From Geodermatophilus tzadiensis (GTDB lineage Bacteria; Actinomycetota; Actinomycetes; Mycobacteriales; Geodermatophilaceae), in contig NZ_PVTG01000020.1 in NCBI RefSeq assembly GCF_003002915.1, positions 1-64,000 on the forward strand: 64,000 nt of DNA. Direction: 5' to 3'. A model generated the notes under the pieces. The model searched no databases, had not been told where the DNA came from, and saw only the letters and a program-made list of their open reading frames with translations. The position numbers and the translations under genes are program-made. Shown in pieces: positions 1 to 64,000 of the stretch (its first letter is position 1; every line of letters begins with the position of its first letter).

Positions 1-108
1 CAGGACTACGCCGCCCGCCGACGAGCCGAAGGCCTGAGCAACCTCGAGATCATCCGCTGCCTCAAGCGCTACATCGCCCGCGAGATCCACCACGTGCTGA
101 CCGCTTGA
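1..108 (+). CDS. Transposase C-terminus (partial, IS110-like)
   Basis: Only the last 35 codons of a gene that enters from the left edge are present. The tail reads AEGLSNLEIIRCLKRYIARE and stops at TGA 106-108. The basic helical pattern 'IIRCLKRY.ARE' is what I remember from the C-termini of IS110/IS116-type transposases, which carry a DEDD catalytic domain further upstream (outside the window). The gene ends only 17 bases before the 3' end of the convergent mftE-like gene, so an insertion sequence may border the mycofactocin genes. The family is inferred from a short tail only. Confidence 0.55.
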   Translation, partial: QDYAARRRAEGLSNLEIIRCLKRYIAREIHHVLTA

Positions 109-125
109 CGAGGCATAGGAGCATC

Positions 126-809
126 TCAGCGCAGCCGGCCGTCCGCCCCGACGTCCCAGCGCCCGACGGCGGCGGTCAGCCGGGCGGCGATGCCGGCGAG
201 CAGCCGCGCGCCCTCCGCGGCCGAGGCGCCGGCCGGGTCGCCGAGCACGCCGGTCGGGCTCACCCCGCGCACGCCCTCGGCCCGCAGCCGTGGCAGCAGC
301 TCGGCGATCGGCGCCGTCTCGCCCGCGACGGACCGGTCGGTCCGCACTCCGCCTGGTTCCACGTGCAACAGCAGTGACGTCTCGGTGCGCCCGGCGTGCG
401 CGTCCCCGCCGGCGACGCCGCACGGGAACCAGGCGGCGTCGCGGCCCTCGGCGCGCAGCTGCGGGACGGCGGCGCGCAGCGCGTCGAGGTTGCCGCCGTG
501 GCCGTTGACGACCAGCAGCCGGCCCGCCCAGCGACAGGCCGAGCGGCCGTACTCGACGAGCAGGGTGGTCAGCGCCGCGGTGCCGATCGAGACGGTGCCG
601 GGGAACCCCTCGTGCTCGCCGCTGGCGCCGTAGGGGACGGCCGGCGCGACGACCGCGTCCAGCCCCGCCCCCCGGACCACCGCCTCGGCGACGGTGGTGT
701 CGGTGGCCAGCGGCAGGTGGAGGCCGTGCTGCTCGACCGAGCCCAGCGGGACGACCACCAGCGGCCGGTCGGGCAGCTCCGGCCACGCGGCGCCGGCCAG
801 GTCGGGCAC
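126..809 (-). CDS. mftE: Mycofactocin system creatininase-family peptidase MftE
   Basis: A 227-residue protein of the creatininase (creatinine amidohydrolase) fold. MftE homologues release the modified C-terminal Val-Tyr dipeptide from the MftA precursor after MftC has acted, giving the AHDP intermediate of mycofactocin. The metal-binding signature PLGSVEQHGLHLPLATDT near the N-terminus and VVNGHGGN around residue 100 carry the expected Glu, His and Asp ligands. The start is GTG at 807-809. It is separated from mftABC by an MFS gene and a gene on the other strand, which is unlike the compact mftA-F order in mycobacteria. A generic creatininase-family amidase is the alternative, but the mft neighbours make MftE likely. 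Confidence 0.82.
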   Translation of the reverse strand: MPDLAGAAWPELPDRPLVVVPLGSVEQHGLHLPLATDTTVAEAVVRGAGLDAVVAPAVPYGASGEHEGFPGTVSIGTAALTTLLVEYGRSACRWAGRLLVVNGHGGNLDALRAAVPQLRAEGRDAAWFPCGVAGGDAHAGRTETSLLLHVEPGGVRTDRSVAGETAPIAELLPRLRAEGVRGVSPTGVLGDPAGASAAEGARLLAGIAARLTAAVGRWDVGADGRLR

Positions 810-818
810 CGCGCCAGC

Positions 819-2114
819 CTAGGCGGCCGCGGCCACCTCGTCGGACACGTCGTCGGGCAGCTCCCACGGCCGGACGACGACCACCAGGACGACGATCGCG
901 GTGACCAGCGCCGCGACCACGACCGTGCCGATGGCGACCGCGTCGTTGCCGAGCAGGCCGACCAGCGGGGCGACGACCGCGCCGACGCCGAACTGCACCG
1001 CCCCGAGCAGCGCCGCCGCGGTGCCGGCCGCCTCGCCGTGCCGGGACAGCGCCAGCGCGGGGGCGTTGGGCAGCGCCAGGCCCGAGCTGAACAGCACCGC
1101 CCACAGCGGCAGCGCCACCGCCCAGAGCCCGCCGGTGCCGGTGCCGGCGAGGACGACCAGCACCGCGCCGGCCAGCGCGCCGCCCACGGTGCCGGCCACC
1201 AGGACCTGGGCCGGGGAGAACCGGCGCAGCACGACCGGGTTGAGCTGGGTGGCGCCGATCAGCCACACGGCGCCGGCGCCGAAGAGCAGGCCGAACTGCT
1301 GCTCGTCGAGGCCGAACTGGTCCTGGAAGACGAACGAGGAGCCCGACACGTAGCTGAACAGCCCGGCCATCGTCAGGCCGGCGACCAGCACGAGGCCGAC
1401 GTAGGCGCGGTCGCGCAGCAGGCCGCGGTAGCTGCGCAGCGTCCCGGCGACGCCGCTGCTGCGCCGCCGCTCGGGCGGCAGCGTCTCGCGCACGGAGAAC
1501 CAGCCGAGGACGAGCAGGGCGAGGCCGTACAGGCCGAGGATCAGGAACACGCCCCGCCACGAGGTGAAGCGCAGGACCTCCCCACCCACCGTGGGGGCGA
1601 GGACCGGGGCCGCGCCGAGGACGAGGAAGAGCCGGGACAGCATCGTCGCCGCGGCGCGACCGGAGAACAGGTCGCGCACGACCGCCAGGGCGATCACCGC
1701 GCCGGCCGCGGTCCCGACGCCCTGCAGGAAGCGCAGCAGCCCGAGCACGGCGATCGACGGCGCGACGAGCACCAGCAGCGAGGCGACGACGTGCAGCGCG
1801 GTGCCGGCCAGCAGCGGCTTCTTGCGGCCGAGGGCGTCCGACAGCGGGCCGAGCACCAGCTGGCCCAGCGCCAGGCCGACCAGGGTGCCGGTGAGCGTGA
1901 GCTGCACCGTCGCCGAGTTCGTCCGCAGGTCGTCGGCGATGGTGGGCAGGGCGGGCAGGTACATGTCGATCGTCAGCGGGCCGAGCGCCACGAAGGCGCC
2001 GAGGGTGAGTGCGGTGCGCGCCGTCCCCGGCCGGTCGATGACGGCGGGCGCGGCGGCCGGCCGGTCCTGGGTGGTGGTCACGACGTTGGCGAAGGCAACC
2101 GACTGCCGATCCAT
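819..2114 (-). CDS. MFS multidrug transporter, Bcr/CflA type
   Basis: A 431-residue major facilitator protein with about twelve hydrophobic helices. The first helix pair carries LTIDMYLPALPTIADDL, typical of the Bcr/CflA drug-resistance subfamily, and the loop after helix 2 has GPLSDALGRKKPLL, the MFS motif A. It is expected to export small molecules by proton antiport; the substrate cannot be read from the sequence. It sits directly upstream of mftE on the same strand with only 9 bases between them, so they may be co-transcribed. ATG 2114 was chosen as start; GTG 2081 is possible and neither has a clear Shine-Dalgarno. Confidence 0.88.
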   Translation of the reverse strand: MDRQSVAFANVVTTTQDRPAAAPAVIDRPGTARTALTLGAFVALGPLTIDMYLPALPTIADDLRTNSATVQLTLTGTLVGLALGQLVLGPLSDALGRKKPLLAGTALHVVASLLVLVAPSIAVLGLLRFLQGVGTAAGAVIALAVVRDLFSGRAAATMLSRLFLVLGAAPVLAPTVGGEVLRFTSWRGVFLILGLYGLALLVLGWFSVRETLPPERRRSSGVAGTLRSYRGLLRDRAYVGLVLVAGLTMAGLFSYVSGSSFVFQDQFGLDEQQFGLLFGAGAVWLIGATQLNPVVLRRFSPAQVLVAGTVGGALAGAVLVVLAGTGTGGLWAVALPLWAVLFSSGLALPNAPALALSRHGEAAGTAAALLGAVQFGVGAVVAPLVGLLGNDAVAIGTVVVAALVTAIVVLVVVVRPWELPDDVSDEVAAAA

Positions 2115-2171
2115 TCCGGTACGCCGGGGTGTCGTCCGTGTCACGGAGCCGATCCGGGGAACGGCAGGGTC

Positions 2172-2663
2172 ATGACCACCGACTCGCAGGACGCCACCGC
2201 CAAGGTCGCCGGACTCCTCAAGGGGCAGAGGATCGGCTTCCTCACCACGACCATGCCCGACGGGCGGCTGACCAGCCGGCCCATGGCGTTGCAGGAGGTC
2301 GAGTTCGACGGCGACCTGTGGTTCTTCGCCGAGCACGACGCCCCCTGGCTCGGCCACGTGCAGGCCTCGCCGCAGGTCAACGTCGGCGTCGGCTCGGGCG
2401 GCACGTGGGTCTCGCTGACCGGGACCGCGCGCGTCGTCGACGACGTCGCGAAGAAGAAGGAGCTGTGGAACGCCGGTGTCGAGGCCTGGCTGCCGCAGGG
2501 GCCCGAGGACCCCTCCGTCGTCCTGGTGAAGGTCGACGGCGACACCGCGGAGTACTGGGACAGCCCCGGCAACCGGCTGGCGACGGCGCTGAGCTTCGTC
2601 AAGGCCAAGGCCACCGGCGCGCAGCCCGACACCGGGGAGAAGGACGTCGTCGACCTGCCCTGA
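2172..2663 (+). CDS. Pyridoxamine 5'-phosphate oxidase family (general stress protein 26-like)
   Basis: A 163-residue split-barrel flavin-binding protein. The pattern GFLTTTMPDGRLTSRPM followed by GDLWFFAEHDAPWLGHVQ matches the general stress protein 26 branch of the pyridoxamine-phosphate oxidase superfamily, whose members bind FMN, F420 or haem. No specific substrate can be named. The start ATG at 2172 follows a weak purine stretch (GCAGGGT). It is transcribed divergently from the MFS gene, with 57 bases between the two starts, and is followed by a GC-rich hairpin. It interrupts the mft genes on the opposite strand, so a link to mycofactocin is only positional. Confidence 0.85.
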   Translation: MTTDSQDATAKVAGLLKGQRIGFLTTTMPDGRLTSRPMALQEVEFDGDLWFFAEHDAPWLGHVQASPQVNVGVGSGGTWVSLTGTARVVDDVAKKKELWNAGVEAWLPQGPEDPSVVLVKVDGDTAEYWDSPGNRLATALSFVKAKATGAQPDTGEKDVVDLP

Positions 2664-2742
2664 CGAGGGGCACCCAGCGGACTCCCAGGCGGGTCACCGG
2701 GCCCGCTCAGGGACGGCGACGACCCTCCGGGATGCCCCTCCC

Positions 2743-2770
2743 CGGGCACCCCGCGACCGCGGGGCGCCCG
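2743..2770 (+). terminator. Hairpin after the PPOX-family gene
   Basis: Inverted repeat with arms CGGGC-a-CCCCGC and GCGGGG-c-GCCCG, a four-base loop and one internal mismatch. It lies 80 bases after the stop of the 2172-2663 gene. No U-tract follows, as is usual in actinobacteria. Confidence 0.5.
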
Positions 2771-2793
2771 GGGCGGGGGTCCACCCGCCCCGG
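2768..2793 (+). promoter_or_regulatory. Hairpin abutting a ribosome binding site
   Basis: A 10-bp perfect stem CCGGGGCGGG / CCCGCCCCGG with a six-base loop. Its right arm runs into the GGAGG at 2792-2796 that serves the small ORF starting at 2803, so folding could mask that site. It also competes with the hairpin at 2743-2770 for bases 2768-2770. A regulatory role is inference. Confidence 0.35.
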
Positions 2794-2802
2794 AGGTGCC
2801 CC

Positions 2803-2913
2803 GTGCTCACCCTCGCCCTGCTCGTCGCCCTGCTGCTCACCATGACGCTGGCCGACCTCGCGCCCGGCCTGCTGCCGGAGGGGTCGGGGCCGGTGGTCGC
2901 CCCGATCCGCTGA
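2803..2913 (+). CDS. Small single-helix hydrophobic peptide
   Basis: A 36-codon ORF starting at GTG 2803 with GGAGG at 2792-2796, about seven bases upstream. The product begins with VLTLALLVALLLTMTLADLA, one hydrophobic helix long enough to span a membrane, and ends PVVAPIR. No family is recognised. It lies between the PPOX gene and the 3' end of mftC on the opposite strand. The good ribosome site and codon-like GC pattern favour a real gene, but chance ORFs are common at this GC content. Note the Met inside the helix could also serve as a start, although it has no Shine-Dalgarno. Confidence 0.4.
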   Translation: MLTLALLVALLLTMTLADLAPGLLPEGSGPVVAPIR

Positions 2914-2931
2914 GCCGGTCCGCCGAGCCGG

Positions 2932-4149
2932 TCAGCCGAGCTGCAGGCCCGCCAGCGGCGACTCGTCGCAGGCCTTCGCCGGCGGGAGCGACGGCATGCC
3001 GAGCAGCGTCGGCTGGCCGCGCACCGGGCCGGTGTGCGAGTGGTCGAGGTGGCTGCGCGGCGCGACCAGGTCGGCGTCGCGGGCGGCCAGCGCCGACTCG
3101 CCGTACCCCTGCACGCACTCGGGGTCGGGGCCGTCCAGCGGCAGGCCGGTGAAGAACTTGGCCGCCATGCAGCCGCCGCGGCAGGCGTCGAAGTGGGCGC
3201 ACCTCGTGCACGCGCCACCGGTCTGCGGGCTGCGCAGCTCGGCGAACAGGTCGCTGTGCTGCCACACCCGCTGGAAGCCGCCCTCCCCGCGCACGTTGCC
3301 GGCGAGGAACTGCTCGTGGATGGCGAACGGGCAGGCGTAGACGTCGCCGACCGGGTCGATCAGGCACACCACGCGCCCGGCACCGCAGAGGTTGAGGCCC
3401 GGCAGCGCCTGCCCGTAGGCCGACAGGTGGAAGAACGAGTCGCCGGTGAGCACCCGGTCGCCGTTGGCCAGCAGCCAGGAGTACAGCTCGCGCTGCTGGG
3501 CCTGGGTGGGGTGCAGCTGGTCCCAGACGTCCGCGCCGCGGCCCGACGGGCGGAACCGGGTGATCCGCAGCTGGGCGCCGTAGCGGTCGGTGAGCGCCCG
3601 GAAGTCGTCGAGCTGGGAGACGTTCTCCCGGGTGACGACGACGGAGACCTTGACGTCCTTCATCCCGGCCTCGGCGAGGTTCTCCAGCGCCCGGGTCGCG
3701 GTGGCGAAGGAGCCGGCGCCGCGGACGCGGTCGTTGACCTCCGCGGTGGCGCCGTCGAGGGAGATCTGCACGTCGACGTAGTCGGTGGCCGCCAGCTGCG
3801 CGGCGCGGGCCCGGTCGAGCTTGACGCCGTTGGTGGAGAACTTGACGCCGACGTCGTGGCCGATGGCGTAGTCGAGCAGGTGCCAGAAGTCCGGCCGCAC
3901 GGTGGGCTCGCCGCCGCCGACGTTGACGTAGAAGACCTGCATCCGCTGCAGCTCGTCGATGACGCCCTCGGCCTCGGCCGTCGTCAGCTCGCGCGGGTCG
4001 CGCCGGCCCGAGGAGGACAGGCAGTGCACGCACGCCAGGTTGCAGGCGTAGGTGAGTTCCCACGTCAGGCAGATGGGGGCGTCGAGGCCGTACTCGAACT
4101 GGTCGACGAGGCGCCCGCCGGTCGGGCGTTCCGGGACGACGGCGGTCAC
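2932..4149 (-). CDS. mftC: Mycofactocin radical SAM maturase MftC
   Basis: A 405-residue radical SAM/SPASM enzyme. MftC decarboxylates the C-terminal Tyr of MftA and then cross-links it to the preceding Val. The [4Fe-4S]-SAM motif is visible as CNLACVHC near residue 35, followed by GGGEP. The C-terminal half has the auxiliary-cluster cysteines (CGAGRVVC, then GGACTRCAHFDACRGGC). The GTG start at 4149 overlaps the mftB stop as GTGA, so translation is coupled. The window lacks the mftD that normally follows. Identification is secure from the motifs plus the adjacent mftA and mftB. Confidence 0.95.
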   Translation of the reverse strand: MTAVVPERPTGGRLVDQFEYGLDAPICLTWELTYACNLACVHCLSSSGRRDPRELTTAEAEGVIDELQRMQVFYVNVGGGEPTVRPDFWHLLDYAIGHDVGVKFSTNGVKLDRARAAQLAATDYVDVQISLDGATAEVNDRVRGAGSFATATRALENLAEAGMKDVKVSVVVTRENVSQLDDFRALTDRYGAQLRITRFRPSGRGADVWDQLHPTQAQQRELYSWLLANGDRVLTGDSFFHLSAYGQALPGLNLCGAGRVVCLIDPVGDVYACPFAIHEQFLAGNVRGEGGFQRVWQHSDLFAELRSPQTGGACTRCAHFDACRGGCMAAKFFTGLPLDGPDPECVQGYGESALAARDADLVAPRSHLDHSHTGPVRGQPTLLGMPSLPPAKACDESPLAGLQLG

Positions 4150-4568
4150 AGGATCTCCTGGTTCGTCTCGGCCTCGGTGCAGGGGCCCGCCGCGAGGGTT
4201 GAACGGCTCTCCTGCAGGGTCCCGCCGCGAGCCTGCGAGCGGTGGGGGGCAGGAGGGTCCTTCTCGGGGGGCAGCGAGGTCCTTCGTTCGATCATCTGGG
4301 AGCGGGCGAGGTCGGCCAGCGCCGTGACGTAGGCGGGCCGCTGGGCCTCGGGCACACCGCACGCGACCAGCGTCGCGTCGGCGCTGGGGTGGTCGGCCAG
4401 CGTCTCCACGACGGTGACCAGCGTCTTCGACTTGAGGAAGGACAGCTTCCGGTTGCCGAAGTGGTAGACGAGCGCCCCGAACGGCTCCGGCCGCAGGGCC
4501 ACCGACCGGGCGCGCCGCCACGGCAGAGCCGGGTCGAAGACGGCTGCGGCCGGAGCGGTCGAGGTCAT
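4146..4568 (-). CDS. mftB: Mycofactocin precursor-binding chaperone MftB with extended C-terminus
   Basis: A 140-residue protein. Residues 1-96 match MftB, a PqqD-like RiPP recognition element that presents the MftA leader to MftC: RPEPFGALVYHFGNRKLSFL is the diagnostic core. Residues 97-140 have no counterpart in the usual roughly 95-residue family. Residues of about 102-121 are encoded by a dispersed hairpin repeat (4207-4263) that has a second copy at 27.9 kb. The tail is low-complexity and probably disordered. Start ATG 4568 lies 10 bases after the mftA stop, and the stop overlaps the mftC start (GTGA). The extension is thus probably a repeat insertion that kept the frame. Confidence 0.93.
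   Translation of the reverse strand: MTSTAPAAAVFDPALPWRRARSVALRPEPFGALVYHFGNRKLSFLKSKTLVTVVETLADHPSADATLVACGVPEAQRPAYVTALADLARSQMIERRTSLPPEKDPPAPHRSQARGGTLQESRSTLAAGPCTEAETNQEIL
4207..4263. repeat. Dispersed hairpin repeat, copy 1
   Basis: About 50 bases (core 4214-4263) are nearly identical to 27898-27948. It folds as an outer stem CTCCTGC/GCAGGAG (4209-4215 with 4249-4255) and an inner stem CCCGCCGC/GCGGTGGG (4221-4228 with 4239-4246), with a ten-base loop. In copy 2 the outer stem sequence differs but still pairs. It lies inside the mftB reading frame. Confidence 0.7.
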
Positions 4569-4578
4569 CTCGGTCGGC

Positions 4579-4701
4579 TCAGTAGACGCCGCACATGCCG
4601 TCGATGGAGACCTCCTCGACGAGGGACTCCTCGACCAGCGCCTCCTCGGCCACGGCGGTCTGGGTCTCGGCCTGCGTCTCGGTCTGGGTCGTCTCGGGCA
4701 T
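4579..4701 (-). CDS. mftA: Mycofactocin precursor peptide MftA
   Basis: A 40-residue ribosomal peptide precursor. It ends in SIDGMCGVY, the invariant MftA C-terminus; the last Val-Tyr pair becomes the redox cofactor. The leader is acidic and repetitive (TQTETQAETQ, then EEALVEESLVEEV) and is the part bound by MftB. Start ATG 4701 has GGAGG six bases upstream; a longer in-frame ORF upstream to 4767 lacks such a site. It is the first gene of mftA-mftB-mftC and is divergent from the TetR gene. The leader appears longer than the roughly 30-residue mycobacterial precursor. Confidence 0.96.
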   Translation of the reverse strand: MPETTQTETQAETQTAVAEEALVEESLVEEVSIDGMCGVY

Positions 4702-4746
4702 GCGGACCTCCGGGTTCCGGGGGACGGGGATGGCGAGGACGTTAGA

Positions 4747-4780
4747 GACACCGGGTGCCACCGGCAAGGGCGCCGGTGTC
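4747..4780. promoter_or_regulatory. Candidate MftR operator in the mftA-mftR intergenic region
   Basis: Inverted repeat GACACCGG (4747-4754) ... CCGGTGTC (4773-4780) with an 18-base spacer, placed between the divergent mftA and TetR genes. TetR-family regulators commonly bind such palindromes between themselves and the genes they control. No binding data; the long spacer is somewhat unusual for a TetR dimer. Confidence 0.35.
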
Positions 4781-4854
4781 CCCGGTCACGGTCCCCCGTC
4801 CGGTCGGTGGGGGCGTCCCTGGCCGACCGGGTGGGCCAGGATGGAGGGGTGAGC

Positions 4855-5499
4855 ATGCCGCTGGGCCACCCCGTGGCCGTCGTCCCCCGGACCGGCGTGG
4901 CCACCCCCCGCCCGGTCGGCGGGGTGCGGGCGGCGACCCGGGCCCGCATCGAGCAGGCGGCGCTGGAGCTGTTCACCGCCGCGGGCTTCGAGCAGGTGAC
5001 GATCGAGGAGATCGCCGCGGCCGCGCACACCAGCCGGCGCACCTTCTTCCGGCACGTCGGCAGCAAGGCCGACGCCGTCTGGGGCGACTTCACCGGGCAC
5101 GTCGAGCGGCTCGCGCGGCTGCTCGAGGAGGCCGGCGACGACGTCCCGGTGCTGGCGGCCGTCTTCGGTGCCTACGTCGAGGTCAACGACTACGCCGCCG
5201 CCGACCTGCCCCTGCTGCGCCAGCGGATGCGGCTGATCCTCACCGAGCCGGCGCTGCTGGCGCACTCCCAGGTGCGCTACGCCGACGTCGACCGGGTGGT
5301 CGCCGACTACGTGGCCCGCCGCTGCGGCCAGGACCCCGCCGCGCTGCTGCCGCGGATGGTGGCCACGGCGACCCGCGCGGCGGCCACCACCGCGTTCGAG
5401 GTGTGGCTCGCCGACGAGTCCGCCTCGCTGGCCGACACGCTGCGCGCCGCCTTCCACCAGCTCGCCACCGGCTTCCCGCAGCTGCGCGCCGGGGCCTAG
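4855..5499 (+). CDS. mftR: TetR-family regulator, mycofactocin-associated (MftR)
   Basis: A 214-residue TetR protein. The N-terminal helix-turn-helix is seen in TRARIEQAALELFTAAGFEQ followed by VTIEEIAAAAHTSRRTFFRH. The C-terminal half is helical and would form the ligand-binding dimer. MftR homologues repress the mft operon and, in mycobacteria, respond to long-chain acyl-CoAs. ATG 4855 was chosen because GGAGG lies six bases upstream (4844-4848); GTG 4849 is too close to it. It is divergent from mftA across 153 bases holding a palindrome. The name rests on family plus position. Confidence 0.85.
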   Translation: MPLGHPVAVVPRTGVATPRPVGGVRAATRARIEQAALELFTAAGFEQVTIEEIAAAAHTSRRTFFRHVGSKADAVWGDFTGHVERLARLLEEAGDDVPVLAAVFGAYVEVNDYAAADLPLLRQRMRLILTEPALLAHSQVRYADVDRVVADYVARRCGQDPAALLPRMVATATRAAATTAFEVWLADESASLADTLRAAFHQLATGFPQLRAGA

Positions 5500-5535
5500 G
5501 AGCTCTCCGCCACGCCCGCGGACGCCCCGGGGAGG

Positions 5536-6750
5536 TCACCCCTCCTGCGCCTCGCGCAGGCCCTCCAGCAGGCGGTCGACGTCGGAGTCGTCGGTGTAGG
5601 GCGCCATCCCGACGCGCATGCCGCCGGCGTCGCCGAGGCCGAGCCGCCGGGAGGCCTCGATCGCGTAGAAGTTGCTCGCCGGGGCGTTGACGCCGCGGGC
5701 GGCCAGCGCGCGGGACACCTCGGCGGCCGGCCGGTCGGCGAAGGTGAGCAGCAGCGTCGGCGTCCGGTGCCGCGCGCGCGACCACAGCGTGACGCCGGGC
5801 AGCTCCTCGACGGCGTCCTCCACGCGCTGCCGCAGCCGGTCCTCGTGCGCCTCGACGGCGGCCATGCCCGCGACCAGCCGGGCGCGACGGTCGCCGTCGG
5901 ACCCGCCGAGCGCGGCCAGGTAGTCGACCGCCGCGGTGGTGCCGGCGAGCAGCTCGTAGGGCAGCGTGCCCAGCTCGAAGCGCTCGGGGACGGCGTCGGT
6001 GGAGGGCAGCAGCTTGTCCGGGTGCAGCGTCTCCAGCAGCGCCGGCGCGGCGACGACGCAGCCCAGGTGCGGGCCGAGGAACTTGTAGGGCGAGCAGGCG
6101 TAGAGGTCGGCGCCGAGCGCGGCGACGTCGACGGCCGCGTGCGCGGTCAGGTGCACGCCGTCCACGTAGGCGAGCGCGCCGACCCGGTGCGCCAGGGCGG
6201 TGATCGCCGGGACGTCGGGGCGGGTGCCGATCAGGTTGGAGGCGCCGGTGACGGCGACCAGCCTCGTGCGCTCGCCGACCACCGCGGCGACCGCCTCGGG
6301 CGTCAGCTCGCCGGTGGCCGGGTCGAGGTCGGCCCAGCGGACGGTGGCCCCGCGGGCGGCGGCGGCCTGCACCCACGGCCGGACGTTGGCGTCGTGGTCG
6401 AGGCGGGTGACCACGACCTCGTCGCCCGGACCCCACCCCGCGGCCAGCGCGCGGGACAGGTCGTAGGTCAGCTGGGTCATCGAGCGGCCGAAGACGACGC
6501 CGCCGGGGTCGCTCCCGACCAGGTCGGCGACCGCGGCCCGGGCGGCCACGACGACGGCGTCGGCGTTGCGCTCGGCCTCGGTGACCGAGCCGCGGTTGGC
6601 GATCGGCGAGCCGAGGGTGGCCGCGACGGCGTGCGCGACCTGGCGGGGGACCTGCGAGCCGCCCGGCCCGTCGAAGTGCGCGGCACCGGCCCGCAGCGCG
6701 GGGAAGTCCGCCCGGACGGCGGCGACGTCGTAGGTCGTGGCAGTGGTCAC
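5536..6750 (-). CDS. Cysteine desulfurase-like PLP enzyme (TIGR01976-type)
   Basis: A 404-residue class V aminotransferase-fold protein. The PLP lysine lies in ACSPYKFLGPHLG and the cofactor aspartate in AYVDGVHLTAH. The N-terminal stretch HFDGPGGSQVPRQVAHAV is typical of the cysteine-desulfurase-like group, which is widespread in actinobacteria and has no assigned substrate. It is not a classical IscS/NifS: the length and the N-terminal pattern differ. It is convergent with mftR across 36 bases. Start GTG 6750 gives VTTATTYDVAAVR. A role in mycofactocin chemistry is not supported beyond proximity. Confidence 0.85.
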   Translation of the reverse strand: MTTATTYDVAAVRADFPALRAGAAHFDGPGGSQVPRQVAHAVAATLGSPIANRGSVTEAERNADAVVVAARAAVADLVGSDPGGVVFGRSMTQLTYDLSRALAAGWGPGDEVVVTRLDHDANVRPWVQAAAARGATVRWADLDPATGELTPEAVAAVVGERTRLVAVTGASNLIGTRPDVPAITALAHRVGALAYVDGVHLTAHAAVDVAALGADLYACSPYKFLGPHLGCVVAAPALLETLHPDKLLPSTDAVPERFELGTLPYELLAGTTAAVDYLAALGGSDGDRRARLVAGMAAVEAHEDRLRQRVEDAVEELPGVTLWSRARHRTPTLLLTFADRPAAEVSRALAARGVNAPASNFYAIEASRRLGLGDAGGMRVGMAPYTDDSDVDRLLEGLREAQEG

Positions 6751-6941
6751 CCCCGCAGCATGCCCGCTGTCCCGGCGGCAGGGGCCGACGGCACTGGCCG
6801 GTCGGGCAGGTGCACCTGACCGGACGGCCCGACCTGCTCCTCCGGTCGGCCGGTTCCCACCCGGGACCCCTGCCGGGGAGGGGGACGCCGCTCCTAGCGT
6901 CCCGCCCGACGGCTCCGCAGGCAGACGGAAGGACCCCTCCC

Positions 6942-8234
6942 ATGCAGGTCGAAGAACTCCTCAAGCCCTTCCCCATCAAGGAGTTCCACCCGTTCCCCCG
7001 GGCGCTCATGGGCCCGGGCGCGCACGAGATCATCGGCCCCGAGGCGCTGAAGCTGGGCTTCACGAAGACGCTGATCATGACGTCGGGCCTGCGCGGGTCG
7101 AACATCGTCGAGAAGATCGCCGAGTCGATGCGCTACCACGGCCTCGAGGTCGTCGTCTACGACAAGGTGGAGTCCAACCCCAAGGACTACAACGTCATGG
7201 ACGCCGTCGCGCTGTACCAGGAGAACCAGTGCGACAGCTTCGTCTCCATCGGCGGCGGCTCCAGCCACGACGCCTGCAAGGGCGCGCGCATCTCGGTCGC
7301 CCACGACGGCCGCAGCGTCAACGAGTTCGAGGGCTTCAACCAGTCGGAGAACCCGAAGAACCCGCCGCACATCGCCGTCTCGACGACGGCCGGCACCGGC
7401 TCGGAGACCTCCTGGGCCTACGTCATCACCGACACCACGACCGATCCGGACAACCCGCACAAGTACGTGGCCTTCGACGACCACTGCCTGGCCACGCTGG
7501 CGATCGACGACCCGGTCCTGTACTTCGACTGCCCGATCGACTACACCGCGCAGTGCGGCTTCGACGTCCTCGCCCACGCCAGCGAGCCCTACGTCTCCCG
7601 GCTGGACTTCCCGCCGTCGCTGGGCAACGCGCTCTACGCCATCAAGCTGACCGACCAGCACCTGCGCCAGGCGGTGTGGAACGGCCAGGACCTCGGCGGC
7701 CGGCAGGGGATGATGTACGCCCAGTACATCGCCGCGCAGGCGTTCAACTCCGGCGGCCTGGGGATCATCCACTCGATCAGCCACGCGGTGAGCGCCTTCT
7801 ACGACACCCACCACGGGCTGAACAACGCGGTCGCCCTCCCCCGCGTCTGGGCGTTCAACATGCCCACGCAGTACCAGCGCTTCGCCGACATCGCCGAGGC
7901 CATGGGCGTGGACACCCACGGCATGACCGCCCCGCAGGCCGCCGACGCCGCCCTGGCCGCCGCCATCCGGCTGCTGCGCGACGTGGGCATCCCGGAGAAG
8001 TTCACCGACGTCACCCAGGACAGCTACTCCAAGAACCGGCTGGGCCAGGGCCCGACGAAGTTCTACGAGCAGGCCAGCGTCATCAAGGGCGACGACACCG
8101 ACGTCGACCGGATCACCCACCACGTGCTCGGCGACGCCTGCACCCCCGGCAACGCCAAGGAGTGCACCTTCGAGACCGTGCGGCCGGTGGTCGAGCACTG
8201 CATGAACGGCGACCTCGACGACCTCCTGTCCTGA
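6942..8234 (+). CDS. NDMA-dependent methanol dehydrogenase (MDO/MNO type, Fe-ADH fold)
   Basis: A 430-residue iron-containing-alcohol-dehydrogenase-fold protein that closely resembles the actinobacterial NDMA-dependent methanol:nicotinoprotein oxidoreductases. These hold NAD(P)H tightly and pass electrons to mycofactocin or to the dye NDMA. SIGGGSSHDACKGARI is the dinucleotide loop; metal ligands lie in FDVLAHASEP, IIHSISHAVSAF and YDTHHGLNNAV. Start ATG 6942 has GGAAGGA about eight bases upstream; a longer ORF to 6810 lacks one. It is followed by a strong hairpin and then a MoxR-VWA pair. Methanol, formaldehyde or other short alcohols are likely substrates. Confidence 0.92.
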   Translation: MQVEELLKPFPIKEFHPFPRALMGPGAHEIIGPEALKLGFTKTLIMTSGLRGSNIVEKIAESMRYHGLEVVVYDKVESNPKDYNVMDAVALYQENQCDSFVSIGGGSSHDACKGARISVAHDGRSVNEFEGFNQSENPKNPPHIAVSTTAGTGSETSWAYVITDTTTDPDNPHKYVAFDDHCLATLAIDDPVLYFDCPIDYTAQCGFDVLAHASEPYVSRLDFPPSLGNALYAIKLTDQHLRQAVWNGQDLGGRQGMMYAQYIAAQAFNSGGLGIIHSISHAVSAFYDTHHGLNNAVALPRVWAFNMPTQYQRFADIAEAMGVDTHGMTAPQAADAALAAAIRLLRDVGIPEKFTDVTQDSYSKNRLGQGPTKFYEQASVIKGDDTDVDRITHHVLGDACTPGNAKECTFETVRPVVEHCMNGDLDDLLS

Positions 8235-8246
8235 CCGACCTCCCGT

Positions 8247-8278
8247 GGGGCGGGGTGACGGGTCCGTCACCCCGCCCC
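8247..8278 (+). terminator. Hairpin between the methanol dehydrogenase and moxR genes
   Basis: A 15-bp perfect stem (GGGGCGGGGTGACGG / CCGTCACCCCGCCCC) with a two-base centre, 13 bases after the dehydrogenase stop and 24 bases before the moxR TTG start. It probably terminates or attenuates transcription so that the dehydrogenase is made in excess over the ATPase and VWA proteins, or protects the upstream mRNA end. Confidence 0.7.
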
Positions 8279-8301
8279 TCTCCCTCGCACGAGGAGCCTC
8301 G

Positions 8302-9585
8302 TTGACCGTCCAGCCCGTCCCCGCCGACCCCGCGCCGGCCGACTTCGACAGCCCCGACGACGTCGCCCGCGCGTTCGCCGAGCAGGGGTACATCACCGAC
8401 CGGCGGCTGGCGACGACGACGTTCGTGATGAGCCGCCTGGCCAAGCCGCTGCTGCTCGAGGGCCCGGCCGGGGTGGGCAAGACCGAGCTGGCCAAGACGC
8501 TGGCCGCCGCCACCGGCCGCCGGCTGCTGCGGCTGCAGTGCTACGAGGGCCAGGACGAGACCAAGGCCCTCTACGAGTGGGACTACGGCAAGCAGCTGCT
8601 CTACACGCAGATCCTGCGGGAGAAGACCGCGCAGCTGCTCGCCGACACCGACACCCTCGAGGCCGCGGTGGAGCGGGTGGCCGGCGCGGACAGCGCGTTC
8701 TTCAACGAGCGCTTCCTCGCGCCCCGGCCGCTGCTGGAGGCGATCCGGTCGGAGGAGCCGGTGGTGCTGCTCGTCGACGAGGTCGACCGCGCGGACGAGG
8801 CGCTGGAGGCGGTGCTGCTGGAGATGCTCGCCGAGTACCAGGTCTCCGTCCCCGAGCTCGGCACCTTCGTGGCGAGGCAGGCGCCCTACGTCGTGCTGAC
8901 GTCGAACAACACCCGCGACCTGTCGGCCGCGCTCAAGCGGCGTTGCCTGCACCTGTTCCTCGAGTACCCCGACGCCGACCGCGAGCTGGAGATCCTGCGG
9001 TCGAAGCGGACCGGGCTGGGCGACGCCGCGGCGCAGCGGCTGGTCGACGTCGTGCGGGGCCTGCGGGGCCTGGACCTGCGCAAGGCGCCGAGCATCTCCG
9101 AGACGATCGACTGGGCCCGCACGCTGGCGGTGCTCGGCGTCGGCGAGCTCGACGCCGAGGTCCTCGCCGACACCGTCTCCGTCGTCGCCAAGTACGAGCG
9201 CGACGTGGAGCGCTCGCGGCAGGCGCTGCCGCGGCTGGTCGACCCCAACGCGACCGTGCCGTCGTCCCTGCAGCACGACCACGGCCCCGGGCACACCCAC
9301 TCGCACGGGTCGCACACCCACGGCGGGCACAGCCACGACCACGACCACACCGGCCACGACCACACCGGCCACGACCACGGCGACCACACCGACCACGGCG
9401 ACCACCCCGCCGACGACGGCCGGCGGGTGCGGGCGGCCAAGGACACCCCCGGCCGGCACGACGACTCCTTCGGCGCGCGCGGCGGCCCCGCGGACGCACC
9501 GGGCGTGCCCAGGCAGGTGCGGGCCGGGCAGGGCGCGCGGTCGTTCGCCGGCAACCGCGGCGGCGCGCGGCGCCGGCCGGTCTGA
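8302..9585 (+). CDS. MoxR-family AAA+ ATPase with His-rich tail (MadB-like)
   Basis: A 427-residue MoxR AAA+ ATPase. Walker A is GPAGVGKT (about residues 54-61), Walker B VVLLVDEVDRAD, and the arginine-finger region is NNTRDLSAALKRR. MoxR proteins work with a VWA partner to insert metals or activate metalloenzymes. Residues 325-368 contain 18 histidines in 44 positions (repeats such as HDHTGHDHTGHDHGDH), a likely metal-binding reservoir; the third MoxR in this window has none. The TTG start at 8302 has GAGGAG five bases upstream. The stop overlaps the next ATG (TGATG). From memory, NCBI families name this group MadB, after its link to alcohol dehydrogenase. Confidence 0.9.
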   Translation: MTVQPVPADPAPADFDSPDDVARAFAEQGYITDRRLATTTFVMSRLAKPLLLEGPAGVGKTELAKTLAAATGRRLLRLQCYEGQDETKALYEWDYGKQLLYTQILREKTAQLLADTDTLEAAVERVAGADSAFFNERFLAPRPLLEAIRSEEPVVLLVDEVDRADEALEAVLLEMLAEYQVSVPELGTFVARQAPYVVLTSNNTRDLSAALKRRCLHLFLEYPDADRELEILRSKRTGLGDAAAQRLVDVVRGLRGLDLRKAPSISETIDWARTLAVLGVGELDAEVLADTVSVVAKYERDVERSRQALPRLVDPNATVPSSLQHDHGPGHTHSHGSHTHGGHSHDHDHTGHDHTGHDHGDHTDHGDHPADDGRRVRAAKDTPGRHDDSFGARGGPADAPGVPRQVRAGQGARSFAGNRGGARRRPV

Positions 9586-11096
9586 TGGAGGCGGCGCTGC
9601 ACCGGTTCGTCCGTCTGCTGCGGCTGCGCGGGATGCGGGTGTCCACCGCCGAGGCCGTGGACGCCTTCGCCGCGGCGACCGCCGTGGGGGTCGGCGACCG
9701 GGCCGCGCTGGAGGCGGCGCTCGGGGCGGCGCTGCTCAAGGACCGCCGCGACGCCGAGGTCTTCGCCGACACCTTCGCCCGGTTCTTCACGCTGCGGCCG
9801 GTGGTCGAGGCCGAAGAGGGCCACGGGCACGCCCACGACGACCTGGAGGACACCGGCGAGCTGACCCGGATGACCTGGTCGCCGGAGCCGCCGACCGACG
9901 TCCAGGAGGGGCACAGCCACGGCAAGCCGGTCGACATCCGCGACTTCTTCCGCCCCGAGGACCTCGCCGCGCAGTACAACCTGCACCAGGAGGCGAACAA
10001 GATCGACCTGGCCTCGCTGACCCAGCAGATCGTGCTGTCCTCGGAGAGCCCCGCCGGGCCGGCCGACGACGCCCAGCAGGTCCAGCTGGAGGTGTCGCGG
10101 CTGCACGACCCGGGCCTGCCCGGCGACCTGGTGCGCGCAGGCGGCACGCCGATGGACGTCGAGCTGACGGTGGCCCAGCAGCAGGCGCTGCGCGACTGGC
10201 TGGCCGACCCCGTCGGCGACCTCGACCCGGAGGTCGCCGAGGCGCTGCGCCGCCAGCTCGCCGGGGTGATCGAGGACCTGCCCGAGCTGCTGGCCGCGCA
10301 CCTGCAGAAGCTCGCCGAGATGACCGAGCTGGCCATCGAGGAGCGCGAGCTGGCCCGGGCGCCGGTGGAGAAGATCACGGAGTCGGAGCGGGCGCGGATC
10401 GAGGAGTCGCTGCGCCGGCTGGCCACCTCGCTGCACGGCGGGCTGACCCACAAGAAGCGGCAGTCACCGCGCGGGCGGGTCGACGTCTCCCGCACGATGC
10501 GTCGCAACCTGCGCTACGACGGCGTCCCGTTCCGGCCGGTGACCACCCGGCTGGCCGAGGACAAGCCGCGGCTGGTCGTGGTGGCCGACGTGAGCCTGTC
10601 GGTGCGGACGACGGCGCGGTTCAGCCTGCACGTCGTCCACGCGCTGCAGGACGTGTTCGCCCAGGTGCGCACGTTCGCCTTCGTCGACGACGTCGTGGAG
10701 ATCACCGACCTGTTCGACGAGCACCCCCTCGAGCACGCGCTCGGGCTGGTGTTCGGCGGGGACGTCGTCGACGTCGACGCCTCCAGCGACTACGGCACGG
10801 TCTTCGCCACGCTCGCCGCCGACCACTCCGGCGCGTTCACCCGCCGCTCCACGCTGCTGGTGCTCGGCGACGGCCGCGGCAACGGCAACACCCCGCGACT
10901 CGACGTCTTCGGCGACCTGACCCGCCGGGTGCGCGAGACGATCTGGCTGACCCCCGAGCCGCGCTACTCCTGGGCGCTGGGCGGCTGCGACCTGCCCGCG
11001 TACGCCGAGTACTGCGACCGGGTGGAGGTCATCCGCGACCACTCGGGCCTGGAGAGCTGGGCGACCGACGTCGTCACCCGTGCCTCGTCCCGCTGA
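9585..11096 (+). CDS. VWA-domain protein (CoxE/MadC-like), partner of MoxR
   Basis: A 503-residue protein with a C-terminal von Willebrand factor A domain of the CoxE type. The MIDAS motif is DVSLS (about residue 333), with Leu where Gly is usual but all metal-contacting residues present. The first 300 residues are helical and include two short His-rich stretches, EEGHGHAHDD and EGHSHGKPVD, echoing the tail of its MoxR partner. The start ATG overlaps the moxR stop by one base, so the two are translationally coupled and probably form one complex that activates the upstream dehydrogenase. It ends immediately next to the 3' end of the convergent aldo/keto reductase gene. Confidence 0.88.
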   Translation: MEAALHRFVRLLRLRGMRVSTAEAVDAFAAATAVGVGDRAALEAALGAALLKDRRDAEVFADTFARFFTLRPVVEAEEGHGHAHDDLEDTGELTRMTWSPEPPTDVQEGHSHGKPVDIRDFFRPEDLAAQYNLHQEANKIDLASLTQQIVLSSESPAGPADDAQQVQLEVSRLHDPGLPGDLVRAGGTPMDVELTVAQQQALRDWLADPVGDLDPEVAEALRRQLAGVIEDLPELLAAHLQKLAEMTELAIEERELARAPVEKITESERARIEESLRRLATSLHGGLTHKKRQSPRGRVDVSRTMRRNLRYDGVPFRPVTTRLAEDKPRLVVVADVSLSVRTTARFSLHVVHALQDVFAQVRTFAFVDDVVEITDLFDEHPLEHALGLVFGGDVVDVDASSDYGTVFATLAADHSGAFTRRSTLLVLGDGRGNGNTPRLDVFGDLTRRVRETIWLTPEPRYSWALGGCDLPAYAEYCDRVEVIRDHSGLESWATDVVTRASSR

Positions 11097-12074
11097 TCAG
11101 GGGCCGCCGTGCCGCCCGCGGGGCTGGGGGACGGGGCCGCTCCCGCCGCCCCACGCCGGCGGTCCGCCGGGAGGCGGCCCGCCCAGGGTGACGACGCGGT
11201 CCAGCTCCTCGGTGTCCCGGGGGCCGAGGGTCACCTCGCCCGCCGCGAGCAGGTCCTCCAGCTGGGCGACCGAGGTGGCGCTCGGGATGACCAGCACGTT
11301 CGGGGAGCGGGCCAGCAGCCACGCGATGGCCACCTGCACGGGAGCCGCCCCCAGCCGCCGGGCGACGGCGTCGAGGGCCGCTGCCTGGGCCGGGCCCATC
11401 TCCCCCATCGGGAAGAACGAGGTGTAGGAGACCCCCTCCAGCGCCGTGTAGGCGATGCCGTCCCGGGCGAGGTCGTCGACCAGGGCGTCGTCGGTGCGGT
11501 GGATCAGGTTGTAGTGGTTCTGCACGCAGGCCAGCGGGGCGGTGCCGCGGGCCTCGGCGACCTGCCGGCCGGTGACGTGGCTGACGCCGAGCTGGCGGAC
11601 CAGCCCCTCCTGCCGCAGCCGGTCCAGCGCCTCGAGCGGCTCCCCGAGGGAGCGCTCGCCCGGCTCGCCGAGACCCGGCATCCGCAGGTTGGCGACGGGC
11701 AGCGCGTCGAGGCCGAGGTGCTCGAGGTCCTCCTCCACCGACCGGCGCAGCTCGCCCGGCGTCAGCGCCTCGTCCCAGCCGCCGTCCGGCGTCCGGCGGG
11801 CGCCGACCCGCGTGACGATGACCAGGCCGTCGGGATAGGGGTGCAGGGCCTCGCGGATCAGGTCGTTCACCACGTGCGGCCCGTAGAGGCCGCTGGTGTC
11901 GACGTGGTCGACACCGAGCTCGACGGCCCGGCGCAGGACGGCGAGCGCGGCGCCGCGGTCGGCCGGGGGCCCGGTGACCCGCGGCCCGGTGAGCTTCATG
12001 CCGCCGAACCCCAGGCGGTGCACGGTCCGGTCGCCCAGGGGGACCCGTCCGGACCTCGTCGCGGTGGTCGTCAT
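11097..12074 (-). CDS. Aldo/keto reductase family oxidoreductase lacking Lys/His of the tetrad
   Basis: A 325-residue TIM-barrel aldo/keto reductase. The first catalytic signature is present as HVDTSGLYGP (Asp and Tyr). The catalytic Lys region reads VIVTRVGA with Arg instead of Lys, and the His region reads PVANLRMPG with no His. Several actinobacterial and YdbC-like homologues share this 'NLR' variant, so it may be a genuine subfamily rather than a dead enzyme. The C-terminus is extended by a Gly/Pro-rich tail. ATG 12074 was chosen; the ORF extends further upstream without a site. Substrate unknown. It is exactly abutting and convergent with the VWA gene. Confidence 0.85.
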   Translation of the reverse strand: MTTTATRSGRVPLGDRTVHRLGFGGMKLTGPRVTGPPADRGAALAVLRRAVELGVDHVDTSGLYGPHVVNDLIREALHPYPDGLVIVTRVGARRTPDGGWDEALTPGELRRSVEEDLEHLGLDALPVANLRMPGLGEPGERSLGEPLEALDRLRQEGLVRQLGVSHVTGRQVAEARGTAPLACVQNHYNLIHRTDDALVDDLARDGIAYTALEGVSYTSFFPMGEMGPAQAAALDAVARRLGAAPVQVAIAWLLARSPNVLVIPSATSVAQLEDLLAAGEVTLGPRDTEELDRVVTLGGPPPGGPPAWGGGSGPVPQPRGRHGGP

Positions 12075-12246
12075 GTCGCGCCACGCTAGGGTCGGCCGGA
12101 GGCCGTCCGACACCGTCGGCCGGCGGCCCCCGGCGTGCCCGTCACCGCTCGTGGAACCGGATCGGGCGTGTCGTCGACCACACCGAGCGTGTCCCCGCGT
12201 GTCGTCGGCGTGTCCCTCCGCCACGTGCCGGTGCGAGACTCCCGGG

Positions 12247-12711
12247 GTGAGCGCCGAGCTGACCTTCTCCGACTCGATCGTCGTCGCCGCCCCGGCGGAG
12301 GCGGTGTACGACCTGGTCAGCGACGTGACCCGCACCGGCGAGTGGAGTCCGGTCTGCGTGGCCTGCTGGTGGGACGAGGGCGCCACCGGCGCGGTGGGCG
12401 ACTGGTTCACCGGCCGCAACGTCACCCCGGAGCGCACCTGGGAGACGCGCAGCCAGGTGGTGGCCGCCGACCGGGGCCGGGAGTTCGCGTGGGCGGTCGG
12501 CGGCTCGCGGGCGCGCTGGGGCTACACGCTCGAGCCGGTGGAGGGCGGCACGCGGCTGACCGAGTCGTGGGCGTTCCTGCCCGACGGGCTGGCGTTCATG
12601 GCCGAGCGCTACGGGGACCGGGCGCAGGAGCAGGTGGAGGCCCGCACCCGCGCCGCGCACGAGGGCGTCCCGGCCACCCTCGCCGCGATCAAGCGCATCG
12701 CCGAGGCCTGA
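12247..12711 (+). CDS. SRPBCC (polyketide cyclase/START-like) protein
   Basis: A 154-residue SRPBCC/Bet v1-fold protein. The N-terminus IVVAAPAEAVYDLVSDVTRT and the middle GEWSPVC are the standard first strand and helix of the family, which binds hydrophobic ligands in a deep cavity. The C-terminal helix spans from about residue 115. No catalytic assignment can be made from sequence alone. The GTG start at 12247 has a weak CGGGG upstream. It is convergent with the response regulator gene; the 47 bases between them hold a short direct repeat. Confidence 0.8.
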   Translation: MSAELTFSDSIVVAAPAEAVYDLVSDVTRTGEWSPVCVACWWDEGATGAVGDWFTGRNVTPERTWETRSQVVAADRGREFAWAVGGSRARWGYTLEPVEGGTRLTESWAFLPDGLAFMAERYGDRAQEQVEARTRAAHEGVPATLAAIKRIAEA

Positions 12712-12715
12712 GCCC

Positions 12716-12757
12716 GGGCAACTCCGCGGACGTGCACGGGGCAGCTCCGCGGACGTG
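12716..12757. repeat. Direct repeat of a CTCCGCGGACGTGC element
   Basis: Two copies of about 18 bases (GGGCAACTCCGCGGACGTGC-like) lie head to tail between convergent genes. Each contains the palindrome TCCGCGGA, so an 8-bp hairpin can form between the copies. Related elements occur at 16170-16204 and, with two extra bases, as the tandem array at 50629-50834. Confidence 0.5.
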
Positions 12758-12758
12758 C

Positions 12759-13412
12759 TCAGATGAGGCCGAGCTTGGAGCCGGCGTAGACCGCCTCGGC
12801 GCGGCGGGACACCGCCAGCTTGCGCATCAGGTTGGTCACGTGGAACTTCGCCGTCGTCGCCGAGATGTAGAGCTCCCGGCCGATCGCCTCGTTGGACAGC
12901 CCCCGGGCCAGCAGGGTCAGCACCTCCCGCTCGCGGTCGGTCAGCGACGGGGACGACGGTGACGGCGCGGTCGCCGGCGCGGCCAGCGAGCGCACCACCA
13001 TCGCCGCGCTGTGGCTGTCGAAGGCGCTCTCCCCGCGGCGCACCGCGCGGATGGCGGCCACCAGCGCGACGGCGTCGACGTCCTTGAGCACGTAGCCGCG
13101 GGCGCCGCGCTGGATGGCCTCGAGCACCAGCCGCTCGTCGAGGAACGTGGTCACCACCAGGACGCCGGGGGCCGGGGTGCGGGCGGTGAGCTCGCCGCAC
13201 AGGCTCAGCCCGGCGACGTCGGAGCCGGCCGAGAGCTTGAGGTCGAGCAGCACGATGTGCGGCCGGGCGGCAGCGACCAGGTCGAGCGCGTCGGCGGCCG
13301 TGGCCGCCTCGCCGACGACCTCGATGTCCGGCTCCCGCTCGAGGACCGAGCGCAGCCCCTGCCGGACGATGGCGTGGTCGTCGACGATCACCAGCCGGAT
13401 CGGGTCAGTCAC
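12759..13412 (-). CDS. NarL/LuxR-type response regulator (MadR/MnoR-like)
   Basis: A 217-residue response regulator. The receiver domain has the acidic pair D11-D12, the phospho-acceptor Asp57 in IVLLDLKLSAG and the downstream Thr/Lys positions. The C-terminal LuxR helix-turn-helix is LTDREREVLTLLARGLSNEA with FHVTNLMRKL. The gene overlaps the 3' end of the kinase gene by eight bases and ends the ADH-kinase-regulator operon. In mycobacteria a comparable pair, MnoSR, controls methanol/propanediol oxidation; an equivalent role here is inference from gene order. Confidence 0.9.
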   Translation of the reverse strand: MTDPIRLVIVDDHAIVRQGLRSVLEREPDIEVVGEAATAADALDLVAAARPHIVLLDLKLSAGSDVAGLSLCGELTARTPAPGVLVVTTFLDERLVLEAIQRGARGYVLKDVDAVALVAAIRAVRRGESAFDSHSAAMVVRSLAAPATAPSPSSPSLTDREREVLTLLARGLSNEAIGRELYISATTAKFHVTNLMRKLAVSRRAEAVYAGSKLGLI

Positions 13413-14739
13413 CGGTCTCCTCCGGGGGCGCGGACTCGGAGACGAGGGGCAGCCGGACCTCCACCCGCACCCCGCCCATGCGGGCGCGGGTGAACCGCAG
13501 CGAGGCGCCGAGCTCCCGGCAGCGGGAGTTGATGTTGCGCAGCCCGCGGTGGTAGCCGTCGTCGCGCCGGGCCGCGGCCCGCAGCGCGCGGCGCAGGGTC
13601 TCGGGGTCGCCGGTGCCGTCGTCGGCCACCGACAGGCGCAGCTCGGCGGGCCGGTAGCCCAGCCGGACGACGGCCCGGGCGGCCCGCGCGTGCCGGGCGG
13701 TGTTGGACAGGCACTCCGAGGCGATCCGGAACAGCTGGTGCTCGGCCTCGGGCGGCAGCAGCCGCGGCCGGCCCTCCACCCGGACGGCGACCGCCAGCCC
13801 GGGCACCGTCGGCAGCCGGTCGAGCAGCGCCGGCAGGCCGGGGCCGGGGACGTCGGCCTCGTGCACCGACAGCGCGTGGATGGCGCCGCGCAGCCGCTCC
13901 ACCGCCTCGCGGGTGAGCGCCTTGGCGTGCCCGAGCCGCTCGTGCACCTCGGCGTGGTGGGCCACCTCGGGCCGGCACCACTCGATCGTCATCCCGGCCG
14001 AGAGCACGTGCTGGGCCACGCTGTCGTGCAGCTCGCGGGCGATCCGGTGCCGCTCGGCGTCGACGGCCTCCCGCTGGGCGGCGACGTCGAGGCGGTGCTC
14101 GGCCTCGGCGAGCTGGCGGTGCCGCTCGGCGAGGTCGCGGGCGCGCTGGTCGGCCTCGGCGTAGAGCCGCTCGGTCTGCCGGCGCAGCGCCTCGGAGCGG
14201 GCGAGCAGGTGGTCGGCGTGCAGCGCGACGGCCGACTGGTTGGCCACGATCCGCAGGATCGTCAGGTCGGTGGGGGTGGCGGTGCGCCGCGGCCCGCCGC
14301 AGGCGACCAGCGCGCCCACCGGGTCGCCGTCGACCACCAGCGGGACGACGACCGCCCCCTCGGCGGACTGCCACGGCTCGGTGCCCGCGGCCGCCAGCGC
14401 CGCCCCCACCGGCCCGGCGACCACCCCGGGCAGCGCGGCCGGCTCCCCCACCGGCCGCCCCGCCGGCCCGCGGCCCACCAGCCGGGGCCGGGCCAGCGGC
14501 AGCGCGTCGTCGGTGAGCGCGAGCACCACCCACGGCGCGCCGAGCTGCTCGGCGGTCGCGTCGACGACGGCCCGGCACAGCGCGTGGGCGCCCTCGCCGG
14601 TGGCCGACAGCACCTGCGCGATGTGCCCGAGCTGGTCGAGCGCGCGGTGCAGGTTCTCGGCGGTCTGCCGGTACTCGGCGTACCAGCTGGGCTTGGACGA
14701 GCGCAGCCCGGTGAGCTCGGGGATCCCCGGGGCGCTCAT
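13405..14739 (-). CDS. GAF-domain sensor histidine kinase (MadS/MnoS-like)
   Basis: A 444-residue cytoplasmic histidine kinase of the NarX/DesK (HisKA_3) class without membrane segments. A GAF-like sensory domain occupies roughly residues 30-180, a coiled coil 185-230 follows, and the phospho-acceptor box is RHRIARELHDSVAQH. The ATPase domain shows FRIASECLSNTARHARA (N-box) and LSVADDGTG (G1). It sits 28 bases after the iron-type ADH stop and overlaps the response regulator start, so the three genes form one operon. A soluble GAF sensor suggests an intracellular ligand such as an alcohol, aldehyde or redox state. Confidence 0.9.
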   Translation of the reverse strand: MSAPGIPELTGLRSSKPSWYAEYRQTAENLHRALDQLGHIAQVLSATGEGAHALCRAVVDATAEQLGAPWVVLALTDDALPLARPRLVGRGPAGRPVGEPAALPGVVAGPVGAALAAAGTEPWQSAEGAVVVPLVVDGDPVGALVACGGPRRTATPTDLTILRIVANQSAVALHADHLLARSEALRRQTERLYAEADQRARDLAERHRQLAEAEHRLDVAAQREAVDAERHRIARELHDSVAQHVLSAGMTIEWCRPEVAHHAEVHERLGHAKALTREAVERLRGAIHALSVHEADVPGPGLPALLDRLPTVPGLAVAVRVEGRPRLLPPEAEHQLFRIASECLSNTARHARAARAVVRLGYRPAELRLSVADDGTGDPETLRRALRAAARRDDGYHRGLRNINSRCRELGASLRFTRARMGGVRVEVRLPLVSESAPPEETGD

Positions 14740-14767
14740 CGGCCGGCACCCTCCGGGGACCCGGCGG

Positions 14768-16012
14768 TCACAGCGCGGCCCGGAACAGCGCGGCGACGTC
14801 GGCGCGGTCGGCGTCCCGCGGGTTGGTGGACAGGCACGCGTCGCCGAGCGTCGTCGTCGCCAGGGTCTCCACGTCGGCCTCGGTGACCCCGAGCTGGGAC
14901 AGCCGGCTCGGGCAGCCGAGGTCGGCGGCCAGCCGGCTGACCACGTCGGCGGTGACCTCGGCGACCACGTCGGCGGGCAGCCCGGTGACGTCGAGGCCCA
15001 TGGCCCGCGCCACCGGGACGAAGCGCTCGGGCACCGCGCGGGCGTTGAACCGGATGACGTGCGGCAGCAGCACGCCGTTGACCACGCCGTGCGGCACGTC
15101 GAGCAGGCCGCCGACCTGGTGGCTCATCGCGTGCGTCGCGCCGAGGATCGCGTTGGTGAACGCCAGCCCGGCCTCCAGCGACGCCTGGGCCATGCCGGTG
15201 GTGGCCGCGGTGTCGTCCCGGACGTCGATCGAGCGCCGCAGCGAGCCGCAGATGAGCTCGATCGCGTGCAGCGCGTGCACGTCGGTGAGCGGCCCGGACG
15301 CGCGCGAGACGTGCGCCTCGATGCCGTGGGTGAGCGCGTCGAGGCCGGTGGCGGCGGCGAGGTCGTCGGGCATCGTGGTGAGCAGCCGCGGGTCGGTGAC
15401 CGAGATGTCGGGGACCAGCGCCCGGCCGATCAGCGTCGCCTTGAGCCGGCGGGTGGTGTCGGTGATGACGGTGAACTGGGAGACGTCGGCGCCGGTGCCG
15501 GCCGTGGTGGGGCACATGACCGTCGGCGGGATCGCCGCGGTCACCTTGTCCACGCCCTCGTAGTCGAGGATGTGCCCGCCGTTGCTCGCGACGACGGCGA
15601 CGGCCTTGGCGGCGTCGATCACCGAGCCGCCGCCCAGGCCGATGATCACGTCGCAGCCGCTCTCGAGGTAGCGCTGCGTGCCCTCGGTGACCTCGGTGTC
15701 CTTGGGGTTGGGCGTCAGCCCCGACCAGACGGTGGGGCACAGACCGGCGTCGGCGAGGTGCCCCGCGAGCTCGGCGAGCCAGCCGGCCTCGACCAGCCCG
15801 GCGTCGGTGACCACGAAGGGCCGACGGGCGCCCAGCCGGCGGGCGGCGAACCCGGCCTCGGACAGCGCGCCCCACCCGAAGACCACCTCGGGCACCAGGT
15901 ACTTGGTGAACCCGCCGCGGGCCGGGGCACCGACCGGCTCGGCGGGCCACGGGTCCGGGTCGACCGGGAGGCGGGTCACGGACGGCCCGGCCCGCAGGGG
16001 GACGGCGGTCAC
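14768..16012 (-). CDS. Iron-containing alcohol dehydrogenase
   Basis: A 414-residue class III (Fe-type) alcohol dehydrogenase, distinct from the methanol dehydrogenase at 6942. GLGGGSVIDAAKAVAV is the NAD-binding loop; metal ligands are seen in GLDALTHGIEAHVS and in THAMSHQVGG...VPHGVVNG. Two starts are possible: GTG 16012 (VTAVPLRAGPS) and GTG 15979 (VTRLPVDPDPW); the first is preferred because it overlaps the stop of a small upstream ORF as GTGA. It is the first enzyme gene of an operon with a two-component system, suggesting that the kinase responds to its substrate or product. Confidence 0.88.
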   Translation of the reverse strand: MTAVPLRAGPSVTRLPVDPDPWPAEPVGAPARGGFTKYLVPEVVFGWGALSEAGFAARRLGARRPFVVTDAGLVEAGWLAELAGHLADAGLCPTVWSGLTPNPKDTEVTEGTQRYLESGCDVIIGLGGGSVIDAAKAVAVVASNGGHILDYEGVDKVTAAIPPTVMCPTTAGTGADVSQFTVITDTTRRLKATLIGRALVPDISVTDPRLLTTMPDDLAAATGLDALTHGIEAHVSRASGPLTDVHALHAIELICGSLRRSIDVRDDTAATTGMAQASLEAGLAFTNAILGATHAMSHQVGGLLDVPHGVVNGVLLPHVIRFNARAVPERFVPVARAMGLDVTGLPADVVAEVTADVVSRLAADLGCPSRLSQLGVTEADVETLATTTLGDACLSTNPRDADRADVAALFRAAL

Positions 16013-16071
16013 CGCGTCGGGCGGGACGGCGGGGCGGGGGTGCGGTCGACCACGGGCACGGCGACGGGCAC
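16009..16071 (-). CDS. Possible 20-residue leader peptide upstream of the Fe-ADH
   Basis: GTG 16071 is preceded by a perfect GGAGG (16081-16077) at five-base spacing and opens a 20-codon ORF, VPVAVPVVDRTPAPPSRPTR, whose TGA overlaps the GTG start of the ADH gene (GTGA). The ADH start itself has no Shine-Dalgarno, so the leader would load ribosomes for it. The alternative is that the ADH start lies at 15979 and this is a chance ORF, or that a sequencing frameshift separates a longer N-terminus. Peptide function, if any, would be coupling. Confidence 0.35.
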   Translation of the reverse strand: MPVAVPVVDRTPAPPSRPTR

Positions 16072-16116
16072 GGCGACCTCCGGGGAGAGGGGGCGGCCCG
16101 CTCACGATAGCCGAGT

Positions 16117-16132
16117 CGTGACGTCCGTCACA
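16117..16132. promoter_or_regulatory. CRP/FNR-like palindrome upstream of the Fe-ADH operon
   Basis: CGTGACGTCCGTCACA contains GTGA-N6-TCAC with perfectly symmetric GTGAC/GTCAC arms, matching the core of CRP-family sites. It lies about 105 bases upstream of the ADH start (minus strand). A second perfect site is at 22064 and a partial one at 27256. Confidence 0.45.
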
Positions 16133-16169
16133 GGGTCGTGCGCGATCGGATCCGCTCCGCCGTCGGGCA

Positions 16170-16204
16170 CGTCCGCGGAGGTGCGCCGGGCACCTCCGCG
16201 GACG
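16170..16204 (-). terminator. Perfect hairpin after the small protein gene
   Basis: A 15-bp perfect stem CGTCCGCGGAGGTGC / GCACCTCCGCGGACG with a five-base loop, 20 bases downstream of the 16224-16454 gene (minus strand). It separates that gene from the Fe-ADH operon. The arms belong to the CTCCGCGGACG element family. Confidence 0.75.
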
Positions 16205-16223
16205 GGCACGGGTCCGGGGTCGG

Positions 16224-16454
16224 TCAGCGGCCGAGGATGCCGCCGATCGCGCCGCCCAGACCGCCGCCCTGGCCACCGCCGCCACCGGTCACCATGCGGA
16301 TCAGGTCGGCGGGCTCGAGGCCGAGCTTCTGCAGCAGCCCCGCGTGCTGGTCGGTGTCCACCTGGCCGGGGAGCTCCTGGTCGGCCTGCTGCGCCTTGGC
16401 GTCGTCACCCTGGGAGCGCAGCAGCTGGAGGATGGTGTCCTTGTCGATCTGCAT
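16224..16454 (-). CDS. Conserved small protein with Gly-rich tail
   Basis: A 76-residue protein with an N-terminal helical region (MQIDKDTILQLLRSQGDD) and a Gly-rich end (GGGGGQGGGLGGAIGG). The first 58 residues align without gaps to the small protein at 58312-58512: both have DK, LLR/VLR, GD, VDTD/IDTD, a leucine two residues before GL, and GG at matching positions. ATG 16454 has GTAGGAGCC about six bases upstream. No function is known to me; small acidic proteins of this pattern recur in actinobacterial genomes. Confidence 0.75.
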   Translation of the reverse strand: MQIDKDTILQLLRSQGDDAKAQQADQELPGQVDTDQHAGLLQKLGLEPADLIRMVTGGGGGQGGGLGGAIGGILGR

Positions 16455-16490
16455 GGGCAGGCTCCTACCCCGGGGTCCGCGGCCGACGCC

Positions 16491-17930
16491 TCAGCGCGCG
16501 GATCGCACGATCCGGTCGGGCCGGACGGCGACCCGCGTGGCCCGGGCGGCCCGCAGCCACGCGGTGAGGGTGCCGTCGACGTCCTCGACCACCCGCCGCC
16601 GCCCGCCGGCCTCGACGACCAGGGCGTCCCCCGCCGCCTCCAGCACGGCCGGCCCGTCGCCCAGGGCGTCGTCGAGCCGGCACTCCCGGCCGTCCACGCG
16701 CACCCGGGCCCGGGGGACCAGCGTCCCGGCCAGCCGGCGACCGGCCCGGCCGCGCCGGTCGACCAGCGGTCCGCGGCGCAGCGCCGGCGTCCGGCTGTCG
16801 GTGGCGTAGGCGGCCAGCGCCGGGACGCGCGCCAGGACGGTGAGCACGATCCGGCGCAGCGGCGCCGCGACCGCTCCCCCGCCGGTCATCAGCCGCCCGA
16901 CCAGCGCGGCCAGCCGCACCAGGGCCCGCGCGTGCGGCGCCCGCTCCGCCTGGTGGGTGTCGAGCAGGTCCTCCCCGGCCGCCCCGGTGACGACGTCGGC
17001 GACCTTCCAGGCCAGCTGGTGCACGTCGCGCAGCCCCAGGCCGAGACCCTGGCCCACGAACGGCGGGGTGAGGTGGGCGGCGTCGCCGGCGAGCAGCACC
17101 CGCCCGTGGCGCCAGCGGTCGGCCACCTGGGCGCGGTGCACGTACTCGGCCGCCCGCACGACCTCGGCGTCGCGGGCACCGAAGGGGGCGAGCAGGGCGG
17201 GGAGGTCGACGTCCTCCGGCGTCTCTCCCGGCAGCAGCCGCGCCTCGAAGCGGTACCGGTCGCCGCTGACGGGCATGAAGGTGGCCGCGCGGTCCGGGTC
17301 GCAGACCTGGTGCACGCCGGGCCACACGGGCAGCGGCGCGGCCGAGCGCAGGTCGGCCACCAGCCAGCGGTCGGGCCGGCCGAGGTCGCGCATCCGGGCG
17401 CCGACGAGGTCGCGCACGGTGCTCCTCGCCCCGTCGCAGCCCAGCACCGCCGAGGCGACGACGGTGCGCGGCGCGCCCGTGCCGTGGTCGAGCAGGGTGA
17501 CCGTGACGGACCGGTCCGCCTCCTCGATCCCGACCACCTCCGCCCCGCGACGCACCTCGATGCGCCGGGTCCGGGCGACCGCGGCGCGCAGCACGTCCTC
17601 CAGGTCGGGCTGGTGGAACATCGACGCCTGGGGCCAGCCGTGCCGCCCGGCGTCCGGCCGCCGCCGGAACTCGGCGAGGACGCGGTGCCGGGCGTCGAGC
17701 AGCCGCAGTCCCGCCATCGGGCGGCTGCGCGCGAGGAACTCCCCGGCCACCCCGGCGTCGGCCAGCGCCCGCAGCGCCTCGTCGTCGAGGTGCACCGCCC
17801 GGGGCAGGCCGTAGGGCTGCGAGCGGCGGTCGACCAGCAGCACGGGGAGCCCGCGGCGGGCCAGCAGCAGGGCCGCGGTGCTGCCGACGGGGCCGGCGCC
17901 GACGACGACCACCGGCGCGGGACCCGACAC
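16491..17930 (-). CDS. FAD-dependent aromatic hydroxylase (PheA/TfdB/MhpA-like)
   Basis: A 479-residue class A flavoprotein monooxygenase. The FAD Rossmann motif is VVGAGPVGSTAALLLARRG at the N-terminus; the second signature is LGCDGARSTVRDLVG and the third RVLLAGDAAHLTPPFVGQG. These hydroxylate aromatic rings with NAD(P)H and oxygen. The C-terminal thioredoxin-like domain of PheA is reduced here. GTG 17930 was chosen from alignment of the FAD motif; the ORF continues upstream as an artefact. It is divergent from the sortase gene with 51 bases between starts. The substrate is not identifiable. Confidence 0.87.
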   Translation of the reverse strand: MSGPAPVVVVGAGPVGSTAALLLARRGLPVLLVDRRSQPYGLPRAVHLDDEALRALADAGVAGEFLARSRPMAGLRLLDARHRVLAEFRRRPDAGRHGWPQASMFHQPDLEDVLRAAVARTRRIEVRRGAEVVGIEEADRSVTVTLLDHGTGAPRTVVASAVLGCDGARSTVRDLVGARMRDLGRPDRWLVADLRSAAPLPVWPGVHQVCDPDRAATFMPVSGDRYRFEARLLPGETPEDVDLPALLAPFGARDAEVVRAAEYVHRAQVADRWRHGRVLLAGDAAHLTPPFVGQGLGLGLRDVHQLAWKVADVVTGAAGEDLLDTHQAERAPHARALVRLAALVGRLMTGGGAVAAPLRRIVLTVLARVPALAAYATDSRTPALRRGPLVDRRGRAGRRLAGTLVPRARVRVDGRECRLDDALGDGPAVLEAAGDALVVEAGGRRRVVEDVDGTLTAWLRAARATRVAVRPDRIVRSAR

Positions 17931-17981
17931 GCCGCCCAGTGTCGCCGACCGGCCGCGGGCGCCTGGCATCGTGGTCCGGCC

Positions 17982-18743
17982 ATGGCAGACGCCCCTCCGG
18001 TCGCCCGCGCCGACGTGTGGCGCACGCTCGCGAGCGGCCTGGGCCAGACGCTGGTCACCGCCGGCGTCGTCCTGCTGCTGTACGCCGTCTACCAGCTCTG
18101 GGTGACCGACCTGTTCACCGCCCGCGACCAGGACCGGCTCGCCGACCGGCTGCGGACCGAGTGGACAGCGGCGCCGCCCGCCGGGGACCGGGCCCCCGCG
18201 CCCCCGGCGCCGGTGGGCGTGGGCGAGCCCTACGTCGTGCTGCACGTGCCGCGGCTGGGCGAGGACTGGTCGCGGGTGGTCCTGGAGGGCACCACCGAGG
18301 ACCAGCTGTCGCAGGGACCGGGCCACTACGTCGGGACGGCGGCCCCGGGCGAGCCGGGCAACGCCGCCTTCGCCGGGCACCGGGTGGGCCGGGGCTCGCC
18401 GTTCCTCGAGCTGGACGCGGTGCGCCCGGGCGACCCGGTCGTGGTCGAGACCGCCGACGGCTGGTTCACCTACCGCGTGCTCGGCGACCCGGTCTCCGGC
18501 GACGTGACGGCCGACCCCAGCGGCATCCCGGGCGTCGAGGTCGTGGCGCCGTCGCGGACGGAGGTCATCGCGCCGACCCCGGGCGCCCCGGGGGCCGGGC
18601 CCACCGGCGCCTACCTGACCCTGACCACCTGCCACCCGCGGTACTCGGCGCAGCAGCGGCTGGTCGTGCACGCCGTCCTCGACGGTCCCGGCGTGACGAG
18701 GGCGCAGGCACCCGACGGGCCGCCGGCCCTGACCGAGGGCTGA
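17982..18743 (+). CDS. Class E sortase
   Basis: A 253-residue sortase with one N-terminal membrane helix (about residues 20-40) and an extracellular catalytic domain. The catalytic His is in FAGHR, the Cys in TLTTCHPRYS and the Arg in AQQRLVVH, the order expected for sortases. Class E enzymes of high-GC actinobacteria attach proteins with an LAXTG-like motif to the cell wall or act as housekeeping sortases. ATG 17982 starts the gene. A small membrane protein follows 9 bases later, a common partner arrangement. No sortase substrate was noticed in the window. Confidence 0.9.
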   Translation: MADAPPVARADVWRTLASGLGQTLVTAGVVLLLYAVYQLWVTDLFTARDQDRLADRLRTEWTAAPPAGDRAPAPPAPVGVGEPYVVLHVPRLGEDWSRVVLEGTTEDQLSQGPGHYVGTAAPGEPGNAAFAGHRVGRGSPFLELDAVRPGDPVVVETADGWFTYRVLGDPVSGDVTADPSGIPGVEVVAPSRTEVIAPTPGAPGAGPTGAYLTLTTCHPRYSAQQRLVVHAVLDGPGVTRAQAPDGPPALTEG

Positions 18744-18752
18744 GGAGGAGCG

Positions 18753-18917
18753 GTGTACCGCTGGATCTGGCGCTCCCTGCCGGGCGGGACGGCGACCCGC
18801 GCGGCGCTGTCGCTGCTGCTCGCGCTGGCGGCCTGCGCGCTGCTGCTGTTCGTCGTCTTCCCGTGGGTGGAGCCGCACCTGCCCTTCAGCGCGGTCACCG
18901 TCGACCCCGGGCGCTGA
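18753..18917 (+). CDS. Small membrane protein downstream of sortase E
   Basis: A 54-residue protein with a single long hydrophobic helix (LSLLLALAACALLLFVVF) and a short outer tail ending SAVTVDPGR. The start GTG 18753 is preceded by AGGAGGAG that begins just after the sortase stop, so it is co-translated. Small proteins of this form are regularly encoded after class E sortases in actinobacteria; their role is not established. Confidence 0.8.
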   Translation: MYRWIWRSLPGGTATRAALSLLLALAACALLLFVVFPWVEPHLPFSAVTVDPGR

Positions 18918-19027
18918 CCGGACCCGCCCGCACTTGACGACGGTTCCGTCCCGAATGAGTCTGAGGCGCGGCGCACACGCGCCGGGAGCCCCGCCGACGA
19001 GGGCGGGGCCGGACGGAGGGACGAGGG

Positions 19028-20155
19028 TTGAAGACCAAGGGCGCGATCCTGTGGGGTGTCGGCGAGGAGTGGTCGGTCGAGGAGATCGAGCTGGGTGACC
19101 CGCGGGAGGGCGAGGTCCAGGTCCAGCTGGCCGCCTCCGGGCTGTGCCACAGCGACGAGCACCTGGTCACCGGCGGCACGCCGGTCGCGTTCTACCCGGT
19201 CATCGGCGGGCACGAGGGCTCCGGCGTGGTGACCAAGGTGGGCCCCGGCGTCACCGGGCTGCAGGAGGGCGACCACGTCGTCACCGCCTTCATCCCCGCG
19301 TGCGGGCAGTGTCCGCCCTGTTCGAAGGGCATGCAGAACCTCTGCGACCTGGGCGCCAACCTGCTGGCCGGGACGGCGATCTCCGACGGCAGCTACCGCG
19401 TGCAGGCCCAGGGCAAGGACGTCATCCCGATGTGCCTGCTCGGGACGTTCTCGCCCTACATCACCGTGCACCAGGCCTCGGTGGTCAAGATCGAGCCCGA
19501 CATCCCGCTGGAGATCGCCGCGCTGGTCGGCTGCGGCGTCACCACCGGGTGGGGCTCGGCCACCAGGGTCGCCGACGTCCGCCCCGGGGAGAACGTCGTC
19601 GTCATGGGTGCCGGCGGCGTCGGCATGAACGCCGTCCAGGGGGCGGCCGCGGCCGGCGCCAAGCGGGTCATGGTGATCGAGCCGGTGGCCCGCAAGCGCG
19701 AGTGGGCCATGGACCTGGGCGCCACCCACGTGTTCGAGAGCGCCGAGGAGGCCACCGAGAAGGTCAACGAGCTGACCTGGGGCCGGATGGCGGACAAGAC
19801 GATCATCACCGTCGGCGACATCCAGGGCGAGGACGTGCAGACCGCGCTCAGCCTCACCGGCAAGGGCGGCCGCGCCGTCGTCACCGGCATGGGCAACGCC
19901 GCCAACACCGACGTCAAGCTCAGCCTGTTCGAGCTGACCCTGCTGCAGAAGGACCTGCAGGGCGCCATCTTCGGCGGGCTGGCCCCGCGGGCGGCCATCC
20001 CCGAGCTGCTCGGCCTCTACCAGGAGGGCCAGCTCAAGCTCGACGAGCTGGCCACCACGAAGTACTCGCTCGAGGACATCAACCAGGGCTACCAGGACAT
20101 GCGCGACGGCAAGAACATCCGCGGGATGGTCGTCTACACCGACGCCGACCGCTGA
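19028..20155 (+). CDS. Zinc-type NDMA-dependent alcohol dehydrogenase
   Basis: A 375-residue zinc alcohol dehydrogenase of the mycofactocin-associated group (Rxyl_3153/TIGR03989 type). Catalytic-zinc ligands are seen in GLCHSDEHL, GGHEGSG and GCGVTTGWG; the structural-zinc lobe is CGQCPPCSKGMQNLC. The nucleotide motif is VMGAGGVGMNAVQ, and the following strand ends in VIEPVARKRE with Glu, typical of NAD binding. Enzymes of this family keep NAD bound and hand electrons to mycofactocin. The TTG start has GGAGGGACGAGGG upstream. A strong bidirectional terminator follows. It has no MoxR partner of its own. Confidence 0.92.
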   Translation: MKTKGAILWGVGEEWSVEEIELGDPREGEVQVQLAASGLCHSDEHLVTGGTPVAFYPVIGGHEGSGVVTKVGPGVTGLQEGDHVVTAFIPACGQCPPCSKGMQNLCDLGANLLAGTAISDGSYRVQAQGKDVIPMCLLGTFSPYITVHQASVVKIEPDIPLEIAALVGCGVTTGWGSATRVADVRPGENVVVMGAGGVGMNAVQGAAAAGAKRVMVIEPVARKREWAMDLGATHVFESAEEATEKVNELTWGRMADKTIITVGDIQGEDVQTALSLTGKGGRAVVTGMGNAANTDVKLSLFELTLLQKDLQGAIFGGLAPRAAIPELLGLYQEGQLKLDELATTKYSLEDINQGYQDMRDGKNIRGMVVYTDADR

Positions 20156-20173
20156 GCCGAGGGGTTCCTCCCC

Positions 20174-20219
20174 GCGCGGTCGTGCTCTGCCCCCAGGTGG
20201 AGGCAGAGCACGACCGCGC
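20174..20219. terminator. Bidirectional terminator, 18-bp stem
   Basis: A perfect 18-bp inverted repeat (left arm 20174-20191, right arm 20202-20219; GCGCGGTCGTGCTCTGCC) with a ten-base loop, located between the convergent ADH and acyl-CoA synthetase genes. It serves both strands. Confidence 0.85.
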
Positions 20220-20230
20220 CGGCGGACACC

Positions 20231-21931
20231 TCAGCTCCCCCGCAGCTCCGGGAAGTCGGTGTCGGCGTAGTCGGTGCCGGTGCCCCGCGGCGCCAGCTCC
20301 GCCTCGCGCTCGCGCAGCTCGACCCGGCGGATCTTGCCCGAGATCGTCTTGGGCAGCTCCGCGAACTCCACCCGTCGCACCCGCAGGAACGGCGCCAGCC
20401 GCTCGCGCGCGTGCCGCAGCACCGCCAGCGCCGTCTCCGGCCCCGGCTCCCAGCCCGGCGCGAGGGTGACGTAGGCCTTGGGCACGGCGAGCCGCACCGG
20501 GTCGGGCACCGGGACGACGGCGGCCTCGACCACCGCCGGGTGCTCGATGAGCACGCTCTCCAGCTCGAACGGGCTGATCTTGTAGTCGCTGGCCTTGAAG
20601 ACGTCGTCGGTGCGCCCGACGTAGGTGATGTAGCCGTCGGCGTCCCGGGTCGCGACGTCCCCGGTGTGGTAGTAGCCGCCGGCCATCGCCTCGGCCGCCC
20701 GCTCGGGATCGCCCTGGTAGCCGGTCATCAGGTTCAGCGGCCGCTGCGAGAGGTCCAGGCAGATCTCGCCGTCGTCCCCCTGCTGCCCGGTGATCGGGTC
20801 GACCAGCACCACGGGCACGCCCGGCAGCGGGCGGCCCATCGAGCCCGGCCGCACCTCCGCGCCGGGCGGGTTGCCCACCAGGGCCGTCGTCTCGGTCTGG
20901 CCGTAGCCGTCGCGGATGGTCAGCCCCCACTGCCGGCGCACCTGCTCGATGACCTCGGGGTTGAGCGGCTCGCCGGCGGCGATGACCTCCCGCAGCTGCC
21001 CGGGGCCGCCCGAGAGGTCGGCCTGGATGAGCATCCGCCAGACCGTCGGCGGCGCGCAGAAGGTGGTGGTGCCGGCGTCGCGGACCCGGGTCAGCACCGC
21101 GCTCGCGTCGAAGCGCTTGTAGTTGGCGAGGAAGACGGTGGCCTCGGCCGCCCACGGGGCGAAGAAGCAGCTCCACGCGTGCTTCGCCCAGCCGGGCGAG
21201 CTGATGTTGAGGTGCACGTCGCCGGGCTGCAGGCCCAGCCAGTACACCGTCGACAGGTGCCCGACCGGGTAGCTGACCTGGGTGTGCTCGACGAGCTTGG
21301 GCCGGCTGGTGGTGCCGCTGGTGAAGTAGAGCAGCAGCGGGTCGCCGGGCTCCGTGCCCGGGTGGCCGAGCGGTGCGTCCGGCGCGCCGGCGGAGTCGGC
21401 GTAGGGCGCCCAGCCGGCGGCCTCGCCACCGACGACCACCCGGCCGTAGTCACCGGGGACGTCGGCGAACTTGCCGGCCTCCGCGACGTCGGCGACCACG
21501 TGCCGGGCGCCGGTGCGGCCGATGCGGTCGGTGAGGTCGGCCGGCGGCAGCGCGGTGGTGGTCGGCATAATCACCGCGCCGAGCTTCATCACCGCGAGCA
21601 TCGACTCCCACAGCTCCACCCGGTTGCCGAGCATGAGGACGACGCGGTCCCCCCGCTGCACGCCGCGCTCGCGCAGCCAGGCGGCCACCTGGTCGGAGCG
21701 GCGGGACAGCTCGGCGAACGACCAGCGGCCCTCGGCGCCGTCCTCCTCGCTGATCACCAGCCCCGGTCGGTCGACGCCGCGGGCGATCTCGTCGAACCAG
21801 TCGACCGCCCAGTTGAACGGCCCCTCGATGGCCGGCCAGCGGAACTCGGCGGCCGCCCGCGCGGGGTCGCCGCGCAGCGCGAGGAGCTGGTCGCGGGCGG
21901 CGCGGTAGGCGGAGGTGGCGGTGCCGGGCAT
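20231..21931 (-). CDS. Acyl-CoA synthetase (AMP-forming, medium-chain type)
   Basis: A 566-residue ANL-superfamily ligase. The P-loop is YFTSGTTSRPKLVEH, the A5 motif YGQTETTALVG, the hinge YVGRTDDVFKASDYKIS, and the catalytic lysine lies in LPKTISGKIRR. It activates a carboxylic acid to the acyl-adenylate and then the CoA thioester; the spacing resembles medium-chain acyl-CoA synthetases. In this island it could take the acid made by alcohol and aldehyde oxidation into central metabolism, though no aldehyde dehydrogenase is present in the window. It is divergent from the GAF-LuxR regulator across a CRP-like palindrome. Confidence 0.9.
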   Translation of the reverse strand: MPGTATSAYRAARDQLLALRGDPARAAAEFRWPAIEGPFNWAVDWFDEIARGVDRPGLVISEEDGAEGRWSFAELSRRSDQVAAWLRERGVQRGDRVVLMLGNRVELWESMLAVMKLGAVIMPTTTALPPADLTDRIGRTGARHVVADVAEAGKFADVPGDYGRVVVGGEAAGWAPYADSAGAPDAPLGHPGTEPGDPLLLYFTSGTTSRPKLVEHTQVSYPVGHLSTVYWLGLQPGDVHLNISSPGWAKHAWSCFFAPWAAEATVFLANYKRFDASAVLTRVRDAGTTTFCAPPTVWRMLIQADLSGGPGQLREVIAAGEPLNPEVIEQVRRQWGLTIRDGYGQTETTALVGNPPGAEVRPGSMGRPLPGVPVVLVDPITGQQGDDGEICLDLSQRPLNLMTGYQGDPERAAEAMAGGYYHTGDVATRDADGYITYVGRTDDVFKASDYKISPFELESVLIEHPAVVEAAVVPVPDPVRLAVPKAYVTLAPGWEPGPETALAVLRHARERLAPFLRVRRVEFAELPKTISGKIRRVELREREAELAPRGTGTDYADTDFPELRGS

Positions 21932-22062
21932 CGGCGCTCCTCGTCGTCGGGGGGTGCGGACCGGTGCATGGTCCGCCCGGCCCCGGGCGCGCCACCACCC
22001 CCGTTCGCGCCGGTCGGCCGGGGGTCACCGGCGCCGCGGGGCGGGTCCATGACCTGCGGTAA

Positions 22063-22078
22063 CGTGACCGCGGTCACT
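22063..22078. promoter_or_regulatory. CRP-like palindrome between acyl-CoA synthetase and LuxR regulator
   Basis: CGTGACCGCGGTCACT has a 14-bp perfect palindrome GTGACCGCGGTCAC, that is GTGA-N6-TCAC. It lies 31 bases before the regulator start and 132 bases before the synthetase start, a position suited to controlling either promoter. Confidence 0.5.
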
Positions 22079-22107
22079 GGCGTCGCCGCCGAGCGAGGAG
22101 GTCCTGG

Positions 22108-22983
22108 GTGTCCCTGCCGGCAGTCGCGCGCCCCGACGACCGCGACGCGCTGCGCGCCGCCGTCCGCGAGGTCCGCGCCGGCTCGGGGATGAGCGTGGCG
22201 TTCGCCGGGCCGGTGGGCACCGACAGCGTCCGCATCGAGGAGATCGTCGGCGCGCGCACCGGGTACCTGCGCGGGCTGGACGTGCGCTCGGGTGCAGGGC
22301 TCGGCGGCCGGGTGCTGCGCGAGGGCCGGCCGGCCGGCGTGGAGGACTACTCGAGCGCGCTCGACATCACCCACGACTACGACGGCCCGGTGCTGGCCGA
22401 GGGGCTGTGCACGGTGGCCGCCGCCCCCGTGCTGGTCGGGGGCCGCCCGCGGGCGGTGCTCTACGCCGCCAGCCGGGAGAACGGGGCGGTGGGCGACCGG
22501 GTGCGCGAGGCCCTGGGCCGCGCGGCGGCGCGGATGGCCGCCGAGCTCGCCGTCCGCGACGAGGTGGACCGGCGGCTGGCGCTGATGGCCGCGGCCTCCT
22601 CCGGCCCCCCGGCCACCGAGGACCCCGTCCGGTGGGAGGAGGTGCGCGCGGTGCACGCCGACCTGCGGCTGGTCGCCCAGGCCACCGAGGACGCGGCGCT
22701 GCGCGACCGGCTGCTCGCCGCCTGCACCCGGCTGGCCGCACTCGGCGGCGGCAGCCGGGAGGAGGCCGCGCCGCACCGGACCGTGCCGGTGCACCTGTCC
22801 GGCCGCGAGGTCGACGTCCTCACCCAGGTGGCGCTGGGCTGCAGCAACCGGGAGGCCGCCGCCCGGCTGTCGCTGCGGCCGGAGACGGTGAAGAGCTACC
22901 TGGGCTCGGCGATGACCAAGCTCGACGCGCACACCCGCCTGGAGGCCGTCGTCCGCGCCCGCCGGCTCGGCCTGCTGCCCTGA
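22108..22983 (+). CDS. GAF-LuxR transcriptional regulator
   Basis: A 291-residue regulator. A GAF-type sensory region covers about residues 10-175 (VRIEEIVGARTGYLRGLDV, then GLGGRVLREG), and the last 65 residues form a LuxR helix-turn-helix (LSGREVDVLTQVALGCSNRE, with ETVKSYLGSAMTKL). There is no receiver domain, so it should respond directly to a small ligand. Similar proteins often sit beside acyl-CoA ligase and alcohol catabolism genes in actinobacteria. It is divergent from the acyl-CoA synthetase, its probable target. The GTG start has GAGGAGG about seven bases upstream. Confidence 0.85.
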   Translation: MSLPAVARPDDRDALRAAVREVRAGSGMSVAFAGPVGTDSVRIEEIVGARTGYLRGLDVRSGAGLGGRVLREGRPAGVEDYSSALDITHDYDGPVLAEGLCTVAAAPVLVGGRPRAVLYAASRENGAVGDRVREALGRAAARMAAELAVRDEVDRRLALMAAASSGPPATEDPVRWEEVRAVHADLRLVAQATEDAALRDRLLAACTRLAALGGGSREEAAPHRTVPVHLSGREVDVLTQVALGCSNREAAARLSLRPETVKSYLGSAMTKLDAHTRLEAVVRARRLGLLP

Positions 22984-22990
22984 CCGGCGC

Positions 22991-24025
22991 TCAGCGCGCG
23001 GCGGCGCGGACCAGGGCGGCGTGCGCGTCGTCGGCCAGCCGGCGCACCAGCTCACCGGCGGGCCGCGGCTCGACGAGCCGGTAGGCCTGCCCGGCCCACA
23101 GGTTGACGCCGTCGGCGTCGCCGGCCGTCCGGGCGGCGGCGCGCAGCGGCGTGGTCAGGTGGTGCACCTGCGGGTAGGCCGACGGGGCGGTGGCGGTGTG
23201 CTCGGCGAGGAAGCGGTTGACCAGCCCGCGGGCGCGCCGGCCGCTGAAGGCGCGGGTCAGCGCCGTGCCGGCGGATCCGGCCAGCGCCTCGCGGTGCGCG
23301 TGGCCGGTGCCGGCCTCGGGGCAGGCGAGGAACGCCGTCCCCAGCTGCGCCGCCTCCGCTCCGGCCACCAGCGCCGCGGCCACCGACGGACCGTCGACCA
23401 GCCCGCCGGCGGCGACCATCGGCAGGTCCGCGGCCCGGGCGATCAGCCGCAGCAGCGCCAGCAGCCCGTACTCGCCCTCCCCGTCGTGGTCGCGGAACCC
23501 GCCGCGGTGCCCGCCGGCCTCCACGCCCTGCACGACCAGCGCGTCGGCGCCGACGTCGCGGGCGGCGACCGCCTCCTCGGGCGTGGTGACGGTGACCAGC
23601 ACCAGCGCGCCGGCGTCGTGCAGCGCGGCGACGACGTCCGGGCGGGGCAGGCCGAAGGTGAACGACACCACCGGCACCCGTTCCTCCACGCAGACGGCGA
23701 CCTTCGCCTCCCACGCGTCGTCGTCGGCGCGGGGCTCGCCCAGCTCGACGCCCCACCGGTCGGCCTCGGCCCGCAGCTCGGCGGCGTAGCGGCGCACCGC
23801 CTCGTCGTCGCCGGGCGGACCGGGCAGGAAGACGTTGACGCCGACCCGCGCGCCGGTCAGCCCCCGGACGGCCCGGACGTCCTCGCGCACCGCCTCCGGC
23901 GTCCGGTAGCCCGCGGCGAGGAAGCCGAGCCCGCCGGCCTCCGACACCGCGGCGGCCAGCGCCGGCGTCGACGGCCCGCCGGCCATCGGGGCCTGCACGA
24001 TCGGTCGCGTCAGCTCCAGCACCAC
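22991..24025 (-). CDS. Nitronate monooxygenase (FMN-dependent)
   Basis: A 344-residue TIM-barrel flavoprotein of the nitronate monooxygenase/2-nitropropane dioxygenase family. The N-terminus has QAPMAGGPSTPALAAAVSEA; the catalytic His is in VQGVEAGGHRGG; phosphate-binding glycines are in MVAAGGLVDG. It oxidises alkyl nitronates such as propionate-3-nitronate. GTG 24025 or GTG 24022 is the start, 10 bases after the MoxR-VWA stop, with GGATGG upstream, so it is the last gene of the ADH-MoxR/VWA operon. Whether it serves detoxification or another FMN reaction there is unknown. Confidence 0.87.
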   Translation of the reverse strand: MVLELTRPIVQAPMAGGPSTPALAAAVSEAGGLGFLAAGYRTPEAVREDVRAVRGLTGARVGVNVFLPGPPGDDEAVRRYAAELRAEADRWGVELGEPRADDDAWEAKVAVCVEERVPVVSFTFGLPRPDVVAALHDAGALVLVTVTTPEEAVAARDVGADALVVQGVEAGGHRGGFRDHDGEGEYGLLALLRLIARAADLPMVAAGGLVDGPSVAAALVAGAEAAQLGTAFLACPEAGTGHAHREALAGSAGTALTRAFSGRRARGLVNRFLAEHTATAPSAYPQVHHLTTPLRAAARTAGDADGVNLWAGQAYRLVEPRPAGELVRRLADDAHAALVRAAAR

Positions 24026-24035
24026 GCGGCCATCC

Positions 24036-25916
24036 TCACCCCAGCAGGCGGGTGAGCGCCGGGCCCAGGTCGCGCACCGTGCGCACCATCTGCGCCGTCC
24101 CGCCGCCGCGGGCGGCCAGCGACCGGGCGGCCTCCTCGGCCTCGGGGGTGGGCAGCGGGCAGAGCACGTGCAGCCGGTCGAACCCGCCGAGCGCCGACTC
24201 GGGCGGGTCGCCGGTGGTGTGCAGGCAGTCCGACAGCAGGACGACGACCCGCTCGTCGGCGACCTCGGTGGCCAGCTGCCGGCGCGCGGCGCGCAGCGCA
24301 CCGGCGAGGTCGGTCATGCCGTGGCCGCGCAGCGTCAGCAGGTGGGTGACGACGTCCTCGGCGGCCCGCCGCTGCCCCTGCCGCTGCACCACCTCCACCT
24401 CGCGGCCGAAGGTGATCAGGCTGGTGTGCAGCCGTTCGTCGCCGGTGAGCACGACACCGGCCGCGGCCACCGCGGCGATCGCCACGCCCAGGCCGGTCAT
24501 CGACCCGGACGTGTCCACGGCGAGGCAGACCGCGCGCCGGAGCCCGGTCCACCGGCGGGTGACCAGGTCGCCGGGCTGCAGCGGGGTGCCGAGGTCCCAG
24601 CGGTCGAGGGTGCGGTCGAGGTCGAGGTCGCCGTCCCCGTGCCGGTCGGGCACCAGCCGGCGGGTGCCGCGGGTGCGCGTGCGGCCCACCCGGCCGACCT
24701 GGAGGAACACCCGGCCGGCCAGCCGCCGGGCGGCCGCGCGCAGCTCGCGGTCGGTGGCCGCGGCGAGGTCGGTGAGGAGTGCGGCCGCGGCGTCGGCGTC
24801 CTCGGCCATCAGTGCGGCGAAGGCCTCCTCGTCGAGCTCGCCGACCTCGGGGCTGACCTCTGCGAAGGACTCGTGCCGGGCGGCCATCTCCCGGCGGCTG
24901 GTCTGCCGGCGGGTGCTGCCGCCGCGGCGGTCGCGGCGCAGCGCGGACGCGGAGTCGGTGCCCGCCGGGGACTCCGGCGGGCCCTCACCTTTTCCCTGAC
25001 CACCCGCGTCCGCGGGTGCGGCGTCGGGCCGGTCGGCGTCCGGCTCCTCGGGTGGCGGGGCGGTCTCGGGCCAGACGTCGTCGAGGATGTCGTCGATGAC
25101 CGCCTCGGGCGTGCGCTCCACGCCGTCGGCGACGCGGATCCGCCCCGACAGCGCGGCGTAGGCGGCGTCCCGGGCGGTCTCGCGGGCGCCCTCGGCACCC
25201 AGGCCCGACTGCCCGCGGACGTCGAGCAGGCCGCCGAGCAGCAGCACCAGGTCGGTGGCGCCGCGCACCGAGGAGCCCATCCGGACGTCGCGGTGCTCGC
25301 GCGAGGCGCGCACCAGCCGGACGGCGAGGCCGATGAGCGCCGGCGGCGCCCCGGTGACCGCGCCGACGATCGCCCGCTCGGCGGCGGCGTCCTGGTAGCC
25401 GAGGACGACGCGGCACATCCGGTCGGCGATGGCCTGCCCGACGCGCGCGGTGCCGATGGCGTCGAAGGGGTTCATCGCGGCGATGAGCCGGAAGCCCGCG
25501 GCCGCGCGCACGTGCCCGAGCCGGGGCACGGTGATCTCGCCCTCGGTGAGCACCGTGATGAGGACGTTGAGCGTCTCCTCGGGGATGCGGTTGAGCTCCT
25601 CGAGGTAGAGCAGCCCGTGCCCGCGCATCGCCGTCAGCAGCGGCCCGTCGGTGAAGCTCGCGGGCACGTAGCCCTCGGCGAGGACGGCGGCGGGGTCGTA
25701 CTGGCCGATCAGGCGGGCCGGCGTCAGCTCGGCGTTGCCCTCGACGAAGACGACCTCCTGGCCGGCGTCGGCGGCGATGGCGCGCAGCAGCGTCGACTTG
25801 CCCGTGCCCGGCGGCCCCTCGAGGACGACGTGCCGGTTGGTCCGGAGCGCCACGGCGAGCACCTCGCGCTCCCGCTGCAGCCCGATGACCGGGTGTGGCG
25901 CGGTCGGGTTCCCCAC
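24036..25916 (-). CDS. MoxR AAA+ ATPase fused to VWA domain
   Basis: A 626-residue protein combining, in one chain, functions usually on two genes. Residues 1-300 are a MoxR ATPase with Walker A GPPGTGKST and Walker B LLYLEELNRIP; a charged, disordered linker follows (about 310-370), then a helical region and a C-terminal VWA domain with MIDAS DTSGS near residue 467 in CLAVDTSGSMTG. The layout resembles magnesium-chelatase I/D fusions. GTG 25916 has GGGAGGA upstream. It follows the zinc ADH gene (27145-26006) behind a hairpin, as the other MoxR-VWA pair follows the methanol dehydrogenase, so a role in activating this ADH is likely but inferred. Confidence 0.9.
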   Translation of the reverse strand: MGNPTAPHPVIGLQREREVLAVALRTNRHVVLEGPPGTGKSTLLRAIAADAGQEVVFVEGNAELTPARLIGQYDPAAVLAEGYVPASFTDGPLLTAMRGHGLLYLEELNRIPEETLNVLITVLTEGEITVPRLGHVRAAAGFRLIAAMNPFDAIGTARVGQAIADRMCRVVLGYQDAAAERAIVGAVTGAPPALIGLAVRLVRASREHRDVRMGSSVRGATDLVLLLGGLLDVRGQSGLGAEGARETARDAAYAALSGRIRVADGVERTPEAVIDDILDDVWPETAPPPEEPDADRPDAAPADAGGQGKGEGPPESPAGTDSASALRRDRRGGSTRRQTSRREMAARHESFAEVSPEVGELDEEAFAALMAEDADAAAALLTDLAAATDRELRAAARRLAGRVFLQVGRVGRTRTRGTRRLVPDRHGDGDLDLDRTLDRWDLGTPLQPGDLVTRRWTGLRRAVCLAVDTSGSMTGLGVAIAAVAAAGVVLTGDERLHTSLITFGREVEVVQRQGQRRAAEDVVTHLLTLRGHGMTDLAGALRAARRQLATEVADERVVVLLSDCLHTTGDPPESALGGFDRLHVLCPLPTPEAEEAARSLAARGGGTAQMVRTVRDLGPALTRLLG

Positions 25917-25956
25917 GCGGTTCCTCCCTCGGCTCCTGCCTCCACGGCGGACGGCG

Positions 25957-25998
25957 GAGGCCTGCACACCGGCCCGTGCCGACCAGTGTGCAGGCCTC
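25957..25998 (-). terminator. Hairpin between zinc ADH and MoxR-VWA fusion genes
   Basis: A perfect 13-bp stem GAGGCCTGCACAC / GTGTGCAGGCCTC with a 16-base loop, just downstream of the ADH stop and upstream of the moxR start. It probably gives partial termination or mRNA-end protection, the same layout as at 8247-8278. Confidence 0.65.
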
Positions 25999-26005
25999 GG
26001 GGAGG

Positions 26006-27145
26006 TCAGGCCGGGGCGCCCTCCAGCGGCGGGGTGTCGTAGACGATCACGCCGCGGATGTTCTTGCCGTTGACCAGGTCCTCGTAGCCCTCGTTGACCT
26101 GGTCGAGGGTGTAGGTCTTGGTGATCAGCTCGTCGAGCTTGAGGTCGCCGGACTGGTACAGCTCGATCATCTTCGGGATGTCGTGGAACGGGTCGCCCGA
26201 GCCGAAGAGGCTGCCCTTGACCGTCTTCTCGAAGAGCGTGAGCAGCGAGCTGCTGAGCTCGATGTTGTTCTTCGTGGGGTCGGCCAGGCCGGTGATGACC
26301 GCCGTGCCGCCCTTGCGGATGGTGTTCACCGCGTCGGTGACCACCTTCGCGTCGACCACGCCGACGGTGATGATCGCCTTGTCCGCCCCGACGCCGCGGG
26401 TCAGTTCCTGGACCAGCTCCTGCGCCTCCTCGGCGGTCTCGCAGCTGTGCGTGGCGCCCAGCTGCTCGGCGGCCTCCCGCTTGTTGGGCAGCGGGTCGAC
26501 CGCGACGACGTTGCGGGCCCCGGCCAGCGCCGCACCCTGCACGCTGTTGATGCCGATGCCGCCGATGCCGTAGATGACGATCGTGTCGCCGGCCTCGGTG
26601 GCCGCCGCGTGCACCGCCGACCCCCAGCCGGTGGGGACGCCGCAGCCGATGAGCACGACCTTGTCCAGCGGCAGGTCGGGGTCGACCTTCACCGCGGAGT
26701 TCTCGCTGATGACGGCGCGCTCGGAGAACGTGCCGAGCATGCACATGCCGCCGTAGTCGTTGCCGTCGGCGTCGTGGAACCGGAAGGTGCCGTCGGGGAG
26801 GTTCCCGACGAGGATCGACGCGCCCATGTCGCAGAGGTTCGACTTGCCCGTCGAGCACCAGCGGCAGTGGCCGCACACCGGCAGGAACGAGCAGACGACG
26901 TGGTCCCCGGGCTGCAGCCGGGTGACGCCCGGGCCGACCTTCTCGATGACGCCGGCGCCCTCGTGCCCGCCGACGATGGGGAACTGCGGGACGATGTCGC
27001 CGTGCCGCAGGTGCTCGTCGGAGTGGCACAGGCCGGCGGCGACGTAGCGGATGAGCACCTCGCCGGCCTTGGGCTCGTCGAGCTCCAGCTCGGTGATCTC
27101 GAACGGCTGCCCGGTGTCGCGCAGGACGGCTGCCCTGGTCTTCAT
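26006..27145 (-). CDS. Zinc-type NDMA-dependent alcohol dehydrogenase (second)
   Basis: A 379-residue zinc alcohol dehydrogenase, a diverged paralogue of the one at 19028. Catalytic zinc ligands are in GLCHSDEHLRHGD, GGHEGAG and GCGVPTGWG; the structural zinc lobe is CGHCRWCSTGKSNLC; the nucleotide motif is YGIGGIGINSVQ followed by AVDPLPNKRE. Members are nicotinoproteins that need mycofactocin or an artificial acceptor. ATG 27145 has GGAGG four to five bases upstream. It heads an operon with the MoxR-VWA fusion and nitronate monooxygenase. A partial CRP-like site lies about 110 bases upstream. Confidence 0.92.
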   Translation of the reverse strand: MKTRAAVLRDTGQPFEITELELDEPKAGEVLIRYVAAGLCHSDEHLRHGDIVPQFPIVGGHEGAGVIEKVGPGVTRLQPGDHVVCSFLPVCGHCRWCSTGKSNLCDMGASILVGNLPDGTFRFHDADGNDYGGMCMLGTFSERAVISENSAVKVDPDLPLDKVVLIGCGVPTGWGSAVHAAATEAGDTIVIYGIGGIGINSVQGAALAGARNVVAVDPLPNKREAAEQLGATHSCETAEEAQELVQELTRGVGADKAIITVGVVDAKVVTDAVNTIRKGGTAVITGLADPTKNNIELSSSLLTLFEKTVKGSLFGSGDPFHDIPKMIELYQSGDLKLDELITKTYTLDQVNEGYEDLVNGKNIRGVIVYDTPPLEGAPA

Positions 27146-27254
27146 CGATCCTCCAGTCCCCGGCACCAGCCGTACCGGATCTGCTACGCGGACGCTGCCC
27201 GGTCGCACGGCTCGTGGAGCGCCTGGGCGACCCGGCGCCATCGTCGGCCGGGGG

Positions 27255-27270
27255 TGTGACCGCGACCACC
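27255..27270. promoter_or_regulatory. Partial CRP-like site upstream of the second zinc ADH
   Basis: TGTGACCGCGACCACC at this position matches the palindrome at 22064 at 12 of 14 core bases and reads TGTGA-N6-CCAC. It lies about 110 bases before the ADH start on the minus strand. One half-site is imperfect. Confidence 0.3.
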
Positions 27271-27302
27271 CCCGGACGGGGGTGCCCCGGGAGCGCAGGA
27301 CC

Positions 27303-27875
27303 TCAGCGGCGGCGCGGCAGGACCCGGTGGGCCTCCCCCGCCCGCGCCGGGTCGAGCGGGACGGCGCAGGTGAGCACGGCCGGACCCAGCCGCAGCACGC
27401 CGTCGGTGAGCGGGGCGCAGCGCACGCCGCCACGGCCGCGCATCCCCCGGTGGGCGCCGGGTGCCAGCACGGTGTCCAGCCAGGCGCACGGGTTGGCCGG
27501 ACGCCCGCCCTGCAGCAGCACCGCCCCCTCGCCGCAGTCCAGGGCGAACCGCTCGTCGCGCAGCGCCTCGACCTGCGCGCCGCGCAGGACGACGTTGCGG
27601 CGGGTCAGCAGCGGGTCCAGCGGGCCGGTGCCGAGCTCGGCGGCCAGCGCCTCCACGGACTCGGCGGCCAGCACGGTCACCGCGGCGTCCCGGTGCGCGG
27701 GCCGGCCGGCGTAGCGGTCCCCCACGACGCCGTGCCCGGCCCGCACCTCGACCCGCTCGACCCGGTCGCCGTCCTGGGGCGGGACGACGCCACCCGGCCG
27801 CCCGTCGTAGCGGTGCGCCGGCGAGACCAGCAGCCCGACGACCTCGACCTCGTGGACGTACGAGGGCTCGGTCAC
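27303..27875 (-). CDS. MOSC-domain protein
   Basis: A protein of 190 residues from GTG 27875, of the MOSC (molybdenum cofactor sulfurase C-terminal) type. HEVEVVGLLVSPAHRYDGRP starts the fold; GDRYAGRPAHRDAAVTVLAAE and NVVLRG are family features. The single conserved Cys expected to carry sulfur is plausible in NPCAWLDTV. A start at GTG 27950 is also possible: it overlaps the XdhC stop as GTGA and would add about 25 residues encoded by a dispersed repeat. It is the last gene of the MoxR-VWA-XdhC group and fits molybdenum-cofactor sulfuration or transfer. Confidence 0.82.
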   Translation of the reverse strand: MTEPSYVHEVEVVGLLVSPAHRYDGRPGGVVPPQDGDRVERVEVRAGHGVVGDRYAGRPAHRDAAVTVLAAESVEALAAELGTGPLDPLLTRRNVVLRGAQVEALRDERFALDCGEGAVLLQGGRPANPCAWLDTVLAPGAHRGMRGRGGVRCAPLTDGVLRLGPAVLTCAVPLDPARAGEAHRVLPRRR

Positions 27876-27890
27876 CGACCCGCCGTCCGG

Positions 27891-27948
27891 CCCCTCGGCA
27901 GGGTCCCGCCGCGAGCCTGCGAGTGGTGGGGGGGCCGAGGGGTCCTTC
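27891..27948. repeat. Dispersed hairpin repeat, copy 2
   Basis: Nearly identical to copy 1 (core 4214-4263) across about 50 bases. The outer stem here is CCCCTCGGC/GCCGAGGGG, a different sequence from copy 1 that still pairs perfectly, and the inner stem keeps pairing through a G-U change (GTGGTGGG). It sits just after the xdhC stop, in the region before the MOSC start. Confidence 0.7.
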
Positions 27949-29068
27949 ACCTCTCGGCGGTGCGGTGGATCGGGCCCTCCGTGCCGGTCAGCCGCTCACC
28001 CGTGCCACCCCACCGCCCGGCGATGATCTCCGCGGCGATCGACACGGCGGTCTCCTCGGGCGTGCGGGCGCCGAGGTCCAGCCCGATCGGCGAGGACAGC
28101 CGCGCCAGCTCGTCCTCGGCCAGCCCGGCCTCGCGCAGCCGGTCGAGCCGCTCGTCGTGGGTGCGCCGCGAGCCCATGGCGCCCACGTAGGCCACCGGCA
28201 GCCGCAGCGCGACCTCCAGCAGCGGGACGTCGAACTTCGGGTCGTGGGTCAGCACGCACAGCACGGTGCGCTCGTCGATGCGGCCGGCGTCGACCTCGGC
28301 CTGCAGGTAGCGGTGCGGCCACTCGACGACCACCTCGTGCGCGTCGGGGAACCGGCGGGCGGTGGCGAACACCGGCCGCGCGTCGCACACGGTCACCCGG
28401 TAGCCGAGGAACGACCCGACCCGGGCGACGGCGGCGGCGAAGTCGATGGCGCCGAACACCACCATCCGCGCCGGCGGGGCGAACGAGGACACGAAGAGGG
28501 TCAGCTCGTCGCCGCGCCGCTCGCCGTCGTGGCCGTAGGTCAGCGTGCCGGTGCGGCCGGCGGCGAGCATGCCCCGCGCGTCGTCGGCGACGGCGTCGTC
28601 GAGACGCTGCAGGCCCAGCGTGCCGGAGCTGCGGTCGGGCCAGAGCACCAGCCGCCGGCCGATCCGGTCCGCCGGCCCGCGCACCACGGTGACGACGGCG
28701 ACCGGCTCGTGCCGGCCCACCGACTCGGCGATCTCGCCCAGCTCGGGGAAGGACTCGCGCGACACCGGCTCGACGAAGACGTCGAGGATGCCGCCGCAGG
28801 TCAGGCCGACGGCGAACGCGTCGTCGTCGCTGACGCCGTAGCGCTCCAGCGTCGGCACGCCGGTCTCGACGACGTCCTTGGCCTCCTCGTACACGGCGCC
28901 CTCCACGCAGCCGCCGGACACGCTGCCGACCGCCGTCCCGTCGGGACCGACCAGCATGGACGCCCCGGCCGGCCGCGGCGCCGAGCGCCAGGTGGCCACC
29001 ACCGTCCCCATCCCGACCGTCTCCCCGGCCTGCCACCAGCCGACCAGGTCGTCGAGCACGTCACGCAC
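27947..29068 (-). CDS. XdhC/CoxI-family molybdenum cofactor insertion protein
   Basis: A 373-residue XdhC-type protein. The N-terminal XdhC/CoxI part carries SAPRPAGASMLVGPDG and GSVSGGCVEGAVYEEA; the C-terminal Rossmann-like part has MVVFGAIDFAAAVARVGSFL and a terminal region with LGARTPEETAVSIAAEI. XdhC binds the molybdenum cofactor, protects it during sulfuration, and delivers it to xanthine-dehydrogenase or CO-dehydrogenase-type enzymes. GTG 29068 has AGAGAGGTGG upstream. It follows the VWA gene by 29 bases. The molybdo-enzyme it would serve is not in the window. Confidence 0.9.
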   Translation of the reverse strand: MRDVLDDLVGWWQAGETVGMGTVVATWRSAPRPAGASMLVGPDGTAVGSVSGGCVEGAVYEEAKDVVETGVPTLERYGVSDDDAFAVGLTCGGILDVFVEPVSRESFPELGEIAESVGRHEPVAVVTVVRGPADRIGRRLVLWPDRSSGTLGLQRLDDAVADDARGMLAAGRTGTLTYGHDGERRGDELTLFVSSFAPPARMVVFGAIDFAAAVARVGSFLGYRVTVCDARPVFATARRFPDAHEVVVEWPHRYLQAEVDAGRIDERTVLCVLTHDPKFDVPLLEVALRLPVAYVGAMGSRRTHDERLDRLREAGLAEDELARLSSPIGLDLGARTPEETAVSIAAEIIAGRWGGTGERLTGTEGPIHRTAER

Positions 29069-29097
29069 CGTCGTCCACCTCTCTGTCGCCCGCCTGC

Positions 29098-30210
29098 TCA
29101 GGCACGGGAGATCACCCCCGACAGCTCCTCGAAGGCCGCCAGGCTGTGCCCGGCGACGAACGCGTCGACCGCGGGCAGCGCGGCCTGCATGCCGGCGGTG
29201 AGCGGCTCGTAGCCGGCGCGGCCCTTGTGCGGGTTGACCCAGACGACGGCGTGCGCGAGCCGGCGCAGCCGCGCCATCTGCTCGCCCAGCAGGTCGGCGC
29301 TGCCGCGCTCCCAGCCGTCGCTGCACACCACGACGACGGCGCCCCGGGCGGTGCCGCGCTGGCCCCAGCGGTCGAGGAAGGCCTTGAGCACCTCGCCGAG
29401 CCGCGTGCCGCCGGACCAGTCGGGGATGGCCTCGCCGCTGGCGCTCAGGGCCCGGTCGGGGTCGCGCAGCCGCAGCTCGCGGGTGACGCGGGTGAGCCGG
29501 GTGCCCACGGTGAACACCTCGGTCGACGCCGGCCGGGCCCGCACGGCCGCGTGCGCGAAGCGCAGCAGCGCGTCGGCGTAGGGCGCCATGGAGCCGGAGA
29601 CGTCGACCAGCAGGACCACCCGCCGGGGCCGGGGCCGCGCCCGCCGGTGCAGCAGCCGGGTGACCTCCCCGCCGTCGCGCAGCGCCCGCCGCACCGTGCG
29701 CGAGGCGTGCACCGCGCCGTGCGGGGCGGCCCGACGGCGGCGGGACGCGCGCATCGGCGTGGCGGGCACCAGCAGCGCGAACAGCCGGCGCAGGTGCTCG
29801 CGCTCGGCCGGGGTGAGGTCGGCGACGTCGCGGTGCCGCAGCACCTCCTCGCCGCTGGCCTGCGCGGCCAGGTCGGGGGCGTCCTCGCCGTCCTCGCCGG
29901 AGCCGGTGCCGGGGTCCACCGGCGCGGAGGCGGCCAGGGTCGGCGGCTTCTGCGCGGCGGGGGTGGTGCGCCGGGGCGCCTCGCCGCCGAACCAGGCGGC
30001 GAAGGCGGCGTCGTAGCGGTCGAGGTCGTCGGGACCGGCGCACAGGGTCAGCCGGCCGGACCAGTAGACGTCGGTCGGGTCGAGCACGTCGAGCGCCGCG
30101 ACCGCCGACAGCATCGCCTCCACCCGGTCCGGCGAGGCCGCGACCCCGGCGGACCGCAGCGTCCGCGCGAACCCGAGGACGACCTCGACGACGTCCCGCT
30201 CAGCCTCCAC
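29098..30210 (-). CDS. VWA-domain protein, CoxE type
   Basis: A 370-residue CoxE-like protein. A helical N-terminal part (about residues 1-180, with an acidic low-complexity linker around 90-120) precedes a VWA domain with intact MIDAS DVSGS near residue 200 in VVLLVDVSGSMAPYAD. CoxE acts with the MoxR protein CoxD in assembling the copper-molybdenum site of CO dehydrogenase. The start overlaps the moxR stop by 11 bases. It lacks the His-rich stretches of the VWA protein at 9585. Confidence 0.9.
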   Translation of the reverse strand: MEAERDVVEVVLGFARTLRSAGVAASPDRVEAMLSAVAALDVLDPTDVYWSGRLTLCAGPDDLDRYDAAFAAWFGGEAPRRTTPAAQKPPTLAASAPVDPGTGSGEDGEDAPDLAAQASGEEVLRHRDVADLTPAEREHLRRLFALLVPATPMRASRRRRAAPHGAVHASRTVRRALRDGGEVTRLLHRRARPRPRRVVLLVDVSGSMAPYADALLRFAHAAVRARPASTEVFTVGTRLTRVTRELRLRDPDRALSASGEAIPDWSGGTRLGEVLKAFLDRWGQRGTARGAVVVVCSDGWERGSADLLGEQMARLRRLAHAVVWVNPHKGRAGYEPLTAGMQAALPAVDAFVAGHSLAAFEELSGVISRA

Positions 30211-31117
30211 CGAACAGCGCTCCGCGGGCCAGCGAGTGCACCCGGTCGGTGTCCTCGCGGTACTTCAGCACCGCCCCGAGCGTGCGGGCGGCGAGGTCGG
30301 GGTCGAGGTCGCGGGCGCCGAGGGCGTGCAGCGCGCTGGCCCAGTCCATCGCCTCGGCCACCCCCGGCGGCTTGAGCAGGTCCAGGGTGCGCAGCTTCGC
30401 CGCCGCCCGGGCCACCTCGCGCGCCAGCTGTTCGGTGACCTCGGGCAGCCGGGTCCGGAGGATGGCGACCTCACGGTCGAAGTCGGGGTGCTGCAGCCAG
30501 TGGTAGAGGCAGCGGCGCTTGAGCGCGTCGTGCACCTCGCGGGTGCGGTTGGAGGTGAGCACCACCAGCGGGGGGACCTCCGCGTGCACGGTGCCGAGCT
30601 CCGGGATCGAGATGGTGAAGTCCGAGAGCACCTCGAGCAGGAAGGCCTCGAACTCGTCGTCGGCACGGTCGACCTCGTCGACCAGCAGCACGCTCGGCGA
30701 GTCCTCGAGGGCCTGCAGCAGCGGGCGGGCCAGCAGGAAGCGGCGGTCGTAGAGGGAGGCCTCCAGCCGCTCGGTGTCCCCGGTGGCGTGCGCGGCCTCG
30801 GCGGCGCGCAGGTGCAGCAGCTGGCGGCCGAAGTCCCAGTCGTAGAGCGCCTGGCTGGCCTCCAGGCCCTCGTAGCACTGCAGCCGGTACAGCGGGCGGC
30901 CGGTGACCTCGGCCAGCGCCCGGGCCAGCGCCGTCTTGCCGACGCCCGCCTCGCCCTCCAGGAACAGCGGCCGGCGCATGACCAGGGCCAGGTAGGCGGC
31001 GGTGGCCAGGCCCTCGTCGGGCAGGTACCCGGTGTCCCGCAGCGCGGCGGCCAGCGCGTCGGGCCCGTCGAAGGGGGCGCCGGGCGCGGACGACGGGGCA
31101 GCCGTGGTCTCGGTCAC
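30200..31117 (-). CDS. MoxR-family AAA+ ATPase, CoxD type
   Basis: A 305-residue MoxR ATPase with Walker A GEAGVGKT (about residues 55-62), Walker B SVLLVDEVDRAD and NRTREVHDALKRRC. It closely parallels the MoxR at 8302 in the ATPase core but ends without any histidine tail. It starts the operon moxR-vwa-xdhC-(MOSC). By analogy with coxD-coxE-coxF it would help mature a molybdenum hydroxylase. Start ATG 31117; upstream sequence is a 148-base gap containing a long palindrome. Confidence 0.9.
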   Translation of the reverse strand: MTETTAAPSSAPGAPFDGPDALAAALRDTGYLPDEGLATAAYLALVMRRPLFLEGEAGVGKTALARALAEVTGRPLYRLQCYEGLEASQALYDWDFGRQLLHLRAAEAAHATGDTERLEASLYDRRFLLARPLLQALEDSPSVLLVDEVDRADDEFEAFLLEVLSDFTISIPELGTVHAEVPPLVVLTSNRTREVHDALKRRCLYHWLQHPDFDREVAILRTRLPEVTEQLAREVARAAAKLRTLDLLKPPGVAEAMDWASALHALGARDLDPDLAARTLGAVLKYREDTDRVHSLARGALFGGG

Positions 31118-31186
31118 GCCGCGAGCATCCCACCTCGGGCGCGGGGCGACCCACCGCCGGTCGGGCAGGTGCCCTCCCTCACACTG

Positions 31187-31228
31187 CGCGACGGCCGGCC
31201 GGAGGAGGTCCTCCGGCCGGCCGTCGCG
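31187..31228. terminator. 42-bp palindrome downstream of the DUF2382 gene
   Basis: Arms of 20 bases (31187-31206 and 31209-31228) pair perfectly around a two-base centre; the arm begins CGCGACGGCCGGCCGGAGGA. It lies 37 bases after the stop of the 31266-32306 gene (minus strand) and 69 bases before the moxR start. It is most simply a terminator for the DUF2382 gene. Confidence 0.65.
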
Positions 31229-31265
31229 GTCGGGTGCTGTGGATCCCTCCCGCAGGAGGGGCCGC

Positions 31266-32306
31266 TCAGCGGCCGATCTTGCCGTCGTTGTCGCGGTCGA
31301 GGGCGTCCTTGGCCTTCTGCACCAGGCCGCGGTCGTCGTGACCGGTGGTCCCGGTGGTGGTGCCGGTCCCCGCCACGCCGGTGGTGCCGCCGTCGACCTC
31401 GATCTGCTCCTTGCGGACGTCGCCGCTCACGGTCTCCTGACCGGTCACGGTCTCGGTGTCCAGGCGCACGCGCTCGACCGGGGTGGCCTCCTTGGAGACG
31501 ACGGGACGCTCGGCGTGCAGCGTGACCTCGTGCTCCTCCTCGGAGATCGTCGGGCCGTCCATGGCGTTGGGCATGTTGGCCTCGGTGATCGGCTCGCGCT
31601 CGACCCGCACCTCCTCGCGCGAGACCGGCACGGTCTCGGTCACGTTCTCGGTCACGACGTACTTGCGCAGCCGGGCGCGACCGGCCTCGACGCGCTGGGT
31701 GCCCACCTCGAGGTGCTCCTCCGAGCGGGTCATCGCGTTGTCGGTCGTCGGGCCGGAGGTGTCGTGGCCGACGGTGCCGGCCCGGTTCTCCATGCGGTCG
31801 GGGATGCCGTCCCGGTCGCGGTCACCCAGGTGACCGGCGGTGCCCGTGGTGGTCCCGGCGGTGCCCGTGGCCATCCCGGCGGTGCCGGTGCCCGCGGTGG
31901 TCAGGTCCTGGTCGCTGCGGGACTGGTCCATCGAGTAGGTGCCCGCGGTGCCGGTGTCCGTGGTGGTCTGCGTGGTGGTCTGCGTCCCCGAGCCGAAGCC
32001 CAGGCCGTAGTACCGGTACAGCTCCTGCTCCTCCTGCGGGGACAGGTGGCCGTCGGTGTCGATCTTCGGGGCGTCCTTGACCTGGGCCTTGCTCACGTGG
32101 ACGCGCAGGCCGTCGTTGGTCAGGTCCGCCTCACGGAGGGGGACGAAGGACTCCTTGGTGCCGAACAGACCGGTGCGCACCGTGGCCCACTCCGGCTGAC
32201 CGGTCTCGTCGTCCAGGTAGACCTCCGAGACGGAGCCGATCTTGTCGCCCGACTCGTCGTAGACGTCCTGCCCGATCACACGGCTGATGGTGTCGGTGCC
32301 GATCAT
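31266..32306 (-). CDS. PRC-barrel and DUF2382 stress-type protein
   Basis: A 346-residue protein. An N-terminal PRC-barrel (VIGQDVYDESGDKIGSVSEV, about residues 8-80) is followed by a long Thr/Gly-rich low-complexity middle with repeated TGTAG-like units (about 115-175), and a DUF2382 domain (LEVGTQRVEAGRARLRKYVV, about 195-310). The C-terminus ends DRDNDGKIGR. Such proteins are common in desiccation- and radiation-tolerant actinobacteria; their function is unproven. ATG 32306 has GGGAGCG upstream; ATG 32324 would add six residues. The repeated Thr/Gly linker is probably disordered. Confidence 0.85.
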   Translation of the reverse strand: MIGTDTISRVIGQDVYDESGDKIGSVSEVYLDDETGQPEWATVRTGLFGTKESFVPLREADLTNDGLRVHVSKAQVKDAPKIDTDGHLSPQEEQELYRYYGLGFGSGTQTTTQTTTDTGTAGTYSMDQSRSDQDLTTAGTGTAGMATGTAGTTTGTAGHLGDRDRDGIPDRMENRAGTVGHDTSGPTTDNAMTRSEEHLEVGTQRVEAGRARLRKYVVTENVTETVPVSREEVRVEREPITEANMPNAMDGPTISEEEHEVTLHAERPVVSKEATPVERVRLDTETVTGQETVSGDVRKEQIEVDGGTTGVAGTGTTTGTTGHDDRGLVQKAKDALDRDNDGKIGR

Positions 32307-32324
32307 CGTCGTTGTCGCTCCCAT

Positions 32325-32629
32325 CTGAGCTGTGGTGTAACGGTCGGGTGGATGGGTGACCGGGGAGGACGGGCCGAAACGGGCCGAGTCGATCTCTCTT
32401 GCCGCGGACAGCGGGTGACGGCCGCCGCCGGCGCCCGGACCCCCGGTCCCGCCCGGCCGGGACGGCGCGTCTTCGCAGGTCACCGCGCCGTGAGCGGCAC
32501 GCGGACGGCGTCGCCCGGACCCCGACGCGTCGTCACGCTCCGCGAGCACCGGGCCGTCCGGGCGTGTCGCGCACCCGGCTCACGGCGCGCCGCCACCGTG
32601 CGGGCGCCGTCATCGGCTCTCCTGGGGTC
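32325..32629. other. 305-base intergenic region with a long-range inverted repeat
   Basis: No convincing gene is seen between the divergent DUF2382 and DUF3097 genes. It should hold both promoters. The only structure noted is GCGCCGTGAGC (32485-32495) and its complement GCTCACGGCGC (32578-32588), 82 bases apart. The stretch GTGGTGTAACGG near 32330 is relatively AT-rich and could be part of the DUF2382 promoter. Confidence 0.4.
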
Positions 32630-33463
32630 GTGCCGCCCCGCTCCCCCTACGACAGCCTGGTGCACCCCCGCACGGTGAAGAAGCCGCCGCCGCAGGTGGC
32701 CGCCGAGCGCGACCTCGTGGTCGAGGACCCCAGCTCGGGGTTCGTCGGCGCCGTCGTGCGCTGCGAGAAGGACGTCGTCCACCTCGAGGACCGGTTCGGC
32801 AAGGTGCGCGCCTACCCCCTGGGTCCGGGCTTCTGGGTCGACGGCCGGCCGGTCGTGCTCGTGCGCCCCACGCCGAAGGGGCCCGCGACGCCCACCCGCA
32901 GTGCCTCCGGTTCGACCTACGTCGCCGGTGCGCGCGCCCGCGTCGCCCGCGAGGGCCGCATCTACGTCGAGGGCAAGCACGACGCCGAGCTGGTGGAGAA
33001 GGTCTGGGGCCACGACCTGCGCATCGAGGGCGTCGTCGTGGAGCCGCTGCACGGCGTCGACGACCTGCCCGGCATCGTCCGCGACTTCCGCCCGTCGGAG
33101 GGACGGCGCCTGGGCGTGCTGGTCGACCACCTGGTGCGCGGGTCGAAGGAGTCCCGGATCGCCGCCGAGGTCATGAGGGCGGGGTCCGGGGCCCCCGGCG
33201 AGCACGCGCTCGTGGTCGGCCACCCGTTCATCGACATCTGGCAGGCGGTCAAGCCGTCCGTCGTCGGCATCCGGGAGTGGCCGACGGTGCCGAGGGGCGA
33301 GGACTGGAAGACCGGCGTCTGCCGCCGGCTGGGCTGGGAGGACGACACGGGCTACGTCTGGGCGCAGCGCGTCCTGGCGCGGGTGCGCACCTGGACCGAC
33401 CTCGAGCCGGCCCTCATCGGCCGCGTCGAGGAGCTCATCGACTTCGTGACGACGACACCCTGA
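32630..33463 (+). CDS. DUF3097 family protein
   Basis: A 277-residue protein conserved across actinobacteria under DUF3097. The middle has IYVEGKHDAELVEKVWG, a toprim-like pattern (Glu-Gly-Lys-His-Asp-Ala-Glu), and GVLVDHLVRGSKESRIA; the C-terminal part has GHPFIDIWQAVKPSVVGI and GYVWAQRVLARV. The toprim resemblance suggests nucleic-acid metabolism but this is inference. GTG 32630 was chosen because VPPRSPYDSL matches the usual family start. It is convergent with the aldo/keto reductase, separated by a bidirectional terminator. Confidence 0.85.
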   Translation: MPPRSPYDSLVHPRTVKKPPPQVAAERDLVVEDPSSGFVGAVVRCEKDVVHLEDRFGKVRAYPLGPGFWVDGRPVVLVRPTPKGPATPTRSASGSTYVAGARARVAREGRIYVEGKHDAELVEKVWGHDLRIEGVVVEPLHGVDDLPGIVRDFRPSEGRRLGVLVDHLVRGSKESRIAAEVMRAGSGAPGEHALVVGHPFIDIWQAVKPSVVGIREWPTVPRGEDWKTGVCRRLGWEDDTGYVWAQRVLARVRTWTDLEPALIGRVEELIDFVTTTP

Positions 33464-33508
33464 TCCTCCGGATCACACCGCGACCAGCCCTCCGGGACCC
33501 GGGGACGA

Positions 33509-33545
33509 CGACGGCCGCCGCCCCGCGAGGGGACGGCGGCCGTCG
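33509..33545. terminator. Bidirectional terminator
   Basis: Stem CGACGGCCGCCG / CGGCGGCCGTCG (12 bp) continued by CCCC/GGGG around a GCGA tetraloop, with one bulged A. It lies between two convergent genes and serves both. Confidence 0.8.
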
Positions 33546-33557
33546 GGGCGCTGCAGG

Positions 33558-34397
33558 TCAGCGGGGCACGTAGTCGAACGTGTCCGGGTCGGGGCCGGTG
33601 CGCTCGCCGCGGTCGAGGCCGGTGAGCGCGGCCATGTCGCCGGTGTCGAGCTCGAAGTCGAACAGCGCGAAGTTCTCCTCGACCCGGCTGCGGGTCACCG
33701 ACTTCGGGAAGACGACGTCGCCGCGCTGCACGTGCCAGCGCAGCACGACCTGCGCCGGCGTGCGCTCCAGCTTCTCGGCGATGCGGGTGACCACCGGGTC
33801 GCCGAGCACCTTGCCCTGCGCGATCGGCGACCAGGCCTCGGTGACGATCTCGTGGTCGGCGTCGAAGGCGCGCACCTCGTCGTTGGCGAGGTAGGGGTGC
33901 ACCTCGATCTGGTTGACCGCCGGGCGCACCTCGGTCTCGCCGAAGAGCCGGCGCAGGTGGTGCGGGTTGAAGTTGGAGACGCCGATCGCCCGGCAGCGGC
34001 CGCCGGCGTAGATCTCCTCCATGGCCTTCCACGTCTCGACGTAGTCGACGTCGATCGTCGGCAGCGGCCAGTGGATCAGGAACAGGTCGAGCTGGTCGAA
34101 GCCGAGGTCGGCCAGCGTCTGGTCGAAGGCGCGCAGCGCGTCGTCGCGGCGGTGGAAGCCGTTGTTGAGCTTGCTGGTGACGAACACCTCGGACCGGTCG
34201 ATGCCGGACTCGCGGACGGCCTGCCCGACCTCCTTCTCGTTGCCGTACATCTCGGCGGTGTCGATGTGCCGGTAGCCGACCTCGAGCGCGGTGCGCGTCG
34301 CCTCGACGGTCTCCTCGGGCGGGATCTGGTAGACGCCGAAGCCCAGCTGCGGGATCTCGACGCCGTTGTTCAGGCGGATGGTGGGCACGGTGGCCAC
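33558..34397 (-). CDS. Aldo/keto reductase (2,5-diketo-gluconate reductase type)
   Basis: A 279-residue AKR with a complete catalytic tetrad: Asp and Tyr in HIDTAEMYGNE, Lys in VFVTSKLNN, His in DLFLIHWPLP. The family signature GVSNFNPHHLRRL is also present. These reduce aldehydes and ketones with NADPH. It differs from the AKR at 11097, which lacks the Lys and His. GTG 34397 starts VATVPTIRLNNGVEIP. It is followed by a bidirectional terminator and preceded by the MFS gene on the same strand with 73 bases between. Confidence 0.92.
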   Translation of the reverse strand: MATVPTIRLNNGVEIPQLGFGVYQIPPEETVEATRTALEVGYRHIDTAEMYGNEKEVGQAVRESGIDRSEVFVTSKLNNGFHRRDDALRAFDQTLADLGFDQLDLFLIHWPLPTIDVDYVETWKAMEEIYAGGRCRAIGVSNFNPHHLRRLFGETEVRPAVNQIEVHPYLANDEVRAFDADHEIVTEAWSPIAQGKVLGDPVVTRIAEKLERTPAQVVLRWHVQRGDVVFPKSVTRSRVEENFALFDFELDTGDMAALTGLDRGERTGPDPDTFDYVPR

Positions 34398-34470
34398 GGG
34401 CTGCCCCTCTCGGTGGTGGACGGTGGGCGGCGCGGCATCCGGTGGCGCGCCAGGCTCCCGTCCCGTCCGC

Positions 34471-35754
34471 CTACCCGCCGACCGCGTCCCCAACCCGTGA
34501 CACGGCTCCCTCGGCCGGAGCCGCCGGACGGGTGCGCAGCAGCGGCGCCCCGGCCAGCGCGATGAGCGCGGCCGCGGCGGCCGCCAGCGCCGGGACGGCG
34601 AACGCCCGCTGCGCGCCCCACGCGTCGACGGCGGCACCGGCCAGCGCCGAGCCCGCGGTGACGCCGAGCGTCAGCCCGGTGTTGGTCCAGGCCAGCGCCT
34701 CGGTGAGCGCGGCCCGCGGCACCCGCGACTCGGCCAGCGAGGCCCCCGACACCAGCACGGGGGCGACGGCGAGCCCGGCGAGGAACCCGGCGCCGACCAG
34801 CAGCGGCAGCGAGGACACCGCCCACAGCGCCTGCGCGGCCAGCCCGAAGGCGACGGCCGTGACGAGGAAGCGCGCGGCCAGCGAGCCGCGCAGCCGGGCG
34901 ACGCCGTAGGCCAGGCCGGCCAGCAGGCTCCCGCCGGCGTAGAGGGCCAGCGCCAGGCCCGCGAGCGCCGGCGCGCCGACCGACTCGGCGAAGCCCACGA
35001 CGACGACGTCCATGGCGCCGAAGACGGTGCCGACCCCGAGGTAGGCGGCGCACACGACGAGCACCGCCGGGGTGAGCGCGGCCGTCCGCCGGGGCGCCGC
35101 GCCGCCGGTGGTGCCGGCCGCGACCGGCACCACCGCTGGCTCGGTGCCCCGCTGGCGGGCGAGCCACAGGCCGCCGACCGTGCCGAGCACGATGCCGGTG
35201 GTGAACCCGGCCGCCGGCGCCACCAGCGTGCCGAGCACGGTGACCAGCGGCGGGCCGACGACGAACACCACCTCGTCGACGACGGCCTCGAAGGCGAAGG
35301 CGGTCTGCCGGCGCTCGGCGTCGGCCAGGGCGGCCGCCCACCGGGACCGCACCATCGCGCCGATGTTGGGCAGGCTCGCCCCGGTCAGCGCGGCGAGCAG
35401 GAACCAGGTCCAGGTCGGCGCGTCCCCGACGACGACGGCCACCAGCGACAGGCCGGTGACCAGGTAGGCGGCCATCGCCCGGCGGAGCACGGCGCCCTGC
35501 CCGCGGCGGTCCATCGCCCGCGACCACAGCGGCCCGGCGACGGCGGCCGAGAGCGCCAGCGTCCCGGAGACGGCGCCGGCCAGCGCGTAGCTGCCGGAGT
35601 AGCCCTCGACGAGCAGCACGGCGCCCAGGCCCAGCATCGGCAGCGGCAGGCGCGCGACCCAGCCGGCGAGGGAGAACCAGGCCGCACCGGGGACGGCGCG
35701 GAACAGGTGGGCGTACGGACCCAGCAGGGGACCGAGGACGGTGCGGGGTGACAC
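34471..35754 (-). CDS. MFS transporter
   Basis: A 427-residue major facilitator with about twelve hydrophobic helices; the loop after helix 2 is WSRAMDRRGQGAVLRR, a degenerate motif A. It resembles actinobacterial drug-efflux-like MFS proteins; the substrate is unknown. GTG 35754 gives VSPRTVLGPLLGPYAHL. The upstream region contains a 20-bp AT-richer palindrome (35890-35909) shared with the divergent secreted-protein gene. Confidence 0.87.
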   Translation of the reverse strand: MSPRTVLGPLLGPYAHLFRAVPGAAWFSLAGWVARLPLPMLGLGAVLLVEGYSGSYALAGAVSGTLALSAAVAGPLWSRAMDRRGQGAVLRRAMAAYLVTGLSLVAVVVGDAPTWTWFLLAALTGASLPNIGAMVRSRWAAALADAERRQTAFAFEAVVDEVVFVVGPPLVTVLGTLVAPAAGFTTGIVLGTVGGLWLARQRGTEPAVVPVAAGTTGGAAPRRTAALTPAVLVVCAAYLGVGTVFGAMDVVVVGFAESVGAPALAGLALALYAGGSLLAGLAYGVARLRGSLAARFLVTAVAFGLAAQALWAVSSLPLLVGAGFLAGLAVAPVLVSGASLAESRVPRAALTEALAWTNTGLTLGVTAGSALAGAAVDAWGAQRAFAVPALAAAAAALIALAGAPLLRTRPAAPAEGAVSRVGDAVGG

Positions 35755-35889
35755 GGGTTCTCTCGCGCTTCCTGGCCACAGGCGAGTGCGGGGGTGCCCG
35801 CCGGACCCTCGGGTGGCGTCCTCGACCGTAGCCAACGGCCTCGCCCGGCGTCGTCCCGGTTTCGCCCGGACCCGCGTGTCGCCGCCCAG

Positions 35890-35909
35890 GTGCATGAAGC
35901 TTCATGCAC
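35890..35909. promoter_or_regulatory. 20-bp perfect palindrome between divergent genes
   Basis: GTGCATGAAGCTTCATGCAC is a perfect palindrome of unusually low GC for this window. It lies 136 bases before the MFS start and 38 bases before the secreted-protein start. Its size and symmetry fit a dimeric repressor such as a MarR- or GntR-type protein. Confidence 0.5.
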
Positions 35910-35946
35910 TCTGGGTGACGTCCCGCACACCGTCCGAAGGAGCCCC

Positions 35947-36816
35947 GTGGCGCCCTCCCCGCGGCAGCACCGCCCGCTGCCCCTCCGCCCCCTGCTGGTC
36001 CTGCTGCTCGCGCTGACCGCCCTGCTCGCCCCCGGCACCGCGTGGGCCGGCGGCGACGACGGCGCCGGCGAGGGCGGCAGCGCCGGCGGCGACTTCTCGG
36101 TCACCGTCAACGGCCGGACCTACGACCCCGCCGCCGGTCGCGAGACCCGCCTGCAGGGCGTGACGCCGACCGGGCCGATCGTCGTCCGCGGGACGCACGT
36201 CACCTACAGGATCGACCCGGCGACGCTGGGTGTCTACGACTACACGCTGACCGGTGCACCGAGCCCGGAGCGCATGGTCACCGCCCCCACCGTCGTGTTC
36301 GCCTCCAAGGTCCCCGTCCTCACCGCGGCCCAGCTGCGCGGCGTGCGGATCAGCGACCTGCGGCTGCGCGACGACGTCCTGGTGACCGAGTTCAGCACCG
36401 CCGCCGGGAAGTTCAAGGTCCAGTCGAAGGACGCCCCGCAGGGCGGCATCTTCCAGGTGGAGCAGGAGTTCGGCACCGCCGTCGAGTACGTGCACACCCT
36501 CGGCGCCGGCCTCTTCTACTTCGTGAACGAGTACACCGGGAAGATCAACTTCGGCGACGGCGTCCCCGCCGACGCGACCCACCAGATGCTGCTGGGCAAG
36601 GACAGCCCGCAGGTGGCCACCAAGCTCGAGCAGACCGCCACCACCACCCGCTGGTCGGTCGCCTCGGGCGGCCGGATGGGCGGCGTGCTGGGCGAGGACG
36701 CGGTCGAGCTGTCGGCCGGCGCCACCAACTGCACCACCGACTGCCAGGCCCGCAACCGCATCCAGGGCTCCGTGCCGGTGCCGCCGGACCCGACCGCCCC
36801 CACCCCGATCGGCTGA
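35947..36816 (+). CDS. Secreted protein of unknown function
   Basis: A 289-residue protein with a clear signal peptide: basic N-terminus (PRQHRPLPLRP), hydrophobic core LLVLLLALTALL and a likely cleavage after AWA (about residue 34). A Gly/Asp-rich linker follows, then a globular part starting FSVTVNGRTYDPAAG. Two Cys near the end (NCTTDC) could form a disulfide. No family is recognised. GTG 35947 has AAGGAG about five bases upstream. A strong terminator follows. The palindrome at 35890 may be its operator. Confidence 0.8.
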   Translation: MAPSPRQHRPLPLRPLLVLLLALTALLAPGTAWAGGDDGAGEGGSAGGDFSVTVNGRTYDPAAGRETRLQGVTPTGPIVVRGTHVTYRIDPATLGVYDYTLTGAPSPERMVTAPTVVFASKVPVLTAAQLRGVRISDLRLRDDVLVTEFSTAAGKFKVQSKDAPQGGIFQVEQEFGTAVEYVHTLGAGLFYFVNEYTGKINFGDGVPADATHQMLLGKDSPQVATKLEQTATTTRWSVASGGRMGGVLGEDAVELSAGATNCTTDCQARNRIQGSVPVPPDPTAPTPIG

Positions 36817-36849
36817 ACCACCGCCGGCGTGCAACGTCGGTGCAGCGCT

Positions 36850-36898
36850 CCGCATCCGCGGACGCGGCAGGGGAACCCCGTCGCGTCCGCGGATGCGG
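36850..36898 (+). terminator. Terminator with 17-bp stem before moaA
   Basis: Stem CCGCATCCGCGGACGCG / CGCGTCCGCGGATGCGG, 17 bp perfect, with a 15-base loop that itself contains GGGGAACCCC. It ends the secreted-protein gene and isolates moaA. Confidence 0.85.
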
Positions 36899-36962
36899 TG
36901 TTTCCGGACCCGATCCGTACGGGACGGGGACGCGCCCCGGTTCCGCCACTACATTCGCAGGC

Positions 36963-38027
36963 GTGAGCGCCACACCCCTCCCCGACCCCCGGACCCGGCC
37001 GTCCGACGGCGTCCCGAGCGGTGTTGCGCCGGGGACCGGCGGGCTGGTCGACCGGCACGGCCGGGTCGCCACCGACCTGCGCGTCTCGCTGACCGACCGC
37101 TGCAACCTGCGCTGCACGTACTGCATGCCGCCCGAGGGGCTGCAGTGGCTGCCCAAGGTCGAGCAGCTCACCGACGACGAGGTCGCCCGGCTGGTCCGCA
37201 TCGGCGTCGAGGAGCTCGGCATCCGCGAGGTGCGCTTCACCGGCGGCGAGCCGCTGCTGCGCCCGGGCCTGGTCGGCATCGTCGCGGCGGCCACCGCCCT
37301 CACCCCGCGCCCCGAGGTCAGCCTCACCACCAACGCCATCGGCCTGGCCCGGGTCGCGCCGGCCCTCGCCGAGGCCGGCCTCGACCGGATCAACGTCAGC
37401 CTCGACACCCTCGACCGCGGGCGGTTCCGGCAGCTCACCCACCGCGACCGGCTCCACGACGTCCTCGCGGGCCTGCGGGCCGCGCACGACGCCGGGCTGA
37501 CCCCGGTGAAGGTCAACGCCGTCCTGCTGCGCGGGATCAACGAGGACGACGCCGTCCCCCTGCTCGACTTCTGCCTCGAGCACGGCTACCAGCTGCGCTT
37601 CATCGAGCAGATGCCGCTCGACGCCCACCACGCGTGGACCCGCGGCGAGATGGTCACCGCCGAGGACATCCTGGAGCGGCTCTCGGCGGCGCACGTGCTC
37701 GAGCCCGACACCGAGGAGCGCGGCTCGGCCCCTGCCGAGCGCTGGCTGGTCGACGGCGGCCCGGCCACCGTCGGGGTCATCGCCTCGGTCACCCGCTCCT
37801 TCTGCGGCACCTGCGACCGCACCCGGCTCACCGCCGACGGGCAGATCCGCAACTGCCTGTTCGCCCGCGAGGAGTCCGACCTCCGGACGGCGATGCGCGA
37901 GGGCGCCACCGACGCCGAGCTCGCCGACCGCTGGCGGATCGCCACGCTGGCCAAGCTCCCCGGCCACGGCATCGACGACCCGAGCTTCCTGCAGCCGAGC
38001 CGGCCCATGTCGGCGATCGGCGGCTGA
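36963..38027 (+). CDS. moaA: GTP 3',8-cyclase MoaA
   Basis: A 354-residue radical SAM enzyme, the first step of molybdopterin synthesis (GTP to 3',8-cyclo-dihydro-GTP, with MoaC). The N-terminal cluster motif is CNLRCTYC, the second cluster CGTCDRTRLTADGQIRNC, and the C-terminus ends in the functional Gly-Gly (SAIGG). GTG 36963 starts VSATPLPDP. moaD follows six bases later. No moaC or molybdenum-cofactor riboswitch was seen. Confidence 0.95.
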   Translation: MSATPLPDPRTRPSDGVPSGVAPGTGGLVDRHGRVATDLRVSLTDRCNLRCTYCMPPEGLQWLPKVEQLTDDEVARLVRIGVEELGIREVRFTGGEPLLRPGLVGIVAAATALTPRPEVSLTTNAIGLARVAPALAEAGLDRINVSLDTLDRGRFRQLTHRDRLHDVLAGLRAAHDAGLTPVKVNAVLLRGINEDDAVPLLDFCLEHGYQLRFIEQMPLDAHHAWTRGEMVTAEDILERLSAAHVLEPDTEERGSAPAERWLVDGGPATVGVIASVTRSFCGTCDRTRLTADGQIRNCLFAREESDLRTAMREGATDAELADRWRIATLAKLPGHGIDDPSFLQPSRPMSAIGG

Positions 38028-38033
38028 GCGGCC

Positions 38034-38282
38034 GTGAGCGGGACCGTCACCGTCCGCTACTTCGCCGGCGCCCGCGCGGCGGCCGGCGTGGACACCGAGA
38101 CCTGCGCGGCCGGCACGCTGGAGGAGCTGGTCGGCGCGATCGTGGCGGTCCACGGCGAGCGGCTGGAGCGGGTGCTCACCGCCTGCTCGTTCCTGGTCGA
38201 CGGAACGCAGACGCGCGACCGTGCGTTGCAGCTGGCACCCGGGGCGGTCGTCGACGTGCTGCCCCCCTTCGCCGGAGGATGA
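38034..38282 (+). CDS. moaD: Molybdopterin synthase small subunit MoaD
   Basis: An 82-residue ubiquitin-fold MoaD/ThiS protein: VTVRYFAGARAAAGV at the start and the terminal PPFAGG, whose last Gly is thiocarboxylated to carry sulfur. With MoaE (42745-43170 here) it converts cyclic pyranopterin monophosphate to molybdopterin. It follows moaA closely and is separated from moaE by several unrelated genes. The C-terminal Gly-Gly and the beta-grasp start make ThiS possible, but the moaA context favours MoaD. Confidence 0.92.
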   Translation: MSGTVTVRYFAGARAAAGVDTETCAAGTLEELVGAIVAVHGERLERVLTACSFLVDGTQTRDRALQLAPGAVVDVLPPFAGG

Positions 38283-38351
38283 CCGCCCCCTCGTGAGCTC
38301 GCCTCACCATACGAGCCGTCCCCTGCCCTCCCCCGCCGCCCAGGTCACCCC

Positions 38352-39740
38352 GTGATCGAGTGGCTGCTGGTCCTCGTCGGCGTGGCGCTGGTCCTGGCCT
38401 GCGCCGGCTTCGTCGCCTTCGAGTTCGCCCTGGTGACCGTCGACCGGGCCACCGTCGAGCGCGAGGCCGCCGAGGGCGTGCGCGGGTCGCCCGGCGTGCT
38501 CGCCGCGCTGCGCACCCTGTCCACCCAGCTCTCGGGCGCCCAGCTGGGCATCACCGTCACCAACCTGGCCATCGGCTTCGTCGCCGAGCCCTCCATCGCG
38601 GCCCTGCTGCGCGGGCCGCTGGAGTCGGTCGGCCTCTCCGGCGCGGCGGCCCGGTCGGTGTCGATCACCCTCGCCCTGGTCCTGGCCACCGTGCTGACCA
38701 TGGTGGTCGGCGAGCTGGTGCCCAAGAACGTGGCGATCAGCGAGCCGCTGCGCACCGCGAAGGCCGTGTCGGGCTTCCAGCGGGGCTTCACCCGGGCCAC
38801 GTCGCCGGTCATCCGGCTGCTCAACGGCGGGGCGAACGTCCTGCTGCGCCGGCTGTTCGGCGTCGAGCCCCAGGAGGAGCTGGCCTCGGCCCGCTCACCC
38901 GAGGAGCTGACCTCGCTGGTCCGCCGCTCGGGCCGCCAGGGCACGCTGCCGGCCGAGACCGCGGTGCTGCTCGAGCGCGGCCTGGCCTTCGGCGAGCTGC
39001 GCGCCAGCGACGCCGCCACCCCGCGCACGCGGATGACCACCGTGGACGCCGAGGCGCCGGTCGCCGCGGTGCTCACCGTCGCCCGCGAGTCCGGCCACTC
39101 CCGCTTCCCGGTCGTCTCGGCCGCCGGTGTCGACGACGTCGTGGGGATGGTGCACGTGAAACACGCCCTCGCCGTCGCCCGTGACCGGCGCGAGGGGACC
39201 CCGGTGTCGGCGGTGATGCTGCCGGCGCTGTTCGTGCCGACGTCGCGCCGGCTCGACGACCTGCTCGGCGACCTGCGCCGCGGCGGCCTGCAGATGGCCG
39301 TCGTCGTCGACGAGTACGGCGGCACCGACGGCGTGGTGACCGTGGAGGACCTCGTCGAGGAGCTCGTCGGCGACCTCACCGACGAGCACGACACCGACAG
39401 CGGCGACGACGTCGTCGACCGCGGCGACGGCACCTGGTCGGTGTCGGGCCTGCTGCGGCCCGACGAGGTCGCGGCGGCCACCGGCCTGGCGGTGCCCGCC
39501 GACCGGCACTACGAGACCCTGGGCGGGCTGGTGCTGCACGTGCTGGGCCGCATCCCCGACGTCGGCGACCGGATCGAGGCGCGCCCTCCCCTGCCGCCGG
39601 AGCTGGCCGCCGAGGCTGAGGGCCTGCCGCCCGGCGTGTGGGTGCGCGTCGAGCGGGTCGACGGCACCCGCGTCGAGCGGGCCGTCGTCGGCGCGCTGCC
39701 GGCGACGTCCGGCGAGGAGCAGGAGGCCGGCCGTGGGTGA
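38352..39740 (+). CDS. CNNM/HlyC-CorC family membrane protein
   Basis: A 462-residue hemolysin-family protein. The N-terminal DUF21 domain has about four hydrophobic segments (WLLVLVGVALVLACAGFVAF) and GELVPKNVAISEPLRTAKAV; two CBS motifs follow (RMTTVDAEAPVAAVLTVARE and TSRRLDDLLGDLRRGG), then a C-terminal CorC_HlyC domain from about residue 355. Proteins of this type are implicated in magnesium or other cation export. The stop overlaps the start of a second, shorter paralogue by eight bases. Confidence 0.9.
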   Translation: MIEWLLVLVGVALVLACAGFVAFEFALVTVDRATVEREAAEGVRGSPGVLAALRTLSTQLSGAQLGITVTNLAIGFVAEPSIAALLRGPLESVGLSGAAARSVSITLALVLATVLTMVVGELVPKNVAISEPLRTAKAVSGFQRGFTRATSPVIRLLNGGANVLLRRLFGVEPQEELASARSPEELTSLVRRSGRQGTLPAETAVLLERGLAFGELRASDAATPRTRMTTVDAEAPVAAVLTVARESGHSRFPVVSAAGVDDVVGMVHVKHALAVARDRREGTPVSAVMLPALFVPTSRRLDDLLGDLRRGGLQMAVVVDEYGGTDGVVTVEDLVEELVGDLTDEHDTDSGDDVVDRGDGTWSVSGLLRPDEVAAATGLAVPADRHYETLGGLVLHVLGRIPDVGDRIEARPPLPPELAAEAEGLPPGVWVRVERVDGTRVERAVVGALPATSGEEQEAGRG

Positions 39741-40782
39741 CTGGGTCGGCGTGCTGGTCGCCGTCGTGCTGCTGCTGGCCAACGCCTTCTTCGTGGGCGC
39801 GGAGTTCGCGCTCATCTCCGCGCGCCGCTCGTCGGTCGAGCCCCTCGCCGAGGCCGGCTCGCGCCGCGCCCGGACGACGCTGGCGGCCATGGAGCGGGTG
39901 TCGCTGATGATGGCCGGCGCCCAGCTCGGCATCACCGTCTGCTCGCTGGGCCTGGGTGCCATCGGCGAGCCCGCGGTCGCGCACCTGCTGGAGCCGGTGT
40001 TCACGCTGCTCTCGGTGCCCGAGGCGCTGGTGCACCCGATCGCCTTCGTCATCGCGCTCACCGTCGTCGTGGCGCTGCACGTGGTGATCGGCGAGATGGT
40101 CCCCAAGAACCTGGCGCTGGCCGGGCCCGACCGCGCGGCCCTGCTGCTGGCGCCGCCGCTGGCCGCCGTCGTCACCGTGCTCAAGCCGGTCATCGTCGCG
40201 CTCAACGCGCTGGCCAACGGTGTGCTGCGGCTGCTGCGGGTGCAGCCCCGCGACGAGGTGGCGAGCGCGTTCACCCGCGACGAGGTGGCCGGCCTGATCG
40301 ACGAGTCGCGGGCCGGCGGCCTGCTCGACGAGCGCGGCCACGAGCTGCTCACCGGCGCGCTGGGGCTGGAGGACCGCGACACCCGCTCGGTGCTCATCCC
40401 GCGCTCGGCGCTGACCGTCGTCGCCCCGGGCGAGGGCACCGCCGCCGTCGAGCGGGCGGCCGCGGCCACCGGCTTCTCCCGCTTCCCGGTGGCCGAGGGC
40501 GACCGGCTGCTCGGCTACGTCCACGTCAAGGACGTGCTGGTGCCCGACGGCGCCCCCGAGCCGCGGGTCCGCGACATCACCCGGCCGCTGCCGCGGGTGG
40601 CCGCCGCCGACGACCTGCGGCGCACCCTCGGCGTGATGCAGGCCGGGCGGGCACAGTTCGCCGCGGTGACCGATGGTGGCCGGGTGGTGGGCGTGGTGGC
40701 GCTGGAGGACATCCTGGAGGAGCTCGTGGGCGAGATCCGGGACGCTGCCCACCGGGGTCAGGAGAGGACGGGAGCGCGATGA
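39733..40782 (+). CDS. Second CNNM/HlyC-type membrane protein, shorter
   Basis: A 349-residue paralogue of the preceding gene with DUF21 membrane domain (LVAVVLLLANAFFVGAEFAL, GEMVPKNLALAGPDRAA) and a CBS pair, but ending right after the CBS domains, so the CorC_HlyC domain is absent. Start GTG 39733 overlaps the upstream stop by eight bases, indicating a coupled operon; the two may form a heteromer. Its stop overlaps the start of a 72-residue protein (ATGA). Confidence 0.9.
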   Translation: MGDWVGVLVAVVLLLANAFFVGAEFALISARRSSVEPLAEAGSRRARTTLAAMERVSLMMAGAQLGITVCSLGLGAIGEPAVAHLLEPVFTLLSVPEALVHPIAFVIALTVVVALHVVIGEMVPKNLALAGPDRAALLLAPPLAAVVTVLKPVIVALNALANGVLRLLRVQPRDEVASAFTRDEVAGLIDESRAGGLLDERGHELLTGALGLEDRDTRSVLIPRSALTVVAPGEGTAAVERAAAATGFSRFPVAEGDRLLGYVHVKDVLVPDGAPEPRVRDITRPLPRVAAADDLRRTLGVMQAGRAQFAAVTDGGRVVGVVALEDILEELVGEIRDAAHRGQERTGAR

Positions 40783-40997
40783 GCTTCATCGACAGGGCCA
40801 AGGCCAAGGCGGAGGAACTGCTCGGCCGGGCCGAGGAGGTCTACGGCCAGTCGCACGGCGACGCCGCGGCCCAGGTGGCCGGGGAGGCGCACCGGCTGGA
40901 GGCGGAGGTGGAGCTCGAGGAGGAGCGCGCCGGGGAGGCCGCCCGCGGCTCCGGCACGCCCCGGCGGACCGACGAGGACGGCCGCACCGTCGGTTGA
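40779..40997 (+). CDS. Small CsbD-like/antitoxin-like acidic protein
   Basis: A 72-residue, highly charged helical protein starting MSFIDRAKAKAEELLGRAEEV. It contains helical repeats rich in Glu and Ala and resembles the short CsbD-like stress proteins, though the match is loose. The ATG overlaps the stop of the CNNM-type gene (ATGA), so it belongs to that operon. Function unknown. It is convergent with the phosphatase gene. Confidence 0.7.
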   Translation: MSFIDRAKAKAEELLGRAEEVYGQSHGDAAAQVAGEAHRLEAEVELEEERAGEAARGSGTPRRTDEDGRTVG

Positions 40998-41013
40998 CCC
41001 GCGCCGAGGGCGG

Positions 41014-42594
41014 TCAGCCGCCCAGGCGCAGGGCGACCAGGGCGACGTCGTCCTCGGGCCGGCCCTGCACCAGCCGCTCGATGAGCTCGTCGCAGAGCGC
41101 GCCGAGCGGCCGGTCGGCCAGCTCACGGGCGGCGGCCACCAGCCGGGCCATGCCCGCGTCGAGGTCGCTGCCGCGCCGCTCGACCAGGCCGTCGGTGTAG
41201 AGCAGCACCGTCGTCCCGGCCTCCAGGGCGACCTCCGACTCGGTGCGCGGGCTCTGCGGGTCGACGCCGAGCAGCAGGTCGCCGGGACCCTCGGGCAGCG
41301 CGACCGGGGTGCCGCAGGGCCGGAGCAGCAGCGGCGGCAGGTGCCCGGCGTTGGACCAGCACATCCGCGTGCGCCCGGCCGCGGCGTCCTGCGGCGTCCG
41401 CTCGAAGCGGGCGACGGCGGCGGTGGCCAGGGTGTCGACGCCGAGGGTGGCCATCGCGGTGTCCAGCCCGCGCAGCACCTCGGCCGGGCCGGCGTCGCTG
41501 TAGACGGCGATGCCGCGCAGCAGCGAGCGCAGCTGGCCCATCGCCGCGGCCGCCGCGGTGTCGTGCCCGACGACGTCACCGATGACCAGCGTGGTGCCCC
41601 CGCCGGGCTGCACGAAGGCGTCATACCAGTCGCCGCCGACCCGGGCGGCCTCGGCGGCCGGGGTGTAGCGCACCGCGATCCGGCCGAGCTCCGACCGGCG
41701 CGGGCGGGTGAGCAGGCTGCGCTGCAGCGCCTCGGCCAGCTGGCGCTGGCGGGCGAAGAGCCGGACGTTGTCGAGCGCCAGGCCCACCCGGCCGGCCACC
41801 TCGCGGGCGGTGAGCGGGTCGACCGGGGTGGCGCCGGCGAGGAAGGTCAGCGCGCCGATGACCCGCTCGCGGCCGGGCAGCGGCACGGCGAGCACCGCGG
41901 GGGTGCCCAGCGTGCGGTAGAGCCCGTGCGCCTCCGAGTCGGGCATGGCGGCCAGCACGTCGGCGCCGTCGGCGGCCACGGTCTGCCCGGCCAGCGCCCG
42001 CACCACCGGCGCCGCCGCGGGCATGGCGGGCAGCCGCACCGCGGCGTAGCGGGCCAGGACGTCGCGGAGGGCCGGGTCGCGGTGCCACGACCCCAGGTCG
42101 CGGGGGCGTCCCTCGTCGTCGAGCACGGTGAGCAGGCAGCCCTCGCCGAGCTCGGGCACCACCAGGCGCGGGATGCGGCGCACCGCCTCGGCCAGGTCCA
42201 GCGTGCCGGTCAGCTCGGCGCCCACCCGGGCCAGCAGCGCGAGCCGGTCCTGCGCCAGCCGGCGGTCGGTGACGTCGGAGAGGTACAGCGCGAGGCCGCC
42301 GGCGGCCAGCGGCACGGCGCGGACCTCGAACCAGCGGTCCAGCGGCGCGGGGTGGAAGGCCTCGACGGTCTGCGCGTGCCCGGTGGCGACGGCCTGGCGG
42401 TAGGCGCGGCCGAACTCGCTGTCCACGGTGGCCGGGAAGGCCGCCCACCAGTCGGTGCCGACCAGCTCGTCCCAGGTCCGGCCGAGGACGGCCTCACCGG
42501 CGGCGTTGACGTAGGTGACCCGCCAGGCGGCGTCGACGGAGACGTAGCAGAGCGGCATCGCCTCCAGGTGGGCGTCCCGCTGCGGCGCGACCAC
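41014..42594 (-). CDS. PAS-GAF-PP2C (SpoIIE-type) serine phosphatase
   Basis: A 526-residue protein with a PAS domain (residues about 10-125, MPLCYVSVDAAWRVTYVNAA), a GAF domain (about 135-290) and a C-terminal PPM/SpoIIE phosphatase domain. Metal-binding Asp are in VGGDWYDAF, LVIGDVVGHD and LLYTDGLVERRG. Such proteins dephosphorylate anti-sigma antagonists in partner-switching networks. No kinase or STAS partner is adjacent; a STAS fragment lies at 63.6 kb. GTG 42594 has GGGAGGT eight bases upstream. Confidence 0.9.
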   Translation of the reverse strand: MVAPQRDAHLEAMPLCYVSVDAAWRVTYVNAAGEAVLGRTWDELVGTDWWAAFPATVDSEFGRAYRQAVATGHAQTVEAFHPAPLDRWFEVRAVPLAAGGLALYLSDVTDRRLAQDRLALLARVGAELTGTLDLAEAVRRIPRLVVPELGEGCLLTVLDDEGRPRDLGSWHRDPALRDVLARYAAVRLPAMPAAAPVVRALAGQTVAADGADVLAAMPDSEAHGLYRTLGTPAVLAVPLPGRERVIGALTFLAGATPVDPLTAREVAGRVGLALDNVRLFARQRQLAEALQRSLLTRPRRSELGRIAVRYTPAAEAARVGGDWYDAFVQPGGGTTLVIGDVVGHDTAAAAAMGQLRSLLRGIAVYSDAGPAEVLRGLDTAMATLGVDTLATAAVARFERTPQDAAAGRTRMCWSNAGHLPPLLLRPCGTPVALPEGPGDLLLGVDPQSPRTESEVALEAGTTVLLYTDGLVERRGSDLDAGMARLVAAARELADRPLGALCDELIERLVQGRPEDDVALVALRLGG

Positions 42595-42744
42595 GGGCCT
42601 GCACCTCCCGTCCGCTGCGGTGACGTGCCCCCGAGACCGCGCCCCACCCTTGGAGCCAGCGCCTGTTGTGCCACGGGCGACCGGCCGGGTCAAGGACCTC
42701 GGCCGCACCCACGGCCACGGTCCGGTCACGGGTCACGGGTGCCC

Positions 42745-43170
42745 TCAGGGGCAGGCGACCCACTCCTCGGCGCCGTCGGTGAAGACCTGCCGCTTCCAGA
42801 TCGGCAGCCGCGCCTTGACCTCGTCGACGAGCTCGGCGCAGGCACGGAAGGCCTCGCCGCGGTGTGCCGCGCTGACCGCGCAGGCGAGGGCCACGTCACC
42901 GATGCCCAGCAGCCCCACCCGGTGGGAGACGGCGACCGCGCGCACCTCGGGCCGCGCGGCGAACTCCTCGGCCAGCTCGACGATGACCGCCTCGGCGGTG
43001 GGGTGCCCGACGTACTCGAGCTCGGTCACCGACCGGCCGCCGTCGGTGTCGCGGACGACCCCGGAGAAGGAGACGACAGCGCCGGCACCGCGGTCGGACA
43101 CCGCCTGCTCGTGCTCGGCGACCGACAGCGGCTCGTCGACGACTCGGGCGATGAGGAGGCCGGCGGTCAC
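42745..43170 (-). CDS. moaE: Molybdopterin synthase catalytic subunit MoaE
   Basis: A 141-residue MoaE. GAVVSFSGVVRDTDGGRSV begins the fold; the active-site Lys is in LPIWKRQVFTDG, and VSHRVGLLGIGDVALACAVS is the conserved middle. It pairs with MoaD to insert the dithiolene sulfurs. GTG 43170 overlaps the stop of the mobA-like gene (GTGA), so both are translated together. It lies away from moaA-moaD, with six intervening genes. Confidence 0.93.
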   Translation of the reverse strand: MTAGLLIARVVDEPLSVAEHEQAVSDRGAGAVVSFSGVVRDTDGGRSVTELEYVGHPTAEAVIVELAEEFAARPEVRAVAVSHRVGLLGIGDVALACAVSAAHRGEAFRACAELVDEVKARLPIWKRQVFTDGAEEWVACP

Positions 43171-43748
43171 GGCGCCGAAGCTACCCCGCCGGGCGGCACG
43201 TCGAGGTCGACCGGGTCGGCCAGGCCGGTGCAGTCGACCTCGGTGACGGCGTGCGCGGACAGGTAGCGGCGGGCGCCCTCGTCGCCGGTCGCGGTGGCGG
43301 CCACCCCGGCCCAGTGCTCGCGCCCGAGCAGCACCGGGTGGCCGCGGACGCCGTCGTAGGCGGCCACCGCCAGCGCGTCCGGAGCGGCGTGCGCGGCGAC
43401 CGCGCGCAGCGCCTCCGGCGTCATCCCCGGCGTGTCCACCAGCGTGACCAGCGCGGCGTCGACCGCCCCGGGCCAGCCGCGCAGCCCGTCGAGGCCGGTG
43501 CGCAGGCTCGAGGCCATGCCGGTCCCCCAGTCGCGGTTGGCCAGCACGGTGGCGCCGGTGAGGTCGGCGGTGCGCCAGACCTCCACCGCGCGGGCGCCGA
43601 GGACGACGAGCACCGGGTCGCACACCGCCCGCGCCGTCCGCACCGCCCGCTCGACCAGCAAGCTGCCCCCATACTCGACCAGCGCCTTGGGCATCCCGTA
43701 GCGGCGGCCCCCGCCCGCGGCGAGGACCAGCCCGGCGACCGTGCTCAT
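43167..43748 (-). CDS. MobA-like molybdenum cofactor nucleotidyltransferase
   Basis: A 193-residue MobA/MocA-type NTP transferase. The nucleotide motif LVLAAGGGRRYGMPKALV, the metal-binding VDTPGMTPEALR and GHPVLLGREHW match the family. MocA makes the cytosine dinucleotide cofactor used by xanthine-dehydrogenase and CO-dehydrogenase-type enzymes; MobA makes the guanine form. The presence of XdhC in this window favours MocA, but the sequence alone does not decide. ATG 43748 has AGGGTGGGG upstream; GTG 43757 is possible. Confidence 0.82.
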   Translation of the reverse strand: MSTVAGLVLAAGGGRRYGMPKALVEYGGSLLVERAVRTARAVCDPVLVVLGARAVEVWRTADLTGATVLANRDWGTGMASSLRTGLDGLRGWPGAVDAALVTLVDTPGMTPEALRAVAAHAAPDALAVAAYDGVRGHPVLLGREHWAGVAATATGDEGARRYLSAHAVTEVDCTGLADPVDLDVPPGGVASAP

Positions 43749-43776
43749 GCCCCCCACCCTTGCAGCGCGCCCCGTC

Positions 43777-44829
43777 TCAGCGCGCGTAGACGGTGACCTC
43801 GGAGGCCTTGACCACCGCCCACACCGGCGAGCCCGGGGCCAGCCCCAGCTCGGCGAACGCGGTCGCGGTGACGTCGGCGAGCAGCGGCACCTCGCCGTCG
43901 AGCTCGCAGCGCACCGTGGAGCCGTGGGGCGTCGCGCCGGCCACCCGCGCCGGCCAGGCGTTGCGCGGGCTGCCTCCCGGCCGCGACGGGTAGAGCGCCA
44001 CCGACTCCGGGCGGATGGCCACCAGCACGGGGCCGGCCGCGGGCTCGGCGACGGCGACCACCCCGCCGCCGGCCAGCCGCACGGCCAGCCCCTCCCCCGT
44101 GCCCGGCAGCAGCGAGAGCCCGACCAGCCGGGCGACGTAGTCGGTGCGCGGGTGCCGGGCGACGTCGGCCGGCGTCCCGGCCTGCACCACGGCGCCGTCC
44201 TCGACCACGAGCACCCGGTCGGCCAGTGCCGTCGCGTCCACGGGGTCGTGGGTGACCAGCACGGTGCTGCCGCCGAACTCGGCGAGGTGCCGGCGCAGCT
44301 CGGCGCGGACGGCCAGCCGGGTCCGGGCGTCCAGCGCCGACAGCGGCTCGTCGAGCAGCAGCAGCGCGGGGTCGCCGACCAGTGCGCGGGCCAGTGCCGC
44401 GCGCTGCGCCTGCCCGCCGGAGAGCTGCCCGGGCCGGCGGGCGCCCAGGTCGGCCAGCCCGACGCGGTCGAGCCAGGCGGCCGCCGCCTCCCGCGCCGCG
44501 GCCCTCGACGCCCCGCGCGTGCGGGGGCCGAAGGCGACGTTGTCCAGCACCGACAGGTGCGGGAACAGCAGGTGGTCCTGGAAGACCATCCCGAGCGGGC
44601 GCCGGTGGGCGGGCAGGCGCACGCCGGCGTCCACGTCGTCCCACGGCCGGCCGTCGACGGCGACCCGGCCGCCGTCGGGCGGCAGCAGGCCGGCCAGCAC
44701 GCGCAGCAGCGTGGACTTGCCCGCGCCGTTGGGCCCGAGGACGGCGAGCACCTCGCCGTCGGCGACGTCCAGGGCGACGTCGACGGTGAGCGGGCCCCGG
44801 CGGACGACGACGTGCGCGGCCAGCGTCAC
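43777..44829 (-). CDS. modC: Molybdate ABC transporter ATP-binding protein ModC
   Basis: A 350-residue ABC ATPase: Walker A GPNGAGKST, signature LSGGQAQRAALARAL, Walker B ALLLLDEPLSALD, and a C-terminal TOBE/Mop-type domain (VLVAIRPESVALY to the end) that binds molybdate. It powers molybdate uptake. The GTG start overlaps the modB stop as GTGA. A sulfate or iron importer would lack the modA partner and this Mop-like tail; the modA-modB context supports ModC. Confidence 0.92.
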   Translation of the reverse strand: MTLAAHVVVRRGPLTVDVALDVADGEVLAVLGPNGAGKSTLLRVLAGLLPPDGGRVAVDGRPWDDVDAGVRLPAHRRPLGMVFQDHLLFPHLSVLDNVAFGPRTRGASRAAAREAAAAWLDRVGLADLGARRPGQLSGGQAQRAALARALVGDPALLLLDEPLSALDARTRLAVRAELRRHLAEFGGSTVLVTHDPVDATALADRVLVVEDGAVVQAGTPADVARHPRTDYVARLVGLSLLPGTGEGLAVRLAGGGVVAVAEPAAGPVLVAIRPESVALYPSRPGGSPRNAWPARVAGATPHGSTVRCELDGEVPLLADVTATAFAELGLAPGSPVWAVVKASEVTVYAR

Positions 44830-45620
44830 GCCGCGGCGCCCCGGCCCAGCCAGCGGTCGCGGAGCAGCAGCAGGGTGGCCACCGAGACGACCAGGAGCAC
44901 CAGCGACAGCACGATCGCCGCCTGCGGGTCGCGCTGCAGGGCGAGGTAGACCGCGAGCGGCATCGTCTGCGTCGTCCCCGGGAAGTTGCCGGCGAAGGTG
45001 ATCGTGGCGCCGAACTCGCCCAGCGCCCGCGCCCAGCACAGCACCGCGCCGGCCGCGACGCCGGGCGCGACCAGCGGCAGGGTGACCCGGCGGAAGGTGG
45101 TCCAACGGTCGGCGCCGAGGGTGGCGGCGGCGTCCTCGAAGCGGACGTCGGCGCCCCGCAGCGCGCCCTCGACGCTGATGACGAGGAACGGCATCGCGAC
45201 GAACGTCTCGGCGATGACCACCGCGGCCGTGGTGAACGGGATGGTGATCCCGGTGGTCTCGGCCAGCCAGCTGCCGACGATGCCCTGCCGGCCCAGCACG
45301 AGGAACAGCGCGACGCCGCCGACGACCGGCGGCAGCACCAGCGGCACGGTGACCAGCGCCCGCAGCACCGCCCGCCCGCGCGCCCGCGACCGCGCGAGCA
45401 CCCAGGCCAGCGGCACGCCGAGGACGACGGAGACCAGGGTGGCCAGGGTCGCCGAGACGACCGACAGCCGCAGCGCCTGCCCGACGCCGGGCGCGGTGAG
45501 CAGCGTGCCGAGCTGCGACCACGGCGTCCGGACCAGCAGCCCGGCCAGCGGGAGGACGAGGAAGGCGACCGCGAGGGCCGCGGGGACCAGCAGCGGCGCC
45601 GGGGTGCGCTCCCGCCTCAC
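44826..45620 (-). CDS. modB: Molybdate ABC transporter permease ModB
   Basis: A 264-residue permease with about five to six membrane helices and the EAA-type loop near GEFGATITFAGNFPGTTQTMP, a hallmark region of ModB/CysT-type permeases. It forms the membrane channel with ModC. The start GTG 45620 overlaps the modA stop (GTGA) and its own stop overlaps the modC start, so the three genes are translationally coupled. Confidence 0.92.
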   Translation of the reverse strand: MRRERTPAPLLVPAALAVAFLVLPLAGLLVRTPWSQLGTLLTAPGVGQALRLSVVSATLATLVSVVLGVPLAWVLARSRARGRAVLRALVTVPLVLPPVVGGVALFLVLGRQGIVGSWLAETTGITIPFTTAAVVIAETFVAMPFLVISVEGALRGADVRFEDAAATLGADRWTTFRRVTLPLVAPGVAAGAVLCWARALGEFGATITFAGNFPGTTQTMPLAVYLALQRDPQAAIVLSLVLLVVSVATLLLLRDRWLGRGAAA

Positions 45621-46408
45621 GGCGCCCGGAAGCCGGCCGCCCCGAGCGCCTGCTGCCCCTCCTCGGAGCGCACCAGGTCGACGAAGGCCCGCGCGCCCTC
45701 GGGGTTGGGCGCGGCGGCCAGCGTGCACAGCGGGTAGTCGTTGACGGCGTCCTCGGCCTCGGGGACGGCGATGCCCTCGACGGCGTCCCCGGCGGCGACG
45801 ACGTCCGTGGTGTAGACCAGCGCGGCGTCGACCTCACCGAGCTCGACCTTGGTGAGCGCGGCGCGCACGTCCTCCTCCAGGGTGTCGGGGCGGGGCGTGA
45901 CCCCGGCGGCGGCGAAGACGTCCGCCGAGGCCGCCCCGCAGGGCACGTCGGGGGCGCAGACGGCGACGGTGAGGTCCTCGCGGCCGAAGTCGGCCAGGCC
46001 GGTGACGCCGGCCGGGTTGCCCGCGGGGACGGCGATCTGCAGCACGTTGGCGGTGAAGACGGCCGGCTCGCCCTCGGCCAGGCCGGCGTCGGTGACCACC
46101 GCCATCTGCGTGCCGTTGGCCGAGGCGAACACGTCGGCGGGGGCGCCCTGGGTCAGCTGGGTGGCCAGCGCCGAGCTGCCGGCGAAGTTGAACTGCACGG
46201 TGAGCCCGTCGTGCTCCTCCTCCAGCCGCTGCCCGAGGTCGGTGAACACGTCGGTGAGCGAGGCGGCGGCGAAGACGGTCACCGTGCCGGTCGGGCCGCT
46301 CGCGGACGCCGCCGCCGTCGAGGCCGCAGCGTCGTCGTCGCCTCCCCCGCACCCGGCCACCACCACCGCCAGGGTCGCCAGTCCCGCCAGGATCCGCCCA
46401 CTCCGCAC
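45617..46408 (-). CDS. modA: Molybdate-binding lipoprotein ModA
   Basis: A 263-residue periplasmic-type binding protein anchored as a lipoprotein: lipobox LAVVVAGCGGG with Cys20. The mature part starts with TVTVFAAASLTDVFTDLG, and has NFAGSSALATQLTQGAPADVF, the standard ModA signature. It captures molybdate or tungstate for ModBC. GTG 46408 is the only plausible start. The molybdate-responsive HTH-TOBE gene lies 65 bases upstream on the same strand, so the four genes may form one unit. Confidence 0.93.
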   Translation of the reverse strand: MRSGRILAGLATLAVVVAGCGGGDDDAAASTAAASASGPTGTVTVFAAASLTDVFTDLGQRLEEEHDGLTVQFNFAGSSALATQLTQGAPADVFASANGTQMAVVTDAGLAEGEPAVFTANVLQIAVPAGNPAGVTGLADFGREDLTVAVCAPDVPCGAASADVFAAAGVTPRPDTLEEDVRAALTKVELGEVDAALVYTTDVVAAGDAVEGIAVPEAEDAVNDYPLCTLAAAPNPEGARAFVDLVRSEEGQQALGAAGFRAP

Positions 46409-46473
46409 GTGCGGGACAGTAGACGATTCAGCTCCGCTGGTGCGGCCGGCCACTCGGATGCGCTGTCCGCAGA

Positions 46474-46869
46474 TCAGGGGACGTCGACGCTGACCTGGGT
46501 GGCCTTCACCGTCGCGACGGCGCGGACGCCGACCTCGAGGCCCAGCTCGTCGGCGGCCTCGCGGGACATCAGCGAGACCAGCCGGAAGGGCCCGGCCTGG
46601 ATCTCCACCTGCGCCATCACGGTGTCGCGGACGACGCGGGTGACGATGCCGGCCAGCCGGTTGCGGGCCGACGACCCGCGGGTGGCGCCGGGCTCGGGCG
46701 CCTCGTGCAGGTCCGCGGCGAGGCGGGCGAGGTCGGCACCGTCGACGTGCGCCGGGCCGCCACCCTCGCGCGACGCGGGCAGCCGGCCGCTGTCGATCCA
46801 GCGGCGCACCGTGTCGTCGCTGACCCCGAGCAGGGCCGCGGCCTCGGCGATCCGGTAGCTGGTCGTCAC
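46474..46869 (-). CDS. HTH-TOBE (Mop) molybdate-responsive regulator
   Basis: A 131-residue protein with an N-terminal excisionase/MerR-like helix-turn-helix (YRIAEAAALLGVSDDTVRRW, GRLPASREGGGPAHV) and a C-terminal single TOBE/Mop domain (ARNRLAGIVTRVVRDTVMAQ, then VATVKATQVSV). Mop domains bind molybdate oxyanions, so it probably senses molybdate and controls modABC directly downstream; it is distinct from ModE, which has a different HTH. No operator was identified. Confidence 0.85.
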   Translation of the reverse strand: MTTSYRIAEAAALLGVSDDTVRRWIDSGRLPASREGGGPAHVDGADLARLAADLHEAPEPGATRGSSARNRLAGIVTRVVRDTVMAQVEIQAGPFRLVSLMSREAADELGLEVGVRAVATVKATQVSVDVP

Positions 46870-46984
46870 CGCGGCAGGCTAGTGGCCGGCCCCGCGCGCC
46901 CCCGGGTGTAGGGCCGTCCGCCCGGGGCAGGGAGGACGCAGCCGGCGGCCGTCCGGCCGAGGGGGACAGGGGGACGCGACGAGC

Positions 46985-49312
46985 ATGCGCCGGTGGCGCG
47001 GTCCGCTGATCGTCTCGGTGGCGTACCTGGGGCTCTGGCTGGGGCTGGACGTCGTCGCCAGCGTCTTCCAGGCTCGGCAGGAGGTGTCGCTGTGGTACCC
47101 GCCCACCGGGTTGAGCTTCGCCCTGCTGCTGGTGTTCGGGCTGCGCTACGCCCCGCTCCTGCTGCTGACCGACCCGCTGCACGGGCTGGTGGTGAGCGGG
47201 CCGGACGTGAGCTGGGTGAGCATCTGGCTCAGCGCCGTCGTCAGCACCGTCGTCTACACGACCGCGGCCTGGCTGCTGCTCCGGCGCCTGCGGATCGACC
47301 CGCGGCTGCCCGGTCAGCGCGACGTGGTCTGGCTGCTGGCGCTGGCCGCCGTCGCCGGGCCGTTCGTCGTGGCGGTCGTCCAGGTCCTGCAGTACACGGT
47401 CGCCGGGCTGCTGACCTGGGGTGAGCTGTTCCGCGGCGTCCTCGGCTTCTGGTCCGGCCGGGCCACGGGCGTCGGGGTGCTCACCCCCGCGCTGCTCGTC
47501 GCGAGCCGGGCGGTGCCCGCGCTGTGGCGGGACCGGCCGCCGCTCGACGGTCCGCCCCGGGGCGCACCCGGGCACGAGCGCCCCGTGTGGCCGGGCCGGG
47601 TCCGGCCGCGGTGGGCCGGCCGGCTCGCCGCCCGGGTGCTGGACGAGCGGCTGGAGATCGCCGGGCAGGCCACCCTGCTGCTCGCGACGGTGTACCTGGC
47701 CTACGGCGAACCGGCCGTCGGTGGGCTGGACCTGGCCTACCTGGTGTACGTGCCGCTGATCTGGATCGCGGTCCGCGGCGGGCTGCCCCGGGTGGTGTTC
47801 GCCGTCCTCGGGGCCAACGCCGTCGCCGTGGCCCTGGTCGGCCGGGACGTCGTGGACAGCCCGCTGCGGCTGCAGCTCGGGCTGGTGACCCTCACCCTGG
47901 CCGGCCTGACCCTCGGCGCGCTGGTCACCGGCCGGCAGGCCAGCGTCGCGGCCGCCGAGCACGCGGCGGTGCACGACTCGCTCACGGGGCTGGCCAACCG
48001 GGTCCTGCTGATGGACCGCCTGGAGGTCGCGGCGCACCGCGCGGAGCGCAGTCGAGACGGCCGGTTCGCGGTGCTCTACTGCGACCTCGACGGCTTCAAG
48101 GGGGTCAACGACCAGCTCGGGCACGACGCCGGCGACGAGCTGCTGGTCGCGGTCGCGCGCCGGCTGGAGGGGGCGGTGCGGCCCGGCGACCTGGTCAGCC
48201 GCCTGGGCGGTGACGAGCTCGCCGTCCTCCTCGACGGCGTGACCGGCGTCGAGGAGGCGGCCGGGGTGGCCGAGCGGCTGCTCGCCGCGCTGGCCGAGCC
48301 GTGTGCCCTCGACGGCCGGGAGGTCGTCGTGACCGGCAGCGTCGGGGTGGCGGTCGCCGACGCCGAGGGGCTGGCCCGGCCGCGGCTCCGCGAGGAGCGC
48401 GGGAGCGCGGCCGGCCCGGACGGGGACGGGCACGCCGAGGAGGTGCTCCGGGCGGCCGACATGGCCCTGCAGCGCGCCAAGGCGGCCGGGGGCAACCGCT
48501 ACGAGGTCTTCAACGAGCCGCTGCGCCGGCAGACCCGGGACCGGCTGGGACTGCGCGCCGCGCTGCGCCACGCGGTGGGGGCCGGTGCGGTGACCGTCGC
48601 CTACCAGCCGATCGTGCGGGTGGCCGACGGCCGGCTGGCGGCCGTGGAGGCGCTCGCCCGGTGGCACGACCCCGAGCGCGGGGACGTCCCGGCGGCCGAG
48701 TTCATCCCCGCGGCCGAGGAGACCGGGCTGATCCACGAGCTCGGCCTGCAGGTGCTCGAGCAGGCCTGCGGCCAGGCCGCGCGGTGGCGACGGGTCTTCG
48801 GTCCCGAGGCCACGCCGCGGGTGGCGGTCAACGTCTCGACGCGTCAGCTGCTGCCGGCCGACTTCGCCCCGCGCGTCCTCGACCTGCTCGACCGCCTCGG
48901 GCTGCCCGCGGACGCCCTGGAGCTGGAGATGACCGAGTCCTGCGCCATGGAGCCGGGGTCGCGGGCGGCCCTGGAGCGCTTCACCGCGGCCGGCGTCATC
49001 CTCGCCGTGGACGACTTCGGCACGGGGTACTCCAGCTTCGCCGCGCTGCGGGAGCGGACACCGCAGGCCTTCAAGCTCGACCGCTCCTTCGTCGCGCGGC
49101 TACCGGGCGACCGTCCGACCGACGCGATCGTGTCCGCCGTCCTCGCGCTGGCCGGGCACCTGGGCGCCACCGTCACCGCCGAGGGCGTGGAGACCGAGGA
49201 GCAGCTCCGGCGTCTCCGGGAGCTGGGGTGCCCCCAGGCCCAGGGCTTCCTCCTGGGGCGGCCGGCGGGCGCGGAGCGGATCGAGCGGGACTGGCTCCGC
49301 CGTCCGCGGTGA
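46985..49312 (+). CDS. MASE1-GGDEF-EAL cyclic-di-GMP protein
   Basis: A 775-residue membrane protein. Residues 1-310 form a MASE1-like sensor with about eight hydrophobic segments; a GGDEF domain spans about 320-510 and an EAL domain 520-770. The diguanylate cyclase site is GGDEL with an inhibitory RPGD located five residues before it (RxxD-x5-GGDEL). The EAL site keeps VEAL, VNVSTRQ, EMTES, VDDFGTGYSS, FKLDRS, TAEGVET and PQAQGF. Both activities could therefore exist, with the cyclase slightly atypical (Leu at the last motif position). ATG 46985 follows GGGGGACGCGACGAGC. Confidence 0.9.
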   Translation: MRRWRGPLIVSVAYLGLWLGLDVVASVFQARQEVSLWYPPTGLSFALLLVFGLRYAPLLLLTDPLHGLVVSGPDVSWVSIWLSAVVSTVVYTTAAWLLLRRLRIDPRLPGQRDVVWLLALAAVAGPFVVAVVQVLQYTVAGLLTWGELFRGVLGFWSGRATGVGVLTPALLVASRAVPALWRDRPPLDGPPRGAPGHERPVWPGRVRPRWAGRLAARVLDERLEIAGQATLLLATVYLAYGEPAVGGLDLAYLVYVPLIWIAVRGGLPRVVFAVLGANAVAVALVGRDVVDSPLRLQLGLVTLTLAGLTLGALVTGRQASVAAAEHAAVHDSLTGLANRVLLMDRLEVAAHRAERSRDGRFAVLYCDLDGFKGVNDQLGHDAGDELLVAVARRLEGAVRPGDLVSRLGGDELAVLLDGVTGVEEAAGVAERLLAALAEPCALDGREVVVTGSVGVAVADAEGLARPRLREERGSAAGPDGDGHAEEVLRAADMALQRAKAAGGNRYEVFNEPLRRQTRDRLGLRAALRHAVGAGAVTVAYQPIVRVADGRLAAVEALARWHDPERGDVPAAEFIPAAEETGLIHELGLQVLEQACGQAARWRRVFGPEATPRVAVNVSTRQLLPADFAPRVLDLLDRLGLPADALELEMTESCAMEPGSRAALERFTAAGVILAVDDFGTGYSSFAALRERTPQAFKLDRSFVARLPGDRPTDAIVSAVLALAGHLGATVTAEGVETEEQLRRLRELGCPQAQGFLLGRPAGAERIERDWLRRPR

Positions 49313-49394
49313 CGCTCCGGGAGGCCTGTGGACGACGGCCCGGCGTCCACAGGCCTCCCGGGTCGCGCGCGGCCGCCGGGGCAGCATCGCGGGC

Positions 49395-50624
49395 ATGAGG
49401 ACCCCGACCGCCGACGACGCCTGGCTCCGCGACCTGCTGCTCGGGGGCGACTGGCGTCCCGGCGGCGACGACACGGACGGGGTCGCCGGCGTCCTGGCCG
49501 CGCGCGACCCCGGCGTGGACGCCTCCGGCGCCGCCACCGGCGCGCTGCTGTCGGCCCTCGCCGACGTCTGGGAGCGGGGCTGGCAGCCGGCCGACGTCGC
49601 GCACGCGGTCGGCCGCGGGTCGAGCGCCCGGACGGCGCGGCTGGCGGTGGCGCTGGTCACCGAGGACGCCCGGGCGACCGACGCGGCGTCGCGGGCGCCG
49701 GAGCCGTGCCTGGCGCAGCTGGGTGAGCTCGGGGCGCTGACCGCGGGCGCCCCGGCCGTGGTCGCGGCCTGGCACCGGGCGGAGGGGCGACCGGCGGGCG
49801 AGGCGTGGCGCGAGGTGCTGCGGCTGGCGACCACGCTGCGCACGCTCCCCCGTGTGGAGCGGCTGGTGCCCCCGCCGTCCGCCTGGGGTGCCGGGAGGGA
49901 GGCAGGTCCCCGCCGTCCGGCGGTGGCGTCCCCGCGCGACGACGCACGGGTGCTGCGGCGGATCCGCGCGCTGCTGGCCAAGGCGGAGTCCACGGACTTC
50001 CCCGAGGAGGCGGAGGCTCTCACCGGCAAGGCGCAGGAGCTGATGACCCGCTACGCGGTGGACACGGCGCTCCTGGACGGCGGCACCGCACCACGCCGCG
50101 TCGACGTGGCCACCCGCCGGGTGCACGTCGTGGACCCGTACGTCCGGGCGAAGGTGCAGCTGCTCGACGTGGTCGCCCGCGCCAACGGCGTCCGGCTCGT
50201 CTGGTACCCGGACCTGGGCATCGCCACCCTGGTCGGCGTCCCCGCCGACCTCGACGCGGTCGAGCTGCTGTTCACCTCGCTGCTGCTCCAGGCGGGCCAG
50301 GCACTCGGCGCGGCCGAGCGGGCGGCACGACGGCGCTCGGCCTCCCGCTCCTTCCGACGCGCGTTCCTGCTGGGCTACGCCGGCCGTGTCGGGGAGCGGC
50401 TGACCAGCGCCCGTGAGCAGGCGACGAGGGCCGCGGCGACGGACCGCGGTGTGGACCTGCTCCCCGTGCTGCGCTCCCGGCAGGAGGCCGTCGACGAGGC
50501 GTTCACCGAGCTGTTCCCCGGCGTGCGCAGCAGCCGCAGCAGCTCGTCCGTGGACGGCGCCGGCTGGTGGGCCGGCCGCTCCGCCGCCGAGGCCGCCGAC
50601 GTCGGCTCCCGCCACCTGCGGTAG
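49395..50624 (+). CDS. DUF2786-domain protein
   Basis: A 409-residue protein. The DUF2786 segment is LRRIRALLAKAESTDFPEEA followed by LTGKAQELMTRYAVD (about residues 185-225). The N-terminal 180 residues are helical and variable; the C-terminal part around 300-360 is basic and ends in a Ser-rich tail. DUF2786 proteins occur in phage and bacterial genomes without assigned function. It ends four bases before a 26-bp tandem repeat array. Start ATG 49395. Confidence 0.8.
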   Translation: MRTPTADDAWLRDLLLGGDWRPGGDDTDGVAGVLAARDPGVDASGAATGALLSALADVWERGWQPADVAHAVGRGSSARTARLAVALVTEDARATDAASRAPEPCLAQLGELGALTAGAPAVVAAWHRAEGRPAGEAWREVLRLATTLRTLPRVERLVPPPSAWGAGREAGPRRPAVASPRDDARVLRRIRALLAKAESTDFPEEAEALTGKAQELMTRYAVDTALLDGGTAPRRVDVATRRVHVVDPYVRAKVQLLDVVARANGVRLVWYPDLGIATLVGVPADLDAVELLFTSLLLQAGQALGAAERAARRRSASRSFRRAFLLGYAGRVGERLTSAREQATRAAATDRGVDLLPVLRSRQEAVDEAFTELFPGVRSSRSSSSVDGAGWWAGRSAAEAADVGSRHLR

Positions 50625-50628
50625 CCGC

Positions 50629-50834
50629 CCCGGCCGCGTCTCCGCGGGAACGTGCCCGGCCGCGTCTCCGCGGGAACGTGCCCGGCCGCGTCTCCGCGGG
50701 AACGTGCCCGGCCGCGTCTCCGCGGGAACGTGCCCGGCCGCGTCTCCGCGGGAACGTGCCCGGCCGCGTCTCCGCGGGAACGTGCCCGGCCGCGTCTCCG
50801 CGGGAACGTGCCCGGCCGCGTCTCCGCGGGAACG
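50629..50834. repeat. 26-bp tandem repeat array, eight copies
   Basis: Seven full copies and one 24-base copy of CCCGGCCGCGTCTCCGCGGG + AACGTG start at 50629 and repeat every 26 bases with no differences. Each unit has a short stem-loop CCGCG-TCTC-CGCGG. There are no variable spacers, so this is not a CRISPR array. It lies between the DUF2786 gene and the promoter of the DUF222-HNH gene. Confidence 0.9.
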
Positions 50835-50849
50835 CTACTACCGACCTGA

Positions 50850-50910
50850 GCTGCGGTTTCTGTCACTGTCGACACGTATTATCCGAACACGTGATCGATC
50901 AGGAGGCGTC
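50850..50910 (+). promoter_or_regulatory. Promoter-like region of the HNH gene
   Basis: This stretch is the least GC-rich around and includes TATTAT at 50877-50882 (a near-consensus -10) and the palindrome TGTCGACA at 50867-50874, followed by AGGAGG at 50901-50906 as ribosome binding site. A clear -35 is not seen. The array ends 16 bases upstream of this region. Confidence 0.45.
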
Positions 50911-52665
50911 GTGTCCGAGCCGAGCAGCACCCCGCACCCGTCCGGCAGTCCGCTGACCGAACTGGCCCGGGCCATCACCGCCGGCGCCGTCCGCCTCGCC
51001 GCCGCCACCGCTGCCTGGTTGCGCCTGGTCGCCGAGTTCGACGAGCGCGGCGGCTGGCACGGCTGGGGCACCCGCTCGTGCGGGCACTGGCTGTCCTGGC
51101 AGTGCGGGCTGGCACCGGGCGCGGCCCGCGAGCACGTCCGCGTGGCCCGGGCCCTGCAGTCCCTCCCTCTCGTCGAGGCGGCGTTCGCCGACGGGCGGCT
51201 GTCGTACTCCAAGGTGCGGGCCCTGACCCGCATTGCCGAGCCCGACACCGAGCAGCCGCTGCTCGACCTCGCCGTGACGGTCACCGCCGCCCAGCTGGAG
51301 CGCTTCGTCCGCTCCTGGCGCCGCGCCGACCGCCCGGACACCGACCGGCCCGAGAGCCGGGAGTCCTTCGACCACTCCTGGGACGACGACGGGATGCTGG
51401 TCCTCCGGCTGCGGATGCGCCCCGAGCCCGGCGCCGAGGTGCTGGCCGCCATCGAGTCGGTCGCCGAGCGCGAGGCCCGGCGCGAACGCGCGCAGAACGC
51501 ACGCACCCGGGCGGCAGGGCCGGCCCAGGGCTCGGACCGGCAGGAGCGACAGGAGCTGCACCGCCGCTGCGCAGACGACGACGAGCTGGCCGGACTGGCC
51601 CGTGAGCGCAGCACCGCCCGCCGCCTGAGCGCCCTCGCCTCCCTGGCCCGCGCCGGTGTCGACGCCGACCGCCGTCCCGGTGACCCGCCCCGGCGCGAGG
51701 TCGTCGTGCACGTCGACGCCGCGGTCCTCGCCGACGACTCCGCCGCCGGACGGGCGCACCTCGACGGCGGCCCCGCCCTGACAGCGGCCCAGGCCCGGCG
51801 CGTGCTCTGCGACGCCACGGTGGTGACCATGCTGGAGCGCGGTCGCCAACCCCTCGCGCTGGGCCGCAGACGGCGGCGCGCCAGCAAGGGACAGCGCCGG
51901 GCGCTGCTGCGCCGCGACGGCGGGTGCGCGCGGCCCGGCTGCCCGGAGACGCGCATCGAGCGACTGCACGCCCACCACCTGCGGCACTGGCTCTTCGGCG
52001 GGCGCACCGACCTGACCAACCTGGTGCTGCTGTGCGACGTCGACCACGGCCTGGTGCACGACCTCGACCTGGTGATGACCCGCGTCGACGGCAGGCTCGT
52101 CGTCACCGCCCCGGACGGACGCCACGTCTGGGGCACCGCCGACGCCGCCTTCGACGGCGGCCTGGCCGGCCTCGACGACCACCCGGTCGCCGGGGACGCG
52201 GCGGACGGGCCGACGACCGCCGACCCGTTCACCGGCGTCCACCCCATCGACGCCGAGATCGGCCGCCGACCAGTGGCCGCCCGATGCCAGTCCGGTGAGG
52301 CCCAGCCGACACGGTCCGCCCAGCGGCGGCGGACGACGGCCGGACGACGAGGGTCCGGCAGCAGCCGCCCGGGTGGTCCAGCGCCCCGGCCGAGGCGCTC
52401 CCCCGCCGGTCCACGCGCCGGCCGGGCACCCGCGCGCCCGCGTCGATCGGGGTCCGTGCAGCAGGGCGTCGCTGCGATGCGCCAGGCGCTGTTCCCTGTC
52501 GGCGAGCCGTCGCTCGCCGACACGATGCCGGTGAGCGGCGAGCGGATGGACCTGCGGTACGCGGTCGGGGTCCTCATGAACCACCGCGACCTGCTCCGGC
52601 GCCTCGCGGGAGGGAACGGGGCAACCGGGAACGAGGGAACCGGACACGGGGCGCCCCACACCTGA
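50911..52665 (+). CDS. DUF222-HNH endonuclease (13E12-repeat type)
   Basis: A 584-residue protein with an N-terminal DUF222 domain (about residues 30-300) and an HNH nuclease domain near 331-385: CARPGCPETRIERLHAHHL, LFGGRTDLTNLVLLC and DVDHGLVHD keep the His, Asn, His pattern. This is the architecture of the mycobacterial 13E12 repeat family, which is often multicopy and has mobile-element character. Residues from about 450 are Arg/Pro-rich and probably disordered. GTG 50911 has AGGAGG four bases upstream. A tandem array precedes it and a related palindrome follows the stop. Confidence 0.9.
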   Translation: MSEPSSTPHPSGSPLTELARAITAGAVRLAAATAAWLRLVAEFDERGGWHGWGTRSCGHWLSWQCGLAPGAAREHVRVARALQSLPLVEAAFADGRLSYSKVRALTRIAEPDTEQPLLDLAVTVTAAQLERFVRSWRRADRPDTDRPESRESFDHSWDDDGMLVLRLRMRPEPGAEVLAAIESVAEREARRERAQNARTRAAGPAQGSDRQERQELHRRCADDDELAGLARERSTARRLSALASLARAGVDADRRPGDPPRREVVVHVDAAVLADDSAAGRAHLDGGPALTAAQARRVLCDATVVTMLERGRQPLALGRRRRRASKGQRRALLRRDGGCARPGCPETRIERLHAHHLRHWLFGGRTDLTNLVLLCDVDHGLVHDLDLVMTRVDGRLVVTAPDGRHVWGTADAAFDGGLAGLDDHPVAGDAADGPTTADPFTGVHPIDAEIGRRPVAARCQSGEAQPTRSAQRRRTTAGRRGSGSSRPGGPAPRPRRSPAGPRAGRAPARPRRSGSVQQGVAAMRQALFPVGEPSLADTMPVSGERMDLRYAVGVLMNHRDLLRRLAGGNGATGNEGTGHGAPHT

Positions 52666-52670
52666 CCGCC

Positions 52671-52688
52671 GCGTTCCCGCGGGAACGC
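52671..52688. promoter_or_regulatory. 18-bp palindrome after the HNH gene
   Basis: GCGTTCCCGCGGGAACGC, perfect, five bases after the HNH stop. It shares CGCGGGAACG with each unit of the 26-bp array upstream of the gene. It may be a terminator or a site bound by the encoded nuclease. Confidence 0.5.
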
Positions 52689-52710
52689 TCCGTGCCCATC
52701 AGCGTTCCGT

Positions 52711-54456
52711 TTGCCGATCTCGGGCCCCGGGCAGCGCGTGCCGGTGCCCCGAGAGAAGCAGGACAACCCCGCCGGGGGTTCGGCCTCCGTCCGGACCCGT
52801 CGGCTGAGGGAGACGGCCCGCGACGTCCTCGGCTTCGACGGGTTCCGCCCGGGCCAGGAGCAGGCCATGCAGTCCGTGCTCGCCGGCCGGGACACGCTGG
52901 CCGTGCTGCCCTCGGGCGCCGGGAAGTCGGCGGTGTACCAGGTGGCCGGGCAGCTGCTCGACGGCCCGGTGCTGGTGGTCTCCCCGCTCATCGCGCTGCA
53001 GCGCGACCAGGTCGAGCGGCTCGCCGAGCTCGGCGACGCCGTCGGCCGGGCCGCCCAGCTCAACTCCAGCCTCTCCGCCGGCGACCAGCGCGAGGCACTC
53101 GAGGGGCTGGCGGACGGAACGGTCCGCTACCTGTTCCTCGCGCCCGAGCAGCTGGCCAAGCCCGAGGTGGTCGAGGCGATCCGCGAGGCCGCACCCGCGC
53201 TGTTCGTGGTCGACGAGGCGCACTGCGTCTCCGCGTGGGGCCACGACTTCCGCCCCGACTACCTGCGGCTGGGCCAGGTCGTCGAGCAGCTCGACCACCC
53301 CACCGTGCTGGCGCTGACCGCCACCGCCGCTCCCCCGGTCCGTGCCGAGATCGTCGAGCGCCTGTCGATGCGCGACCCCGAGGTCGTCGTCGCCGGGTTC
53401 GACCGTCCCGAGATCCGGCTGGAGGTCGACCAGCACGCCGACGCGCACGCCAAGCGGCAGGCGGTGATCGACCGGGCCGCCGGCGAGGTGGAGGCCGGCC
53501 GCGGACCGGGCATCGTCTACAGCGCCACCCGCAAGGGCACCCTCGACCTCGCCGAGGCGCTCACCGACCGCGGTCTGCGCGCCCGGCCGTACCACGCGGG
53601 CCTGAAGAAGAGCGAGCGCGAGGACACCCAGCGCGCCTGGATGGACGACGAGCTCGACGTCGTCGTCGCCACCACCGCCTTCGGGATGGGCATCGACAAG
53701 CCCGGCACCCGCTTCGTCGTCCACGCCGAGCCCGCCGACTCCGTCGACAGCTACTACCAGGAGATCGGCCGGGCCGGCCGCGACGGCGAGCCCGCGCTCG
53801 CCGTCCTGGTGTACCGGCAGGAGGACCTCGGCCTGCGCCGGTTCTTCGCCGCGGGCGCGCCGGCCGAGGAAGAGCTGCAGCAGGTGGCCGGGCTGGTCGC
53901 CGCCGCGCCGGCCGCGGGCGTGGACGACGGCGTCGACGTCAAGCAGCTGCGCGAGGAGACCGGCCGCCCGGCCACCCCGCTGGCCCGCGACCTCAACCTG
54001 CTCGAGCAGGTGTCGGCCGTCGTCCTCGACGAGGAGGGCGCCGCCCACCCGGCCGAGGGTGCTCCGGCGCCCGGCGAGGCCGCCCGCGCGGCCCGCGAGC
54101 TGGCCGAGCACCACGAGCGCGTCGACCAGAGCCGCGTGGAGATGATGCGCGGCTACGCCGAGACCACCGAGTGCCGCCGCCAGTACCTGCTCGGCTACTT
54201 CGGCGAGCAGCTCGAGGAGCAGTGCGGCAACTGCGACAACTGCTCGGCCGGCACCTCCCACGAGCAGCCCGCCGGGGGGGACGCCGACACCCCGTTCCCG
54301 CCCGAGACCCCGGTGGTGCACACCGAGTGGGGCGCCGGCGTGGTCATGCGGGTGGAGGACGACCGCGTCGTGGTCCTCTTCGAGGAGGTCGGCTACAAGA
54401 CGCTGGCGCTCGCCGCGGTCGAGCGCAACGACCTGCTGCAGGTCCGCGGCGGCTGA
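52711..54456 (+). CDS. RecQ-family DNA helicase
   Basis: A superfamily 2 helicase of 581 residues from TTG 52711 (GTG 52738 also plausible). Walker A is LPSGAGKSAVYQ, the DEAH box VVDEAHCVSAWGHDFRPDYL, and motif VI region QEIGRAGRDGEPALAV. The Cys4 zinc region CRRQYLLG...CGNCDNC marks RecQ. An HRDC domain is absent; instead the C-terminus has a small beta-rich region starting PVVHTEWGAGVVMRVEDDRV. It unwinds DNA during recombination and repair. Confidence 0.88.
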   Translation: MPISGPGQRVPVPREKQDNPAGGSASVRTRRLRETARDVLGFDGFRPGQEQAMQSVLAGRDTLAVLPSGAGKSAVYQVAGQLLDGPVLVVSPLIALQRDQVERLAELGDAVGRAAQLNSSLSAGDQREALEGLADGTVRYLFLAPEQLAKPEVVEAIREAAPALFVVDEAHCVSAWGHDFRPDYLRLGQVVEQLDHPTVLALTATAAPPVRAEIVERLSMRDPEVVVAGFDRPEIRLEVDQHADAHAKRQAVIDRAAGEVEAGRGPGIVYSATRKGTLDLAEALTDRGLRARPYHAGLKKSEREDTQRAWMDDELDVVVATTAFGMGIDKPGTRFVVHAEPADSVDSYYQEIGRAGRDGEPALAVLVYRQEDLGLRRFFAAGAPAEEELQQVAGLVAAAPAAGVDDGVDVKQLREETGRPATPLARDLNLLEQVSAVVLDEEGAAHPAEGAPAPGEAARAARELAEHHERVDQSRVEMMRGYAETTECRRQYLLGYFGEQLEEQCGNCDNCSAGTSHEQPAGGDADTPFPPETPVVHTEWGAGVVMRVEDDRVVVLFEEVGYKTLALAAVERNDLLQVRGG

Positions 54457-54567
54457 GCAGCGGTCGCCGGGTCCACCCCATCGGGCGCTCGCCCTGCGCG
54501 ACCGCCCCGGCACGTCGATGATCAAGCAGATGCCCGGGCACGGCGCCCGGCTGGGAGGAGTGCACGG

Positions 54568-56214
54568 GTGAAGGTCCTGGGGATCAACGCCATCTACCAC
54601 GACCCGGCGGCGGCGCTCGTCGTCGACGGGCGGGTCGTGGCCGCGGCCGAGGAGGAGCGGTTCAGCCGGCGCAAGCACGGCAAGCGCCCGCTGCCCTGGA
54701 GCGCGTGGGAGCTGCCCGAGCTGTCGGCGGCGTGGTGCCTGGCCGAGGCCGGCATCCGCCCCGAGGAGCTCGACGCGGTCGCGTACTCCTTCGACCCGGC
54801 GCTGATGGTCACCCCCGAGGAGACCGGGCTCTTCGACGACGGCGACGTCATGCGCAAGAGGTACGCGCAGATGGCGCCGGACTTCCTCGCCCACGCGCTG
54901 CCGGGCCTGGACCCGGCGAAGGTGCACTTCGTCAAGCACCACGTCGCCCACGCCGCCTCCGCCGGCAAGGCCGCGCCGCAGCGCGACAACGCGGTGCTCG
55001 TGCTCGACGGCCGCGGCGAGGCGCACAGCCACCTCGCCGGGCGCTACGTGGACGGGCAGCTGGAGATCCTCGCCGGGCAGGCCCTCCCCCACTCGCTGGG
55101 CCTGATGTACGAGGAGCTCACCGACCACCTCGGGTTCCTGCGCAGCTCCGACGAGTTCAAGGTCATGGCGATGGCCTCCTACGGCAAGCCGCGCTTCCTC
55201 GGCGAGCTGTCCGAGCTCGTCCGGGCCACCGGCGACGGGGGCTTCGTGACCGAGAAGATCGACTTCGCCGAGTTCGCCCCCCGCCTCGGCAAGGACGAGC
55301 GGTGGACCGAGGACCACGCCGACCTCGCCGCCAGCGTGCAGACGCGGCTGGAGGAGGTGCTGGTCGAGCTGGCCCGCTGGGTGCACGAGCAGACCGGCGA
55401 GAAGACCCTCACGATGGCCGGCGGCACCGCGCTCAACTGCGTGGCCAACACCCGCATCCTCGCCGAGGGCCCGTTCGAGCACGTCTGGGTCCAGCCGGCC
55501 GCCGGGGACGCCGGCACCGCGCTCGGCGCGGCCCTGCACGTGGCCGCCGAGCTCGGCGAGCGCACCGAGCCCATGCCCGGCGCGGCGCTCGGGCGCGGCT
55601 GGAGCGACGACGAGATCGAGCGCCGGCTGCAGACCGCGGCGATCGACTACGAGCGGCCCGACGACGTGGCCGAGGCCGTGGCCGAGGTGCTCGCCGACAA
55701 CGGCATCGTGGCCTGGTTCCAGGGCCGCAGCGAGTACGGCCCGCGGGCGCTGGGCCACCGGTCGCTGCTGGCCCACCCCGGCTTCGAGGCCAACCTGGAG
55801 CGGATGAACGACGTCAAGGGCCGCGAGCAGTTCCGCCCGGTGGCGCCGATGGTGCTGCTGGAGCGGGCGCCGGAGCTCTTCAGCCGGGGGCCGATCCCCT
55901 CGCCGTACATGCTCTTCGTGCACGACGTCGCCGAGGAGTGGCGCGACCGCATCCCCACCGTCACCCACGTCGACGGCACCGCGCGGATCCAGACGATCGA
56001 CGCCGGCACGGAGCCGCTCGTGCACCGGATGATCTCCGCCTTCGAGCGGCGCACCGGGCTGCCGGTCGTGGTGAACACCAGCCTCAACACCGCCGGCCGG
56101 CCGATGGTCGACGACCCCCGCGACGCCCTCGAGTGCTTCGGCTCCGCGCCGGTCGACCTGCTGGCCATCGGCCCGTTCGTCGTCCGCCGGCCCCGGCCGA
56201 CACCGCGTCCCTGA
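54568..56214 (+). CDS. Carbamoyltransferase (NodU/CmcH/TobZ family)
   Basis: A 548-residue O-carbamoyltransferase. The N-terminal ASKHA/Kae1-like domain has VLGINAIYHDPAAALV and HHVAHAASA (iron-binding His pair), with VLVLDGRGE; the YrdC-like C-terminal part has WFQGRSEYGPRALGHRSLLA. It transfers a carbamoyl group from carbamoyl phosphate via carbamoyl-AMP to a hydroxyl of a sugar or natural product. No biosynthetic neighbours are present, so the acceptor is unknown. GTG 54568 has GGGAGGAG nine bases upstream. Confidence 0.92.
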   Translation: MKVLGINAIYHDPAAALVVDGRVVAAAEEERFSRRKHGKRPLPWSAWELPELSAAWCLAEAGIRPEELDAVAYSFDPALMVTPEETGLFDDGDVMRKRYAQMAPDFLAHALPGLDPAKVHFVKHHVAHAASAGKAAPQRDNAVLVLDGRGEAHSHLAGRYVDGQLEILAGQALPHSLGLMYEELTDHLGFLRSSDEFKVMAMASYGKPRFLGELSELVRATGDGGFVTEKIDFAEFAPRLGKDERWTEDHADLAASVQTRLEEVLVELARWVHEQTGEKTLTMAGGTALNCVANTRILAEGPFEHVWVQPAAGDAGTALGAALHVAAELGERTEPMPGAALGRGWSDDEIERRLQTAAIDYERPDDVAEAVAEVLADNGIVAWFQGRSEYGPRALGHRSLLAHPGFEANLERMNDVKGREQFRPVAPMVLLERAPELFSRGPIPSPYMLFVHDVAEEWRDRIPTVTHVDGTARIQTIDAGTEPLVHRMISAFERRTGLPVVVNTSLNTAGRPMVDDPRDALECFGSAPVDLLAIGPFVVRRPRPTPRP

Positions 56215-56450
56215 GCCCCCGGCCCGGGCACGCCGCGCGCGTGCCCGGCCGGCGGGGTCCCCCCGAGGGGTGAGGACCGAACCGGGACGGCGGTGCGGCG
56301 CGAAGACCCCGTGCACCACCGCCCCGCGGATCACGGTCCGGACACGACCCTCGTCCGAATGGATGAGTTCCGGTTCTCCACGACCCGCCGGGGTAACCGG
56401 AGCAACGACGCGCGCCACTCGGTCGCGCACCACCCACTCGGAGGACCCAG

Positions 56451-56894
56451 ATGGCTGCACCCGCAGGCAACACCGGCGCCCGCCCGGCCAAGGCCTGGCC
56501 CCAGACCCTCGCGCTCGCGTTCGGGGTCGTCTACCTGCTCGTCGGGATCGTCGGCTTCTTCGTCACCGGCTTCGACAACTTCGCCGACAACGCCCAGGAC
56601 GAGATGCTGCTGATCTTCATGATCAACCCGCTGCACAACATCGTGCACATCGTCATCGGCCTGGCCGGCATCGCCCTGTCGCGCACGCTGGCCGGTGCCC
56701 GCACCTACGGCTGGCTGCTCGCCGTCGGCTACGCCGCCGCCTTCGTCTACGGCCTGATCGCCATCGGTCAGAGCTGGGACTTCCTCAACGTCAACGCCGC
56801 CGACAACGTGCTGCACATCGCCACGGCGATCGTCGGCCTGGTCATCGCGCTGGGCCCCGTCAACGACCGGGTCGCGCGCCCGTCGCGCGCCTAG
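56451..56894 (+). CDS. DUF4383 membrane protein
   Basis: A 147-residue protein with four hydrophobic segments ([64 protein letters not shown]). The [13 protein letters not shown] and [10 protein letters not shown] motifs identify DUF4383, common in actinobacteria and of unknown role. ATG 56451 is preceded by ACTCGGAGGACCCAG, a good ribosome site. A hairpin follows the stop. Confidence 0.87.
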
Positions 56895-56916
56895 GGACGA
56901 CCCTCGCCAGGTCACC

Positions 56917-56951
56917 AGGAGCCGGGCACCCGGGACGGGTTCCCGGCTCCT
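56917..56951 (+). terminator. Terminator after DUF4383 gene
   Basis: Stem AGGAGCCGGG-c-ACC / GGT-t-CCCGGCTCCT with a single mismatch and a short loop, 22 bases after the stop. It separates the DUF4383 gene from the acyl-CoA dehydrogenase gene. Confidence 0.75.
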
Positions 56952-57030
56952 CGTGTGCGGGCCGCGACGGGAGCGGAACGGGGACGACCCCGGCGCGACG
57001 GCGGGGGCGCAGCGGTCTACCTTCCGGACC

Positions 57031-58242
57031 ATGGACTTCGCCCTCTCCGCCCGAGCCGAGGACGTCTGCGGCCGGATGTGGGACTTCATGCGTGAGCAGG
57101 TCTTCCCCGCCGAGCCGGTCTACGACGCCTGGCGCACCGAACGCGGTCACGACGACCACGGACACCCCCCGGTCCTGGAGGACCTCAAGAAGGAGGCCCG
57201 CGCGCGGGGCCTCTGGAACCTGTTCCACCACGAGCTCGGCGGCCTGAGCAACCTCGAGTACGCCTCGGTCGCCGAGATCATGGGCTGGTCGCCGGTCATC
57301 GCCCCCGAGGCCACCAACTGCGGTGCGCCCGACACGGGCAACATGGAGACGCTCATGCTGTTCGGCACGCCCGAGCAGAAGCAGCGCTGGCTCGACCCGC
57401 TCCTCGAGGGCGAGATCCGCTCCGGCTTCGCGATGACCGAGCCCGACGTGGCCTCCTCCGACGCCCGCAACATCCAGACCTCGATCGTGCGCGACGGTGA
57501 CGAGTACGTGATCAACGGCCGCAAGTGGTGGACCTCGGGTGCCGCCGACGAGCGGTGCCAGGTCTTCATCGTCATGGGCAAGACCGACCCGGAGGGCGCG
57601 CCGCACCGGCAGCAGTCGATGGTGCTCGTCCCCCGCGACACCCCCGGCCTGGAGATCATCCGGCACCTGCCGGTGTTCGGGTACCAGGACCAGCACGGCC
57701 ACTCCGAGCTGCGCTTCACCGACGTCCGCGTCCCGGTGTCGAACATCCTGGCCGGCGAGGGCGACGGCTTCATGATCGCCCAGGCCCGGCTCGGCCCCGG
57801 CCGCATCCACCACTGCATGCGCGCCATCGGCATGGCCGAGCGTGCGCTCATGCTCATGGTGGAGCGGTCCAAGCAGAGGGTCGCCTTCGGCCGGCCGCTG
57901 GCCGAGCAGGGCACCGTGCGCGAGGCGATCGCGCTGTCCCGCATGGAGATCGACCAGGCCCGGCTCTACGTGCTCAAGACCGCGGACCTGATCGACAAGT
58001 ACGGCGCCAAGGGCGCCCGCACCGAGATCTCGGCCATCAAGGTCGCCGCGCCGCGGGTCGCCCTCGACGTCATCGACCGGGCCATCCAGGTGCACGGCGG
58101 CGCCGGCGTCAGCAACGACACCGTGCTGGCCCGCTTCTACGCCAGCGCCCGGACGCTGCGGATCGTCGACGGCCCCGACGCCGTGCACGTCCGCGGGGTG
58201 GCCAAGGAGGAGCTCGCCCGCGAGCGCCCCTGGATCGGCTGA
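57031..58242 (+). CDS. Acyl-CoA dehydrogenase
   Basis: A 403-residue FAD-dependent acyl-CoA dehydrogenase. The FAD/substrate region [19 protein letters not shown], strand [12 protein letters not shown] and the C-terminal signature [12 protein letters not shown] followed by [23 protein letters not shown] match the ACAD11/FadE-like group. It introduces a double bond into acyl-CoA, passing electrons to ETF. ATG 57031 begins [19 protein letters not shown]. It could continue the fate of acyl-CoA formed by the synthetase at 20231, though they are 37 kb apart. A perfect terminator follows. Confidence 0.92.
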
Positions 58243-58256
58243 CCGGGCACGACGGA

Positions 58257-58295
58257 CGACGGGGCCGCCACCCACCGCGGGTGGCGGCCCCGTCG
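58257..58295. terminator. Bidirectional terminator, 17-bp stem
   Basis: CGACGGGGCCGCCACCC / GGGTGGCGGCCCCGTCG, perfect, loop of five bases, between the convergent acyl-CoA dehydrogenase and small-protein genes. Confidence 0.85.
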
Positions 58296-58311
58296 CGCGT
58301 CCGCGGCGCGG

Positions 58312-58512
58312 TCAGGGGCTGAGCGTCGTCCCGAAGGAGCCGCCGGCCAGCTTGGCCATCAGCTGGGTGCGGTCGAGGCCGACGGCCGACAGCGCGTCGG
58401 CGTCGCGGTCGGTGTCGATCTCGTCGGACAGCCGGCTCTCCACCGCGTCGGCCGTGTCGTTGTCGCCCTCGGTGCGCAGCACCTTCACGAGTTCCTGCTT
58501 GTCGAGCTTCAC
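58312..58512 (-). CDS. Conserved small protein, paralogue of 16224-16454
   Basis: A 66-residue acidic protein: MKLDKQELVKVLRTEGDN..., then EIDTDRDADALSAVGLDRTQ. It aligns without gaps over about 58 residues with the small protein at 16.2 kb, keeping DK, LR, GD, (V/I)DTD, L-x-GL and GG at the same positions, but lacks the Gly-rich tail. GTG 58512 has GGAGG seven bases upstream. Function unknown. Having two divergent copies within the window suggests a family with a distinct role for each. Confidence 0.78.
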   Translation of the reverse strand: MKLDKQELVKVLRTEGDNDTADAVESRLSDEIDTDRDADALSAVGLDRTQLMAKLAGGSFGTTLSP

Positions 58513-58735
58513 GCGCTTCCTCCGTCCGTCGTGGGCCCACCGTCCCCCGGAGTGTGGTGCGGCCCACCCACCGGGGCAAACGATCGCGCCGGACACGCCG
58601 CGCCGACCTGCGCCGACGCCCTCCCCCGACGGCGTCGACCGCGGCGCCGCGGAGGCCCCCACGGCGGCCCTCCCGGTCCTACCGTGGCCCCTCCGGCCAC
58701 CGGGGCCGGGCCCGACACGTCCGACGGGGGACGCC

Positions 58736-59947
58736 ATGAGCCAGCCGCCCGGAGCCCCGCCCTGGGGCCAGCCACCCGCGACGCCGGGGTGGGGCCAGCA
58801 ACCCCCGCCGTCGTGGGGACAGCAGCAGGCACCCCCGTCCTGGGGCCAGCAGCCCCCGCCCGCGTGGGGCCGGCACCCCGCCGGGCCGCCGCCGTGGCCG
58901 CCGGCGGCACCGACCGCGGTGCCGCCCCCCGCACCCCGCCGGTCGCGCCGCGGGCTGTGGATCGGCCTCGGCGCCGCGCTGCTCGCGCTCGTCGTCGCGG
59001 CCGGCGTGGTCGTCTTCCTGCTGACCCGCCCGGTCGACCCGCCCACCGGCGTGACCGCCGAGCTGCAGGACGACGGCGTCGCCGTCCGCTGGGACGCCGT
59101 CGAGGGCGCCACGGGCTACGAGGTGCGCCGGGACGACGACGTCCTGGGCACCACGAGCGGGACCAGCTACGTGGACGGCGAGGCCGCCAGCGGCACCGAG
59201 TACCGCTACTCGGTCACCGCGCTGGAGGACGGCGACCGCTCCGAGCCGGTGCCGGCCCAGGACCCGGTGGTGACGCCGGTCGCCCCGCCCGCCTCCATCA
59301 CGCTGACCACCGACGGCCCCGACGTCCTCGTCGAGTGGGATCCCGTCACCGGCGCCGACGCCTACGAGGTCCGCCGGGACGGCACCGTCCTGGCCACCGA
59401 CCTTCCCGACGCCTCCTACCGCGACGCCGGCGTCCCGCTGGGCGACCACACCTGGCAGGTCACCGCGGTCGACCGGGACGGCGCCGGCAGCACCGCAGAC
59501 ATCCGGAGCGCGTCGTTCTTCACCCAGGGCCCCTGGCAGGAGGCGTACGCGCTGGCCGCGGCCTTCCCCGACCTGCTGCCGGCCGAGCCCGGCGGCCTGG
59601 GCTGGTCGGACGGCACCTGCGACCGGGCGCCGGCCGAGGGCGTGCAGGCGTTCGTCGTCTGCACCTACCCCACCGGCGTGTACGTCGAGATCAGCCAGTT
59701 CGCCGACCGCGGGCAGTGGCAGGCGCGCCTGGACGCCGCGGCGGCCGGCAGCACCGGCCCGGGCACCTGGGCCTACGGCGACGGGCCGGCCGAGGGCGAC
59801 CTGCTGGAGAGCCCCGAGGGCGGGCTGGCCTGGAAGTACCTGACCTTCTACGCCGAGGACCGGTCGCTCTACGGCATCTACGTGGCCTGGGAGGGCCACA
59901 CGCAGGACGAGATCGACGACGCCTGGTTCACCGAGGCGCCCTTCTGA
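58736..59947 (+). CDS. FN3-domain membrane protein
   Basis: A 403-residue membrane-anchored protein. The first 70 residues are Pro/Gln/Trp-rich repeats (PPSWGQQ, TPGWGQQ), cytoplasmic; one membrane helix follows (LWIGLGAALLALVVAAGVVV), then two fibronectin type III-like domains (VTAELQDDGVAVRWDAVEGA and ITLTTDGPDVLVEWDPVTGA) and a C-terminal globular domain with two Cys. The short Pro-rich repeats resemble those of actinobacterial membrane proteins of unknown role. ATG 58736; ribosome site weak (GGGGGACGCC). Confidence 0.82.
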   Translation: MSQPPGAPPWGQPPATPGWGQQPPPSWGQQQAPPSWGQQPPPAWGRHPAGPPPWPPAAPTAVPPPAPRRSRRGLWIGLGAALLALVVAAGVVVFLLTRPVDPPTGVTAELQDDGVAVRWDAVEGATGYEVRRDDDVLGTTSGTSYVDGEAASGTEYRYSVTALEDGDRSEPVPAQDPVVTPVAPPASITLTTDGPDVLVEWDPVTGADAYEVRRDGTVLATDLPDASYRDAGVPLGDHTWQVTAVDRDGAGSTADIRSASFFTQGPWQEAYALAAAFPDLLPAEPGGLGWSDGTCDRAPAEGVQAFVVCTYPTGVYVEISQFADRGQWQARLDAAAAGSTGPGTWAYGDGPAEGDLLESPEGGLAWKYLTFYAEDRSLYGIYVAWEGHTQDEIDDAWFTEAPF

Positions 59948-59996
59948 CGTCCGCCGCGGCACCCGCGGACGCGCCGGCCGGGCGGCCGGCCGGCGC

Positions 59997-60191
59997 TCAG
60001 CGGGCGCGGGACCGGCGCAGCAGCATCGCGCCCGCGCCGAGCAGCGCGGCGGCCAGCACGAGCTGGCCGGCCCCGACCCCCGCCCGCCCGCTGCCGAACC
60101 AGGTCGGCGAGCTGACCAGCAGCACCGCGCCGATGCCCAGCACCAGCAGCGCCACCAGCCGCTCGCGCCGCGCGTCCCGTGGGGTGCCCAT
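59997..60191 (-). CDS. Small two-helix membrane protein
   Basis: A 64-residue protein with two hydrophobic segments (LVALLVLGIGAVLLVS and LVLAAALLGAGAML) flanked by basic residues, ending LRRSRAR. No family is recognised. ATG 60191 is preceded by GGAGGCGGC. It is convergent with the FN3 gene and divergent from the ArsR gene. Confidence 0.65.
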   Translation of the reverse strand: MGTPRDARRERLVALLVLGIGAVLLVSSPTWFGSGRAGVGAGQLVLAAALLGAGAMLLRRSRAR

Positions 60192-60305
60192 GCCGCCTCC
60201 GCTCCCGCCGGGACCGGTCCCCGGCTGCCGACGAGCCAACCAGACGGCCGTCCCCGGAAGCCGGTGGCCTCGACAGGCAAGCCGACACTTGCGTATGGTG
60301 CCGCC

Positions 60306-60602
60306 GTGGGCGACGTGTTCCGGGCCCTCGCCGACCCGACCCGGCGTGCTCTGCTCGACGAGCTGCAGGAGCGGGACGGCCAGACGCTGTTCGAGCTGTG
60401 CACCCGGCTGACCGTGCGGCACGGGGTGGGCTCGTCGCGGCAGGCCGTCTCGCAGCACCTGGAGGTCCTCGAGCAGGCCGGCCTGGTCCGGACCCGGCGG
60501 GAGGGTCGCTACAAGTTCCACCACCTGGACACCTCGCCGCTGCGCGCCATCACCCGGAGATGGCGCACCGACCCCGAGGAGGGCCCGTGCGGATCACCCT
60601 GA
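60306..60602 (+). CDS. ArsR-family transcriptional regulator
   Basis: A 98-residue winged-helix regulator. VGDVFRALADPTRRALLDEL is the classic ArsR start and SSRQAVSQHLEVLEQAGLVR is the recognition helix. No Cys metal-site motif is present, so it probably does not sense metals; the SdpR/activator-like branch fits. GTG 60306 is close to a -10-like TATGGT at 60296-60301, so the mRNA may be leaderless. Its end overlaps the start of the VOC gene by 16 bases, implying co-regulation. Confidence 0.87.
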   Translation: MGDVFRALADPTRRALLDELQERDGQTLFELCTRLTVRHGVGSSRQAVSQHLEVLEQAGLVRTRREGRYKFHHLDTSPLRAITRRWRTDPEEGPCGSP

Positions 60603-60970
60603 CCAGCGTCCTGGTCGACGACCAGGACAAGGCGCTGCGCTTCTACACCGAGGTGCTGGGCTTCGTGAAGAAGACCGAGGTCCCGCTGGGCGAGCACCGG
60701 TGGCTGACGGTCGTCTCCCCCGAGGCGCCCGACGGCGTCGAGCTGGTCCTCGAGCCCGACGGGCACCCCGCCGTCCGGCCGTTCAAGGAGGCGCTGGTCG
60801 CCGACGGCATCCCGTTCACGTCCTTCACGGTGGCCGACGTGCCCGCGGAGGTGGCGCGGCTCAAGGCCCTCGGCGTCCGCTTCACCCAGGAGCCGCTCAG
60901 CATGGGACCCGTGACCACCGCCGTCCTCGACGACACCTGCGGCAACCTGCTGCAGATCCAGAGCGCCTGA
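60587..60970 (+). CDS. VOC/glyoxalase superfamily protein
   Basis: A 127-residue vicinal-oxygen-chelate protein: VRITLTSVLVDDQDKALRFY at the start, VELVLEPDGHPAVRP mid and TAVLDDTCGNLLQIQ at the end show the paired beta-alpha-beta-beta-beta units. Function could be glyoxalase-like, dioxygenase-like or resistance. The GTG start has GAGGAGGGCCC upstream and lies inside the arsR gene end, so the ArsR protein probably controls it. Confidence 0.87.
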   Translation: MRITLTSVLVDDQDKALRFYTEVLGFVKKTEVPLGEHRWLTVVSPEAPDGVELVLEPDGHPAVRPFKEALVADGIPFTSFTVADVPAEVARLKALGVRFTQEPLSMGPVTTAVLDDTCGNLLQIQSA

Positions 60971-60980
60971 CGGGGCCCGC

Positions 60981-62567
60981 TCAGCCGGCCTTCGAGGGGG
61001 GCTCCCCCGCGTCCAGGGCCTCCTGGGCGCGGGCCGGGTCGTAGGCGCAGGCGTCGCCGACGTCGGTCGCGGGCGCGGCCGGCGGCGGCTCGGGCGTCTC
61101 CCCTGCGGCGTCGCCCTCCGAGCCGGCCGCCTGGTCCCCCGGGGCGGCGGGCGGCGCGGACGACGCCGGCGCCGCCGGGGCGATCGAGTCCTGCACGATC
61201 TGCCGGATGCGGTCGTAGTCGGGGTAGGCCGGGTCGATCACGCTGTCGTCGAACACGACGCTGCGGATCTCCGCGTCCTTGACCAGGAACGCCAGGTCGA
61301 CGAAGTCGTCGAGCGCGGCCCGCGGGATGTCGGTGCTGACGATGTCCTGCGTCGTCGCGGCGAGCTCCTGGTACTGGTCGAGCAGGGTGATCGGGTCGGC
61401 CTCGTCGATGATCGCCGAGATGGTGCAGCGCTGCCGGTCCATCCGGTCGTAGTCGGTCAGCCCGAAGCGCCCGCGGGCGAACTGCAGGGCCGTGTAGCCG
61501 TCCATGTGCTGGTCCGGGCCCGGCGCGATGTAGTCGTCCGGCAGCTCCTGCCCGGTGATGCCGTTGATCGGCACGTAGTAGTTGACGTTGACCGTGATCC
61601 CGCCGAGGGCGTCGACCAGGCGGCTGAACCCGTCGAGGTTGACCAGCACGAAGTAGTCGAGGTCCAGGCCCAGGGCCTCGCCGACGCCGAGCTTGAGCCA
61701 GTCCGCGCCGGGGTCGTCGGTGGGGCCGAGGACGTCGGGGTGCGCCGCCGGGCCGTTGCGGTAGACGGAGTTGAGCAGGCTCTCGCTCTCGCTGCCGGCG
61801 TCGAAGCCGTCGGGGTAGAGCTCCGCCAGCGGGCTGTCGGCCGGGAACGGCAGGTCCTCGAGGTTGCGGGGCAGGCTGAACAGCGTCGTCGCGCCGGTGT
61901 CGGTGTCGATGCTGGCCACGATCACCGTGTCGGTGCGCACGCCCTCGCGACCCTCGCCGCCGTCGCCGCCGAGCAGCAGCACGTTGACTCGCTCCTTGGT
62001 GCCGAACGGGTCGACGGTGTCGTCGACGGTGGCCGACTGGCGGTCGTCGGCGAACAGGCCGTCGAGCAGGCCCTGCTGGGCCACCGCGGCCTCGCCGACG
62101 CGGAAGGCGGGGTAGGCGACGCCGGCGACCAGGGCGGCCACCAGCAGCGCGCCGACGGCCAGGCGGGGCCGGCTGCTGCGCCGCGGCAGCAGCGAGCGGT
62201 ACCCGGTGACGACGACGGCGGCCCACGCCAGCGCCAGCACGACGAGGGCGACCAGCACCCAGGTCAGCCGGGTGGGGTCGACGGCCAGCCGGGCGGCGGT
62301 GCGCTGCCCGGACGTGGCCAGCCAGACGCCCCCGGCCAGGAGCAGCAGGAAGACCACCAGGACGGCCGCGCCCAGCCGCCGCCGGCCCGAGGCCAGGAAG
62401 GCGGTACCGGGGACGACGGCGTTGACCACCGTCAGACCCAGGACGGCGGCCAGCGACCGCCGCTCGGGACGCTCGCCACGGCGACGGCCCGACCGGTCCC
62501 CTCCCGCGGCGGGCACCGGTGGCAGGGCCGGGGCGTCGCCGATCGGGCGGGTGAGGTCGTCGCTCAC
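60981..62567 (-). CDS. LytR-CpsA-Psr (LCP) family ligase
   Basis: A 528-residue LCP protein. A basic N-terminus precedes about four membrane segments (residues 45-165), and the LCP catalytic domain covers about 190-430: GEALGLDLDYFVLVNLDGF, ALGGITVNVNYYVP, GYTALQFARGRFGLTDYDR with the active-site Arg/Asp. The C-terminus is Pro/Ala-rich. LCP enzymes attach arabinogalactan- or teichoic-type polymers to peptidoglycan. It has more membrane helices than the single anchor of a simple LCP. Start GTG 62567. Confidence 0.9.
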   Translation of the reverse strand: MSDDLTRPIGDAPALPPVPAAGGDRSGRRRGERPERRSLAAVLGLTVVNAVVPGTAFLASGRRRLGAAVLVVFLLLLAGGVWLATSGQRTAARLAVDPTRLTWVLVALVVLALAWAAVVVTGYRSLLPRRSSRPRLAVGALLVAALVAGVAYPAFRVGEAAVAQQGLLDGLFADDRQSATVDDTVDPFGTKERVNVLLLGGDGGEGREGVRTDTVIVASIDTDTGATTLFSLPRNLEDLPFPADSPLAELYPDGFDAGSESESLLNSVYRNGPAAHPDVLGPTDDPGADWLKLGVGEALGLDLDYFVLVNLDGFSRLVDALGGITVNVNYYVPINGITGQELPDDYIAPGPDQHMDGYTALQFARGRFGLTDYDRMDRQRCTISAIIDEADPITLLDQYQELAATTQDIVSTDIPRAALDDFVDLAFLVKDAEIRSVVFDDSVIDPAYPDYDRIRQIVQDSIAPAAPASSAPPAAPGDQAAGSEGDAAGETPEPPPAAPATDVGDACAYDPARAQEALDAGEPPSKAG

Positions 62568-62755
62568 CGGCGCACCCGTCGGGGGGTGCCGGTCATCGCG
62601 TCGTCCGGACGGTGGTCACCCGGTCATCCTCCCACTGGTCCCTGGCAGTCACCGGGGCTGCGTACCCCGCGAAAGCGCAGGTCACCCGGCGGGACGGAAC
62701 GCCGGTCCCCACCCGCGCCGGACGCCGCGGACTCCGCCCCATAGGGTCGGAGGCC

Positions 62756-63565
62756 GTGCGCCTCGCGACGTGGAACGTCAACTCCATCCGCACCCGCGCC
62801 GACCGGGTGGCCGCCTGGCTGCAGCGTCGCGACGTCGACGTCCTGGCGCTGCAGGAGACCAAGTGCCGCGACGACCAGTTCCCGGAGGCGCGCTTCCGGG
62901 ACCTGGGCTACGAGGTGGCGCACGTGGGCCACTCGCAGTGGAACGGCGTCGCCGTCCTGTCCCGGGTCGGCCTGAGCGACGTCGAGGTCGGCTTCCCGGG
63001 GATGCCCACGTGGGCGGCCAAGGAGGGCGCCGACCCGACCGCGGAGGCCCGCGCGCTGGGCGCCACCTGCGGGGGGGTGCGGGTGTGGAGCCTGTACGTG
63101 CCCAACGGCCGGGCGCTGGGCGACCCGCACTACGACTACAAGCTCGAGTGGCTGGCCGCGCTGCGCACCGCGGCCGGCGGCTGGCTGGCCGCCGACGCCG
63201 CCGCGCAGGTGGCGCTGGTCGGCGACTGGAACATCGCCCCGCAGGACGACGACGTCTGGGACATGAGCGTCTTCGCGCACTCCACGCACGTCACCGAGCC
63301 CGAGCGCGCGGCGTTCCGGGCCGTCGTCGAGACCGGGTACGCCGACGTGGTCCGGCCGCTCGCGCCCGGCCCCGGCGTCTACACCTACTGGGACTACACG
63401 CAGCTGCGCTTCCCGCGCCGCGAGGGCATGCGGATCGACTTCGTGCTCGGGACGCCGGCGCTGGCCGGCCGGGTCACGAACGCCCTGATCGACCGCGAGG
63501 AGCGCAAGGGGAAGGGCGCCAGCGACCACGCCCCCGTGGTGGTCGAGCTGTCCGACCAGCCGTAG
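62756..63565 (+). CDS. Exodeoxyribonuclease III (ExoIII/XthA-type)
   Basis: A 269-residue AP endonuclease/3'-exonuclease of the exonuclease-endonuclease-phosphatase fold. RLATWNVNSIRTRADRVAAW, LQETKCRDDQFP, VALVGDWNIAPQDDDVWD, and GASDHAPVVVEL carry the metal and catalytic Asn, Glu, Asp and His. It repairs abasic DNA. GTG 62756 has GGAGG two bases upstream (short spacing). It is divergent from the LCP gene. Confidence 0.92.
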   Translation: MRLATWNVNSIRTRADRVAAWLQRRDVDVLALQETKCRDDQFPEARFRDLGYEVAHVGHSQWNGVAVLSRVGLSDVEVGFPGMPTWAAKEGADPTAEARALGATCGGVRVWSLYVPNGRALGDPHYDYKLEWLAALRTAAGGWLAADAAAQVALVGDWNIAPQDDDVWDMSVFAHSTHVTEPERAAFRAVVETGYADVVRPLAPGPGVYTYWDYTQLRFPRREGMRIDFVLGTPALAGRVTNALIDREERKGKGASDHAPVVVELSDQP

Positions 63566-63600
63566 GGACCAGGGAGGTCCCCGACCAGGCCACCTGGCTC

Positions 63601-63801
63601 GTGGACGTCGGGAGGACCACCTCCTGCGACGCCGAGGGCCTGCGTGTCCTGGCCCGGGCCGAGTCCCTCGCCCGCAGGCAGGGCCGGGCGCTCGTCCTGA
63701 CCGGCGCCCGGCCCTTCCTGGTCCAGCTGCTGGGCCTGGTCGGCCTGCCCCCACTCGTCGACCGGTCCTCGGCAGATCTCGTCCCAGCGCAGTCCCGCTG
63801 A
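63601..63801 (+). pseudogene. Truncated STAS (anti-sigma factor antagonist-like) fragment
   Basis: A frame of 66 residues beginning at GTG 63601 reads VDVGRTTSCDAEGLRVLARA, then GRALVLTGARPFLVQLLGLV, the second half of a STAS domain as in SpoIIAA. The phospho-accepting serine (DSSGL/DASGL) is replaced by Glu in DAEGL. The first strands are missing and no ribosome site or start gives a full domain, so it may be an N-terminally truncated or decayed gene. Reading an upstream frame to 63580 adds a few residues but no start codon. Confidence 0.5.
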
Positions 63802-63916
63802 CGGTGCCGCCGGGCCACCGGCCGGGCGCGCGGGGCTTCGCCCAGCGGGTCACGGCTGCGTAATCTGGGGCGAGGACCGGCCGTCGGCCCGTACCCTCCG
63901 CACTCCAGGAGGCCGT

Positions 63917-64000
63917 GTGTCCATGCCGCAGGCGCAGCCGGGTCTCGTGCAGCGGTCCTCGTTCTCCTCCAGCGACGAGGCGGCGATCACCGAGTTCATC
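63917..64000 (+). CDS. Start of a gene cut by the window end
   Basis: GTG 63917 (or ATG 63923) is preceded by GGAGG at 63908-63912. The first residues read VSMPQAQPGLVQRSSFSSSD, then EAAITEFI, to the window end. The pattern 'FSSSDEAAITEFI' resembles the start of AraC-type regulators that have an N-terminal cupin region, but 28 residues are not enough to be sure. Confidence 0.45.
   Translation, partial: MSMPQAQPGLVQRSSFSSSDEAAITEFI

Follow-up and report, generated by a model that had tools for sequence, protein, structure and literature searches.

Activation of client enzymes by pairs of a MoxR ATPase and a VWA protein is considered poorly understood (excerpts of PMC13036017). In the NorQ-NorD pair the client is a membrane haem enzyme, and the NorD linker is required for NorQD to insert iron, its deletions yielding a cNOR without FeB (PMC13036017, in excerpt); neither "histidine" nor "tail" had a match in the main text of that paper. 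In the CoxD-CoxE system of CO dehydrogenase, the MoxR ATPase serves assembly of the active-site metal cluster (PMC3471820, in part). The rubisco activase CbbQ-CbbO combines a MoxR motor with a VWA adaptor (PMC4660213, in part) and expels inhibitory ligands, with no metal insertion. Related proteins encoded in the gene order methanol dehydrogenase (MDH), MoxR and VWA are represented in NCBIfam by the models MadB (NF047784) and MadC (NF047783).

We have analyzed a locus with this gene order in a 64,000-nucleotide stretch of Geodermatophilus tzadiensis DNA (the window, meaning the whole stretch analyzed). Like NorQ-NorD and CbbQ-CbbO, it encodes a MoxR ATPase with a VWA partner, and its VWA protein shares the CoxE type (PF05762) with the CoxD-CoxE system. 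Unlike the client of NorQ-NorD, the enzyme encoded beside the pair is an MDH.

Gene Organization and Assignment of the Encoded Proteins

The following genes and intergenic features were annotated in the window:

2932-4149, minus strand: radical SAM gene mftC (TIGR03962 match at 3094-4107; PF04055)
4146-4502, minus strand: mftB-like gene, assigned from position alone, without a Pfam match
4579-4761, minus strand: mftA precursor gene (PF23709)
4855-5499, plus strand: MftR-type TetR regulator (PF17754, MftR C-terminal domain)
6942-8234, plus strand: NDMA-dependent methanol dehydrogenase, iron-type ADH, 430 aa (TIGR04266)
8247-8278, plus strand: intergenic hairpin with a 15-bp inverted repeat, GGGGCGGGGTGACGG/CCGTCACCCCGCCCC, read from the sequence
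8302-9585, plus strand: MadB-like MoxR AAA+ ATPase, 427 aa (below the NF047784 cut-off; AAA_5)
9585-11096, plus strand: MadC-like VWA protein, 503 aa, with a CoxE-type VWA domain at residues 278-466 (PF05762)

The MDH gene, the hairpin, the MoxR gene and the VWA gene form an operon that adjoins the mycofactocin genes. The TTG codon at 8302 was chosen in this analysis as the MoxR start, and the MoxR TGA and the VWA ATG overlap by one base (9585). An earlier note on this DNA had described overlapping stops and starts in the unit; this applies to MoxR and VWA only, whereas MDH and MoxR are separated by 67 bases. Its proposal that the three genes form one unit was borne out by an arrangement conserved among relatives. 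MoxR was found directly downstream in 134 of the 138 loci fetched by MDH (at least 10 of the 138 being repeats of others among them), contig ends cutting three of the remaining four, and MDH was present beside all 172 distinct MoxR-VWA pairs. Presence of mycofactocin was considered as a discriminating factor and discarded, since the radical SAM scored above its cut-off in 54/54 genomes searched, of which 34 have MDH and 20 lack it. The 15-bp hairpin between MDH and MoxR proved to be real: folded as 73 nt, the gap gave -42.1 kcal/mol (z -3.4). From 149 distinct MDH-MoxR gaps, whose ends were estimated, 12 were too short for the folding test; z was -2 or lower in 108 of the 137 tested, versus 7 of 90 coding control stretches. 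It is the structure of the hairpin, and not its sequence, that is conserved among loci.

The MDH scored 685.5 bits against TIGR04266 (curated cut-off 625). Alignment to BmMDH chain 8zwd placed its putative metal ligands at D208, H212, H281 and H291, which we take to be metal-binding positions in the iron-type ADH family. The MoxR protein matched AAA_5 (PF07728, 54.5 bits; threshold 22), with Walker A GPAGVGKT and Walker B VLLVDE, and the VWA protein matched PF05762 (108.7 bits; threshold 26.4), with the MIDAS motif DxSxS present as DVSLS. A strict MadB/MadC label was rejected for these proteins, as both scored beneath the cut-offs (MoxR, 375.8 bits against 475 for NF047784; VWA, 254.6 bits against 600 for NF047783). 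In Foldseek searches with the MoxR model, NorQ was the nearest solved fold (ranks 1-9, E 1.8e-11 to 1.8e-10), followed by CbbQ (ranks 10-11, E 1.9e-10 onward), with only 16-20% identity in the structural matches; since the E-value of CbbQ comes directly after those of NorQ, the fold match does not separate the two. The best 50 structural matches of the VWA model were for the most part VWA or integrin I domains and the Rea1/MDN1 MIDAS, and NorD was not among these 50. Its likeness to NorD, an N-terminal domain, a disordered linker and a VWA domain in both, is drawn from layout and literature only (PMC13036017, in part).

Histidine-Rich Segments in the MoxR and VWA Proteins

Within the two proteins, the following motifs and segments were located:

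8461-8484, plus strand: Walker A GPAGVGKT, MoxR residues 54-61
9274-9405, plus strand: His-rich part of the C-terminal tail of MoxR, with 18 His in residues 325-368, mostly of low confidence in the model
9418-9459, plus strand: tail motif RRVRAAKDTPGRH, MoxR residues about 373-386, a short predicted helix
9526-9582, plus strand: C-terminal tail motif GQGARSF...RRRPV of MoxR
9822-9836, plus strand: first His cluster of the VWA protein, HGHAH at residues 80-84, where disorder is predicted
9912-9920, plus strand: second His cluster of the VWA protein, HSH at residues 110-112 (within GHSHGKPVDI), where disorder is likewise predicted
10587-10601, plus strand: MIDAS start DxSxS (DVSLS), VWA residues 335-339

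The count of 18 His within MoxR residues 325-368, given in the earlier note, was confirmed. In 5000 shuffles of MoxR the densest 44-residue stretch held at most 9 His, and the next most His-dense stretch of that length among the called genes of the window held 7. Conservation was followed in a named set of the 80 relatives closest to the window MDH (85-99% identical, and biased to near kin), 76 of which are complete. Both the length and the sequence of the segment differ among loci (HGHG, HDH, HSH, HHH), and yet it contained at least 6 His in 76/76 complete named loci, that is, the tail is preserved as composition and not as sequence. MoxR tails classed as His-rich had a median of 10 His; the x of HxH was Gly in 630 of 1060 cases, with many HGHGHG runs.

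Both VWA His clusters, HGHAH and HSH, are present. In the AF2 model of the VWA protein, residues 1 to about 70 are predicted to be ordered and the VWA domain starts at about 289; pLDDT is under 50 at 77-117 and 130-195, and the former segment contains both clusters. They are located near residues 80 and 110 in all 76 complete named loci; in L129, whose VWA gene is interrupted, both are visible in the N-terminal frame. The earlier note had spotted these clusters but missed their covariation with the MoxR tail.

Distribution of the Histidine Modules Among Relatives

His modules were scored by thresholds set in this analysis, at least 4 His in the MoxR tail and two HxH within VWA residues 60-140. 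Tails reached this number in 151 of the 172 distinct MoxR. Comparison of MoxR tails with VWA clusters in the 172 pairs gave 146 with both, 21 with neither, one discordant and four with an unreadable VWA (L162, L168, L299, and L301). The VWA calls of L042, L045, L169, and L156 were settled by eye, the VWA of L156 being displaced. Left out of these counts were loci at contig ends (L078, L122, and L157), two in which a contig end cuts MoxR (L112 and L154), one with a stop within the MoxR match (L163), one having MDH without MoxR (L144), and 29 duplicates. From a phylum-wide search (23 of 396 genomes) and a class-wide one (15 of 394), only loci new to the set were added (19 and 5, respectively), and six further loci were excluded since their genomes had already been counted. 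Outside the 172, L252, in which MoxR overlaps MDH, had both tail and clusters.

A comparable His tail was missing in all nine type-1 loci of the order sample, and 12 type-2 loci also lacked one. The idea of a universal tail was consequently abandoned, and with it the expectation, put up for checking in the earlier note, that MoxR beside this dehydrogenase always carries the His tail. The type-1 loci probably correspond to the Mno/Mdo of the literature. One of the nine, L040, had four scattered tail His and no VWA clusters. Of the 12 type-2 loci devoid of tail His, 11 retained a PGRH-like motif. Both kinds of set occur in genome G081, where the type-1 set (L043) is free of His modules and the type-2 set (L051) carries them. 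The companion expectation, that MoxR of the CODH type lacks the tail, agreed with the data: none of the 30 loci kept of the CODH/XdhC-type clade in the same order had one, and in all 30 the tail was no longer than 20 residues and held no more than one His. In a second control MoxR clade the tail was likewise found in 0/30 loci kept. Each control clade comprised the 30 loci kept among the matches listed, including one MoxR from the window's own genome, and the control VWA proteins (n = 29) contained 0-1 HxH each.

On a MoxR-core tree, calculated quickly with a simple model, six tail changes and five cluster changes were placed. Five supported independent pairs could be compared, four being concordant, none opposed and one without difference (sign test p 0.125, not significant); p 0.05 was unreachable because there were fewer than six independent pairs. 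Judged from these sequences, co-loss of tail and clusters is suggestive only. Covariation of the VWA clusters with the MoxR tail is the strongest argument for a joint function. The putative MDH ligands were invariant in 171/171 aligned MDHs, with His-bearing and His-less partners alike, and no ligand change accompanying tail loss was found in these 171 proteins at positions 208, 212, 277, 281, 290, or 291. Since MDH loci devoid of His modules still have a MoxR-VWA pair, with no difference in these MDH residues, the His modules appear dispensable for basic function.

A Proposed Metal-Supply Mechanism and Its Alternatives

His clusters that, one weak exception aside, are present or absent together in two helper proteins point to a built-in metal supply for MDH activation. 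We lean, if only slightly, towards a unit dedicated to maturation of the MDH associated with mycofactocin, in which the His modules would act as a joint metal relay. This proposal builds on the observed gene linkage, the joint presence or absence of the His modules, their placement in segments predicted to be disordered and the unchanged MDH ligand positions. Most likely, the pair would insert or keep the metal in MDH, with the His modules loading it or handing it over. MadB-like MoxR, presumably as hexamers, would bind the MadC-like VWA protein, whose VWA/MIDAS part or N-terminal domain may dock, by analogy with NorD and CbbO, on MDH as the putative client. ATP hydrolysis would then pull or twist the VWA linker, MDH would open, and the divalent metal of its active site (Zn or Fe, probably) would be inserted or kept at D208/H212/H281/H291. 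The MoxR tail may gather metal near the machine, and the VWA linker clusters may carry it to the opened MDH. An extended version, tentative and rather doubtful, would provide the MoxR-VWA machine with its own metal store, the tail of each subunit collecting metal, the linker clusters taking over and an ATP-driven linker twist delivering, with the several actinobacterial lineages that lack both His modules using free metal. If true, acquisition, motor and delivery would be united in one complex. The earlier reading of the locus as a dedicated metallochaperone is supported in part, by the conserved three-gene unit and by the tail kept in all 76 complete named loci, but it has to be narrowed to a clade-restricted form of metal insertion by MoxR-VWA pairs, not a universal one.

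The pair might instead work in the manner of CbbQO, opening MDH so that a dead-end ligand, or a tightly bound nucleotide that has become damaged, is expelled and the cofactor reloaded, with His modules that buffer or protect metal or serve otherwise. Persistence of the MoxR-VWA pair where His modules are missing fits this explanation, and so does the MoxR model, almost as near CbbQ (ranks 10-11) as NorQ. Further points in its favor are the activation of rubisco by CbbQO (PMC4660213, in part), the inhibition of Bacillus type III MDH by ADP-ribose and its relief by a Nudix hydrolase (from a source available in part), and the view that mycofactocin-linked iron-type ADHs are nicotinoproteins (PMC3023750, in part). 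However, it leaves the joint presence or absence of His modules in two proteins unexplained, and we consider it unlikely. That joint pattern, as well as the location of both modules in low-confidence, probably flexible segments, would also suit a single metal bound between MoxR tail and VWA linker, such that assembly or ATP hydrolysis would occur only with metal and the His would serve assembly or sensing instead of storing cargo; a median of 10 His per His-rich tail exceeds the need of one bridging site, though, which makes such a clasp or gate a decidedly weaker candidate.

Functionless low-complexity growth of His tracts through slippage in GC-rich genomes would be consistent with the many HGHGHG runs (Gly in 630/1060 HxH) and with the GC content of the window (76%). 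This explanation is very improbable, given that the tract is retained in 76/76 complete named loci and is missing from all 60 control MoxR, which represent other clades within the same order, that the VWA clusters occupy fixed positions, that G081 holds both kinds and that absences coincide in the MoxR and VWA proteins. As for the metal relay, the relatives constitute a natural set with and without the paired His modules, even within one genome, which makes the metal-delivery step directly testable. The unit may also aid expression of these enzymes in other hosts for methanol use.

Comparison With Known Systems

As a family, the pair is already known through the NCBIfam MadB and MadC models. 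The type-1 loci L037 and L043 pass both MadB (484.8 and 547.5 bits, respectively; cut-off 475) and MadC (755.5 and 767.9 bits; cut-off 600), and they are without the His-rich tail or the VWA clusters, whereas the window pair has both. In the part of the matching literature covered, no published account was found of this pair or of what it does next to alcohol dehydrogenases linked to mycofactocin. PMC8191103, which mentions mycofactocin, methanol dehydrogenase and MoxR, was rejected as an account of this unit, since the MoxR in its expression table, within the part available, is another gene. What is new here is the shared presence or absence of MoxR tail and VWA clusters, and the coexistence of both kinds in one genome. 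The nickel chaperones HypB, UreE, and Hpn are likewise maturation NTPases or accessory proteins with a His-rich segment, and their folds and clients are unrelated to those of MoxR-VWA; in the window unit, unlike in these chaperones, the His are split between two partner proteins.

Conservation of the Dehydrogenase–MoxR–VWA Unit

Re-reading of the window bore out the gene positions that the earlier note had given for an NDMA-type methanol dehydrogenase (MDH), a MadB-like AAA+ ATPase (MoxR) and its MadC-like VWA partner:

6942-8234, MDH (TIGR04266, 685.5 bits against a cut-off of 625)
8302-9585, MoxR (TTG start)
start inside the MoxR stop codon, end 11096, VWA gene

Genes for a mycofactocin radical SAM protein, the mycofactocin precursor and an MftR-type regulator are located close upstream of MDH. 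A class V, cysteine desulfurase-like aminotransferase gene (5536-6750, opposite strand) lies between the mycofactocin regulator and MDH. Homologous loci were collected from an order sample (a match in 34 of 298 genomes including that of the window; 34 loci besides the window), named relatives (the best 80 of 392), a phylum sample (19 loci) and a class sample (5 loci). Among those best 80 of 392, the nearest loci were from Geodermatophilus, with 99% MDH identity. MoxR was found directly downstream of MDH in 134 of the 138 loci fetched by MDH, at least ten of which repeat another locus. Three MDH loci (L078, L122, and L157) were broken off by contig ends, and in 9 kb of sequence no MoxR–VWA pair was detected downstream of L144, a second copy of MDH in Pseudonocardia acidicola, whose other copy, L143, does have a pair. 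A search with the MoxR protein (E ≤ 1e-105) provided 70 additional loci, and MDH accompanied all 172 distinct MoxR–VWA pairs and likewise L252, a further locus.

Very strong hairpins of unrelated sequence occur at the same operon position in many lineages (e.g., L048, L055, L067, L085, and L121). In the window, the region between MDH and MoxR showed a strong predicted fold (z -3.4), and z was -2 or lower in 108 of 137 tested distinct MDH–MoxR gaps versus 7 of 90 coding stretches. The hairpin sequence varies from lineage to lineage at a constant place in the operon, which fits a possible role in setting how much MDH mRNA there is relative to helper mRNA.

Distribution of the MoxR Histidine Tail

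The 18 His reported for MoxR residues 325-368 were confirmed by counting, 5000 shuffles of the MoxR protein reaching 9 at most. At least four tail His were present in 151 of the 172 distinct MoxR proteins, including that of L040, which has four scattered His and belongs to the type-1 branch of MDH/MoxR, the one lacking the tail; a comparable tail was missing from all nine order-sample loci of type-1, which score 831-975 bits. In the other branch, type-2, 20 of 25 order-sample loci carried it, the exceptions being L046 and L066-L069. All 76 complete named loci had at least six tail His, these being close relatives with 85-99% identical MDHs. Seven further type-2 loci without tail (L292, L294, L296, L300, L306, L307, and L309) belong to the G125 family which, judged by identical loci, takes in named Amycolatopsis and Saccharopolyspora. 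In the phylum sample, most deep-branching MDH loci had a short tail ending HKHAH-like or a compact His tail; one of them, L169, had no His tail. Many of L155-L168, also deep-branching, have a short MoxR tail ending in an HRSTHKHAH-like motif, together with HDHDH/HSH clusters in VWA; this form is perhaps an older version of the His module.

Two distal motifs (PGRH-like and RSF...R), scored with loose patterns of our own, occurred together in 115 of the 151 His-bearing tails and in 11 of the 21 lacking His. Those 11 account for 11 of the 12 type-2 losses, and this retention suggests a second role for the tail that does not depend on His.

The earlier note had expected no such tail on CODH-associated MoxR proteins. 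The window contains a second MoxR–VWA pair, within a gene group (27303-31117) that is, from its sequence, of the molybdenum-hydroxylase maturation kind:

27947-29059, XdhC/CoxI-family gene
29098-30210, VWA protein of the second pair
30200-31117, MoxR of the second pair, no His tail

Using 30203-31117 of this second MoxR as query, a CODH/XdhC-type control clade was obtained in which, as expected, tails had at most 20 residues and one His in the 30 loci kept, control groups being defined by similarity. The first 200 residues of the adjoining VWA proteins (29 found in 30 loci) contained 0-1 HxH. A second control MoxR clade likewise had at most one tail His in the 30 loci kept, with tails of 31 and 34 residues in two. 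Positions 24036-25916 of the window encode a single protein whose sequence reads as an AAA-type ATPase portion at the N-terminus and a VWA-like DTSGSM motif at the C-terminus.

Pairing of the MoxR Tail and the VWA Clusters

Two His clusters mark the VWA protein, HxHxH at about residue 80 and GHxHGKPxDI at about residue 110. All 76 complete named loci have the two (L129 read by eye). Among the 172 distinct pairs, 146 had tail and clusters, 21 neither, and one (L040) was discordant, the VWA N-terminus being unreadable in four; L252 has both. Two of the four unreadable loci encode a His-tailed MoxR: L299, but with unrelated sequence at the expected VWA N-terminus, and L301, which ends with its contig so that VWA is not readable. 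On a quick MoxR-core tree, minimum changes were six for the tail and five for the clusters; of five supported independent pairs, four changed in the same direction, none in the opposite and one showed no difference (sign test p 0.125). Genome G081 holds two MDH sets, one without His (L043) and one with His (L051), which argues against genome composition as the cause of these modules.

This pairing is a strong addition to the proposal of the earlier note, a His-tailed MoxR–VWA metallochaperone for MDH. The unit proved real, conserved and in part what the note had proposed, but the His-tailed MoxR is limited to certain clades. On the sequences compared, the His-module variant is clade-limited with few independent losses, and its metal role is putative.

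Candidate Function of the Pair

In AlphaFold2 models, the AAA+ core of MoxR was mostly ordered and the tail beyond about residue 316 mostly of low confidence, with a short helix at 373-380; the nearest solved chains were NorQ, then CbbQ. In the VWA model, residues of about 1-70 form an ordered N-terminal domain, segments 77-117 (containing both His clusters) and 130-195 have pLDDT below 50, helices follow from 196 and the VWA domain from about 289. Aligning MDH with 8zwd, the Bacillus enzyme, placed the putative metal ligands, which we take to be those of this enzyme family; they were unchanged in 171 of 171 MDHs.

In the NorQD system, NorQ remodels the NorD linker that joins the N-terminal and VWA domains, and linker deletions yield cNOR without FeB (PMC13036017, part of the text); FeB insertion involves NorQD (PMC9976466, part of the text). 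The low-pLDDT segments of the window VWA protein lie between its own N-terminal and VWA domains, a layout resembling that of NorD. Together, the NorQ-like model, the clusters in a predicted disordered linker, the NorD data and the invariant MDH ligands argue for a reading that we favour at somewhat better than even chances: the pair would insert or retain the MDH metal, and the MoxR tail and VWA clusters would be two parts of one His relay. The main rival is that the pair would act as an activase clearing ligands from MDH, as CbbQO does on rubisco (PMC4660213, part of the text); the inhibition of a Bacillus type III MDH by ADP-ribose (PMC12926040, part of the text) is consistent with it.

Comparison With Known Systems

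In the parts consulted of PMC6529628 and PMC11778925, Mycobacterium smegmatis ethanol use needs MSMEG_6242 (Mno/Mdo), and the cluster MSMEG_6236-6242 responds to ethanol as a group; "MoxR" is absent from both main texts. Among the open-licence papers listed, no title or abstract start gave an account of an MDH-linked MoxR–VWA pair or its His modules, and none of those searched joined MoxR with histidine-rich. Two type-1 pairs tested pass the NCBIfam equivalog models MadB and MadC, and the window proteins fall short of them. The MoxR–VWA pair is a known kind of system, and its His-module variant is new relative to the papers listed.
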